Source: Terebella lapidaria (Eukaryota; Annelida; Polychaeta; Terebellida; Terebellidae). From it: a DNA stretch of 64,000 nucleotides. This document shows, piece after piece, positions 1 through 64,000 of the stretch. The notes beneath the pieces are model-generated. The model saw nothing but the letters and a program-made list of their open reading frames with translations. It was not told the origin of the DNA and did not search any database. The DNA is taken from positions 19,610,868 through 19,674,867 of the forward strand of contig OX424555.1 in the NCBI GenBank assembly GCA_949152475.1. Direction: 5' to 3'. Both the position numbers and the translations under genes were made by a program. Position 1 is the first letter of the stretch. Each line of letters opens with the position of its first letter.

Positions 1-150
1 AATGGCAGCATTGGGCCGCCGTACGAAACAGATACAGAGTAAAGTCAAATGGGAAGATTCGAATCACTTTGCATGAAGCATTAAACATGTTCTAGTTCAT
101 TCGACTACCATAGTCGGATCCAGGGGGCGCACCCGGCGCTCCCCCCTCAA

Positions 151-152
<2 letters not shown>

Positions 153-206
<54 letters not shown>

Positions 207-210
207 AATA
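153..210. repeat. (GA)n microsatellite
   Basis: About 28 near-perfect GA dinucleotides within the composite insertion. Confidence 0.95.
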
Positions 211-289
211 GGCCCTAGATTTAATATAGATAATATAAATACAATATCTAAGGTCAAGAGCTGATATGAATAAATCATGGGCGTAGATA

Positions 290-312
290 GGGGGGGGGGG
301 GGGGGGGGGGGG
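290..312. repeat. Poly-G tract
   Basis: Uninterrupted run of 20-odd G residues; likely length-variable and error-prone in sequencing. Confidence 0.9.
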
Positions 313-1424
313 TCGACCAAACCCTCCTTTTCACCTGAAACTCCAAGTTTAAACCCAACTGATCCAACAGCAAAAGAGTCAGTTTCAAGCACAAAATATC
401 CCGTTATATCCCCATCGATGGTCGGCCACAAGAGCGGATCTGGGGGAGGGGTGTCCAAGGGTTCTGGTTCTGCCTCTTCCTTTCACTGGAACCCTCTCAT
501 TTAGCATGATTGACCATTCCCATGCAAGTTCCAATTTTGGCCCAGGGATTTGTATTCAATTGGTGCTACTTCTCCTGTCTCTACTGATTATTAAAAAGGT
601 AACTACTATCAGAAATACATGTATTTCTGCTACTATAAGTGCCAAAGGCAGATCCAGGGGGTGGGGGACGGGAGGGGGCTTTGTCCACCCCTCCCTCCCC
701 CCCCCCCCCCCACACACAAAATTAATATCGAAAATTTAGGGGGGTAATGTCAAAAATGTCAAAATACTTGATTACGATATGGCGCACATGTATGGGAAAT
801 ATAATATCAGTTCTGATGCATTTTTGTCACCAAATGCTTTGAGATATAATAAATTTGGTATTGGCATTATTTAGTATTGATGGTGCAAAAAATAATTAAC
901 TTGGAATTAATAACAATTGCTTGATTAAAAAAGGTGGTTTTAGTAAGTTTATGTTAATTTTATACTCAGGAGAGGCCAGGAAGTTCTACTCTATCTTCTG
1001 GGGCCCTTCAACGGGGCCCTTCAGTTGGCCCTTCAGTGGGCCCCAGACCCCCGGCCGTGAGGTGCTTGCCGGGCTCGCATTGGTCCATTCCCCTAAATCC
1101 CAGATTTCCCCTGGATGCACCCTTTTCTTCATTTAATATGATATACATTCATACTACTTCAATTACTAAAGGGGGCTTACGGCGCAATAACTCCTCCCCC
1201 CTCCACACACACAACCTGGAACTAAGCACCCTGTACTCGTCCCTGATTAGTACACGAAATAGGCATCCAATAGTCCTAGAAACGTCTCCAGAAACCACCC
1301 CAAATGCTCTCATAAAACACCAAAATGCTCATTTTACTGGCGGGGAACTTACGGCGCCCCCGAGCCCCCAGACCGCATTTACCTTGTTTGCGCCCCTGTA
1401 TTAAAATTCCTGGAGCCGCCTCTG

Positions 1425-2838
1425 CCTACACATGAACTTATTGTCAAAAAACAAGTGGAAGAATTGTTCGGGAGCAGAACTCACTATGAAGTATTCAAGA
1501 ATATCAAGTGAGTATCACGCCTAATGCTGTTTCAATGTGGAAACTGTCAGGTTACATCCAGACACCATCCTGCCAATATTGTTTCAACCAGCAAGCAAAA
1601 ACAGTGGCCACACAAGCACTGTTGACTCTGCTCATGTATTATTTACACATTACACTGATCCACATTCCACAGGAGAATATTTTTCAGATACCCTCTCTAT
1701 TACTGAGATCCACAAATAGATTTTCGGATTTCCACTCTAAAAACATGCTGTAAATAGATTCATGGTGGAGAAATGCACCTCTGGTATGATTTGTAACTGC
1801 ATGATTTCAGCTTTAAATGTGGGATTATTCTTATTGTTAGGATCACCACAATCATTCTGTGATACAACATGGCCATACATCACAGTGATGATGTCATAAC
1901 CACTCAATTATACAAACAGATTCCATGTTCCACTGTTCAGGTGTCAATGTGAACAGTCCAGGAAATAGACACATAACCAACATGTCCTCCGTGAATTTGG
2001 CATGCTCATTACTTTGTTGAACTATGATCTTTCATAATGTGCCATTTATGTAGATTCAGATGAAAAATAAATATCATGCCACACTTTCTGGATTCACGTA
2101 TGTTCACTCTTAGCAATTCCTCAACAATAAATTGCATTGAATGCAACATAACTGTGACCTTTGTAGCCAATAACAAGCAAGTGTCTGATAATGAAAAATC
2201 TCAACAAACGCAAAGGTGCTTGAACTTTGGCTGACGATACATTGATATTCAATTACCAGAGGTGTGATGTTGCCGTTGTGTGCCAGTTTTGTTGCACGGC
2301 CTGGACACAGGAGACTTGCTATAATTTCTGGATATGTCCTGTGTGTACTTCAATCTTGAGGTGATGTCACCTTCACTCATGCATCATTGACAATCAGCAC
2401 ATACCAGGTCCAAGGTGTCCTTGAAACAAAGGAGACTTGGACACCGTTCTCTTAGCTCTAATTTTACCCCCTTCCCCCTCCGTCTCTTGGATCCTGCTGA
2501 TGTCTCAGCATTGGCCGCTGGGAAAGTCTGATGGAGATGTGATTAATACCTAACACATATATCTGTGTTAGGTATTAATCACAAGTATAGCTACAGCTGC
2601 TGGTTCAAGATTGAATGACATACAGACAGGCAATAAGCCATGTCGGATCCGATCACTTCCAATCAGGCCGTGACATTTGGAAGGCTACAAGGGAACTTGT
2701 AGAAGATAAATACAAAAAACTTAAGACATTGTCACATATATATGCCTTTGACTTCAGGATGGCTGAGTAAATTGGGTTTTACTTTGCACCAACTGCTTGA
2801 AACCACGGACATTACATAAACAGCCACCACATTAGAGA
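1425..2838. repeat. Left-arm unit sequence, no gene
   Basis: Non-coding repeat-unit DNA. 1,540-1,720 is the inverted partner of 41,300-41,510; 1,830-2,000 of 40,780-40,940; 2,240-2,800 of 20,150-20,690 and of 53,400-53,860. Translations between copies are broken by stops and shifts in every frame. The only local novelty is the perfect hairpin at 2,539-2,582. Confidence 0.7.
2539..2582. repeat. Perfect 19-bp hairpin
   Basis: Arms GTGATTAATACCTAACACA (2,539-2,557) and its exact complement (2,564-2,582) around the loop TATATC. In copies at about 20,420 and 53,560 only one arm is present. Confidence 0.95.
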
Positions 2839-3113
2839 GACAGGAGACCTGCCTCTTAACCGCCTCTGTGGCCGAGTGGATGGGACCGGTGGCTCTTGAA
2901 GCAACGAAGCTCAGAGGCGGTAGGTGACGCGGGTTCGATCCCCGTCACCGGCACAAAGTAGGTGGAGTTTTCATCCTGGCAACGCAAAGGTTTCTCCATT
3001 CGAATGTGCTTTCCAAATTCTAAATTGTCACCCGACGGGGGATGGGGAAGACAGGCAGAATTGCCTATCATCATGGACCGTCGTTAAATAAATCTGATTA
3101 TTATTATTATTAT
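2839..3113 (+). mobile_element. tRNA-derived SINE with ATT tail
   Basis: The head has a pol III A box (TGGCCGAGTGG, 2,869-2,879) and B box (GGGTTCGATCCC, 2,931-2,942), a Leu/Ser-type tRNA origin. A body of about 150 bases and an (ATT)n tail follow. An exact 8-base duplication ATTAGAGA flanks it (2,831-2,838 and 3,114-3,121). Copies of this block elsewhere lack it. Confidence 0.88.
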
Positions 3114-3121
3114 ATTAGAGA

Positions 3122-6100
3122 AATTGAAAAATATACTACATCTGCTCCAAACTAAAACATTCAATCGGATTGTGTAAAAGACATGCATGTAGAACAAGTA
3201 CATTTTGTAGCAAGTTCTCTGGATGTCAATTCCTAGTGGACATTTTTCTACAGCCTGATATCATATTATTTCGTATTGATTTGTCATCAATTGTATGTGA
3301 ACAAATACATTGAATGTTGAGCAATTCGCTTTGCCATTTTGTTCATTGATCCTAACCCACATCATATTGTGTATACTGTGACGATCTCCTTGATGACTTG
3401 AACCAGTGAACAATAGCACAAGAATAATTGTCGTTGAGGACCATGAACAGTTTATCGCATTCTCCCTGTGCCCTGTTGACACTCTCAGGATATCGTCACC
3501 CCAATCTCTACATGAATTTCACATGGATGGCGCTGCATAATTTTGCATAAAGCATGTGTACCAGTTCATTCCACTCCACAGGGGCAATTTATCAAGAACA
3601 AGTGGATGCATTGATCAGGAGCAGAGCTGAATATCAAGTGTTCTCAGTAGTCCCTGTCAGTCAGTTTTGCCTCGTTCTCGTTATTGTTGTGTAGTTCAAT
3701 ATCCTGTACTTCCCATATTATCATTACTAAGATTGTGTTGTTAGATAACTATTCCATACAACTATTACTTTACAATTCTTTATGTATTATTCCCTTGAGT
3801 TATTTGACACTGACTTGAGATATTCAGAATTGATCTAGGTCTTATTCAACAATATGTGTATGATATAACAAAGTTCTTAGCTTTCATGTGAATCAGTTTT
3901 CGTAAATGTTTTTGACAATAAGTATCTTAGCCTCTATCTTACAGTGGATATCAGAAACAATTTTACAACACACTAAGTTTTCTTTATGATATTCTTGCCA
4001 TTCGTTCATATCACTGAGTTGACATTTGTATCCCCCAAGAAACATTCCATGTTGATTTTTTTTCACGACCATGATGTGATTTCTCACATTTTGGCACCAC
4101 GACTACAGAGACTGTGTCAAATGGTAGTCACCACATCAAGAAGAACACACATAATGTAGGACGAGGTGACAGCCTGCCATAAGAAATCCAATCACAATAT
4201 CACTGTTGACAGATTTGATGGAGATAATCAGGATATCCAATTATTTGTCACTAGTCAACATGCACTTTGAATATTACATGCAGTAATTGCTGCTTGTATT
4301 GGTGGTAATAGATTGATACTTACATTCCGTCCACCATATTCACTAAAATGCGAGTAAGCTATATTAGGATTCAACATGATCAGAATGCATGTTTCCCAAC
4401 CAGAAATGGCCTAAGTACGTAACAGTTCAAGCTACATTTACTGTATTCGATGCCATGAAAGCTTTCTCCTTTCAGTTTTACAATGATATGCAAAATTTAG
4501 TATGGATCAAAGATCCCGATTAGACGGATTCGTGTCTTGGTGACATTTGTCTCGTTAGGTTCCGGGCATTTATCACACCAAACCCTGACTCATCTCGGCA
4601 GTATTACTCGGCATCATACGTCACACTTGGCCTGTATACTTCTTCAAATCTCCACACCACTGAGATATTCAATAAATATGGATTTGTGTTTACTCTGTTT
4701 GCATTCGAAATAAATTTGTGAATTCACCTCCTTATTTGAAAATGTCCCCCAAAAGATCAAAACCATCAAAACATACAAGTCAGCCATTCATCCCTGATTG
4801 TCTGCAAATCTGGGGAGATTGCCAAATCCATCAAGTATGGCTTTGCTCATGAAGCACAAACAACTAATACTTTACTTGGTATAAATTACCAGAAATAAAA
4901 TTAGTATGAAGAATTTATCCAAGATACCTCTCTCTATTTCTATGAAGAAGACGTTGCTGGTGAAGGATGATGTACTTTAGAAACTAGAATAATACAGTTT
5001 GCTTATATCAAACCCAATTAGTTAAGTTATGATTATGATACATGTATAAAATAAAATATCTATTGTAAAACTGTTGGATGAGTTAAGTCATCGATAACGA
5101 GCTCATTTATCACATTGTCTGTTCGAAATTGTGTTCCTATTTCATGTTTGATTATGATCCTATGGCACTGTGTATATTCATTGTGTGTATTTTCATAACT
5201 TTCTCGCCCACCAGTTTCATCAACACTTACTACTCCTGCTGCTACAATGTGGTAATTGGACAAACAGCGGTGAGTTTGACTGGTAATTGTACACTCAACC
5301 TACTCTAACATCTGTGTTTGCCTAGATTGCCGTGATCAAACTTTCTTAACATTTATATATTCTGGGTCCATTAAGGTCTTGTAGACTTCATTATGCATGA
5401 TTCCTAATCACTACGCAGATCAACACATGACTAATGAATATTCGTGAAATGTACTACATGTATGTGTACTCTGTGGATGACCTGCGTTGATGTTTAGCTG
5501 CAAATCTATTGATGGAAATTCAATTGTGCATTGACTGGAGTGTAACAAAACAATACAGACATGATTACCAATCAATTTACAACCTTTTTTTTATTATAGA
5601 TCACATATCATGTGCAAAAAAATGTTTTCACAGATCAAATTCAATCAAAAACATAAGTAATGTCATATATGTTCCCAAATTTTACTGAATCAGTGGTAAT
5701 TACATGTTGATGATCTGCCATGGAGATTGTTGTTATTTCTGTAGTCTGTTTTAATGCCAGTGGACCAGACGGCTGATCTGTGTTCTCTTGTTTCTAGTCG
5801 AGTCATATCCAAGCTTCATACTGCCAATATTAATTCAAACCGACAACTGGCCAGAAGAATTCTATTCATCTCTACTCGTGGGTTATCTACTTTCCACTGG
5901 AGGATATTTTTCCCAGAATGATCAACAGTATCCTCTCTAACACTGGGATCCACAAATAAACTTTTAAATTTCCACTTCAATTTTGAAAACGAGATGATAC
6001 ATCAAGCTGTTCGATACATGCCTAGGTACACGGAATAGACATTACAGGATACAACAGTTGATAGCTGTATTCAGAGCAATGTAATTATCCAAGAAACTCG

Positions 6101-6184
6101 GGGGTATTCTACATGATCATGAAATGGCAAAATTACACAATCTTGCAAAAAAATACTACTTCAGTGCGGCTTTGTTGTGTATTT
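3122..6184. repeat. Left-arm unit sequence, no gene
   Basis: Inverted partner of about 37,500-39,700. 3,540-3,650 also matches the two sides of the composite insertion at 109-1,424, which gives that insertion its empty site. 5,800-5,990 resembles 1,550-1,760, another copy of the same block. No splice-bounded ORF is conserved between copies. Confidence 0.65.
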
Positions 6185-6545
6185 TGTTTTCAACACAACC
6201 TCGGCTTATATTGACACCTCTCGTTGCCTCGAATTTCGGTGTAACAGGGGTCAATTAGGTAGGAGGGACCAAGAAAATTTGGTGAAATGCCCAATTTGGC
6301 GACCACATACAACCTCATACACTGACCATGCTTAGCATTGTGCCGCTAGCTGCCCTAAGTTGGACCATGCTGGGAAACGGAAACACTGCTGGCTTATATT
6401 AGCACCTATTGTTACATCGGATTTCAGTGTAGCAGAAGTAGTGAGGGAGAGGAATTTATGCAGGAATGAGGAAGAGCACATGGCGAAAAAGTTCTCGATT
6501 TGGATACCACATACAATCTCACATTCTATCGATACTTGGGAACGA
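6185..6545 (-). mobile_element. Two degenerate SINE relics in tandem
   Basis: Reverse complements of 6,185-6,347 and 6,370-6,545 each contain a GAGGTTGTATGTGGT-like core followed by a diverged TTTCACCA segment and a GGTGTCAATATAAGCC-like 3' part, matching the 28,431 SINE over its core. Much older than the other copies. Confidence 0.55.
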
Positions 6546-7056
6546 CCATTTTATTGATAGTTTGCATAGGTGAAAAGCCATTCCACATTCGAACTTAAAG
6601 GGGTGGGATAGAAAATAGATTCACTGTCAAGCATGAATCGGTCACAAACCACATGTACACAGCCAACACACGTTATATATATACATGTAGCACCCTTGAA
6701 CAAACAGTAATTCAAAAACGAAACTATTTCTCTCATTCTATCACCAATTTCTTGGGTCGATTAAGTACTTTTGTTATCTCAAAATAAATGGGATACTGTT
6801 TATGTTAAATCGTAGCTATAGAATATCTTTGAGTCCCTGGTATATCTCTTGTCAATAAGATTACTCACCCAAATATTAATACTCAGAAACAAAAGATATT
6901 ACAAAATATTCTCATTTATATAACCAAATAACATATAACAACTGTCAACACTTCCCCCCAAAAGTGTTTGCTATGATGTGAAAGGTTTCATTGTCAATTT
7001 ATCTCATCGCAGAAGGTATGTGGTTGGATACCACAGTGGCACTGTTGCCATGGTGA

Positions 7057-8689
7057 CTAGATTTGCTGAGGTGTGTCTGCGGGAGATGTTTGTGTGTATT
7101 CAGTCTCCACCTTGAACCACTTCGTCTCCTTGTACAGGAACCACAGGTTGCCGGCCCACACACACGCGTTCAGGAAACCAAATATCTAAAAAATTATGAA
7201 AAGACAATTGATCTCTCCTTCACAGTAAATTGTGTGACACACAAAGTTTGTGAGACACACAAACTCTACGTGTAGCATATTTGTGTTTGAAACAAATAAT
7301 TTTCAATACACAATTATAAGTTATGAGTATATACCAGTGAGACATTGAGTGTGGCAAAGTTCCCAGCACTTCTGATAACTGCATCACCAGGATTCGCCTG
7401 GAAGTCATCCTTGATGAAAGTCTCGAGCCACTCGTCAGGGTTGGAGTATTCCTTGAGCTGACTGACGCCTGTCGCCCACGCCGATGTAGAGATCAGCCAC
7501 AAGACCACGAATACGCATGACACAATAAAGTCCTACATGGACAAGCATAAAAAAATTTGGAAGCCCAGACTGATATGGGCGTGTGACCTGTGAGCTAATA
7601 AGGTCAATTTGCGACCTGCGAGTTGCAACATGCACACTGTAACATGTGACATTACGTCTGGCATGACATAAAATGATCTCGTCTATGCCCTATATGAATT
7701 ATCCATATTCGAACTATGGTTTAATACGGAAAATATATATTCCAATTATTCAAGTTGCATTTTGTTGCATGCAGCTCACAGTTTGTAAGGTTTGCTCGCA
7801 TGATGCAGGTTGCAGTTCATAGCTCGCAGGTCGCAGATTGTAGCTCGCAGGTCACATATCCTGACGGGATATTGACGGGTGCCACATGTGGGGTAGGAAA
7901 TGCTCGCTCTTTCCGGAACACCTGATTTCACCCCTTTATGGCCATATATGGGGTTAATGAAATTCCATTTAAATTTTCTCGATTTTGCCTGACACTGGAC
8001 TGTGAGATTGGATAATGGACTCGGTTTTGTTTGCTTGGATACTATATACTTGGGTATTGTTTCCATGTTTATCCATATCATTTTATTGCTCGAAGCTCGC
8101 AGGTCGCAGCTTGCACGTCCTCACCGTGATTCCCTACCATAGTTATGATTTATTTCTTGACTCAAAATTTCAGACATAATAATTCAGAATGAAGTAAGTA
8201 TATGTAAATTTTTGACACTTACGACGATGGGTATTTTGTCAAACTTCCTGCATTTGTCATCAAAGCAGACATAAAGGATGATAGCACCAATACAGTAGAG
8301 GAAGGCCATGACACCCACGAACACGTAGAACTGAGACGGTGCGGAGAAGTCGCCATAGGGTTTGTACGTGTCTGTGACACTCTTGTTACAAAACTGCACC
8401 ACAATTGTTGACTGGTCTATCCTGCAAATTTCAATAGTAACATTTAAAGAATCTGCAAATGGTCGGCAACTATATATTTCTCGAATTTAAATGCAGAAAG
8501 ACTATAGATATCATTTCACATTATTTTTAAAGTGGCAATGGGCATATTCAGTACCACCGTAACGCACCTGAATGGATAACTCCAGCTGAGAGAACTGACA
8601 GCAGTTTCAGAGTTGTCAAAACACCTGAAGTAGAAATAACTCTTGGACGAGCTTGATGTCGTTGTTGCAAAGGCAAATATGGCAATGAT
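7057..8689 (-). CDS. Synaptophysin-family four-TM protein, left copy (3' four exons)
   Basis: Four exons on the minus strand: 8689-8568, 8421-8223, 7532-7335 and 7185-7057 (stop TAG at 7059-7057). All junctions are GT/AG, and exon lengths (122, 199, 198, 129) equal those of the right copy at 35,026. The joined 215 residues start inside TM1 (IIAIFAFA). TM2 is about residues 72-94, TM3 108-128 (LISTSAWATG, the family's LVSSSAWAKG motif) and TM4 173-191 (GFLN..VWAGNLWF, family VFGFLN..LWVGNLWF). Known family role: MARVEL-type membrane proteins of synaptic and small transport vesicles. Luminal loop 1 has Cys23 and Cys52 and an N-K-S sequon; loop 2 has Gly156 where the right copy has Cys. The tail is short and lacks the Tyr/Gly/Pro repeats of vertebrate synaptophysin. 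Hand alignment gives 197/215 identity to the right copy. The exon encoding the start and first half of TM1 was not found. Intron 2 holds a foldback minisatellite and a Penelope-like fragment. Confidence 0.9.
7571..8141. repeat. Foldback minisatellite in intron 2 of the left gene copy
   Basis: The array is built of variants of GCTCGCAGGTCGCAG and its complement CTGCGACCTGCGAGC. The complement orientation dominates at 7,580-7,640 and the forward orientation at 7,800-7,860 and 8,090-8,120, so the two halves can fold. Near the middle (7,694-7,733) is a degraded form of the hairpin GGTTTAATACGGAA. Outer ends read GGAAGCCCAGAC (7,559-7,570) and GATTCCCTACC (8,130-8,140). The array is interrupted by a Penelope-like 3' fragment at 7,872-8,075. 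The insertion point in the intron is the same as in the right copy, so the element predates the inverted duplication. Confidence 0.75.
7872..8075 (+). mobile_element. Penelope-like 3' fragment in intron 2
   Basis: About 200 bases matching 59,733-59,955 (GACGGGTGCCAC, CTTTCCGGAACACCTG, GGATAATGGACTCGG). It lies inside the foldback minisatellite of the left gene copy only, so it arrived after the inverted duplication. Confidence 0.82.
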
Positions 8690-11600
8690 CTGGAAAATAC
8701 AGAGAGTTGTAATGGATACGTCATGGTATTCAGGTCATTATTACATAACAATCTTCATTTTCATGAAAAAATATATAATGAAGCACGCTATTATGAAAAT
8801 GATAGAATCATCCTCAAAGCCACAATATGCAATGATGGTGACACGAATACTAGAAGGTGAATTGTATTAGCAGCTAAAACTAATTAATATCTAGTTTCAA
8901 AATTGTCCACCTCCCCACTCCCCAGTCATTCACTTCATTCGTCGTGCACTAAAGCCTCAAATTCTGTTTTGGGGTAGCCTTTCAAGTGACACAGCACCAA
9001 TACAGTGTATTCCACAGAGGAGATAGAACAACTTGAAAACACTTCCGCCCAACAATAAGGCAGATATGTATTCATGGAGAGAAGCAGAGAAAGTGCCCCT
9101 CGAGGATCTTAGAGCCTTGCGCGAAAAGGCTTCAAGTACTAAGCAGAGCCATAATGCCAGGAGTAGGTGATCAGTCCCAGTGGTGGCCTGTGTGAATTGC
9201 TAGAAGTTCTAGGAGCCATGTTTTTTTGTCAGCAACAGATACGAAATCACCATTCGCAAATCACAGGATGCTAGATCAATGCAGTCACGTGCTCACGAAT
9301 TCTGCTGCCATGTCAACACTGTCACTGAAAGGAAAAGCAATGCATTTAGCATGGGAACGTATCCTGGGATATGACTGTCACCAAATCTAGCCGCATGGTC
9401 ACCATCAATACTCAAGAGCAATGCGATTCCCGCACACGTCTAGAACCTGAGTCTAAACAATCAAATCTTCCCGTGCCAGAGCTGGGATTCAATCTTTCAT
9501 CTCATCATCTTTTTGCCCGCAACTAACAATAATTGAAAAGTGCAATATATTCAAGTGATTTAACATCACATTACCAGTATAATCTAATCCCAGTAACGAG
9601 TTTGAATTGTGGCCCATTATCTACAGCCAATTTGGTACATGAACATATTCTGTCTCACAACAGGTCAGAAATATGGAAAATCAATCAAGATTTTATGGAT
9701 TAGAAGAATATCCGGATAATGAATTACCGAGTGAAGAAAGCCCAGTATCATTCGTCTCAGCACTGGCACACAATCTCCCTCAACAATGCATGACACAATA
9801 CCTAACGCCTAGAGGGTAGAACAGAATAATACCGATGAAGTGGCATCGTTGTCACAAGCAGGCACAGACCTTCAAAAAAACCCCAAGAACTCATGTGGAT
9901 TATGTTCGTAACCTGACATGATATATGGACAGTCATAATTCCAATGAAGGTCCATTGTTAGATGCCATTCTCCCAGACACATTTTCCCAGATGCCATTTT
10001 CATACATCATAACCATCCGTGACCCAATTATTTCAGAGAATATGTCAAAATGACACTGTTTTTTTTATGATGATTATTTATATCTGGAACCTAATTGTCA
10101 GTACAACTATGATAACCGGTACATATAGCAAATACAAAATGATTCAACTGCATGTATGTTCTTAACATTGAGTTGACCACATGTGATTGTACATCATGCT
10201 GACAATCCTCATAACAGCTATGATCACCAGGTGATGGTCGTCATGCTGATTTTACATCTCACAGATTTTTTGTGAGTTTCGTTACATGTACATGCTGCCA
10301 TTGCATGACTACAGTATCGTCCGTTTATAAATCATGTCAAACAGTACATGGTTTCATTTAATTGCCTGTACGCCACCGGGAAGTAAGTTGGCTTCTTTCC
10401 CAAAGTGGCTGTGCTCACGTGTCGCAAATCTTAAATATGAAAGACACATGCTAGATGATACTATTTTCAGCATCAAAGAAATATAACACCAGAGGCTGTC
10501 CTGAGAAATGTGAGTGAATGCAGGAGACCCAGCATTCTAGTGATCGATTTTTACAGTCATGAAAACAACAACTTGAAATCTGAAGCATAGACAGCTCTTT
10601 TTGATAACTTTCTGCCGCCTCATAATCCACGTAAGAGGAGGAAGGTTTCCATTAGGTAACTTTCGCAGTTCTTTATGACATTTCTCGGTAACACGTTGTT
10701 TCGTATTAGCGTCCTACGCCATCATGCCATCATTGATGTGCCAAACACCGATACAGCAACCACAAACCTGACGGGAATCCGGTCCAAGGAATTACCATCA
10801 TTGACATAGATGTAGCTGAAAGTGGCCCTTATTGCCTCTGATGTTAAAACATGCTGCTTCCCAATCAATTAAGGACATTAGGTGGTTGAATAATATTACC
10901 ATTTACAAATGGTCATAACAGGAGTAGAAATTAAATTTAATCATGGCAGCAAACCCTATACATTTCACATAGATACGTATTTTCAGTAACTTCTGAAAAC
11001 ATGCAGAACCTAACCTACATTGGGCATATTACTCTGAGATTACAGTTTGTAATTTTCGAAATTTTACAATGTACGTGTACATGTACAACATACATTGCAA
11101 TAACAATGCTGACTATAATGCTAGCACTGGTAGAACAAGCCAGAATATGATAAAGGTCATCAGTTTCAATGTTCATTGAACTCGAAGCTGTTTGAATTGG
11201 ACATTAATGTATGAGGACTCAAGGTCTCTTTTCTAATAGGTTTTCCTAAAGATTCATCATAGAAATTCCTACCCATCAGCAGTATTGCTCAATAGCCACG
11301 TCTTGAACTATTTTTATTCCCTGATGACCTTGTCCTCTTTAACATGTTTAAAGGATATATCTAAATCAACGAAGGGATTGGGAAGGTGGCAAATCCAATT
11401 TCAGGGCGACAATCATCCGATTTGTAGGATTTGTAACAATGCAACAAATCTATTTGAAACGTAATCTGACGTTCGAGAGTTTTCCTGCCCTTCATTCTGC
11501 TCGGCTGGCGAATGACTGGTGTGGTCATCACTTTCTCCGGTGATAGCACTTACATAATCTCACTGAATTGTCAGAAGTCTCACTCAATCACTCACTGGGG

Positions 11601-11950
11601 ATTTTCTCTGAATTAGATAACATCAGTCGAGGAGAAAATTTTAGTTCTCATCCCAATATACCTACGGTTCGTGATATCCATGGGTATACAATTAGTAATA
11701 AATGAAACAAGCATAATGAACACAGGAGGGCCATAGTTCAACTTCCACAGCAATCAATATCCTTGATGAGGTTGCCCTCATACCCAGGAAGTTGGAAGAG
11801 CAATTTTGGTTATTTTAATATAATTTATGAGCTACAGTTGTTTGCAGACTGTATGGAAAAGTTGGGAACTATCACTGTCCGATCCCTATCAGATCCATTA
11901 CATTGTCAGTGAGACAAATCAGAGCCATTGGTTGATTCCATTGTCACATA
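8690..11950. repeat. 5' flank of left synaptophysin-like copy, no gene seen
   Basis: Read on the minus strand this runs from unit blocks like 33,400-34,380 (partner of 10,900-11,800), through blocks like 51,240-52,100 (partner of 9,950-10,530), to a block like 25,200-25,440 and 34,480-34,650 (partner of 8,990-9,200), and then the gene. This is the same order as in the central unit 22,000-25,849. I searched it for the missing first synaptophysin exon and did not find one. Confidence 0.65.
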
Positions 11951-11954
11951 ATCC

Positions 11955-12245
11955 ATTTTACAGTGTGTTGTAACACGTACATAGGCGTGGGATCAATACC
12001 CAGTATTAAATATTCCGAGCAAACAAAACAGGGTCCGTTATCCAATCCCATAGTCCTGGGACAGAAAGTCATATCAGGCATACGAAGTGAGAGAAAACAA
12101 AAATGACAGAGAAACACATTAACCCCCATTAGGAGGTGAAATCAGCTGTTCCCGAAAGAGTCAGCATTTCTTGCGCCACTAGTGGCACCCGTCATGAATT
12201 CCCCAAAATTAACATGAAAATAGATCTAGACATGGATTTGGTGTA
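11955..12245 (-). mobile_element. Penelope-like 3' fragment, minus orientation
   Basis: Reverse complement matches the last codons of the RT frame (AGATCTATTTTCATGTTAA) and the 3' untranslated region of the element at 59,690-59,960, including GGGGAATTCATGACGGG. 5'-truncated; no RT domain. Confidence 0.85.
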
Positions 12246-14449
12246 TTCATTAACCAGATCATGATGACGTCATCATATGTCCTTGCTACATGTACATGTA
12301 GCATGGACATATGCAGTACTCAAACATGAAAAAAAATATATCTAATCAGCTAGAACAGAATAATGTGATGAACCAGCAGCTCTATGTTCATGAAGATCAT
12401 TGTCTCGAATGGTACATTGGAAATAAAATAATATGAATTGCACCTTATAAATGTACATATACGTTGACGATTTTTCCAAGTGAAAATATATATAGATGTA
12501 CAATATGACTGTATCATCCCACTTTTTATATCATTATATTATTGGTGTCATAGGCCCTTCTATAGTTTGCTTCATGCAGTATGCTATACGTAGAGAGTAT
12601 GGTACAGTATGTTACAGTAGAGTACCACAGGACAGAATGAAACTTGGCAAGCATCGAAACTTGGCTTGTATACAAACAACTATAGCACGTATATTACAAA
12701 AGCATGTTCATGATTTCTGTGACCTGGAATTTAAATTACATATGATTTTGTAGTCGCTCAAATGACCAAAAAAGACTTGATATCCCATAAATTAACCATG
12801 CAATTTGTCTGGATAACCATAAAAGCCCTTTTCAGTCCCTCAGTGCATGCCTGTGCTGGTATCTGATGATTGTCCAATCCGAATTTGCTTGCCTGTACAC
12901 TACCTGCATACATGCACAAATTAACCTCACCAAAATATGTTCATGATCTCCCGGCCTGCTCATGACTGATGCGTAAAGCATGATGCAATCAACACTGGTT
13001 TACCGACTGACCCATATTTCTTCCTGGAACCAGACCACTGAGACATGATACGTAAATCATCTAAATAGGTCATAAAAACTACAATGTCGTCTATGCTACT
13101 ACATGTACATGGATGTTACCATGGTGATTGTCGGATAATGACTATGTTGCTACATGTACATTGATGTTACTATGGTGACTATTGGATAATGGCATTGGTT
13201 TTGTTGCATCATTCATGAAATAAATGATGGTAGATGACGACGATATACATAAACATGTTGATGTAATGTCATGGCTTCTGTACCAAAAACATCTACTTGC
13301 CATATTCTCTGAGAAACATCATTGCTTTTGCCTTTCACCATGTTTGAAATATGGTAAAATGGAACACCAAATGATTTGGGTAATCAGCATGAAATATAGT
13401 GGGATTCAGTGACCGTGTTAAGGGTTTGTCAGGCGAAGCGATCACACATGAACATATAATCTCCTGAAAATAAATGTAGCGAGGATAATTAACTCACATT
13501 CTCACATTCACAATCTCTGTCTACATTGTATATTTATATACCTGCTCCTGTTTTACCATCACAGCCTTTCGTTTTTTCACTGTCACCATTCGTGTACCGC
13601 ATCAATATTATTGTCTCTGCATCAATATTATTGTGCGAAATGCACAGCATAGTCAATGCAACACTCCAGCATATGACCTTCGTCTTCAGAGATCACAAGA
13701 TATCTGTGTACCCTAATCATACTATGGCACAACGAAGGACACACAATATCCTGTATACCAAATGTAGCCTGGTTGAAAGCAAGGTTACATATCGCTCTGC
13801 TGACAAAATCATAGTCTGCAAACTGACCAGTCAATGTATCATATATAATTGGATGAAAAACAAACTGTAGCAATAATATTAGAACGTTCCTCCATCCACT
13901 ACAGAATAAGGGCACCAGATTAAAACACTAATTTCGATTTTGTTACATGTATATAATCATCTTGTTATTATCAAGGTTACAATTGTTCATACTGTAAGTT
14001 TGTGTTCTATGGGAAGCCTGAATGGCTTATACAGGCGATACCACTTCATGCAATGTCCATTTCATGCCAATCTCTCTTTTCTTTTTTTGGATAAAATACA
14101 CATATACAATCGAAACAGAAACAATCAATGCTGTAATGATGATCACACTCCATCACAATGCACAAAGCGGTTGTGTAGATTCCAAACGGATACTAATATG
14201 ACAGTGTAGATTGCAAACGGATACTCAATATAACACAAACCCACACAAAACTCGCGAACAATATCCAATGAAAGCTTTTAAATTGACTCACCTTCATCAA
14301 TTGCTCTCCTCGCATTGGCCGTACATTCTTCCTGGCTCATATATGTACCAAGATATGCCATCAGTCGTCAGAGACATGAAGCATTAATATTATTCTAACG
14401 GATAGCTATCACAGAAAACATAAGAATGTTATTTTAGTGGTTTGAAGAA
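12246..14449. repeat. Left-arm unit sequence, no gene
   Basis: 12,490-12,640 is the inverted partner of 32,900-33,010; 13,650-13,830 of 31,990-32,180. Open frames here are not conserved with the partner copies. Includes a 51-bp tandem duplication at 13,091-13,191. Confidence 0.6.
13091..13191. repeat. 51-bp tandem duplication
   Basis: CTATG..GCTACATGTACAT...GGATAATG is repeated at 13,091-13,141 and 13,142-13,191 with about seven differences. Confidence 0.85.
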
Positions 14450-14931
14450 GTTTGCTCTTAGTTCTACATTGCTTTTGATCCTCATTTATAAACGAATTAG
14501 GTTTCTATATACCTGTTGATCATGTCAAAATTTATTCAGTCAAGCCCAAGGACATATTTAAAAAATTATTAACTCTTCCACACAAACTCTCAGCCAGGCG
14601 ATTATTTCCTCGGAACCAGACAGATTTAGTGAAACACAATTAAAGGTAAGAGGTGATGACAATATGAAGAAAATATTACCATACACTGTTTTTGACAAGA
14701 GTTTGCTCTTAGTTCTACGTTGCTTTTCTATATACCTGTTGATCATGTCAAAATTCATTCAGTCAAGCCTAAGGACATATTTCAAAAATAATTAACTCTT
14801 CCACATACACTCTCCGCCAGGCGATTATTTCCTCGGAACCAGACAGTTTTAGTGAAACACAATTAAAGGTAAGAGGTGATGACAATATGAAGAAAATATT
14901 ACCATACACAATTTTTGACAACATCGTTCAT
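14450..14931. repeat. Two-copy tandem duplication (about 240-bp unit)
   Basis: 14,450-14,700 and 14,701-14,931 both run from GTTTGCTCTTAGTTCTAC to CCATACAC(A/T)(G/A)TTTTTGACAA, about 94% identical apart from a short deletion in the second copy. The right arm (31,100-31,290) has one copy. Confidence 0.9.
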
Positions 14932-15232
14932 TTCCAAACTTTCACCCTTTGGTGTACTCTAAAGTACTGGATGGATCTCAACCTTACCTGAGAGAGTATT
15001 TTCATTGTCAGGATGACTACAATAATTCTGAGCCCACAACACCGTCATACACAGGTTATCGTGGTGATGTCATAACCACTCAATTATCCAATCAGATTCC
15101 TCACGCTGCTGTCCATGTGTCAGTGTGCACAATCCAGGAAACAGACACATAACTGACATATCCTCCGTCTGTTGTAAATACCAATTTATCAAAAACCCGT
15201 CTTTGGTGTAATATGACAGTCCATGCACTGTA
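14932..15232. repeat. Left-arm unit, inverted partner of about 30,780-31,080
   Basis: 14,949-15,150 is the inverted match to 30,840-31,060 at about 88% identity. No gene. Confidence 0.75.
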
Positions 15233-16052
15233 ATGCCACAGTCCCATTGAGAGCGACTACACTAGGATTCACCAAGATTGATCACGATTAAGCACGATTA
15301 ATCCAGACTCATTAATCGGGATGAATCTGGAGGTTTTTGGGCAATCTGGATCCGACGGTCCGTGATCTCGACCGTCAACAGCCAAACATAACGGAAGAGC
15401 CCCGTTCCCCCCTGACAACTCCCCGTTAACTCCCGACCTCGCCCCGACACCCCCCAACTGCTCCTATCTAGCCCTGGAAGAGGCCCCGATCAACCCCGAC
15501 CACTCCCGACCGTGACCCGACCAGTCCCGATTACTCCCAACTAAGATCCGACAGCTCCCGATCAGGCCCAGATTAAGCCCCGACCAGCCCTGACAGCACC
15601 CCGACTGCAACTATCAGTATAAAAACAGGAGCCAATATAGCCGATTCAAGCATTTTCAGGCCGATTCAAGCACTTAGCCGATTCAAGCTTTTTGTAGCCG
15701 ATGCAAGCTTTTTGTCATGCCGACTGCCACCCGACAGTACCAGGATTCATCACGTCTGCGACCCGTTAACTACCGACAAAGTAGGCAAGAGCTACGTTGC
15801 AACCCGGAACAACCCTGATACACCCCGATTTTGGCCCCAGAGCCGACTCGCCCCGTCTGACATAGACTGTTTTGAGCAGTCCAAAACAGTCGGGGCTAAC
15901 TCCCGACTGATCCCAACCCATTAAGATTCATCCCGATGCATTCCGACCCATCAGGACCCATCAGGACCTCGCCCCGACTCACACCCCGTCCAAACCCGAC
16001 TATAGTCGTAGTGCTGTCGCCTCGCTGTCGGCCTCTCAATGGGACTGTAGCA
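15233..16052. mobile_element. TA-flanked TIR element with CCCGA-rich core (820 bp)
   Basis: Terminal inverted repeats TGCCACAGTCCCATTGAGAG (from 15,234) and its near-complement ending at 16,052 (CTCTCAATGGGACTGTAGCA). The flanking TA occurs at 15,231-15,232 and 16,053-16,054. The inverted-arm partner at about 30,765-30,780 reads GCACTATAACTACTATC with a single TA and no insert. The core is strikingly GC-rich with dozens of CCCGA(C/T) words, plus four GCCGAT(T/G)CAAGC boxes at about 15,640-15,705. No convincing transposase frame, so a non-autonomous element mobilised by a TA-targeting transposase is likely. Confidence 0.86.
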
Positions 16053-18124
16053 TAACTAGTATCAAGTCTCAGGTCCAGCTCTCATACAGCACAGTCAGAC
16101 AGCTCTAGTATGGTTAGGGGCTGACCGCAGTTGACGGCATTGTTCTCCTGTCTCTGAGCTTTATTTGAGGCAAGTCTCACTGGGAAACCGCGGTTTGTTG
16201 CTGATAGGGGATAACTTTCCCTTCCCTCCGAGTGAGCGACACTGTGCCAGTGGTTGCAGGAATTCTGTGAGTGCACCATTAGAGAAAATCAATAGTACAA
16301 TCGAGGATCTCCGCCACTCAGCAGCCGCCCAGCAGTCAGGACCATTGGAGGCAGCAACACAGCTCCAGAGATATCCGCAGATGATACTTCCGAAGCACCA
16401 GTCTCAGCTACAGATAGCTGTCACCGCCTGTCAGCAGCTGTCTACATCTCACAACTGCTTTTTGTTATGGCATTCAATAATATCGGAAATATTTTTCTCT
16501 GGAACAAGACCTCGATGTTTATGTACTTTTTTTTTTTATTTTATTATTATTTTTTTTTTTTACAAAACTTTCATTTGTTGTATCTGCAGCATGCGTCCAA
16601 CAGATCCGATGTTATTAATTTGGTGTGTTATTTTTAACTCAGGCAATACTATTATATTGATATATCGAACCAGGTGTTATCACAAAAGGGAACCATTCCC
16701 AATATCTGCATATAGACTGTGAAGTTTGAGTGTGGATGGAATAAAAAGATATAACTTCAGAGCAATTCAAGGAGATTTGTGTCATATAAATCAAAGCTTG
16801 TTTTTTGTGTGATGAATTCACATAGGTGTCACTAAAGTCCAAGGAAAGTTCACGATTTCTTCCAGGACCTTGTAAACACTCTCAGAGAATCATCAGACAG
16901 ATTTCTACAAGAAAGGTTGCTTTCCGTGGCATAATATTAGCAGCCACTATGGATAAGGAGGTCGTATATACTTAACATATGTGGTTTTAAAACTCCGTGA
17001 GATGTGTAACTCAGTACATGCTAAGGAAGAATGTAGGCCCATGCTCCATCCAGGTATAATACCGGTGATAACAAAGCAAACCCCTGTACAGACTGGTGTC
17101 CATTTTAACAATGTATCAATCTAAATGGAAAACCATAGATACCATAGATACAGAACAAGTTCGAGTGGAGACCTGCATACTTCTACATGAAGCTATGTAG
17201 CAGTTCATTCCACTACACAGGAGCATTTTCTGATTAAGATGGTTGCAAATCAAACATCAAATTGATTCGAAATCATTCAAGGAGATTTGGGTCATATAAA
17301 TCAGTGCTCGTTGTTTGTGGGATGAATCCGAATGAGTGGATAATTGTCTCTGAGGACCGAGAACAGTTCAACAAGTTCTCCCAGGTCGTTTTAGACACTC
17401 GCAGAAAATCATCACACATACTTCTACATGGATGACGCTTAAATGCGGCATAACGTGAACACCCGCTGAGAATGAGGTCGTCTGTACTTAACATCTGCGG
17501 TTTCAAAATATAATAAAGATTAGGTTGCACTGTGTGACATGTGTAATTGGGTTTAGGCAAAAACATGAATAGTGCCAGTGAACCTATATTATTCTAAATC
17601 GTATACAAACTGATGACCACATTGACAATGTCGATCGACATTGAGAGTGGCACCATCCCGAAGCCACTGATATAAAGTGAACTTAACTGGTGCGTAACGT
17701 ATGTATTAGTTCGTTTGTCAAGATCAAGCTGATCAGGAGCAAAGCTGACTTTCAAGTGCTCAAGAATATCACGTGAAAATAAAGTGTTGAATATCAAGGC
17801 TCCCAATATTCCATGTCAGTCAGTTTTTGCTTTGTTCTTTTGTCACCTTTACCAAACTAGTCTGATTATCATAATAACACATCGAAAGTAAATTAAAATT
17901 TCGTAGAAAACCCTTAAAAACCTCTCCACATACATAGAATAGGACAAGGTGAAAGCCAGCTGCGAGTATCCACTCACTTTATCTGCTCTAGATATCTCTA
18001 GTGACATACTTGAAGGGAATCAGGGCATCCAATGACTAGTCACCAGTTTACACAGAGCCTGAACTTTTGGTATAATTTGTTATTCCAATAAAAATGCTGA
18101 CTTCTATATAATATGAGCTCTAAA
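16053..18124. repeat. Left-arm unit, inverted partner of about 28,669-30,770
   Basis: High-identity inverted match (16,060-16,480 with 30,340-30,765; 17,270-17,820 with 28,980-29,540). The frame at 16,165-16,722 is open but differs from its partner by length changes that shift frame, and it ends in a T-rich tract (16,527-16,562). I do not support it as a gene. Confidence 0.7.
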
Positions 18125-18358
18125 ACTTTAATCTTTATTTTTTTTACAACATTTGATGAACAATCTTAGGTTTATATTAAGATTTCTGGTTGGTTCGGAT
18201 CTTGGCGTAATAATGGTCATTCACATCAGAGGAAACCAGGGAACCTGGTGAAAACCCCACTTGCTCGGTTTGGTGACCACATACCACCTCTCATACTGCC
18301 ACGGCCGTGGATCGAACCCGTGCCCAAACCGACTGCATTAGCTAACCCGGCAACCAAT
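18125..18358 (-). mobile_element. tRNA-derived SINE, minus orientation
   Basis: Reverse complement shows a B box GGGTTCGATCCA (about 18,309-18,320), then a core reading GTATGTGGTCACCAAACC and GGTTTTCACCAGG, and an A-rich end. It lies at the position equivalent to the copy at 28,431 in the right arm, so it was inherited through the inverted duplication and not inserted twice. Confidence 0.8.
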
Positions 18359-19280
18359 ATGAGCCTAAAATATGAGATCAAACATGTAAGCAAAGTGTAG
18401 TTTCAACTTCATCAGACAGCCCATTGCGTATGATCTAATATCGCAAAATATGAAGAACATTTCAGATTACATGTATGTACCAGCCATAATTTTTCTTTTC
18501 ACGTGTTCCAGTTTATAACGACTTGGATAAAATAATATGAAATGGAATCTCGTTAGAATTCGACATCTATGCAATATGCAAAGACAGCAAGAATGGACGA
18601 GTGGGTCTCAGACAGGCTGACCGTGGTGGGAATACCCATGTCACACAGTTTTCGGCATCCTTTACCTCAGGTTCCTGGTGATAGCTGCAGAATCACTCAC
18701 TGTCATCTATCACACTTAGCCTGAATATCAAATCTTCTTACCAATGAGATATTTGATAAAGCCATAAACATTTTTAGACAGGATTTCTGGGTTTTTTTTG
18801 CATTTCTGAAACTAAATTGCTGATTCAATACTTCAGTATATCGTCACAAGGGGATGTCTACAGGACAATGTTAGAAAAGTTAATCTTGTAAAGCCACAGG
18901 AATATTTATTACAATCAAAGCTGAAGTTGTGGTCTCGGTTATCAGCTCAAAATGTCTGAGTCGGTCATTTATTTCCCTTCATTAATAGCCCGGCAGACCC
19001 AGAGAGATTGCCCAATACAATAAGTATGGCTTTGCTCACCATGCTCAAACAGAAAATGTTTGTGTTTGTCGATGATGCAGTCATCATGTTGAATGTGTTA
19101 TCCTATCAACCCCCAACGGATCAGGAGAGTATAATGAGCATTATCGATAATGAGCTGATTTATTAACCTTTCGGTCAAGAATATGTCCCTAATTTACAGC
19201 AGTTTATGACCAATTGTACTCTACTGTGAGTGTTTTCGTGACCTTTCCGTCTACTAGCTTCATCCACACTTCCATCGAAG

Positions 19281-19990
19281 GTCAAATTCAAGATCACCAC
19301 ACAAGTCGCCATATATGATTTCCCATTTGAAAGTGCCAATTTCTAAGCTCTATCTTCAAGCGTTCTATGAGTACAGTCCTGACAGCTCCCATTATGAAGG
19401 AAAAAAGTGCCGAAAATTTTTCAAGTCCAAAATTTTTTTCAAAGGGTGAAATTTTTTTTTTGCCTAGAAATGGCCCAAAATGGATAGTAATGCGATTTGG
19501 GCCGACTCGTCAAAAATAAAAAATGGCCGCCACACGGATACCAGCGAATCTAGGGCAACCAAACCTATACATATCATAGAGGTATATGAGGGGAATCTTT
19601 TGAAACCAAAAACTAAAAACTGATCAGACAGTTTTCGAGAAAATGGCCGTCAAAGTCCAAAATTGAGTGTTTTTCGACAAAAACGGGCGCCATTTTAAAC
19701 AAAAATGCGAAAATCAAAAAACAAAAAAATACCTCCTTCTCAAAATATTTTTAGGCATTTTTGTGCAAAATTTCAGAAAGATTCGTTCGTAAACTTTAAA
19801 GATAAAAATGTTAACGCCGGACGAACGGAGGCCTTCTCATGTGTTAAATTTCCTATCTCCAGCAAGCCTCTTATCCTCAAAAATAGCCCCTTATTCCATT
19901 TTTTTCATAAAAAGTGGGTTAAGGGGCTATTGCATTAACCCTAAATGTTTACCAGGACGGACGGACACTAGGAATGGACACCCAGAGAAC
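19281..19990. other. Unexplained AT-rich insertion
   Basis: Unit sequence matching 5,218 stops at about 19,280 and unit sequence matching 53,200 resumes at about 19,995. Between them lie 700 bases unlike anything else in the window: A/T-run-rich with AAAATGGCC(G/C) words, a hairpin AGCCCCTTA / TAAGGGGCT (about 19,883-19,926) and GGACGGACGGAC near the end. Frames of 63-77 codons look non-coding. Ends not resolved; possibly a non-autonomous transposon. Confidence 0.5.
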
Positions 19991-22900
19991 TTGCTATAAA
20001 ATGTACTTGTTTTACAGGTACATGTAGTTTTATTGAATTGAAATGTACCTATTGCGTAAATTACCATATCTGTGACTGTGTTTACACGTACTCTTCCATG
20101 GTGGCAACATCACTCTGTGCAATGGGGGCAATTCGAAGCGTAAAATTCGAGATAAAGTCCCTTCTATGCATGTCTTACACAAGCAGTTGATGCAAAGTGA
20201 TGCAAAGTAGGACCCAATTTACTCAGCCATCCTGATACCAAAGGCATTCAAATATATGTGACAATGTCTTAAGTGTTTTGTATTTATCTTCTGCAAAAAC
20301 TCTTGCAGTCTTCAAAATGTCACAGGCTGATTGGAAGTGATCAAATCGAATATGGCTTACTGCCTGTCTGAATGCCATTCCATCTCAAGCCAGCGGCTGT
20401 AGCTCGACTTGTAGGCAAATGTGTTAGTTATAAATCACACCTACATCAGACTCCCCCAGCGGTGAATACTGAGACACCAGCAGGAGCCAAGGGAGGGGGT
20501 GGGGTGGAATTAGAAGTAAGCGAACAATGTCGAAGTCTCTTTTGTTTCAAAGACACCTTGGACCTGGGGTGTAAATGTGCTGATTGTCAATTATGCATGG
20601 GAGGAGGTGACAGAGATGCCATCCCATCAATATTGGAGTACACACAGGGTATATCCAGCAGATAAAGCAGGTCTCCTACATCCAGGCCTGCTACATCAAC
20701 ACCACATTTTCAGTAGGGCTATCAATTTAAAGTGTACTATTATTCACATGTTTTGAATATGCTTTTAACGTAACATTTTATGTCATCGCTAAATTGGTTA
20801 TTCAGAATAAACCCACTGGCCAGAACAAGGTCAATTATTCGATAATTTTCACAATGCAGCAAATTCTGATATTGTTCAGAACGGTTTCCATGGAGTCCTC
20901 GTTTCTATGGCTACTGAACCAAATTATCTTGATTTAATTTGACATGACTTGGTTACTGTCAATGTTACTGTCAACGCCTCTGAACCTACTATCGTGTTAT
21001 CGTTCCGCAACTTGTTGTGCTGTTTTAACGGTGTTACTGGTCTATAAGGGTCTTGGCTTATGCCGGTCTTAAGGGAGGGAGAGAGATGTCGGATTGAGGT
21101 TTTTGTACATGTTTTCTGATACTCGTGGTAATTGCCGGTGACGGTCCCTGGTATCTACTCAGAGCTTCATCCATGTCACTCTCCAGTGCTTTTCAGTAAT
21201 ACTACCTGGGATCCCGGTCATGACTTCTTGGTAATTGCATGAAAAGATTTGAAATGGGTTTGGAATAGGTTCTCTTTTTCCATGAAAAATGCTTTTGTCA
21301 GGAGATTTCCTGCCCATTTCCCACTTGACTGATGTCTGGGACCCACTGATCTTTGCCTGCTGTTTCTGCATACTACATAGAATTCAGGAACGTAACTTGA
21401 CAAATATCACGAAGACATGAAAGTATCTACGGTACTCGCAACCTTTGATCCCATACTAAATTATCCATATCGTTGTTAAATTGAAAGCAAGAAGCTTTCA
21501 TGGCAGGTACATACAGTACGTGTACTTTACGACTGTTTGAATTGTATGACAGTTTGATTCGAGTTTTTATGTACAGAGATTACCTCATTCATTTGTGGTT
21601 AGGAAACATGCATTCTGATCATGTTGAACCCGAATATTCCTTACTCACATTATAAGGCAATATGGTGGATGGAAACAGCGATTACTGCATACCATATGCA
21701 TGGTGCATGTTGACTAATGACTAAGTAATTGGACATCCGGATTCTCTCCATCAAATCTGGTAACAAAGATATTCTGATTTAATTTCTTGTGGGTGGCTTG
21801 CACACGGATTGTTCAAGTTGCTTGGGTTCGTCACCTTGATGAATTCCACACGGGAATATGAACACAGAATGCATTTTGAACAGCTGAAGAGTTGTGGTGG
21901 TGCAAAAGTGCAAAGTCCAACCCCCTTGAAGGGATCCTGATTACTTTAAACCATTGATAAGCCTAATCAGGAACAACATCTTGTATACCTGAGCCAAAAT
22001 GCAGTCAGACACTGAGGGCCACTTTAAGATTCATCTATGTTAATGCCATGTCATGGCAATTCCTCGGATTAGCTTCCCATTGGCTTTGTTGTCGCTCTAT
22101 TGGTGTTTATCACACCAATATCGACAAAATGGCCGAGGATGGTGATACAGGCAGACGTTGCTCGTGAAGTCCTCGTGTCTGTTGGCCGAAACTCAGGCCA
22201 GAGACGCTTGATTACAAAATTCCTCTCCCGTGGATTACGATGTTACATGAAGGGATCAATAACGGTTGTCTTTGTTTGTGATTTAACGCTGCATTTTTTA
22301 TGACTGAAGAAGTTGATCACAAAGGTGTTCTGCATTTATTCACTTTTGCCCGGGACAGCAAAAAGTTACTGGTGTCGCCTTTTACTGTTATTAATAGAGT
22401 GTCGACTGACACAAGTCATCCATCTTTCAAATTTGTGAATCGTGGGCACAACCACTTTGGATTCATAGCTATGTTTATATGTGAATTACCAACAACTGCA
22501 GTCATGCAATGGCAGTATGTACATGTAACGAAACATCAGCAAAACACAAACCTGTAGCATGCAAAATCAACACATTGTATATGCTCATGCTCATGAACTG
22601 ATTGGCTGGGTGTATTCTGGATGATTTACATGTAGTCATATTGTTGAGGACATGATTACACCACGAAAATGCACCAATTCACTAATGACAAAATTTGAAT
22701 GGATTTCGTGAAAAATATCACAATTGCTGAATGTACTTTGTAAATCCGTTTTTTTTTGCCTTAGGTGTAGAAGTGTCATCAGTTGTATGTTTCCAGTTTG
22801 TTCATTCTGAATAATCATGATAAATAAACTCAGTTACACTGACATGCAGCATTGCTTATTCTCTAGAATAGTTGAACCAGGGATTTATGTGGTCCTTTTA

Positions 22901-23136
22901 CCAGCATTGTTATTTGAAAATGGCTAGATACGACACAGGAAACATAATCTTCAGCTGTCGTTATGAATCAATCAATATGAATCGTATGCCTGGGAAAATC
23001 TGACAATGGGACTTCATTAAAAATATAACTGTCCATCATTCATGTCAGGTTATGAACATTATTCACATGGGGTCTTTGGGTTTTTATGCCTGTGCCTGCT
23101 TGTGACATCGACACCAATCTATTTGTCTTAATCTGT
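19991..23136. repeat. Central unit, proximal part, no gene
   Basis: Matches other unit copies in direct orientation: 20,150-20,690 with 53,400-53,860; 20,870-21,240 with 53,930-54,300; 21,480-21,760 with 38,680-38,920 and 42,880-43,130; 21,900-22,200 with 46,840-47,160 and 50,700-51,050; 22,840-23,136 with 47,400-47,650 and 51,930-52,190. The frame at 20,372-20,665 is not preserved in the copies. Confidence 0.65.
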
Positions 23137-23142
23137 CCCATT

Positions 23143-24665
23143 TACGGTGGCTTCTTTCGGCCATAATTTTTATTTTATTTTCAAGAACTTATGTAAAATT
23201 TATGTTGGCGACGAAAATCATTTTAGACGTGACGAAAATCAATTTCATTGTGACGAGAATATTTTAAACGCGTTGAAAATCATTTTAAACGCAACGAAAA
23301 TGTTTTAAACGCAACGAAAACATTTTAAACACGTTGAAAATAATTTTAAACGCAACGAAAATGTTTTAAACGCGTTGAAAATCATGTTAAACGCAACGAA
23401 AATGTTTTAAACACGTTGAAAATAGTTTTAAACGCAACGAAAATGTTTTAAACGCATTGAAAATCATTTTAAACGCAACGAAAATGTTTTAAGCAGGTTG
23501 AAAATAGTTTTAAACGCAACGAAAATGTTTTAAACACGTTGAAAATAGTTCTAAACGCAACGAAAATATATTAAACACGTTGAAAATAGCTTTAAACGTG
23601 ACGAAAATATTATCGTCGTGACCAAAACAATTTTCGTTGCTTATTGTTGTTTCCGTAGCGTCTTCCAAAATGGCTGCCCTACTCATCATGTGACTCACTA
23701 CGAGAAAGAGCAATGCATTTTGTTGCACTGTTGAAGTCACGTTTAAAACATTTTCGTTGCGTTTAAAACTATTTTCAACGTGTTTAATATATTTTCGTTG
23801 TGTTTAAAACTATTTTCAACATGTTTAAAATATTTTCGTTGCATTTAAAACTATTTTCAACGCGTTTAAAACATTTTCGTTGCGTTTAAAACTATTTTCA
23901 ACGTGTTTAAAACATTTTTGTTGCGTTTAAAACTATTTTCAACATGTTTAATATATTTTCGTTGTGTTTAAAACTATTTTCAACGTGTTTAAAACATTTT
24001 TGTTGCGTTAAAAACTATTTTCAACATGTTTAATATATTTTCGTTGTTTAAAACTATTTTCAACGTGTTTAAAATATTTTCGTTGCGTTTAAAATGATTT
24101 TCAACGTGTTTAAAATATTTTCGTTGCGTTTAAAACTATTTTCAACGCGTTTAAAACATTTTCGTTGCGTTTAAAACTATTTTCGTTGCGTTTGAAACAT
24201 TTTCGTTGCGTTTAAAATGATTTTCAACGCGTTTGAAACATTTTCGTTGTGTTTAAAATGATTTTCAACGTGTTTAAAACATTTTCGTTGCGTTCAAAAT
24301 GATTTTCAACGTGTTTAAAATATTTTCGTTGCGTTTAAAACTATTTTCGTTGCGTTTAAAACATTTTCGTTGCGTTTAAAATGATTTTCAACGTGTTTGA
24401 AATATTTTCGTTGCGTTTAAAACTATTTTCAACATGTTTAATATATTTTCGTTGTGTTTAAAACTATTTTCAACGTGTTTAAAATATTTTCGTTGCGTTT
24501 ATAATGATTTTCAATGTGTTTAAAATATTTTCGTTGCGTTTAAAACTACTTTCGTTGCGTTTAAAACATTTTCGTCACGTCTAAAATGATTTTCGTCGCC
24601 AACATAAATTTTACATAAGTTCTTGAAAATAAAAAAAAAAATTATGGCCGAAAGAAGCCACCGTA
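23143..24665. mobile_element. Foldback transposon with tandem-repeat arms (1,523 bp)
   Basis: Outer ends are inverted copies of about 95 bases beginning TACGGTGGCTTCTTTCGG (23,143; complement ends at 24,665), nearly perfect. Inside them are arms of about 20-base repeats: the left arm (about 23,235-23,620) in CAACGAAAATG orientation, the right arm (about 23,742-24,570) in CATTTTCGTTG orientation. The whole element is flanked by CCCATT on both sides (23,137-23,142 and 24,666-24,671). Two paralogous sites (about 47,665 and 52,195) have only one CCATTC and no insert, which confirms both borders. No transposase; non-autonomous. Confidence 0.92.
23235..24570. repeat. Inverted 20/41-bp satellite arms around a unique spacer
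   Basis: Two half-units alternate: GTTTAAAACATTTTCGTTGC and GTTTAAAACTATTTTCAACG, giving a 40-41-base compound period with scattered variants (ATATATT, ATGATTTT). In the left arm both are in reverse complement. About 120 bases of non-repetitive spacer (about 23,622-23,742) separate the arms. The right arm is about twice the length of the left, so they have expanded or contracted independently. GTTTAAAAC in each half-unit is itself nearly palindromic. Confidence 0.88.
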
Positions 24666-24671
24666 CCCATT

Positions 24672-25848
24672 CCCAAGTATTGGACGATTATGTTTCTAGT
24701 GTGTCATGTATTGTTGAGTGAGAATATGTACCAATGCTAAGACGAAGGGTATGGCTTCCTTTGATTGGCTATTCAATATCAGGTTATTCTTCCAATTCAT
24801 TAAATCTTGACTGATTTCTAGATCTGTTTCGTTTTTCTCTTTTCGTATTTCCTGCTGTGAATAAGAATGCTGTCCATGTACCAAATTGACTGTGGATAAT
24901 GAGCCATAAACCAAGTATGCTACTGGGAATCAGATTTAATGGCACTGTATATTCAATCAGTAGAATATATCGCACTTTTCAATTATCGTCAGTAGTGGTC
25001 AAATATATGATAATGTGAAAGATGGAACACCATTCTTGCACGGGCAGTTTTAATTAGTTCAGACCCTGAAACTAAACATATGCAGGAATCGCTTTGAGGC
25101 AGTATTACTGATAACCATATGGTTAGATAGGTGACGATGTGTTAATGTTCATCGCTTGTTGTGATGGTGTTACCATGGCAACAGAATATGTGAGTACGTG
25201 ACTGCATTGATCCATGTGTCATGTGAGGGCGTTTGTGAGGTGCAAATGGCTTGCTGCAGTATTGGTGCTGAACGATATGCACTGCTCCCTGTGGAATATA
25301 CCTTGGACTTCAACAATTCACACAAGGCCACCACTGGGACTCGTGAACTATTTCTGGCATTATGGCTCAGTGTTTGGCGTTGGAAGTACTTGCGTGCAAG
25401 GCTCTGAGGACTTTGAGGGGCAGCTTATATTAGGCAGAATTGTTTTCATGGTGTACTTTTTCCCGGTAGAATACTTTATTCTGGTGTTGTGCCATTTGGC
25501 AGGCAAAATACAGTTGGAAGCCTCAGTGCACAGCTGGTTGATTGAAGACTAAGCGGACAATATGGAAACCCATTCTTGATTACTTTCAACTGCTAATAGT
25601 TTTTATCACAGTTCATAGTTTTAGGAGAGCAAATTATGTGTGGGTTTGATTGGTCTGGGTGAGAACTAATTGGACAAAGTGTACATGTAGTGTTTAATCA
25701 GAAAAGATGATAGATTCTCATGATTAGAATATGGTCATTTTTCATCATGATTGCAGATACTTTGTTATTCTGCAAATAACAATGGGAACATATAAATTCA
25801 TGATCTTGATACAATGACATAATCATGACAACTCGCTGTATGTTGCAG
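24672..25848. repeat. Central unit, distal part, no gene
   Basis: Continues the unit beyond the foldback element: 24,700-25,000 matches 47,700-48,000 and 52,240-52,540; 25,190-25,440 matches 34,430-34,640. The open frame at 25,198-25,407 is closed by stops in the 34,433 copy, so it is not an exon. Confidence 0.62.
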
Positions 25849-26203
25849 ATCATTGCCATATGTGCATTTAAGACAACGGCATCAAGCTCGTCCAAGAGTT
25901 ATTTCTGTAATAGAGAAAGTACGAGTAAATGTCCATTCGTAGATCTGAAAGGCCGAGGCCCGAAGGGCCGAGGATTTTCAAATCTACGAATGGTCACCAA
26001 ACCGGATTTAAAATACACCACCCAGACTGTCCATTCTCAGACTCAATAAGCATGGACTACATTCTTTTATTTCTGCCCATTCCCGAGAAAGAATTGAGCG
26101 AACAAACAATAGTGTGACGTCACAGGTGTATTTCAAACTTCAGGTGTTCATACGACTCTGAGACCCCTGTCAGTTCTCTCAGCTGGAGTTATCCATTGAA
26201 GTG
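25849..26203 (+). pseudogene. Third synaptophysin-family exon copy, interrupted
   Basis: After an intact-looking acceptor (TTGCAG at 25,843-25,848) the sequence matches the first visible exon of the two other copies: IIAICAFKTTASSSSKSYF, then SETPVSSLSWSYP after about 26,150. A 230-base insertion (25,907-26,136) splits the exon and introduces an in-frame stop, and the donor context is changed (GAAGTGTGC). Exons 3-5 do not follow: from about 26,240 the sequence passes into another part of the repeat unit (the type seen at 44,040 and 55,500). The upstream flank (25,160-25,848) matches 34,430-35,025 in the same order, so this is a real unit copy truncated by rearrangement and not a retrocopy. 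Not expected to make protein. Confidence 0.88.
25907..26136. mobile_element. 230-bp insertion with foldback hairpin inside the broken exon
   Basis: Absent from the matching exon at 8,568-8,689 and 35,026-35,147. It is flanked by near-identical heptamers TATTTCT (25,900-25,906) and TATTTCA (26,129-26,135), read as a target-site duplication. Inside, 12-base arms CCATTCGTAGAT (25,933-25,944) and ATCTACGAATGG (25,982-25,993) enclose a GC-rich loop containing two GGCCGAGG words around GCCCGAAGGG. No terminal inverted repeat or poly-A tail was seen, so the class is unknown. Confidence 0.65.
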
Positions 26204-26239
26204 TGCTACGGCTGCGCTGAGTATGACCTCCGTGTCATC

Positions 26240-27719
26240 ACGTTCAAATAAAACACATGTCACAGAGTTAAGTACAGATGACGCTATTCCCAGCGGCTGC
26301 TCACTCTCTGTGATGATTTTCTGAAAGGACATGTGAGAACTGGATGAACTATTCTCGGTCTTCAGGACAATTATCCACGTATTTGGATTCGTCCCACAAA
26401 CACAAAGCACTGATATATATGAACCGAGTCTGCTTGAATTGCTTTGAAGAGCGGTCTGTTTATTCCATCCACACTTAAACTTACGGTTCATATGCAGAAC
26501 TTGGGAGTCAGAAAAGATCCTTATTTTTGATAACATACAGTTGATAATATAAAAATATTGTGGCAGTGAAAAAATGATGTATCACATTGATTACTTGATG
26601 GTATGTGTAGGACGCAGGCTGCAATCCAAACAACATATGAAGGTGGTGAAACAATTATATAAACTTTGAGATCTTGTCCTAGAAAAGGACTGCTTTCACC
26701 GAATGCACCTTTGGTAGTTAAGGCATTGGATGGGGATACAACAATCTCTGGTCTGGAGCCACGTTGCTGTTTCCAACTTTCCTGACTGTTGGGCTCAGAT
26801 GCGGAGATCCTCGAATTTACTATTGAGCACACACAGAAATCACCCAGCCAATGACAAAGTGCCGCTCGATGGGAGAGAAGGGAACTTGTCCCATAAGTTT
26901 GGAATCACAGCAGACAGAGGAGAATTGTGCCAGTCATGTTTTCTATTTCTTGGAGTGTTCACGCTGTCACATGCACAGCAACGCAGGGGATTTGATTGGA
27001 TAATTGAGTGGTTATGATATCGCCATGGTAACTCGTGTGTGCCCGTGTTGTGAGTGTCCAGTTTATGGCACAGAATGAATGTGGCCATCCTGACAATAAA
27101 AATACGGTCACAGGTGAGGTTGAAATCCGTTTGTGCAGTTACATATCAAAGCAGAGGGTACTTTTTTAACCATGAAGCGGATCACAACATTATCAAATTG
27201 GATTTATCTTACTTTTGACAATGTTAGTATATTGTGTAAAACTAATGAATTGGCTGTTACAATAGTCATTCTGCTTTGAATATGGTCATGAAAGACTATG
27301 TCTTGTAGTGTCTATTTCATAGAACAACATGTAGGCAGATGAAAAACTTATCACTCTGCTTCCAGTATATTTGTGGTTTGCAATAGATCAGTGAACCGGG
27401 CAATAATCCATGAACAGAGACAGCAGGGTTTGTTAGCCAATGCTTTGAGTTGTTGGTCGGAATCAATATTATCATGGTGATGTCTGGATTTAACCCGAAC
27501 ATGAACAAGAGAAAACAAATCAATTGGTTTCTTTCCATTGATAGGACAGCAGACAATGGAAATAACAGCATTATCACTGTCAAGGCAAAGAAAGATATGA
27601 ACATTGATTCAACAAATTAAGTACATATACTGGTTTAAGATATGATATATATTTTTGATTGAATTTGATTTGAGAAAACATTTTATTGCATATCTGCCAT
27701 TAATAAAAGGCTGACTACA
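26240..27719. repeat. Central unit after the broken exon, no gene
   Basis: Direct-orientation match to 44,040-45,100 and 55,500-56,650 up to about 27,110 (ending near ACAGGTGAGGTTGA), then to 40,970-41,700 from about 27,110 to 27,600. The breakpoint between synaptophysin-type and this sequence lies at about 26,205-26,240. No coding exon recognised. Confidence 0.6.
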
Positions 27720-28430
27720 ATAGCCTGACTGCACCATCGACAAACACAAACATTTGCTTTTTGAGCATGGCGAGCAAACCATACCCAATATATAGTACAA
27801 TCTCTCCGGATCTGCTGGGCTATAAATGAAGGGAAATAAATGACTGACTCAGTTTGAGCTGATAACCGAGACCACAACTTCAGCTTTGATTGTAATAAAT
27901 GTTCCTGTGGCTTTACTTTTCTAACATTGTCCCTTGTGACGATATACTGAAGTAAAAAATGAATCAGCAATTCAGGTTCAGAAATGCAAAAAAAAAAACA
28001 TGAATCCTGTCTAAAATCTTTTATGGCTTTTTCAAATATCTCATTGGTATGAAAATTTGGTATTCAGGCTAAGTGTGATAGATGACAGTGAGTGATTCTG
28101 CAGCTATCACCAGGAACCTGAGGTAGAGGATACCGAAAACTGTGTGACATGAGTATTCCAACCACGGTCAGCCTGTCTGAGACCCACTCGTCCATTCTCG
28201 CTGTATTTGCATATTGCATAGATGCCGATTTGTAACGAGATTCCATTTCATATTATATTATCCAAGTCGTTATAAACTGGAACACGTGAAAAGAAAAATT
28301 ATGGCAGGTACATACATGTAATCTGAAATGTTCTTCATATTTTGCGATATTAGATCATACACAATGGGCTGTCTGATGAAGTTGAAACTACACTTTGCTT
28401 AACATGTTTGATCTCATATTTTAGGCTCAT

Positions 28431-28668
28431 ATTGGTTGCCGGGTTAGCTAATGCAGTCGGTTTGGGCACGGGTTCGATCCACGGCCGTGGCAGTATGTGA
28501 GGTGGTATGTGGTCACCAAACCGGGCAAGTGGGGTTTTCACCAGGTTTCCTGGTTGCCTCTGATGTGAATGACCATTATTACGCCAAGATCCGAACGAAC
28601 CAGAGATGTTAATATAAACCTAAGATTGTTCGTCAATTGTTGTGAAAAAATAAAGATTTAAGTTTTAG
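28431..28668 (+). mobile_element. tRNA-derived SINE, plus orientation
   Basis: Same family as 18,125-18,358: TTAGCTAATGCAG as a degenerate A box, GGGTTCGATCCA as the B box (about 28,471-28,482), core, and AATAAAG-rich 3' end. Orthologous by duplication to the left-arm copy. The core resembles broadly distributed metazoan SINE cores, but I could not assign a named domain with confidence. Confidence 0.82.
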
Positions 28669-29902
28669 AGCTCATATTATATAGAAGTCAGCATTTTTAT
28701 TGGAATAAATAAATTATACCGAAAGTTCAGGCTGTGTGTAAACTGGTGACTAGTCATTGGATGCCCTGATTCCCTTCAAGTATGTCACTAGAGATATCTA
28801 GAGCGGATAAAGTGAGTGGATGCTGGCAGCTGGCTTTCACCTTGTCCTATTCTATGTGTGTGGAGAGGTTTTTAAGGGTTCTCTACGAAATTTTAATTGA
28901 CTTTCGATGTGTTATTATGATAATCAGACTAGTTTGATAAAGGTGACAAAAGAACAAAGCAAAAACTGACTGACATAGAATATTGGGAGCCTTGATATTC
29001 AACACTTTATTTTCACGTGATATTCTTGAGCACTTGATAGTCAGCTCTGCTCCTGATCAGCTTGATCTTGACAAACGAACTAATACATACGTTACGCACC
29101 AGTTAAGTTCACTTTATATCAGTGACTTCGGGTTGGTGCCACTCTGTCAATGTCGATCAACATTGTCAATGTGGTCATCAGTTTGTATATGATTTAGAAT
29201 AATATAGGTTCACTGGCACTATTGATGATTGCATGATTTTGCCTAAACCCATTTACACATGTCAAACAGTGCAACATTATCTGATATTTTGAAACCGCAG
29301 ATGTTAAGTACAGACGACTTCATCCCAGCGTCTGCTCACTTTATGCCGCATTTAAGCGTCATCCATGTAGAAGTCTGTGTGATGATTTTCTGAGAGTGTC
29401 TACAAGAACCTGTGAGAACTTGTTGAACTGTTATTGGTCTTCAGCGACAATTATCCACTTTTTCGGATTCATCCCACAAACAACAAGCACTGATTTATAT
29501 GACCCAAATCTGCTGGAATGGTTTTGAATCAATTTGATGTTTGATTTGCAACCATCTTAATCAGAATTTGCTCCTGTGTAGTGGAATGAACTGGTACATA
29601 GTTTCTTGCAAAATTATGCAGGTCTCTACTCGAATTTAGTTCTGTATCAATGACTTTAGCGGTGATGCCAATCTTTCCATTTAGATTGATACATTGTTGA
29701 AATGGACATCAGTCCGTACAGGGGTTTGCTTTGTTATCACTGGTACTTAGGCATGGACCTAAGTTATACCTGAGTATATTCGGATTTACACATCTCATGG
29801 AGTGCATGGAGGATGTTCTGATTTTTAAAACTACATATGTTAGGTACATACGACCTCCTTATCCATAGTTTCTGCTAATATATGCCACAGAAAGCAACCG
29901 TT

Positions 29903-30087
29903 TAAACTTTATTTATTTTACAAATATTGATGAACAGGCATCAGCTTATATGAACATCTCTTGTTGGCTCGGATCTTGGCGTAAAGGTGGTCATTAGTTT
30001 GGGAGGAAACGAGAGAACCTGAGGAAAACCCATTTGCCCGGTTTGGCGACCACATACCACCTCACATATTGCCGAGGCCGGGAACCG
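29903..30087 (-). mobile_element. 5'-truncated SINE of the same family
   Basis: Reverse complement matches the core and 3' part of the 28,431 SINE (GGTATGTGGTCGCCAAACC, then CCACCTTTACGCCAAGATCC). The tRNA head is missing or degenerate. Its left-arm equivalent (about 16,900) lacks it, so this is a later insertion. Confidence 0.7.
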
Positions 30088-33000
30088 AGTCTGTTTGGAT
30101 TGCTTTGAAGTGATATCTCCTTATCCAACCACACCTAAACTTCACAGTTTATATGCAGATATTGGAAATGATTACTTGTTTGATAACAGCTGGTTCATTA
30201 TATCAATATACTGGTATTGTCTGAGAGAAAAAAATATAAGACATCACATTAATAACATGATCGGATATGTGGGTCGCATGCTGCAGAAACAACAAATGAA
30301 ATTCTTGTAAAATTACATCAACATTGAGGCCTTGTTCCAAAAAATGTTCCCGAAATTATTGAATGCCATAATGAAAAGCAGTTGTGAGATGTAGACAGCT
30401 GCTGACAGACGGTGTCAGGTATCTGTAGCTGAGACTGGGGCTGCGGATATCTCTGGAGCTGTGTTGCAGCCTCCAATGGTCCTGACTGCTGGGCGGCTGC
30501 TGAGTGGCGGAGATCCTCGATTGTACTATTGATTTTCTCTAATGGTGCACACACAGAATTCCTGCAACCACTGGCACAGTGTCGCTCACTCGGAGGGAAG
30601 GGAAACTTATCCCCGATCAGCAGCAAACTGCAGCGGCCCACACAGAGTGAGACTTGCTTCAAATAAAGCTCAGAGACAGGAGAACGGTGCCGTCAATTGT
30701 GGTCAGCCCCTAACCATGCTGGAGCTGTCTATCCGTGCTGTATCAGAGCTGGACCCGAGACTGGATAGTAGTTATAGTGCTTGGACTGTCATATTACACC
30801 AATGAAGGGCTTTGGATAAATTGAGATTTACAACAGACGGAGGATATGGCAGCCACATGTCTGTTTCCTGGACAATACACACGGACACCTGGACAGCAGT
30901 GCAAGGAATCTGATTGGATAATTGAGTGGTTATGACATCACCACGATAATGTGTGTATGACTGTGTTGTGGGCTCAGAATGATTGTGGTCATCCTGACAT
31001 TGAAAATACTCTCTCAGGTAATGTTGTGATCCATCCAGTACTTTAGAGTACACCAAAGCGTCAAAGTTTGGAAATGAACGGTGTTGTCAAAGGTGATATA
31101 TCGTAACACTTTCTTCACGATGTCATCATCTCATACCTTAAAATGTGTTTCATTAAATTTGTGTCTGGTTCCGAGAAAATAATCGCCTGGCAGAAAAGTT
31201 TTGTGGAAGAGTTAGGCGTAATAACTTCTGAAATATGTCATCAGTCTTGACTGATTGAATTTTTGGAAGCAATGTAGAACTAAGAGCATACTTATGTTTT
31301 CTGTACGAGCTGTTCTTAAGTATAATATTAATACATCATACCTCTAACGACTGACGATATCTATAGATTCATGTATGAGCCACGAGAAATTTACGGACAA
31401 TATGAAGAGCAGTTGGTCTAGGTGGGTCAATTTAAAAGCTTTCATTGGGTGCCATTTACAAGGCCCACAATTCCCCGGAGGTCACGATGAGACATGGGAG
31501 AGAGATAGGGGCTTTTTGATGTGGCTCTATCAGTGCAACCTTCTGTGCTTGGCAATACCTTCACAATCGCATACTAATGCACAAGTGACTAAATTCATTT
31601 TGGCCAGTGGTAATGAATTTTATTGGCAAGTTTCGTGTGGGTGGCGTTTTGTGCATTATCATGGAACAAAATCATCATCACAGCATTGTTTGTTTCTGTT
31701 TTGAGTGGATATGTATATTTTATACAATAATAGAAAAGAGAGGTAATGAATATTGCATAAAGTGGTATCGTCTGTATAAGTCATTCAGGCTTCCAAAAAC
31801 ACAAATTTATGGTATGAACGATTGAAACCCAGATAATAACAAAATTATTATATACATGTAACAAAATTGGAATTAATGCTTTATTCTGGTGCATGTATTA
31901 TGTTCTGAATGGAGGAACATTCTAACATTTTTGCTGCAGCTTGTTTCTCATCAATCAATATATGATACATTCACTGGTCAGATTCCTCTTTGCTGCTCAG
32001 CAGACATTCTACTATTTTTGTCAGCAGAGCGCCATATAACATTGCTTTTAACCAGGTTACATATTGGATAAAAGATAGTGTTTATCCTTCGTTGTCCCAT
32101 AGTATGACTAGGGTACACAGATATTTTTGATCTCTGGAGACGAGAGTCATATGCGTATTGCATTGGCTACGCTGTGCATTTTGAAAAGCTGTGCTATTAT
32201 TATTGCAGATATAGTTGTGCATTCGCTACAGGTGGTACATGAGCAGTGACAGTGAAAAAACGAAAAGCTTTGATGGTGAAACAGGAGCCGATAAATCTAC
32301 AATCTAGACAGAGAGGATGATTGTGAGATTTACTTAGTCCATTCTCCTTGCTACATTTATCTTCAGGAGAGAATATGTTCATGTGTCATCCCTTCGCCTG
32401 ACAAACCCACATCATGTTCACTCACTGCCACTATATTTCATCTGCTGATTCACAAAATCATTCGGTGTTGTATTTGACCATAATTTAAACATGTTGAAGG
32501 GCAAAAGAAAAAGATGTGTCTCAGAGAATCAGACAAGTGATGTTTTTGTTACAGAAGCCATGACATTATATCACTATGTTTATGTATATCGTTTTCATTT
32601 ACCATCATTTATTTTATGAATGGTGCAATAAAACCCATCCGAATATCCGATAGTCACCATGGTAAAAAAATATTGCACATCTTTCATAATCGAGCAGTGT
32701 CCATTACCAAATCATTTTCACCTCCCTCTGCCATGTCCACACAAGCGAAACAAAGATTAATAGCTCACATTGCATTCGATGACAGAGAATCAACATTGAT
32801 CCTCCCTGAGAGGAAATAAATGTCAGGACGTGGTTGTGATGAAGTGTGATGTTAACGCGAATGCAAACTTCATCAGTGAAATCTTGTATGATGCGTACAA
32901 AGTATCGTACCGTCCTGTGGTATTCTACGTAGAGCATACTGTATGAAGCAACCTATTGATGGGCCTATGTCACCAAAAATATACATGATATAAATATAGT

Positions 33001-35025
33001 ACGATATAATTATATCTCTTATATATATGTATATTTTTACTTGGAATTATCGTCAATGTAAATGTACATAAAGTGCATTGCATAATACTATATTTTGAAT
33101 GTTCCATTCAACAGAAAGAACTTCACTAATTAGTTATCCTGGTTCATTATTCTGTTCTAAATGATTATGTTTATTTCTCAGTGGTTTAGTACTAAATATG
33201 TCCATGCTACATGTACCTTGTACAATACATTGTGAATGTATCATGTGACAATGGAATCAACCAATAATGGCTCTGATTGGTGTCACCTAAAATGTAATTA
33301 TCAATGTAATTGTAATCGGATGGTGAGAGTGAGTCCCAGTGCCCATGGTAATTTTTCCAATCAGTTCGCAAATAACTGTAGCTGGTAAATTCTATTAACT
33401 AATCAAATTGCTCTTCCCAATTCCTGGATATGAGGGCAACCTCATCAAGGATATTGATTGCTTTGGGAGTCGAACTATGAACCTTCTTCGTTCGCTATGC
33501 CCCAATGGTTGTTCCATTTCTGACTGATTGTATACTCATGGATATCACAAACCAGAGATATATGGGAATGAGAACAACAGACATTTCCTCCTCGACGTAC
33601 ATTGTATGTTTTTCAGGAAACAGTCAGTGATTGAATGAGACTTCTGACAATTTAGCGAGATTGATTGTTCACTGTGTCGGGAGCAGAGCCTCAGGACGCT
33701 GTCTCCATGTGCCCCACCGACGACAGATGGCAGCCAGATCAAACGGCATTGCACCAGACACCCACGGCTAAGCAGAAATGGAAAGAGCGGAGAAGCGATA
33801 CTTTCAAACGTCAGATTAAGACTCGAAATAGATTTGTTGCATTGTTGCAAGTCCTATAAATTGGAGGTTGTCGCCCTGAAATTGGATTTGCCACATTCGC
33901 TATCCCTTTGTGAATTAAGATATAAAATCCTTTTAAAACAGGAACAAGGTCAACGGGGAATAGACATAGGTCCTGGTATGGTTTCTACTGAGCAGTGCTG
34001 CTGATAGTTGGGAATTTATCTGCTGAATATCCCGGGATGGCGTGTAAGGAGAGCGACATTAGGGCCAAACATCATTATTAGCCACTTCTAAAATATTCGT
34101 TTGTGCTTGATAATAATGATTTTGATCACATTTTGGCTTTTTCTACCAGTGTTAGCATCATAGCCAGTATAGTTTGCAGGATGTATGTTGTACATGTGAA
34201 TGTACATTGTACCAGGTATAATGCCATAAGATGAGCAAAAGTTATATGACGGTAAATTAATAATATATGTATATTCTCGGACCATGCGTGACCTTGTAGA
34301 GTCAAATGTCGTCATGGTCAATAAGATATAAAAATTCAAATTGTGATGCCCAAGAAAGTTTGGGTGCTTTACTACCATGCTCTAGCTCATATGCATGTAA
34401 ACGCTACTTTTTGTAGCCGCAACCATATGAGTACGTGACTGCATTAATCTAGTCCTGTGAGTTGTGAACGGCTCCGTATCTGGTGCTGACGAAAGCACAT
34501 ACCTAAGACTCCTAACAATTCACACAAGGCCAACACTTGGACTCGTCACCTATCCCAGGCATTATGGCTCTGCTTGGCGCTTGAGGCGTTTCCGTGCAAT
34601 GCTCTAAAAACCTTGAGGGGCACTTTCCCTGCTTCTACCCATGAGTTCGTATCTGCCTTATTTTTGGGCTGACGTGTTTCACGGTGTTCTATTCCCTGTG
34701 TGAAATGATGCTGTGCTATTAGGCAGGGTATACAAAACACAATTTGAGACTTGATTGCACGACGAAAGAAGTGAATAACTGGGAAATTGGAAAAAAATGA
34801 AACCCGATCTTAATTAACTTTACCTGCCAATTTTTCACCTTTTAGTATTTTTATTACCATCATTGCATATTACGGATTTGAGGCTGATTGTGTCATTTTA
34901 GTAGGATTGCAGTCAGTGGTTGACAAACTTTTGATAAACTTGTCCATGAAAAAGAAGAAGATTCATATATATATTCATGACCTTGATACAATAACATAAC
35001 CATTACAACTCTCTGTATTTTTCAG

Positions 35026-36914
35026 ATCATTGCCATATTCGCCTTTGCCACAACGACATCAAGCTCGTCTAAGAGTTATTTCTACTTCAAGTGTTTGGAC
35101 AACTCTGAGACCTCTGTCAGTTCTCTCAGCTGGAGTTATCCATTCAAGTGAGTTAGGACTATGCTGAATATGATCATGTGATCTTTAAAACTAATGTGAA
35201 ATGATACCTAGCGATTTCTGCATTTAAGTTTGAGGAATATATAGTTGCCGACCATAATTTGCACATTTTTTAAATGTTACTATTGGAATTCGCAGAATAG
35301 ACCAGTCAATGATTGAGGTGCAGTTTTGTAACAAGAGTATCACACAGACTTACAGTCCCTATGGCGACTTCTCCGCACCGTCTCAGTTCTACGTGTTTGT
35401 GGGTGTCATGGCCTTCCTCTACTGTATTGGCGCTGTCATCCTCTATGTCTGCTTCGATGACAAGTACAGGAAGTTTGACAAAATACCCATCATTGTAAGT
35501 GCTGAAAATGACATTTACATATACTTCAATTTGCACAGTTATGTTTGAAATTTCAAGTTAACAAATAAATTATAACTATGGTATTGAATCCCGGTGATGA
35601 CATGCGTGCTGCGACCTGCGAGCTGCGAGCAATAAGCGGACATGAATATGTGATGTGCGAGCTATGAACTGCAACCTGCGAGCTTAAACTGCACCCTGCA
35701 ACATGCGAGATAACGTTACAAACTGCGACCTGCATGCAACAAAATCCAACTTGATTTTTGGTATATACATTTTCCGTATTAAACCATGGTTTACTACGGA
35801 ATAAGTAATATACTAATATACGAGATCATTTAATATTGTGTCAGGCACAATATCGCAGGTCACAGTTCATAGCTTGCAGGTCGCAGCTCATGACCGAGAT
35901 TCCATATACCTGCGAGCTACGACCTGCGAGCAATAAACTGATATGGATATGTGACCTGCAAGCTACAAACTGCGACCTGCAAGCTATAAACTGCGATCCG
36001 CAAGGTAAAGTTACGAACTGCGACGTGCGTGCAACAAAATGCAACTTGAATATTTGGTATATACATTTTCCGTATTAAACCATGGTTTACTACGGAATAA
36101 GACAAATATACGAGCTTGATTCATGTTGTGCCAGGACAATGTCGCAGGTCGCGATTTATAGCTCGCAAGTCGCAGGTCATGACCGGGATTCCATAATTCC
36201 CGGTCTCGACCTGTGACATGCGACATGCAAACTGTAACATGCCACATTGCGCCTGACATAACATGAAATGATCTCGTATAGGCCCTACATGAATTATCCA
36301 TAGTCAAACCATTGTTTAATACGAAAAATATGTATACCACCTCGCAGGTCACAGTTTATAGCTCGCAAGTCATAAGTTGCACTTTTTAGCTCACAGGTCA
36401 CACGCCCATATCAGTCCGGGCTTCCAAATTTTTTTATGCTCGTCCATGTAGGACTTTATTGTGTCATGCGTATTCGTGGTATTGTGGCTGATATCTACAT
36501 CGGCGTGGGCGACAGGCGTCAGTCAGCTCAAGGAATACTCCAACCCTGACGAGTGGTTCGAGACTTTCATCAAGGATGACTTCCAAGCGAATCCGTGTGA
36601 TGCAGTCATCAAAAGTGCTGGGAACTTTGCCACACTCAATGCCTCACTGGTATATACTCGTAGCTCATGTGTATTAGAAAATTATTTGTTTCAAATACAA
36701 ATATGCTACACGTAGAGTTATAACGAAATGTTTGTGTTACACAAATTACGAGGGAGTGATCAATTGTCTTTTCATGATTTTCTAGATATTTGGTTTCCTG
36801 AACACGTGTGTCTGGGCCGGCAACCTGTGGTTCCTGTACAAGGAGACGAAGTGGTTCAATGTGGAGACTGAATACACACAAACATCTCCTGCAGACACAC
36901 CTCAGCAAATCTAG
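35026..36914 (+). CDS. Synaptophysin-family four-TM protein, right copy (3' four exons)
   Basis: Exons 35026-35147, 35296-35494, 36452-36649 and 36786-36914 (TAG at 36912-36914), each with AG acceptor and GT donor (GTGAGT, GTAAGT, GTATAT). They join without a frame break into 215 residues. Diagnostic segments are YPFK after loop 1, SAPSQFYVFVGVMAFLYC leading into TM2, LISTSAWATG in TM3 and GNLWFLYKETKW after TM4, all in the order of synaptophysin/synaptoporin. Loop 1 cysteines are 23 and 52; loop 2 has one cysteine (156), where vertebrate synaptophysin has two. Expected location is the synaptic or small-vesicle membrane, both ends cytosolic. An AATAAA lies at 37,109-37,114, about 195 bases past the stop, and could serve polyadenylation. 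The first exon, expected to carry the conserved KEP..GF region, is not visible in the preceding 2 kb. It may lie further upstream or have been left out of the duplication, in which case this copy may not make a full protein. Paralogue assignment (SYP, SYPL or SYNPR type) cannot be made. Confidence 0.92.
35586..36424. repeat. Nested foldback minisatellite in intron 2 of the right gene copy
   Basis: About three consecutive units (roughly 35,586-35,912, 35,905-36,192 and 36,190-36,424). Each opens with CTGCGACCTGCGAGC-type words and closes with GCTCGCAGGTCGCAG-type words. Unit borders carry GAATCCCGG or its complement CCGGGATTC (for example 35,586 and 36,182). The first two units have at their centres a near-perfect 30-base palindrome around CCATGG with arms TTCCGTATTAAACC / GGTTTACTACGGAA (35,772-35,801 and 36,068-36,097); the third has a degraded version near 36,300. 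This is foldback-transposon architecture. No ORF. Confidence 0.75.
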
Positions 36915-39900
36915 TCTCCATGGCAACAGTGCCACTGTGGTATCCAACCACATACCTTCTGCGAGGGGATAGATTGGCAATGAAACCTTTCACATCAGAG
37001 CATACACTTTTGGGGGAAGTCTTGACACTTGTCATATGTTAATCAGTTCTATAAATGTTAATTATTTTGTAATCTCTTTTGTTCCTGAGTATTAATTTTT
37101 GGGTAAGTAATAAATATGTATGCTAGTAACAAGATATACACCAGGGACTCAAAGATATTCTATAGCTACGATTCAACATAAACAGTATCCCGTTTATTTT
37201 GAGATTACAAACGTACCTAATCGACCCAAGAAATTGGTGATGGAATGAGAGAAATGATTTCTTTCTTGAATTACTATTTGGTCGAGGGTGCTACATGTAT
37301 ATATATAACGTGTGTGGGCTGTGTACATGCGGTTTGTGACCAATTTATGTTCGAAAGTAAATCTATTTTCTAACCCATCCCCTTAAGTTCAAGTGTGGAA
37401 TGGCTTTTCACCGATGCAAACTATCAATGAAATGGTCGTTCCCAAGTGTCGATAAAATGTGAGACTGCATTTCATCAATATTCATTAATCATGTGTTGAT
37501 CTGTGTAGTGATTGCTGCAACTCTTGTAATTATACGTTGGTGAAGTGTAACATGTATATAGATAATGGTTGCTTCCAAATGTTCGTAGGCATGCAACAAA
37601 AATTGTTCAAAATCAGGCATAATTTGTTAAGTCCACAAGACCTTAATGAACCCAGAATATATAAATGTTAACAAATTCTCATCACAACAATCTACGCCAA
37701 CACAGGTGTTAGAGTGGATTGACTGCGCAATTACCAGTCCAATTACCACATTGTAGCAGTTTAGAAAGTGTTGCTGGAACTGGTAGAGAGAAAGGTCATG
37801 AAAATACACAATGAATGAACACAGTGCCACTGGGTCATAATCAAACGTGAAACAGGAACAAAATTCTGAACAGACAATTTGATGAATGCGCTCATTATCG
37901 ACGACCTAAGTTTTCATCTAACAGATATTTTATTTATACAAGTACCATAATCCTAACAATATTCATTGGGTTGGATATCAGCAAACTTTGTTTGATACTA
38001 GTTTCTAATGTACAGTACATCATCCATCAACACCAACGTTTTCTCTAACAAGTGCTTACAAAAACTTTCAGACTAATTTCACTTTTGGTAGATTAGCCCA
38101 GGCACACTTTATTAGTTGTCTATATGTTATGGGCCAAGCCATACTTAATGAATTGGGCAATCGCCCTGGATCTGCAGGCAATTAGTGATAACTGACTGAC
38201 TCGCACGGTTTGAGCAAATAGCAAAAAGTACAACGTCAGCTCTGATTGTAATAAATGTTCCTGGAGCTTCACAAAAGCTTCAATTTTCCGACAATGTTTT
38301 GTATGTATCTCCTTGTGGTGACATATTCTAGTGAAAACGTGTATTGACAAGATTTGATCGAATGTGAACAGAGGAAACACGAGTCCATATTTATTTAATA
38401 TCTCAGTGTTGTGGAGATTTGATGGAGTATTAAGCCAAAGTGTGATAGATGATACCGAGTGATCCTGCCGAGATGAGCCAGGATTTGGTGAGCTACCATG
38501 TGACATGAGTGTTCCCACCGCAGTCGGCATGTCTGAGGCCCACTGATCCTTGGCCGCTGTCTCTGAATATTACGTATACATGTCTGGACAGTAATGAGAC
38601 AAATGTCACCCAAAAATGAAGCTATCTAAGCCTGATCTTTGATCTTCTCTACCACGATTTAAATTTTCCATATCGTCGGCAGGTACATACAGTACGTGTA
38701 GTTTGAAATGTATGATTAGATCTTTACATATACAGAAATAAACTTCGGTTAATCGTAGTTAGGAAACATGCATTTTGATCATGTTGAATCTGAATATTGC
38801 TTACTCACATTATAAGTCAATATGGTCGATGGAAGCAGCAATTACTGTCATACCATATTCAAAGTGCATGTTGACTGATGACAAAGTCATTGGATAGCCT
38901 GATAATTTCCATCAAATTTCTCAACAGAGACATTGTGATTGAATTTCTTGTGACCGGCTTTCACCTCCTCGGTTTCTCAATGATTGTGGTGATTGACACT
39001 TGACACGATTTCTTAATGTGGTGCTACCATTTGACATGGTCTCTGTAGTCGTGGTATTCTTGATGCAAAAAGTTGAGAAATCACCTTTTGGTCGTGGAAA
39101 AAAATCAACACTGAATGTTCCTTAGAGGATAAAAATGTCAACTCAGTGATATGATGGAATGGCAACAGTACCATATAAGGAAGTTTAGCGTGTTGGGAAA
39201 TTGTCTCTGATATACGATGTAAAATAGAGGCTAAGGTAATTATTGTCAAAAACATTTACGAAATCTGATTCACATGAAAGGTAAGACCTTCGGTCTATAT
39301 ACACATATTGATGAATAGATAATTTCTTAACAGCTCAAGTCAGTGTCAGGAAATTCAAGGGAATAATAGTTGTATGGATTGTCTAGCAAAACCAATATAG
39401 TCAGGATATTATGGGAAGTGCAGTACATTGTATATTCGACTACAGAACAATAACAAGAACAAGGCAAAAAAACTGACGGACACGGACAGCTGGGAACCAA
39501 ACACTTGATATGCAGCTCTATTTTTGATGCATCCTCCACTTGTTATTAACAAATTGCTCCTATATAGTGGAATGAACTAATACATATGCTTTATGGGAAG
39601 TTATGCGGCGCTATCCATGTGATGATTTACTGAGGGTGTTTACAAGGACCTTGGAGAACTCGGTGAACTGTTCATGGTCCTCAGCGACAATTATCTCCTT
39701 ATTTGGATTCATCCCACAAACAACAAGCAGTGATTTATAGGACCAAAGACTTGAATTGCTTTAAGGGAGGTATGCTTATTCCACTAACACTCGTACGTCA
39801 CGGTTAATGGACAGATCTTCGGAAAAGGGAAGATTTTTTACCCTCGATAACATCTGGTTGATTATATCAAAATAATTGTGGAAATGAAAAAAATGAGGCA

Positions 39901-42900
39901 TCGAATTGATTATAATGATAAGATGTGTATGATGCATGCTGCGAAAACAACACATACAGGTCATGAAAAATTACACAAACATTGGAATCTTCTCCGGAAA
40001 TTTTTCGCATATTATTGAATACCATGGCATAATGATACAGATAGCTGCTGAAAAGTGAGACCTGAAAATCCAATTTACTTGGTCAATTTAAAGCCATATT
40101 CACTCAAATATATGTGATAGAGTCTTAAGTGTTTTGCAGTTATATTCTATAAGTTCTTTGTAGCTTTGGAGAAATTCCAATGGGAGATGTCTAATTGCTA
40201 TCATTTGTCATCAGTATTAGACGAAGAATGACAGCACAGGAAGTTGACTACTAATGTTGACTACAGAATATCGGCATGAACTAGTTTTCCCAGTGATATG
40301 AGTCTTTTCTTCTGATAATATTACCAATTATATTCGATTGAAATCATTGGAGTACTTTGACAAAGGCAATCCTATTAAAGCCGTTATAGCAAATGATTAT
40401 CACATGATCACATTGAAGTTGAATATAACTGGGCGCCTTTGAGCACGCTCGATGTTATCGATTGTACTATTGATCATCTCTAATGGTGCACACACAGGAG
40501 TCTGGTAGGCAATGGGACGGTGTTCCTTGCTCGGAGGGAAGGGGAACCCCGATCAGCAACAAATTGCTGCAGCCCATACAGAGTGAGACTTGCCCTAAAC
40601 AAAGGTCACTTGACAGTAAAATGGTGTCATCAGGTGTAGTCAGCTCCTAACCACGCTACAGCTGTCCGACTGTGTTGTATCAGAGCTGGACTTGAGACTG
40701 GATAATAATTTTGATGTGTTGATTGTGTCATATCACATCAGTGATAGGCTTTGGATAAGTTTGGATTTACAGCAGACGGAGGATATGTCAGTTTGGTCTC
40801 TGTTCCCTGGACTGTTCACACTGACACCTGGAGAGCAGCACAGGGAATCTGATTGGATAACTGAGTGGTTATGACATCGCAACAACGACTCATGTATGAT
40901 CATTTTGTCTCCAACAGTTACTTGTGATACAGGATGATTGTGGTCATCCTGACAATAAAAATACTCTCACAGGTAGGTTGAGATGGATCCTGCAACTACA
41001 AACCACACCAGAGAGCCATTTCTCCACGGTGAACTAATCTCTGCATGTTAGTTCAAAGCAACGTTTCAAGCATCATGAATTAAATTTGTCATATTTTTAG
41101 CTTGTTGGCGTAATACGTAAAACTATGGATTTCTGTCATTTCGTGTTGTGTACAACATACCAAATGCTTACGACTGCCCCCTTGCTTTGAATATGGTTGT
41201 CAACTGCCCCGTGTCGCAGCATACATTTCATGTAACTTCAGGGAGTTGCAGGTGGTGCAGAATGGCTTGATGTATCATTTGGTATTAGAGTTCCCGGGAA
41301 CTGAAAAAGTTTATTTGTGGATCGCAGTGTTGAGTTTGGAGATGATGTTTTCAGTAATTCTAACATACATTCTCCTCTGGGAAGAGGATCAGTGTAATAT
41401 GTAAATAATACATGAGCAGAGCAGTGTTTTTTTTTATGTGGCCATTGTTTCTACTTGTTGGCATCAATATTGACAGGATGGTGTTTGAATGTAACCTGAT
41501 CAAAACCAAGAGAACAATGATTAGTGTCTGGTCTCCATTGACGTCATAGCAGACAATAGAAATAACATCAGTCTCAATGTCAGTTTTGAAACGTGTTTTT
41601 AACTCAGTGAAATTGGGACATGACGTATTGGACATGATATATATTTTGATTGAATTTGGATTCAGAAAACATTTTTTCCCCCATAGCATATGATATTAAT
41701 AATAACAAGATGGTGAAAATTGATTAATAAACATGAGGTATTTTGTGGCTGAATGCAGTCACAGATCCACAGGAGTGTAAATTACAGCTGAATATCGAGA
41801 GCAATTCCTCCATAAAGTAGGCATGATACACTTCATGAGTACAGTAATCAGTTATGTGTTGATGTGTGTAGGGATTGTTGCAATTTTTGTGATTTTGTCA
41901 CTGTAACATGTATGGATAATGTTTACATTCCTTGTATCTGATAGACGCTTGAACGAAAAAAATTCAACAAGACCTCGATGAACCCACAAGCTATAAATAT
42001 TAATAAACTCTCATCACACCAATCTGAGCAAACACATATGTTAGAGTGGATCGCCTGTGCGATTACCAGTCACACTGATTGTCCAATTACCACATTGTTT
42101 AGTGAGTGTTGATGAAACTGGTAGACGGACGGAAAGGTCATTAATATATACACATCAAAATACAATTTCGTCACCATGATATGTGAATTAGGGAAATATT
42201 TACAACAGAAATGTTTCAAAAATATTTGCTCATTATGGACGAGTAGTCTAGTTATATCGATATATCTATAGTACTTATATAATACATTACTCTCATAATT
42301 AATTGGAGTTGATATAAAAGCACTCCCAACTTGAAAAGTGCATCATCAACCAACACAGAAATGTATGTGCATGGTGAGCAAAGCCATACTTAATGTAGAG
42401 GGGCATGTTCTCTAGCTCTGCCAGGCTATAAATTGAAGACAAATAAATAACCGACACAGACGGTTTGAGCAGATAACCGAAACTACAACTTCAGCTCTTC
42501 TTGTAATAAATGTTCCCACAGCTTTACAAGATTAACTTTGCTGACACATTTTTCTACGTTGTTCTGTATACATCCCCTTTTGACGACATATTGAAGTGTG
42601 GTATTCAAACTTAGTGTGATAGAGGATGCACGGTGATTCTGTGTAGATGATCCAGGGTTTGGTGAGCCGCGAGACTGAGGTAGAAAATGCCAACAGTGTA
42701 TGGCATGATCACTCTCACTGCGGCCGACCTGATGAAGGAACACACTGATCCTTGCTCGCTGTCTCTGCATATTACATAGAAGTCTGGAATGTAACCAGAC
42801 AAATGTCTCCCAGACACGGATCTATCTGGTCGAGATCTTTGATCCTATCTATCCCAATAAATTATCCATGTTGTCATGAAACTGAAAGGAAGAAGCTTTC

Positions 42901-44328
42901 CCCCCAGGTTAAACAGTACATGTAATTTGCATGATTTGAAATTTAGAATACATAAATGTACTTCAGTTATTTGTTGTTATGAATCTGTTGAATTTGTGGT
43001 TATGAATGTTGATTCCAAATAGTGCTTACTCACTTTAAGTCAATATGGTCGATGGGAGCTGCAAATACTGTCAGATCATATTGAAAATGCATGTAGACTG
43101 GTGACTAAGTCATTGGCTGTCTTGATTCCATCCATTATGCCTGTCACCAGCGATATCTAGAGCGGATATTCTGACTGGATTTTTCGTGGCTGGTTTTTAC
43201 CTCGTCATACATTATGTATGTTCTCCTTAATGCCACAATTTCCATTGAATACTTACCTTCTCTGTAGTCCTGACATTCTTGCTGGCAGTGGTTGATGAAT
43301 CACAGTACCGCGATGGAGGAAAACCAACAATGGTCCTTTGGGAATATGAATGTGAACTCAGTGAAAGTCTGGAATGTCAAAGGTATCATAGATAGAGAAT
43401 TAGTGTATTGAGAAAACTGGTGGCTAATGTAGTTATCGTCTTAAAGAGCAACAGAAACTGGTTCACATAAAAATTCTCGTCGATAAACAGTGCATTAACG
43501 AATGGGTGATCAAGGAACATCACACGTCACTGTCAGATAATTCAGAGAATTAATAAAGGGGAAAATCCGATTGAGGGATTATAAGGATTCTCAACAAAAT
43601 TTGAATTTGGCCATTGACATGTGGTCATGATAATCAGAGAAGTTTAGGAAACGTGACAACAGAACAAAGCAACATATGGCTGCACTGCTGGGAACCTTGA
43701 TATTCAGCACCTGATACTTATTAGATATTCATGAACACTCGATAGTCAGCCTTGCTCCTGAACAACTTGTTCTTGGCAAAATACTCATGTATAGTGGAAT
43801 GAACTAGTACAAATGCTTATACAAAGTTATGGTCCCTCGATTTGACTTTACTCAGTATCGATGGCTTTGGAAATGGTGCCAATCAATCCATTTAGATAGA
43901 TACACTATCATTGTGGTCATCAAGATGTACATGATATTTTAATAGCACTATATATGCATGTAATACATATGATATGAGCCTATTTTTTGCTGAGTGTAAC
44001 ACCGGTTCCCTTGTGTAGCATAATTATTATGATGTTTTAAACCCCCAGATGTTGAGTACATATGACTTCCTTGTCCCCGGCGGCTGCACAAGTTGTGGCA
44101 CATAAGCGTCATCCATGTGAAAGTGAGTGTGATGATTTTCTGAGAGCGTCTGCGAGGACCTGGCAGAACTTATTGAACTGCTCTTGGTCTCCAGCGATGT
44201 ATTATCTACGTATTTGGATTCGTCCCACAAACGACAACCACTAATTGATTGACCCAAGTCTGCATGAATTGCTTTGAAGGAAGGTCTGTTTATTCCAACC
44301 ACACTCGAACTTCACGGTTTGTAGGCAG

Positions 44329-47300
44329 ATCTTGAGAAAGGGAACGATTTCTCATCCTCGATAACATCCGGTTGATTATATAAAAATATTGTGGAAGTGA
44401 AAGAAACAATACATCACCTTGATTACATGATACTATGTGTAAAATGCATGATGCTAAAAAATACATATGAAAGTCATGATAAAAAATATCTATATTTTGA
44501 AATCTTGTCTAGAAACAATTTGTTTCCCAAATCATTGACTGCTCGATAAAATGCATTAGTGAAATACAGTCAGCTGCTGGCAGAGAAGTGAGACCAGGTA
44601 TCTGTAGCTGGGACTGGGGGCTTGAGGTATTAATGGGGATGCATGTATTTCTGGACATCTGACACCTAGACAGTAGCAGAGGAAATCTGATTGGATAATT
44701 CAGTGGTTATGGCATGACCATATAATTTTTCGTGGCCGTTTTGTGGGGTTAGAATGGCTGTGATCATAATAATAATAATAATGTAATGTGAAGTTTTGGT
44801 ATAGCGCTTTCCCAGGAACCTGCTCAAAGCGCTTCACAATTATTACCCCCGATATATGGCCAGGAACCACTTTCCGACTCCCTGGGGTCCATAGACAATC
44901 ACCTATTTGTCAGAGATTTTTTGCTGCCATATTGGCGCAAGGTGACTAGGACACACGTACAATTTCCAACACTGCCAATCGGGTACTCAATAATACGACT
45001 GAGTGAACCGAGACACATTGTGGTACACACCTTGCGCCAAATGCCCCCCTCATCATCCTAATCTAAACATACACTCTGGGTGAAGTTGAGATCCATGCTG
45101 TATTTTCAGAGGATCAAATCGGGAAAATCGAGGGTGATGTACACGTGATGTTTTTCAAATCATTTTTTTCCATATTGTCACACTTCATACCTGAAAATAT
45201 GATTTCATAAATTTGTGTCTGGTTCATCCATAATAGTTTCGGGAGGGGGGGGGGGAGAGGGATTTGTGAGATTATTAATTGTTTTGGAAAATATCATCTG
45301 GGGTTGCTCGATTTCATTTATTTAACAAACATCTGATAACCATATTCAACAGGTAAATATAAATCTTGTAAGTTTTGTGACACCATCCATTTTATAATTG
45401 AGGAACATTAGGAGTATAGAACTATATGCAATTGTTTTCAAACCACATAATTTATCAGACAAAAATATCTGTACAATTTCTGTGCAAACTGATCTGTAAC
45501 AGTATTGATGCAGCATGCCTCTGATGACCACTGTTATTTCTAGGTTCATGTATGAGCCATGAGTTATGCACCAACAATGTGAGGAGAGCAATTGATGTAG
45601 GCAGGTTAAGTTAAAAGCTTTTATTGGATGCCATTTGCAGGCCCCGCAATTTCATTCATGAAGATGAGACATGGATGAGAGATAAGAGCTCTTTGATGTG
45701 GCGCTATCAGTAAAACCTTCTGTTCTTTGCCATACCCTTCATGATCACATTATAAATATTCGATTATGGCCATTGGTATTGGGAATTATGGGCAAAATTT
45801 TTGTGTCAATGTCATAGTGGGTATCAGTTTGGCACTCATGATGCGCAATCGTTTTATGAATTATCATGCAGCATAATCATCATCACAACATTGTTATGTT
45901 TTGATACATTATTAGTGTTGTATAAAACAATAGAAAAAATTGCGTTGGATTGACATTACACGCAGCGGTGTCCTTGACTGGTCATCGAAGCAAACATTCA
46001 TAATATTAATAATTACGAATCAGCTGATAAACAGAATGATTGTATACATTGAAAAGAATACTCGTGCGTCACCTTCAAACTCATGCATTATTCTGGTGCA
46101 TATATTAAAATGATTATGTTTCGTAGAACATTTTTAACAATATTGTAACAGATTGCCCTTTATCTATATATATCTACATGTTTATTTGACTGCAGTTAGC
46201 TGCACAGCACACATATTATGATTTTGTCATCAGAAAGTCATACAACCTCGTTTTCGACAAGACTAAATACAGGATATTTTGCATACTTTGTTAGCCCCGT
46301 AGTATGATTAGTATTGGCACACATATATCAGAGATATCATATATATCTGAGATATAATATCTGTTTTTGGTCATTATACTCGCTATGTTTATCTAAAGGA
46401 GATATGTTCATATGTGGGCTGTTCGCATGACAAACCTACATTTTGTTCACTGAATCCCACTACATTTCATCTGCTGATCACCAGAATCATGTGGTGTTCT
46501 ATTTGACCGTTTTTCAAACATGATGAAGAATAAAACGAAATGATGTTTCTGAGATCTTGAGAGAAGCCACGACATTCTATCATCATGTTTATGCATGTCG
46601 TCATCTACAATCATTTATTTTAGTTTATTTCATGCTGGATGTTTTTAGAATTCAATGAAAGTACATGTAACATATGCAAAGTTTGCTACCATGTACCAGC
46701 TCATACACATGTAAGTTCTACTCCTGTCATGACTATGAAAAATATTAGCATAGAGATTATTCAAGTTCAAGTGGATGATCCTCTAAATCAAGTTCACACA
46801 AGAATGCTTCACAAACGTTGAGGGCCTTTTGTCTGATGAAGGTTGTCTGATCTCGTTCAGTGTGATCGTAATTGATGTAAAGGAAAATATCCAACCATCT
46901 CGAGAAGGAACCTGATGACTTTGATTGATTGGGATGCCTAATTAAAAGCAATATGTTGTAAACATCTAGGCCATAGTGGTGTCGCTCAATCACATAACCT
47001 ACATCAGAAGCACTGGGGCCACTTTAGCTACATCCATGTCAATGACGGTAATTCCTTGTATCGGCTTCCCGTCGGTTTTGTGGTCGCTGTATCGGTGATT
47101 GTCACATCAATAATGACACGGTGGCAGAGGACGCTAATACGGGCAGTCGTTTTTCAGGAAGTCCCCACGTCTGTGGACTCCCCATGTCTGCAAATGACAA
47201 AATAAAACTACTGCATGTGTATCAAATACACAAACTACTGCATGTACCTTGTAAATATTAATACTTTGTGTGTATTAGCTATATGTACTGGCTATCACAG

Positions 47301-48552
47301 GTGTACCGACAACTAAATTCAAGGTATAAATAATAACCATAACAGATCCAGTACTAGGCATTTACTTTTTATGTATCTGTAGACATTATATATTGTGTTA
47401 TGGATTTATGAGGTATTGTCACCAGCAATAATAATGATGGTTAGATAGAACACAGGAAATATAATCTTCAGCTGCCGTTTCGAGTCGATCATGTGCATCG
47501 TATGTCTGGAAAAATGACACCTGACAATGGGCCTGCATTGGAAATATGACTGTCCATCTATCATGCTATGTTATGAACATTATTTACAAACGTTATTGGG
47601 TTTCTTTGTATTTGTGTCTGCTTGTGCAAACGGTGCCACTTCATCGGTCTTAACCTGTTCCATTCTCTAGGTGTTAGGTATTTTCAGCTGTGTGTGTTAT
47701 GTATTGTTGAGGGAGATGGGATGCGGTGCTAAGACGAAGGACAATGGGATTTTGTTACTTAGCAATTCGTTATCCGATTATTCTTCCAATCCCTTGAATC
47801 TTGATTGATTTCCAGATATGTTTTGTTATTTCTTCGTGTATTTCCTGTTGGGAATGACCTCTCATGAATTAGAGTGCTGTTCATGTATCGGATTGGCTGC
47901 GAATGATGGGCCAAACTTAATCTTGCTGCTGGGATTTAGATTTCACCGGTGCTGTGATAATGAATCAGTTGCATTAATTTCACTCTTTATTATCGTCAGT
48001 AGATGGCAAAACAAAACACGATGAGAGGAGAGATTGAATACCAGCCCTGGCATAGTTTTAATTAGTTAAAAAATATTGGAGTTGGAATATTTTGTTACAC
48101 TGTGGCCTGAATTTTTTCTCTTCAACTGGCAGAGTTTCCCGACTGAAGTCTATATTTTGCAATGGCTCTATCAGTAATACTTGGGCGATGCCCAGACACT
48201 TCGCTGTCAGATTCACGTTGTGTATGGTGTCCATGCCTTCCACACCAAAGGCTGGTGAGGACCTAGTCATAACATGAACACTACTGGAAAAAATGACCAC
48301 ATCATCTCAGACCAAAGGAAATCATTAACTTGGGGACAAACTCTATCATACAAAGTCCTAAATTCTACAATGCATGTGACAAGGTAAATGTGTAAAGCCC
48401 ATACATATTGCGATATTGTTCACAGGTCAAGAAGAAACAGTATAGAAAGTGTGAGTCTGTATGTTAGGATCTGTAAGCAACATGGTAATGTTCGCTGCTC
48501 AACATCCAATGTACTTGTTCACATTCATGTACAACTGATGATAAATTAATGA
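44329..48552 (+). repeat. Tandem sub-unit 1 (about 4.2 kb)
   Basis: Opens with ATCTTGAGAAAGGGAACG and corresponds block by block to 48,553-53,093. For example, 44,331-44,460 matches 48,555-48,680, 45,340-45,700 matches 49,200-49,560, 46,750-47,190 matches 50,640-51,070, and 48,090-48,330 matches 52,630-52,860. It contains a SINE (44,768-45,051) that sub-unit 2 lacks, and misses about 650 bases present in sub-unit 2 (51,070-51,715). Blocks inside also match the central region 21,900-25,000 and the right arm 30,120-32,400. No gene recognised. Confidence 0.85.
44768..45051 (-). mobile_element. SINE with L2-type 3' tail
   Basis: On the minus strand the end reads GAAGCGCTTTGAGCAGG, then AAAGCGCTATACC and (ATT)n, the 3' hairpin type shared by L2-clade LINEs and their SINEs. 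ATCAT flanks both sides (44,763-44,767 and 45,052-45,056). Sub-unit 2 and the right arm lack it at the same place. Confidence 0.75.
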
Positions 48553-51500
48553 CATCTTGAGAAAGGGAACGATTTCTCATCCTCGATAACATCCGGTTGA
48601 TCATATAAAAATATTGTAGAAGTGAAAGAAACAATTCATCACCTTGATTACATGATACTATGTGTAAATGCATGATGCTAAAAAAAAACACATGAAGGTC
48701 ATGATGAAAATATCTAAATTTTGAAATCTTGTCTAGAAAAAAATTGTTCCCCAAATTATTGACTGCTCGATTAAATGCACTAGTGAAATACAGTCAGCCG
48801 CTGGCGGAGAAGTGAGACCGGGTATCTGTAGCTGAGACTAGTAGGGGCTTGAGGTATTGCTGGGATACATATATTTCTGGACATCTGACACCCAGACAGT
48901 AGCAGAGGAAATCTGATTGGATAATTCAGTGGTTATGGCATGACTAAAAATACACTCTGGGTGATGTTGAGATCCATGCTGTATTTTCAGGTCAAATTGG
49001 GAATATCGAGGGTGTTGGTCACAGGTGATGTTTTTTCAAAACACAATTTTCCATATTGTCACACTTCATACCTGGAAGTATGATTTCATAAATTTGTGTC
49101 TGGTTCCTCCAAAATAATTTCCAGGGGGGGGGGGGGATTTGTGAGATTAATAATTGTTATGGAAAATATCATTTGGGATTGCCCGATTTCATCTGATAAC
49201 TTAATAACCATATTCAACAGGTAAATATAAATATAAATATATATGAGTTTTGTGACACCATCCATTTTCGAATTGAGGTACATTAGGAGTATAGAACTAT
49301 ATGCAATTGTTTTCAAACCAAATAATTTATCAGACAAAAATAGCTTACTTATCTATGCAAACTGATCTGTATCAGTAGGCTTATTAATGAAGCATGCCTC
49401 TGATGACCAATGTTATTTATAGGTTCATGTATGAGCCATGAGTTATGCACCAACAATGTGAGGAGAGCAATTGATGTAGGCAGGTCAAGTTGAAAGCTTT
49501 TTTTGGATGCCATTCGCAGGCCCCGCAGTTTCATTCATAAAGATGAGACATGGATGAGAGATAAGAGCTCGTTGATGTGGCTCTATTAGTACAACATCCT
49601 GTTCTTTGCCATACCCTTCACAATCACATTATAAATACTCGATTATGGCCAGTGGTAATGGGAATTATGGGCGAATTTTTTGTGTCAATGTCATAGTGGG
49701 TATCAGTTTGGCACTCATGATGCGCAAACGTTTTATTAAGTAGCATAGAGCAAAAGCATCATCATAACATATTCTGTTTATGTTTTGATATATTCTTACT
49801 ACTGAATGAAACAATTCAAAGAAGAAATTGCGTTGAAATAGACTTGACATACAGTGGTACCCTTGGTATCAATCATCCAGACGGATCATCGAAGCAAACA
49901 TTATAATATTAATAATTGCAAACTAGCTAATAAAGGAGATGATTGTATACATTAAATAATACATGGGCATCACCTTCAAACTCATGCTCTATCCTGGTGC
50001 ATATATTAGCATGACTATGTTTTTGTTGAAAAAGAAAACATATTTTAACAGCTTGCCCTTCATCAATATGTACATATTTCATTGCCGATCAGTATCTCCT
50101 TGGCTGTTCCGAAGACTTTCTGGAATTTTGTCAACCGAAAGTCATGCAATTTGTTATACAGAATATTTCGCATCCTTTGTTTACCCAGTGGTATGATTTG
50201 TATTATTACGCATATATCTGAGAGATGCCTTATCTTGTGATCTCTGGTGAGGAAGGTCATGTGTATGTCAACGTGAGTTATGCACGGCTGTGCTGATACT
50301 ACATGCGGAGATAGATAACTGTTTATTTGTTAAGGGAACACAATGCTAAAGTGGACACTAGTATCCTAGAATTTTTGTAAATCTGATTGACACATTTCAT
50401 GTTTTTGGTTACGCATGAATACACTATTGACTGGCAAAATAAGTCATTTAAGTCATTATGCACATCGTTGTCATCTACCTATGCTGGATTTCTTATGAAA
50501 GTATATGAAAGTATATCTAATGAAAATACATATACATGTATCATAATTATGCAAGGTTTGCTACCATGTACTAGCTTATAGCTTATATACATGTAAATTC
50601 CACTCCTGTCAGGACCAAGAAAAATGTTTACATAGATATTATTCAAGTTCAAGTGGAGGGATCCTCTCAACCAAGTTCATACAAAAATGCATCATAGACA
50701 TTGAGGGGCTTTTGCCTGATCAAGGTTGTCTGAGCTCCTTTAGTGTGATCGTGATGAATGTGAAGGGCAACATCCAACCACCTTGAGAAGGAACCTGATG
50801 ACTTTAATTGATTGGGAATTAATTAAGAGAAACAGGTTGTAAACATGGCCACAGTGATGTCAGGCCACAGTGATGTCACTCAATTACATGACCTACATCA
50901 GAAGCACTGGGAGCCACCTTTAGCTACATCCATGTCACTGACATGGATGCACTGTAATTCCTTGGATCGACTTCCCGTCGGCTTTGTGGTCGTTGTATCG
51001 GTATTTGTCACATCAATAATGGCGTAGTGGTGGATGATGCTGATAAGAGCAGACGTTGTTCAGGAAGTCTGTTGACTGACACTCACACCAGAGCGACATA
51101 AACTGCTGCACCGAGTGTCACCAAGAAATGTCATAATTAACTGCTCCCGGCAACTGATAGTTACTCAATGAAAAATCAACTACGCAGATTACGATGCGAC
51201 AGGAAGGTATCAAAAACAGCAATATATGCTTCAAATTTCACGTCGTTGTTTTCTTTACTGTAGAAGTCAATCAATAGAATGCTGGGTTTCCCGCATTTAC
51301 TCACATTTCCCAGGACAACGACTGGTGTTGTTTTCTTTCATGCTAGAAATAGTATCATCTAGCATGTGTCTTTCGTATTTAAGATTTGCGACACGTGAAC
51401 ACATCCACTTTGGGAAGGAAGCCAACTTACTTCCCGGTGGCGTGCAGGCAATAGAATGAAACCATGTACTGTGTGACATAATTATGAGCTGGCGGTACTG

Positions 51501-53093
51501 TGGTCATGCAGTGGCAGCATGTACGTGTTATGAAACTCACGACATTTTTACACAATCTTCAGGGTGTAAAATCAGCATGGGTGCACAAGGTTGTCAGGGA
51601 CATTGTAATATTAAAAATATTGATTGATTTGACGATCATTACCTGGTCATGATACCTGTTATGATTGTTTTCATCTCGCTGTTAAGTACATACTTGAATC
51701 ATAAAATGCACTAATTTGCAAATGACAAAATAGACTTACTGCATGTAGATCTATATCAAATACACAAACTACTGATTGCACTTTATAAATATGAACATTT
51801 TGTGTGAATTAGTTATGTGTACCGGTTAGAACATGTGTACCAACAACGAAACTCCAGGTATAAATAATCACCAGAAAAGACCCAAAATGTGGCACTCACT
51901 TTTATGTATCATTTAGACTTATATTAGTTATTGATTTATGAGGTCCTTTCACCAGCAATAATGTATGAATATGGGTATATAAGACACAAGAAACATAATC
52001 TTCACCTGTCATTTCGAGTCGATCATGTGTACCATGTGTCTGGACAAATGGCATCTGACAATGGGCCTTCATTGGGAATATGACTGTCCATCTATCGTGT
52101 TATGTTACGAACATTATTTACAAAGGTTATTGGGTTTTTTTTGTGTTTGTGCCTGCTTGTAGAAACGGTGCCACCTCATCGGTCTTAACCTGCTCCATTC
52201 TCTAGGTGTTAGGTATTTTCAGCTGTGTGTGTTATGTATTGTTGAGGGAGATGGGATTCCAGTGCTAAGACGAAGGCCAGTGGGATTTTGTTACTTGTCA
52301 ATTCATTATCAGGTTATTCTTCCAATCCATCAAATCTTGATTGATTTCTAGATATGTTTTGTTATTTCTTCGCGTATTTCCTGTTGTGAATGACCTCTCA
52401 TGAATTAGAGTGTTGTTCATGTATCAAATTAACTGTGAATAATGGGCCATAATTTAAGCTTGCTGCTGGGATTTAGATTTCACTGGTGCTGTGATAATGA
52501 ATCAGTTGCATTAATTTCACTTTTTATCATCGTCAGTAGATGGCAAAACAAAACACGATGAGACGAGAGATTGAATACCAGCCCTGGGACAGTTTTAATT
52601 AGTTCAAGAATATTGGAGTTGGAATATTTTGTTAAACTGTGGCCTGAAATTTTCTATTCAACTGGCAGAGTTTCCCGACTGAAGTCTATATTTTGCAATG
52701 GGTCTGTCGGTGATATTTGAGCGATGCCCAGACACTTCGCTGTCAGATTCACGTTGTCTATGGTGCCATTACCATGCCTTCCACAGCAAAGGCTGGTGAG
52801 GACCTAGTCATAACATGAACACTACTTGAAAAAATGACCACATCATCTCAGAGCAAAGGAAGTCATTGACTTGGGGACAAACTTTATCATACGAAGTCCT
52901 AATTGCTACTGCACATGTGACAATGTAAATGTGTAAAGCCCATACATATTGCGATATTGTTCACTGGTACATGTCATCAAGAAGAAACAGTACAGAGAGT
53001 GTGAGTCTGTATGTTAGGGTATGTAAGCAACATGGTGATGTTCACTGCTCACGATTCAACGTACTTGTTGACAGTCATGTACAACTAATGATA
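48553..53093 (+). repeat. Tandem sub-unit 2 (about 4.5 kb)
   Basis: Direct tandem copy of 44,329-48,552, roughly 90% identical by eye. The junction at 48,552/48,553 is sharp: sub-unit 1 ends in GATAAATTAATGAC and runs straight into the start motif, while the end of sub-unit 2 (GATAAATTATTACAATT) continues into different sequence. A poly-G tract at 49,123-49,136 matches the one at 45,240-45,255. No gene recognised. Confidence 0.84.
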
Positions 53094-56000
53094 AATTATT
53101 ACAATTTATAATATCAGCCTTTATGAATAATTTTTATTAAGAATGGTCATAAAAAACAACTTCAAAAAATCTTCTCATTTGACACGGAGTTTTATTGTGT
53201 TGATTGTGTATAAAGCGTTATTCTTTTATAACCATATTCTTGACTGTATTTACAAGTATTTTCCTGTTATAACAAAATGAACCTGTAATATGGTGTAATT
53301 CAATGGGCAACACGCGTGAAAAAAGTCTCTAGAGCATGTCAAAGTTTGATTGAATGTTTCAGCTTGGAGCAGTTGTGGGAGTAGCTTTTCCACTTTCAGC
53401 AATGTGATGACATGGTCTTAACGTTTTTGCAGTTATCTTCTGTTAAATTCCTTCTAGCCTTCGAAATGTAGGCTGATTGGAAATGATCGGATCCGACATG
53501 GCTTATTGCCTCTCTGTATGTCATTGTAGCTTGGACCAGCAGTTGTAGCTCTATTTATAGGCAGATATATGTTCTGGGTATTAATCAAATCCCCAACAGC
53601 TGCTATAACTGAGACACCAGCAAGATGGTGTGCTAGCAGCTAAGGGAACGATGCCCAAGTGCCGTTTGTTTCAAGGACACCTTGCACCTGAGGTGAGCTG
53701 ATTGTCAATGTTGGATGAGTGGAGGTGACAGAGATGTCATCACCTAAGGTTGGAGTATATACAGGACATGTCCACTAATCATAAAAGGTCTCGTGTCCAG
53801 GCCTGCCCCATTAACATGACATCTCTGGTATCCTTATTCATAAGTGTTCCCTTATTCATTTGAAAATATTTGTTATGTAAACTTCATCATAAACTTGATT
53901 GATCAAGGTTGAACAAGGTCAATTATTCATGACACAAGTTTCTTTATTTACTCAAATTGGTTTCCATGAAGCCCTCATTTCCGTTACGACTGAGCCAAAT
54001 CTGCCATGATCGCATTTGACATGATTGTTGTCATGGTTAATGTCAACACCTTTGGACCTGCTATTGGTCTGTAATCAGCCGTGTCGTTTCACCCAAGTCA
54101 CTGGTCTCTTAAGTGCCTCGGCTGTTTTCAGTCTGAGCTACTGTCGAGGGAGGGAGATGTTGCAATGAGGCATTTGAACATGTTTTCCGAGAGCCGTGGT
54201 AATTCCCGCTGATGGTGCAAGGTCTCTCAGGGCCTCATCCTTGTCACTCCAGTAATGGTACCTGGCCTCTCGGGCCACGACACCTTGGTAATTGCATCAG
54301 GAGACACTTTAAAATGGAAAAGTTTTTTTGCCTTCTATGTGATTGCAGTCATCCTCATTGAGCTTTCAAGTGTCTTTATATGTGTTGGAGATTTTCTCAC
54401 CATCTGACACTTGGTTGTTTTTGGCCACAGAGGACACAGTCATAAGCCAATTCCAGCATTTGTCAGGTTTTAGATGGGGAAGAATTCCAATGGGATGTGG
54501 CTACTTGTCACCATTTGTCACTAGTGCTTTACTAAACATGACAGCACAATAAACTGCCTACTGATGTCCAGGATATTGGCATGAACTAGCCTTATCAGGC
54601 ATGTGAGGCATGTGAGACGTTACAACTTATATATATATAATTGTCACCGTTGCAAAAAAATGATTTTTCAAAAATAATTCTTATGTTATCTGTAAGTCGC
54701 TATAACAAATAATTAATATGAAGTTGAATATAATTGAACACCTATAAGCACTTGTTGTCCTGACTGCCGGGAGACCGCTGAATGGCGGAGATCCCTAATT
54801 GTATTATTGATTTATTCCTGATGGAGCAACCAACTATAGCAGTCCAGTTGCCAATGACACGGTGTTGCTTGCTCGAAGACAAGGGAAACTCCCCGATGTA
54901 TGTCTATCCTTTCCGATAAGAATTCTCGTCGGTACAATTGTACAACAATTTATGAACAGATGATAATAGGCTTTACAAGTTACAGTTAGAACTCTAATGA
55001 ACAAGTTAAAATTTTAAAGAATGACCCTATTACCCCCAACCTATCAAAGTAGACCTTAAGAGAAGTGCAGTAAATGTGGCAATGTTCAAAGCAATAGCAA
55101 GAACACGGCAACACCTGACTGGCAGTTTTGGGAACCACATACTTGATTGTCAGCTCTGCTCCTGATCAATCCCTCTACTTGTTCTTGACAAATTGCTCCT
55201 GTGCTATGTCAGTTTTTCAGGTTTTGCAGGTCCCTCTGTTAACTTTTGCAGGTCCCTCTACTTGAAATCATGTGGCTACAGATACTTGAAGGTATCTGGG
55301 GCTTCAGTGAAGATGTCAATACTCTCCATTTAGATTGAAAAATTGTTAAAATGGCCATCAGTTTGTAAGGATTCGGCTTTATTATCGCTAGTACTACACA
55401 TTTATTAGCATGGGTCTGTGTTTTTTCTGATCATAAATCGCGTTGCACCTGTTACATATTACAGCAAGTTTTATTTTAAAACCACAGATGTTAAGTACAA
55501 ATGACCTTATTCCCAATGGTTACTGTCGTTATGCCACAGAAAAAATCATACATGTGGAAGTCTGTGTCATGATTTTCTGAGTGTCTATAAGGACGTGGGA
55601 GAACTTGGTGAACTGTTCTCGGACCTCAGTGACAATTATCGACGTATTTGGATTCATCTCACAACAGTGATTAATATGACCCAAGTCTGCTTGAATTGCT
55701 GTGAAGAGAGGTCTCTTCATCCCAACCGTACTCAAACTTAATGGTTTATTCGCAGATCTTGAGAGAAGAAAAGACTCCTTATTCCCCTCAACATTTGGTT
55801 GATTATATCAAAATATTGTGAAATTGAAAACATAATACATCGCATTGATAGCATGATAGGATGTGCAGGATGCAGGAAGCGATTTGAACAACATATGCAA
55901 GTCATGAATAAATTGAACAAAAATTGAGATCTTGTCCTAGTTATGGTTGTTCCCCAAAGTAGTGATTGCTTTGACAAAATGCACTTGTGAGATACAGACA

Positions 56001-57997
56001 GCAGCTGGCGGAGAAGTGAGTCCAGGTATCTGTAGCTGAGACTGAGCACTTGAGGTACTGGCTGGGCACGCATGTATCTCTGGAGACATTTTGCTGCCTC
56101 AAACTGTCCTGACTGACGGGCGGCCGCTGAGTGGCTGAATTCCTCGATTTTAATGTTGATTCTCTGGTGGAGCCCGCGCAGAATTCCTGCAGCTAGTGGC
56201 ACAGTGTCGCTTGCTCGGAAAGTAGGGAAACTATTTTTTATTAGCGACAAACTGCAGCAGCCCACACAGTCAGATTTGCCTCAAACAAAACACAGTGGTA
56301 GCAGAATGGTGCCGTCAAGTGTGGTCACCCACTGACTATGCTGGGGCTGTCCGTGTGTGCTGTATCAGAGCAGGACTCCAACTGGATAGTGGATGTTGTA
56401 CATGGACTATGTCACGTCATATCAATGACGGGCTTTGGATACGTTTGTATTCACATCAGACAGAGGTTATTTCGGTTATGTCTCTATACCCTGAATTGTA
56501 CACACTGGCACATGGACAGCAGTGCATGGAATCTGATTGGATAATTGAATGGTTATGACATCACGGCAGTATCTTGGCAGCGCGGTGTGCTCAGAATGAC
56601 TGTGGTCATTCTAACACTGAAAATACTTTCTGAGGTAATATTGAGATCCATCCATTATGTGGCCCGAGTATCATAGGCTGCACCTTAATACTACTCACCC
56701 GCTAAATGAATGTTATATTCATTTAATCCATCTTTCACCTTTTTAAACCATATTGAATATAGAGGAAAGCGCAAGATGTGATACTTGGGTCCATATGTTC
56801 AGAGTACGCCGAAAGGTCAAAGTTTGGATACGGTGTTGTCAAAGGTATAATTGAATCTTGCTTCATATTATCACACTTGAAAAACTGTGTCTAGTTCCAA
56901 AAAATACCTGGAGGTAAAATTTTATGACAAAATTAATTGTGCTGGAAAATGAACAAAATTTTGACAATCATAAATCATCATGTAAACAGGAATCTGGCAA
57001 GTTTTCTGGTACCATCGATTTTAGAATGAAGAATCAATAGGAATATAGAACTAAGGAAGATTCTCCAAAGAACAAAACGTACTGGATAAAAACGACTACT
57101 GCTCTGTAACAGTATCAAAGCATCATGCCTCTAAATCCCGTGGAATCTCTAGGTTCCTGTATGAACCTGGAGAATTTTACCGACGATGTGAGGAGAGCAG
57201 TTGATGTAGCTGGGTCAACTTAAAAGATTTCATTGGGTGCCATTTGCAAGGCACGCGATTCCCCAGAGGTCAAGATGAGACATGGGTGAGAGATGTGGCG
57301 CTATCATCAAAACCTTCTGTGTTTAGCCATGTCCTTCAAAATCACATTATAAATATTCATGCACAAATGGTCATACTCAATGATGGTCAGTGTTAATGGC
57401 TTTCATGGGCAAATGTTCGTGTGTGTTGATGGCATATAACCATCTGATCAGGACTGATGATGTGTTTTGAAACCGTTCTATAAATCATCATGAATCGACA
57501 TCATCAACACAGTTTGCTCGTAATGTTTGACTGGTTATGTGTAGTGTATCCAGTAATACTGTGGTGAAATGGACATTATGTAAGTAGTATTGTTGGTACA
57601 AGTAATTAAGTTTTCCCCGCAACAAATATTCATCATATTAACACTTGCAACCGAGCTAATAACAAGATGCCTACACAAAATACACCAAATATATGAAGGT
57701 GAAATTCATGCTTTATTCTGGTGCATTGTAGATCTATTATGTTGTGGAGAAACTTTCCAACATTATTGTCACAGCCTGTTTTTTCTTCAATAAGTATATG
57801 ATATATATTGACTGGTCAGTTTTTGTTTAGCTGGTCAGCATACATTCTTTGATTTTGTCAGCAGCACGGCATGCAACCTCACTTCTGACACGGTTCAATT
57901 TGGAATACAGAATATTGTGTAAATTTTTTTCTTCGGTCCCGTAGTGTGATTAAGGCACACAGATATTAGGGATATCATATCTTGTGATCTCTGGAGA
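53094..57997 (+). repeat. Distal direct unit copy, no gene
   Basis: 53,400-54,300 matches 20,150-21,240; 54,340-54,900 matches 40,150-40,560; 55,480-57,990 runs parallel to 29,280-32,240 in the right arm. The long minus-strand frame at 55,738-56,265 overlaps a block also seen at 16,165-16,500 and 30,318-30,662, but the three translations diverge through shifts and the strand reading is inconsistent, so I do not call it a gene. Confidence 0.6.
56658..56793. mobile_element. 136-bp MITE at a TA site
   Basis: Ends TGTGGCCCGAGTATCAT and, inverted, TGGACCCAAGTATCAC, flanked by TA at 56,656-56,657 and 56,794-56,795. Paralogous sequence at about 31,030-31,050 runs without the insert. The centre has a further inverted pair, TAAATGAATG / CATTCATTTA-like (about 56,704-56,727), so the whole element can fold. 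No coding capacity. Confidence 0.75.
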
Positions 57998-59716
57998 ATG
58001 TCATATAATGGAGTGTGGACTATGCTGTGCATTTTGAATAGCTGTGCCAGTATTAAATGCAGAAATACCTATAAATCTGTCAGGGGCAGTACATGTGTGT
58101 TGAAAATAGGATTCTTCAGGTTCCTGTCAGACCTATCACGGCGTATATTAGTGTACTTTGGGATCATGGATGCAGTTGAGGAGCATGCCAGAAAATGGAC
58201 AAAGCGAGAAAAGGCAGAAACTGATTCTCTGTCAGAATGGGTCAAACAGATTAGGTCATTGGTAAACAAACGCATTAATGTTTTGTCAAAGTCAGTTAGT
58301 ACTAAATACAGCTCTGTCTTCAATGATCCCGTGGTTACTAATAGTTTGTTGAAACTTAAAGAAAGGTTCGTCATTGTCCCTGCAGATAAAGCTTCTAATA
58401 ATGTTGTTTTTGTTTGTAAAGCATACTATATACAGTGTTTGTTTAACGAACTGGGTATTGCCAACAATACTAATTCCAATAGTACATACCAAGCCATTAC
58501 CGTGCCCAAACAGGATATCTTATCAAATCATGTGTCCGTATTGCATTCGTTTGGTATTACTACCTCATGTAAAGATTCTAATCTTCCAAACTTATATTGG
58601 ATCCCAAAGTTGCACAAAAATCCACACAAACAAAGATATATTTCAGGTTCAGCGTCATGTTCTACCAAAGCCCTTTCAAAAATATTAACTGTTATATTGT
58701 CTAAAATTAAACAGGGTCTCCAAAAGTACTCTGAAACCATCTATTCTAGAAGTGGTGTAAACCAAATGTGGATATTAAAAAATTCCAAATCTTTATTGGA
58801 ATACCTACATGCTCACACACTTTCAAAAGTAACGTCTATCAAAACATTTGATTTCTCCACTTTGTACACAACTATACCTCATTCTGAACTGAAGTCTCAG
58901 CTTAAAAAACTAATCAATAATTCATTTTTCTCTAAAAAAGGACAACGTCGGTACCACTATATTGTAGTTAAATATAATACCGCTTATTTTGTTAAAGGCG
59001 ACTCTGATGCCCCATACAAATATACTGAAATAGATGTGATAAATATGGTTAATTTTCTGATTGATAATATTTTTGTGGAATTTGGTGGTCGAATATTTCA
59101 ACAAACTATTGGTATTCCCATGGGTACAAACTGTGCACCATTATTGGCAGACCTGTTTTTATACTCATATGAATCAGATTTTATCCAACATTTACAACGA
59201 GGAGGTTCTAAGAAACTAACATGTAATTTTAATTTCACTTTCCGATACATAGATGATGTATTGTCGCTAAATAATCCCAAGTTTGGTGATTATTTGGATG
59301 TCATATATCCTAAGGAACTTGAAATTAAAGATACTACAGACTCCGCTAATTTTTCCAACTATCTAGACCTGAGGTTGGAGATTGATAATGATTCTAACCT
59401 GTCAACTAGATTATATGACAAACGTGATGATTTCAATTTTTCCATAGTCAATTTCCCTTTTCTAAGCAGCAACATTCCTATGTCACCGGCATATGGTGTG
59501 TTTGTTTCTCAACTTATACGCTATTCCAGAGCTAGTTGCAAATATGAGGACTTTGTCTATCGAAGTGCCCAGCTAGTCTCTAAACTGCTGCGACAAGGAT
59601 ATGTTTTACCAAGACTTATAGCTGCGTTTAAGAAATTCTATGGACGTCATCATGATCTGGTTGACAAATACAGCAAATCCATGTCTGCCATGCAACTAGA
59701 TCTATTTTCATGTTAA
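57998..59716 (+). CDS. Reverse transcriptase, Penelope-like retroelement
   Basis: An uninterrupted 572-codon frame. RT motifs in order: VPADKASNNVV (about residue 127), LYWIPKLHKNPH (about 203), FDFSTLYTTIP with the first catalytic Asp at about 285, GIPMGTNCAPLLADLF (about 372), RYIDD with the catalytic Asp pair at about 419-420, and a C-terminal FYGRHHDLV region. No RNase H, integrase or protease. The ADKA motif and the PKLHK box are typical of the Penelope-like branch; no GIY-YIG nuclease domain is visible. The first 30-odd codons are host unit sequence (compare 32,165-32,240), so the element's own part starts near 58,100 and Met57 (58,166) is the first element methionine. This implies a 5'-truncated insertion. 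Copies in related families reverse-transcribe element RNA at a nicked target. Confidence 0.88.
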   Translation: MSYNGVWTMLCILNSCASIKCRNTYKSVRGSTCVLKIGFFRFLSDLSRRILVYFGIMDAVEEHARKWTKREKAETDSLSEWVKQIRSLVNKRINVLSKSVSTKYSSVFNDPVVTNSLLKLKERFVIVPADKASNNVVFVCKAYYIQCLFNELGIANNTNSNSTYQAITVPKQDILSNHVSVLHSFGITTSCKDSNLPNLYWIPKLHKNPHKQRYISGSASCSTKALSKILTVILSKIKQGLQKYSETIYSRSGVNQMWILKNSKSLLEYLHAHTLSKVTSIKTFDFSTLYTTIPHSELKSQLKKLINNSFFSKKGQRRYHYIVVKYNTAYFVKGDSDAPYKYTEIDVINMVNFLIDNIFVEFGGRIFQQTIGIPMGTNCAPLLADLFLYSYESDFIQHLQRGGSKKLTCNFNFTFRYIDDVLSLNNPKFGDYLDVIYPKELEIKDTTDSANFSNYLDLRLEIDNDSNLSTRLYDKRDDFNFSIVNFPFLSSNIPMSPAYGVFVSQLIRYSRASCKYEDFVYRSAQLVSKLLRQGYVLPRLIAAFKKFYGRHHDLVDKYSKSMSAMQLDLFSC

Positions 59717-59966
59717 TTTTGGGGAATTCATGACGGGTGCCACTAGTGGGGCAGGAAATGCTCACTCTTTCCGGAACACCTGATTTCACCTCCTAATGGC
59801 CATTTTGGGGGGTTCGTGAGTTTCCCTGTTATTTTTGTTTTCTCTCACTTCGTATGCCTGATATGACTTTCTGTCCCCGGACTATGAGATTGGATAACGG
59901 ACCCTGTTTTGTTTGCTCGGAATACTTAATACTGGGTATTGATTCCACGTCTATTAGCGGTATGTA
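58100..59966 (+). mobile_element. Penelope-like retroelement, 5'-truncated
   Basis: Covers the RT frame plus about 250 bases of 3' untranslated sequence containing GACGGGTGCCAC, GGAAATGCTC and CTTTCCGGAACACCTG, also present at 7,872 and (inverted) 12,190. Host sequence resumes after the adjacent LTR at about 60,550 (CATGTATAGTGACAGTGG; compare 32,245). ACATGT occurs at both edges and may be the target duplication. Confidence 0.75.
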
Positions 59967-60544
59967 TGTAGGCACGACCCCAGTGTTCAACACAATATTC
60001 TTTATTGGCACGTCAATCACTTGTCACGCATGAAATGAAATCAGCACGCTCACGGCCACACAATCACCGCTATTTATTGTCCACATATATTATCCCAGTT
60101 CTTGAAAATAGTCCTTTTGTAATAGTATAGTCCATAAATTCACAAGATATCCAGTTATTTCAGGAAATGTCTAAAACACATCTTCTCTGATCGGAGTCGT
60201 ATTCTACAATGCTGAATGATGGCGGGCATAGTCTGTGTGTCTGGGTATTTTCCCATTTTATATTGCTGCGGAAGTCGTGTATGATTGGCTATGTGTGATG
60301 TCATGTCATGTTCTGTACACGTGATGTCTGATTGCAGGGTAAAGGCCGTGTGGGTGGGTCGAGTGTTCTGATTGGTGTAAGTTATGATGCGGCTGTACTA
60401 AGTAGAATGTGTGTCATGTCTGCACGTAATTCTAAGAAGTGCTCAGCACTTCCAACAAGGATAGTTATTTATAGTTATTTATATAGCGTGTGGATAAGTG
60501 TGTGAAGTGAAAGTCCGTGTGGTGGAGGGTTTCGGGACGTTACA
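59967..60544 (-). mobile_element. Solo LTR fossil
   Basis: Read on the minus strand it starts TGTAACGTCCCG and ends GCCTACA (TG...CA), with a TATA-like GCTATATAAATAAC and an AATAAA (CCAATAAAGAATATTG) near the 3' end. Flanking pentamers ATGTA and ATATA differ at one base. No internal region, so this is a recombined single LTR. The size and TGTAACG start fit Ty3/Gypsy-type LTRs, but the family is not certain. Confidence 0.6.
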
Positions 60545-60910
60545 ATATAACAATATTCTACACATGTATAGTGACAGTGGAATACATGTAACTAGAAACG
60601 TTGCTAAATATGTATCCTAAAAATTGTGATTGAGAATGATTATATATTCATGTTGAAATTACTCAGGGCATTATCCTCGCTACATTTATTTTCAGGAGAT
60701 GGTGTGTTCATGTTTGGCGCCTGACAAACCACCATCATCGTCATTAACTCCCACTTCATTTCATCTGCTAATAACCAAAACATGTTCAAAGACATTTTCA
60801 AACATGGTAAGGGGCAATAGGAAATGAGGTGTTCGATAGAATAGGGCAAATAGATGTTTTGTTAGAGCATTTTCTTATGATGCTCATGTACGTCGTTGTC
60901 ACCTACCGTT

Positions 60911-62163
60911 AATGGACCTTTTCATAGGCTTTCCCGCCAAAATTTCCCGAATGCTGTGATTTTCCGACCAATCACAAGTGCTCGCATTCGAGTCATTTAA
61001 CGGTCGTAAACAAAATCTTTGTAGCGGAAATAAAGCCGATTTTTCACATCAAAATGTACGAAAGATGAAGTATTTTCACAAGTAGAGTTATCATATAGGC
61101 CGTTTGCGTTTATTTCATCAATCTGACACGAAAATAGTACGCATTTCGTGAGGCGGGTTTAAACATGTTAAACGGTCGTTTGACATAATGCTAAAACCAC
61201 GTGCGGCTGGCGCGTGCAATCTTCAGAAGAAACTGGTCAACAGGCTACCCTCCGTGGAACCCAAATACCGTAATGCAGCATCTCTAACGGTAATAGTCAA
61301 CACGATATATGTTTGCAAGTTATATATCGTAAATTACGATGGAGCTAGTTTTTCACGTTAAAAATTTACAATATTCCACATGGCGTGAGACAGCGCATGA
61401 GAAAGGTTACTCTGGCAATGATCGATTCGGGTGTGCCACAGATTCATTCACGCTATCATTACATAGATCTTTATCGGACATAGAATTTACGTACATTAGC
61501 ATAGAGAGGCTATTCAAGATATTACAGTATGAATCAAGTGAAATATACAATGAGATAAAAAAAATCACGAATAAATATTATAGTCTCTTTATTTATTTTT
61601 GCGAGTTTGCTAGGCGAAATAACTAAATTTACGGCAACAGTGTACATAATTTTCCCTGCCGTGTTTTCGCGTCATTATTCACGAAAAAGCACAAAATACA
61701 CGAAAAGCAGAAGAACAAATAGGCTAGTATCAGGATAAAACATTATGTCTGCTGTATAACGATGATTTGTAGCCTATTTTCCACACGCGAATGAATGAGA
61801 AGGCTTTTTTCGAGGTTACGGAGCATTGTATTGAATGTTTTAAAATCAGCATCATTAAAAATTGGATACGCAATAGATGCATTTGATTCACAAATTTTCA
61901 TGCCAAAAAATTTACCACGTTATTTTGAATTATACAATAATATATGTCTCACGTGTACTAGTAAAATGCACGCTTATATCCTTTACGGTGGTAGGGGTTC
62001 AAAGGGTGGTCAAAAGCCACGGAGTTTCACGAACGTGGTTTTAGGTTGCCATGACACACACGTGCGAGCGAGCAGACTTGAGTGGTTAGTTTGAATTGAC
62101 GGAATAACCCGACGATTGCCGAATATTCATTGTCTCCGAGAGGGCTCTGTGAAAAGGTCCATT
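60911..62163. mobile_element. TIR transposon, 1,253 bp, 3-bp GTT duplication
   Basis: Both ends read AATGGACCTTTTCA(T/C)AG inward. GTT flanks both sides (60,908-60,910 and 62,164-62,166). Host sequence on either side joins up with 32,595-32,640 and 46,600-46,620, where no insert exists. Subterminal AACGGTCG words occur at about 61,000 and 61,170. Two frames of 95 and 99 codons (61,339-61,626 and 61,795-62,094) show no domain I recognise and no transposase triad. Probably a non-autonomous element; a 3-bp duplication fits PIF/Harbinger or CACTA relatives, but neither end motif is diagnostic. Confidence 0.82.
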
Positions 62164-62166
62164 GTT

Positions 62167-64000
62167 TCATGAATGGTGCAACAAAGGCATGGGAATATTG
62201 GCAATTAGCATGGAAACATTCATGAATATGTAGTCTCATAAATGGCATCGTAATCTAAGTGACACTGTCTCAGTGTCTCTTTACAAGAATATTATTTGGA
62301 AATATGTGTCAGTCAGTAATCCAGAGTTGATCGTGTCATGATTTATGCATTAACCATGAGCAGGGAGATCATGAGCATGTCGTGGCGAGGGTGAGGCTGA
62401 GCATGTAGGCAGGTAATCTACTGCCAAACGAATCCTGATTGGCCAATCAGCGTATTCAAGCCTAGGCACGCACAGAGGGATTGAATAGGGCACACATGGT
62501 TATTCAGATGTATTGCATGGTTATTGATGGGATGCCAAATCCTTGCTGGTCGTTCCAGCTGCGATAAAATTTAGAGGTGTAACATAAAATGTGGGTCATA
62601 AATCCCGTGAACATATCTTTGTGATGTACATGCTATAGTTATGTGTAGATCAGTGACATTGGTGATATTACATGTTCTTGTTTTGACCCCGTCAGCTCTG
62701 TATCTTTGAATGTCGTGTACACGTGTAATATGTAGCATGTACATTGCAAAATACATTGGAAATGATCACGATTGTCAAATACAGAGCATATTAATTACAT
62801 GTTTTCAATAGAACATTAATGTTCAGATCTAGATGAAAGTCTATTTAGAAACGGAAATGTTTGCTGGTCGTTGGTTTCCAAGTCTGCATTATTAATTCAC
62901 AAGTATTATGAACGAGCCGTGTCCATTACCAACGCCCTGTCGCCGCCCCCTGCTATGTCCGCACAAGCCAAACAAAGATTAATAGCTTACATTCTTCGAT
63001 GACAGAAAATCAACATTGATCCTCCCTGAGAGGAAATAAATGTCAGGACGTGGTTGGGATGAAGTGGCAAGATGTGATGATAACTGGAATACAAAGTTCA
63101 GTGAAAGCTGGTACGAAGTATATGGAATATATAGAAGTATAATGCTACCATGTGGTACTTTATGTACGACATTGTATATCCATACGAATTATATATACAC
63201 TGATGCAACCCATTCATGGACCTCTGATACTAATAAGATAATGATATATATACAATGTCATATGATATAATCACATTGTCTATAAATGTTGTGCATTTCT
63301 ACTTGGGAACATCGTTCATGTAAATGTGCAATGTACGTAGAGTGCATTTCATACTGGTATTTTCTGAATGGTCCATTCGACAGAATAGTCTTAATGAACA
63401 CACCAGTCTGAATGAACATTGTGATGCTGACTAATCAGATTCATCACATGTTTGAAATGATTAGGTTTAGGTCTTCATGACAAAATCGTATACATGGACA
63501 TGCTACATTTCTAGGTTTAGGTCTTTAGGAGTTGTATATTTGGACATGCTACAGTACATTGGATAATATATCGTGTGTTGATAGGAACAACCAAGGAGGG
63601 CTCTGATTGGTGTCACTGACAATGTAATAGATCTCATTGTGATTGGGTTCTAGTTCACATGGTAGCATTTCCAGGCAGTCTGGAAAGAATTGTAGCTCCG
63701 AAATTCTATTAAATAATATAATTTGCTCTTCCAAATATGTCCGTGGGCAATATGGCAGCATTTGTGGAAGTTGAACTTCTGCATTGTGCTCTGCTTGGTT
63801 TGGCATTTCTGAATGATTGCACACTCAGGGATATTACAAACCAGAGATATATTGGGATGAAAACTGACATTATTTCCTCAACTGATATCATCTGATTCAG
63901 CGGCAAAATCAGCGAGTGATTGAGTGAGACTTCTGACAATTCAGCGAGATTGTTTGTAATCAATTTGAGGCTGACTCTCGGGAAGGGATTACTGATGGTT
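62167..64000 (+). repeat. Distal unit copy continuing to the window edge
   Basis: 62,930-63,070 matches 32,698-32,850 at about 93% while its flanks are much less alike. 63,150-63,290 matches 32,900-33,010, 63,590-63,640 matches 33,260-33,300, and 63,830-63,960 matches 33,545-33,665. The window ends at a point equivalent to about 33,740 in the right arm, about 1.3 kb before the synaptophysin-like exon there. No gene seen in the part present. Confidence 0.65.

Follow-up and report, generated by a model that had tools for sequence, protein, structure and literature searches.

Foldback elements often remain orphans, their mobilising enzyme having been deleted. The element at positions 23143-24665 of the window, the 64-kb stretch of DNA analysed here (C1:19610868-19674867 of a 761.6-Mb genome), raises the question of which enzyme family moved it and from what kind of transposon it derives.

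Structure of the window element

The element is 1,523 bp long and both of its borders are exact. Its outer inverted repeats, beginning TACGGTGGCTTCTTTCGGCC, are ∼97 bp in length and, over 98 aligned columns, differ by one mismatch and one gap (98.0% identity), in agreement with the near-perfect repeats of 95 bases described in an earlier note on this DNA. According to the inverted-repeat alignment, the left repeat, which starts TACGGTGGCTTCTTTCGGCCATAA, lies at 23143-23239 on the forward strand and the right repeat at 24568-24665 on the reverse strand. Outside them, at 23137-23142 and 24666-24671, are exact copies of CCCATT, the target site duplication that the note had reported.

Each arm contains an array of a 41-bp compound unit (20+21). 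The left array occupies 23211-23608 on the forward strand, where Tandem Repeats Finder detected 8.6 copies at 23258-23608; the right array, of 20.9 copies by the same program, occupies 23741-24594 on the reverse strand. The consensus units of the two arms are identical at 40 of 41 positions after reverse complementation. Within the unit, the 20- and 21-base halves agree at 16 of 20 positions in the best rotation, which bears out the alternating half-units of about 20 bases noticed previously. The longest stretch that forms one inverted-repeat pair measures 352 nt, with 87% identity. The note had allowed that the arms might run on as ordinary satellite beyond 24,665; they do not, the array stopping at 24594 and Tandem Repeats Finder detecting no satellite in the flank past the element.

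Between the arms is a short core. Its left part (23609-23659) is unique sequence that is also present in two longer copies, L064 and L068. Its right part (23660-23745, reverse strand) is a 5′ leader, identical at 81 of 86 positions to nucleotides 677-762 of L052, a copy on C14 in which this segment directly precedes the first exon of a transposase gene. With long inverted arms of internal tandem repeats and a short core, the element is of the foldback structural class, and the observation made in the earlier note is confirmed as real.

Elsewhere in the window, at 35609-36195, inverted blocks of 20-21-bp units surround a short palindrome-like centre and may represent another array-bearing mobile element.

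Flanking DNA and empty relatives

We removed the element and one duplication in silico and aligned the joined flanks across the junction. Three flank paralogs without the element were found in the window: at 51933-52606 (forward strand, 72% identical to the joined flanks), at 47402-48067 (forward, 70%) and at 9094-9963 (reverse, 69%), the last absent from the earlier note. At the junction, two of them carry TCCATT and the third TCTACC. The uninterrupted paralogs previously placed at about 47,665 and 52,195 do align across the junction, but their 6-mer differs from CCCATT and neither is the pre-insertion site itself. At 69-72% identity, the paralogs are diverged empty relatives rather than the original target. 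The flanks themselves belong to a low-copy repeat, of which the window holds at least four diverged copies.

Dispersed copies and target site duplications

The first 12 bases of the end matched the genome 442 times, as compared to 46 for the reversed pattern. The first 20 bases matched 130 times with at most one mismatch (98 exact), and a related sister end, TACGGTGGCTTCTATCTGCC, had 160 exact matches; neither reversed control gave any. All 97 bases of the window element's left repeat were matched at eight or more places, including the window, among the 40 of 125 candidates that were scored. These eight matches over the whole repeat point to a recent spread.

Convergent ends at most ∼5 kb apart were fetched as pairs from the listed 12-base, 20-base and, for one locus, sister-end matches. 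L027 and L028, which are not convergent pairs, were left out, and alternative pairings in L018, L060, L073 and L076 were dropped before duplications were counted. An exact 6-bp duplication flanked 25 of the 32 TTTCGGCC pairs (window included), with 24 distinct sequences; two further pairs had a duplication with one mismatch, and five had neither. Further copies flanked by 6-bp duplications, for which the earlier note had suggested a search, thus exist. When the flanks of different pairs were swapped, 0/990 combinations gave an exact duplication and 8/990 one with at most one mismatch. The pairing at L076 was picked with the duplication in view; without this locus, 24 of 31 were exact. Among eight pairs of sister ends, three had exact 6-bp duplications, one had a single mismatch and four had neither (swapped pairs: 0/56 exact, 1/56 with at most one mismatch). 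The L015 pairing in this set was likewise picked with its duplication in view, and two of seven were exact without it.

Two readings in which no cut-and-paste transposon is involved conflict with these data. Arms that consist of tandem arrays would be in keeping with a dispersed satellite that had undergone inverted segmental duplication. This reading is at odds with the common exact borders, the uninterrupted relatives of the flanks and the 130 dispersed ends, and is refuted by the 24 distinct duplications; we give it practically no credence. Rolling-circle elements of the Helitron/Helentron type are not known to have a target duplication or long terminal inverted repeats, and near-perfect inverted ends with 6-bp duplications do not fit them. 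The window element has both features. Helentron-carried arrays have been reported in oyster (accessible text of PMC7492417), but the inverted ends and duplications found here contradict a similar carrier of satellite repeats, which is extremely improbable at this locus.

The lengths of the duplications also bear on the superfamily. Abutting exact repeats of 4, 7, 8 or 9 bases were found in 0/32 pairs and of 5 bases in 1/32. Duplications in P/Galileo, Mutator and hAT elements are 7-9 bp in length: 7-8 bp in the P superfamily and Galileo, so that Galileo too departs from 6 bp, and ∼9 bp in Mutator-type foldback elements.

In one locus, L073 (C13:39268282-39272261), two 1,132-bp copies have an identical GGTAAG duplication. 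As they share the sequence of the duplication and their length, they are probably a tandem duplicate of the locus.

Sister families encoding an rva_4 transposase

The Pfam profile rva_4 (PF24764), which we take to represent the IS3EU/GingerRoot superfamily, matched the genome at least 133 times (150 of 246 candidates scored) and gave no match in any of 14 control genomes. Many of the matches lie in open frames of ∼280 to 484 codons, including five frames of 421. Eight representative loci were fetched first and six further copies later. A first scan for sister ends, allowing two mismatches, gave three matches, about the number estimated by chance; we place weight on the borders and duplications identified later. 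One match to the end pattern, in L079, fell within the transposase frame and was discarded as a chance occurrence.

Homology between copies broke off precisely at TACGGTGGCTGATATATGCCATA for L080/L087 and at TACAGTGGCTTATTTGTGCCATA for L082/L089, defining the ends of sister families A and B. The family-A end had 1,505 genome matches with at most two mismatches (0 in the control), the first family-B end had 307 at the same threshold (4 in the control), and the second family-B end, TACGGCGGCTTATTTGTGCC, had 36 exact matches (0 in the control). Five sister elements of 8.7-11.2 kb were delimited, all of which have exact 6-bp duplications, an rva_4 match and ends similar to those of the window element. 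Family A is represented by C1:52942706-52953024 (10,319 bp), which is flanked on each side by CTATGG and has 20-bp units in each arm, and by C2:34319383-34330582 (11,200 bp, including an additional internal end), flanked on each side by ACAGAC. The family-B elements are on C4 (8,800 bp, TTTAAG duplication), C11 (8,717 bp, GCTCAC) and C13 (9,733 bp, ACATTC). The first two have 41-bp units in both arms, and the first exon of the C11 element contains one stop. The rva_4 matches of the sister elements sit in open frames that are 421 or 385 codons long.

All six transposase frames scanned with Pfam matched rva_4, with E values of 4.5e-25 to 1.3e-35, and no HHCC zinc domain was listed in that scan. 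Three residues are invariant in eight aligned transposases: D140, D199 and E241 (L087 numbering, from the given frame). By the integrase motif, they are presumably the DDE catalytic residues. Searches against NCBIfam gave weak transposase matches to IS481, IS3 and ISNCY, all far below the cut-off, and none for one of the five proteins, that of L083.

A blind search of the eight rva_4 loci for TA-starting ends with duplications returned only the arms of L085. Nucleotides 1328-3090 of this locus form a smaller rva_4 element: a 21-bp array occupies each arm, and the transposase frame spans from array to array; a clear target duplication was not found for it.

Copies with the window-type end and transposase exons

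When the eight transposases were compared by tblastn to the window and the other 78 fetched loci, L052 matched. The copy to which it belongs (L052/L099, C14:22716577-22723166) is 6,590 bp long, has CATTTT on both sides and carries 41-bp arrays in both arms. From one border inwards, L052 comprises the TTTCGGCC end, a 41-bp array of 19 copies, the leader shared with the window element and, directly after it, the first exon of a transposase, with 53% identity to the family-B exon over 76 columns (E = 1e-25). The opposite end, at C14:22716577, has one mismatch and stands behind a 41-bp array. In the 6 kb between the ends, tblastn detected no catalytic domain and no HECT piece.

A genome search with the exon gave 75 matches, the best of which, after C14 itself, was on C16 (89% identity). 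The C16 copy (L100/L101), of which one end was viewed, has an end that differs from that of the window element at 1 of the first 20 bases, followed by a short array (∼3 units of 41 bp), the leader and the first exon. A catalytic exon ∼2.2 kb further on is 56% identical to that of family B; its frame is broken, and a gap spans the region of the second catalytic residue. The leader segment is kept in 19 of the 31 other paired copies; L064 and L068 have only 56 bases of it.

The end, arm and leader of the window element thus run into a transposase exon on both C14 and C16: the window element has retained the arms and the gene leader and has lost the gene itself. The same junctions bear on the superfamily. 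The architecture of the window element resembles that of Galileo and Tetris (as described in parts of PMC3573991 and PMC4079207), as would be expected of a foldback mobilised by a different superfamily whose members bear long repetitive arms (P/Galileo, Mutator or hAT), its rva_4-like ends having arisen by convergence. The duplications, however, are of 6 bp rather than 7, 8 or 9, and the two junctions (L052/L099 and L100/L101) largely refute such an origin, which we judge very unlikely.

The autonomous relative that the earlier note had proposed to look for was found in part: there are copies of the same subfamily with transposase exons and sister families with long frames, but the two same-subfamily copies are incomplete or broken. 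In this genome, no intact transposase was found to be associated with precisely the TTTCGGCC end, and of the 98 exact 20-base end sites none falls within 15 kb of any rva_4 match among the 91 compared, out of 133. Because the C14 copy lacks a catalytic match and the C16 copy is broken, the present source of the enzyme could be a sister family, or there could be none. The earlier description of the locus, as a non-autonomous foldback transposon that is complete and flanked by a 6-bp duplication, is supported by the exact duplications of 25/32 pairs and by the transposase-bearing relatives. By contrast, the statement that no family was known with this end no longer holds: within this genome, such ends belong to rva_4 transposase elements that match the IS3EU/GingerRoot description.

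Three long copies were considered as autonomous elements and rejected. The flanks of L013 (4.7 kb) differ at two of six bases, and tblastn found no similarity to the transposases in the locus. The duplications of L064 and L068 are exact, but no transposase match lies in the middle of either copy; tblastn matches of L085 to L068 fall in the repeat-encoded part of the L085 frame. The middles of these two copies (L068 ∼660-3185, L064 ∼1310-3160) have in common ∼2 kb of non-repeated sequence bounded by inverted GGGGAAGAGGGGGC, possibly a nested insertion that was later carried along with its host element. Within L068, at 1277-1682, there is also a further, distinct 21-bp array of 19 copies.

Arrays and helical spacing

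Each of the eight rva_4 loci fetched first has an array of at least six copies within the ∼5 kb fetched. The sole background sample, the 64-kb window passed through the same filter, yielded only the arrays of the element itself. The periods are 20/40 (L079), 20 (L080 and L084), 21 (L081, L086 and, on both sides, L085), 41 (L082) and 31 bp (L083), that is, 20-21 bp or twice that in seven of the eight. Both ends of the element are resolved for L082 and one for L080; in the other six loci, the array is near the transposase and may lie inside the element. The array unit of the window element and that of family B are alike at 30 of 41 positions; the best of 2000 letter shuffles reached 24, and none reached 30.

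As the DNA helix has ∼10.5 bp per turn, the array periods of the rva_4 loci are close to whole helical turns. This suggests that spacing, more than sequence, may be under selection in the arrays, as for repeated binding by a transposase. In Galileo, tandem units have been proposed to provide extra transposase binding sites (accessible portion of PMC3573991). The family assignment could also be right and the arrays be by-products of slippage with no role in transposition. Copies with little array persist: L072, at 300 bp, has an exact duplication and L022, at 511 bp, one with a single mismatch, and both have low 41-bp periodicity. Arrays occur near all eight rva_4 loci despite differing unit sequences, however, and with the recurrent period this argues against by-products. 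We consider that explanation plausible but somewhat doubtful.

A possible HECT-like passenger

One copy of each sister family, on C1 for family A and on C4 for family B, contains a match to the C-terminal part of the HECT domain opposite to the transposase. The two pieces, at 4896-5501 of L087 (family A, reverse strand, E = 2.3e-7) and 4772-4999 of L082 (family B, reverse strand, E = 5.7e-8), are over the Pfam cut-off and are 36% identical to each other over 75 columns. When PDB sequences were searched with the family-A HECT frame, HECT ligases came up only as weak matches (best E = 0.03). A 452-residue frame of the family-A element had no Pfam match over its length or in its last 130 residues; the HECT match is in a separate frame. 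Judged by these similarities, the HECT-like piece is a possible, putative passenger gene of the ubiquitin system. In the open-access literature, as distinct from subscription papers and Repbase, we found no paper joining IS3EU with HECT, or combining HECT with transposase, DNA transposons and ubiquitin ligase.

Proposed origin of the window element

Overall, the window element is very probably a non-autonomous DNA transposon of the cut-and-paste type that has undergone internal deletion. In the parent lineage, which has IS3EU/GingerRoot features, the encoded transposase is an rva_4 DDE enzyme; the element would have kept the parts that act in cis and drawn the enzyme from elsewhere. The TACGGTGGCTTC ends and the phased arrays of both arms would be kept as needed by the transposase, and the leader of the lost gene may have been retained by accident. 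Transposase made elsewhere, perhaps by an enzyme-supplying relative, would bind the ends and, we infer, the arrays. The element would then be excised and inserted where the target is cut with a 6-bp stagger, which would produce the 6-bp duplication; it was probably moved in trans. Exchange between tandem repeats would lengthen or shorten the arrays, and would thereby account for paired TTTCGGCC copies that range from 300 to 4,508 bp.

A broader design may be shared by the rva_4 (IS3EU/GingerRoot-like) elements of this genome, a proposal that we advance tentatively. Helically phased arm arrays of 20-21-bp (or 31-bp) units would serve as landing strips with multiple sites for the transposase, and full-length elements would carry a HECT ubiquitin-ligase gene. 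The unit sequence would vary between families while the whole-turn spacing stays, and deleted forms such as the window element would be foldback transposons.

The enzyme family of a foldback transposon can thus be named, and a single genome holds a deletion series that runs from 8.7-11.2-kb elements with transposase through copies with one or two exons to copies made of arms only. A poorly described transposon superfamily thereby gains a testable cis-architecture and, possibly, a passenger gene belonging to the ubiquitin system. As far as we have checked, the foldback architecture in this lineage, the arrays near whole helical turns and the HECT-like passenger (one copy in each of two families) are new. 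A foldback IS3EU element was not found in the open-access literature (subscription papers and Repbase lay outside the search), in which the only co-mention was "foldback" occurring once in a reference list; a search with the 12-base end returned only papers on other subjects.

Comparison with known systems

Several known elements resemble the window element in part. The sea-urchin TU elements are foldback transposons in which short tandem units lie inside an outer end that is not repeated; they have an 8-bp duplication. Galileo, a P-superfamily element of Drosophila, has long, internally repetitive inverted repeats, and its first copies consisted of arms only; it differs in its transposase superfamily and its ∼210-bp units (as far as described in the accessible text of PMC3573991). 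Pairing of arms has been reported there to cause inversions, and arms like those of the window element can, by that report, do likewise. Tetris and DAIBAM of Drosophila virilis are non-autonomous foldback elements with tandem repeats in their arms; they differ in having ∼220-bp units and, in the text consulted of PMC4079207, neither a named autonomous partner nor a link to rva_4. In oyster, tandem repeats have been tied to an IS3EU annotation (CgiSat35, 690; CgiSat47, 129; numbers taken as unit lengths in bp). Those satellites have other unit lengths, and the accessible part of PMC8268682 describes no foldback element.

The closest correspondence is to IS3EU/GingerRoot itself. As described in the available text of PMC10045372, these elements have TA..TA ends, usually 6-bp duplications, and a DDE core without HHCC that is close to IS481, IS3 and IS1202, with the first catalytic D 100-300 residues in. 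Foldback arms, subterminal arrays and a HECT passenger, present here, are not mentioned in that text, the comparison being with the published description. The features listed recur in this genome: TA..TA termini in copies of the window element and in families A and B; 6-bp duplications in 25 of 32 pairs, the five sister elements and the C14 copy; and, in the lineage though not in the window element itself, an integrase-like DDE transposase, without a listed HHCC domain and with its first D at residue 140 in L087. It is on this match of features that the assignment of the lineage to the IS3EU/GingerRoot type rests.
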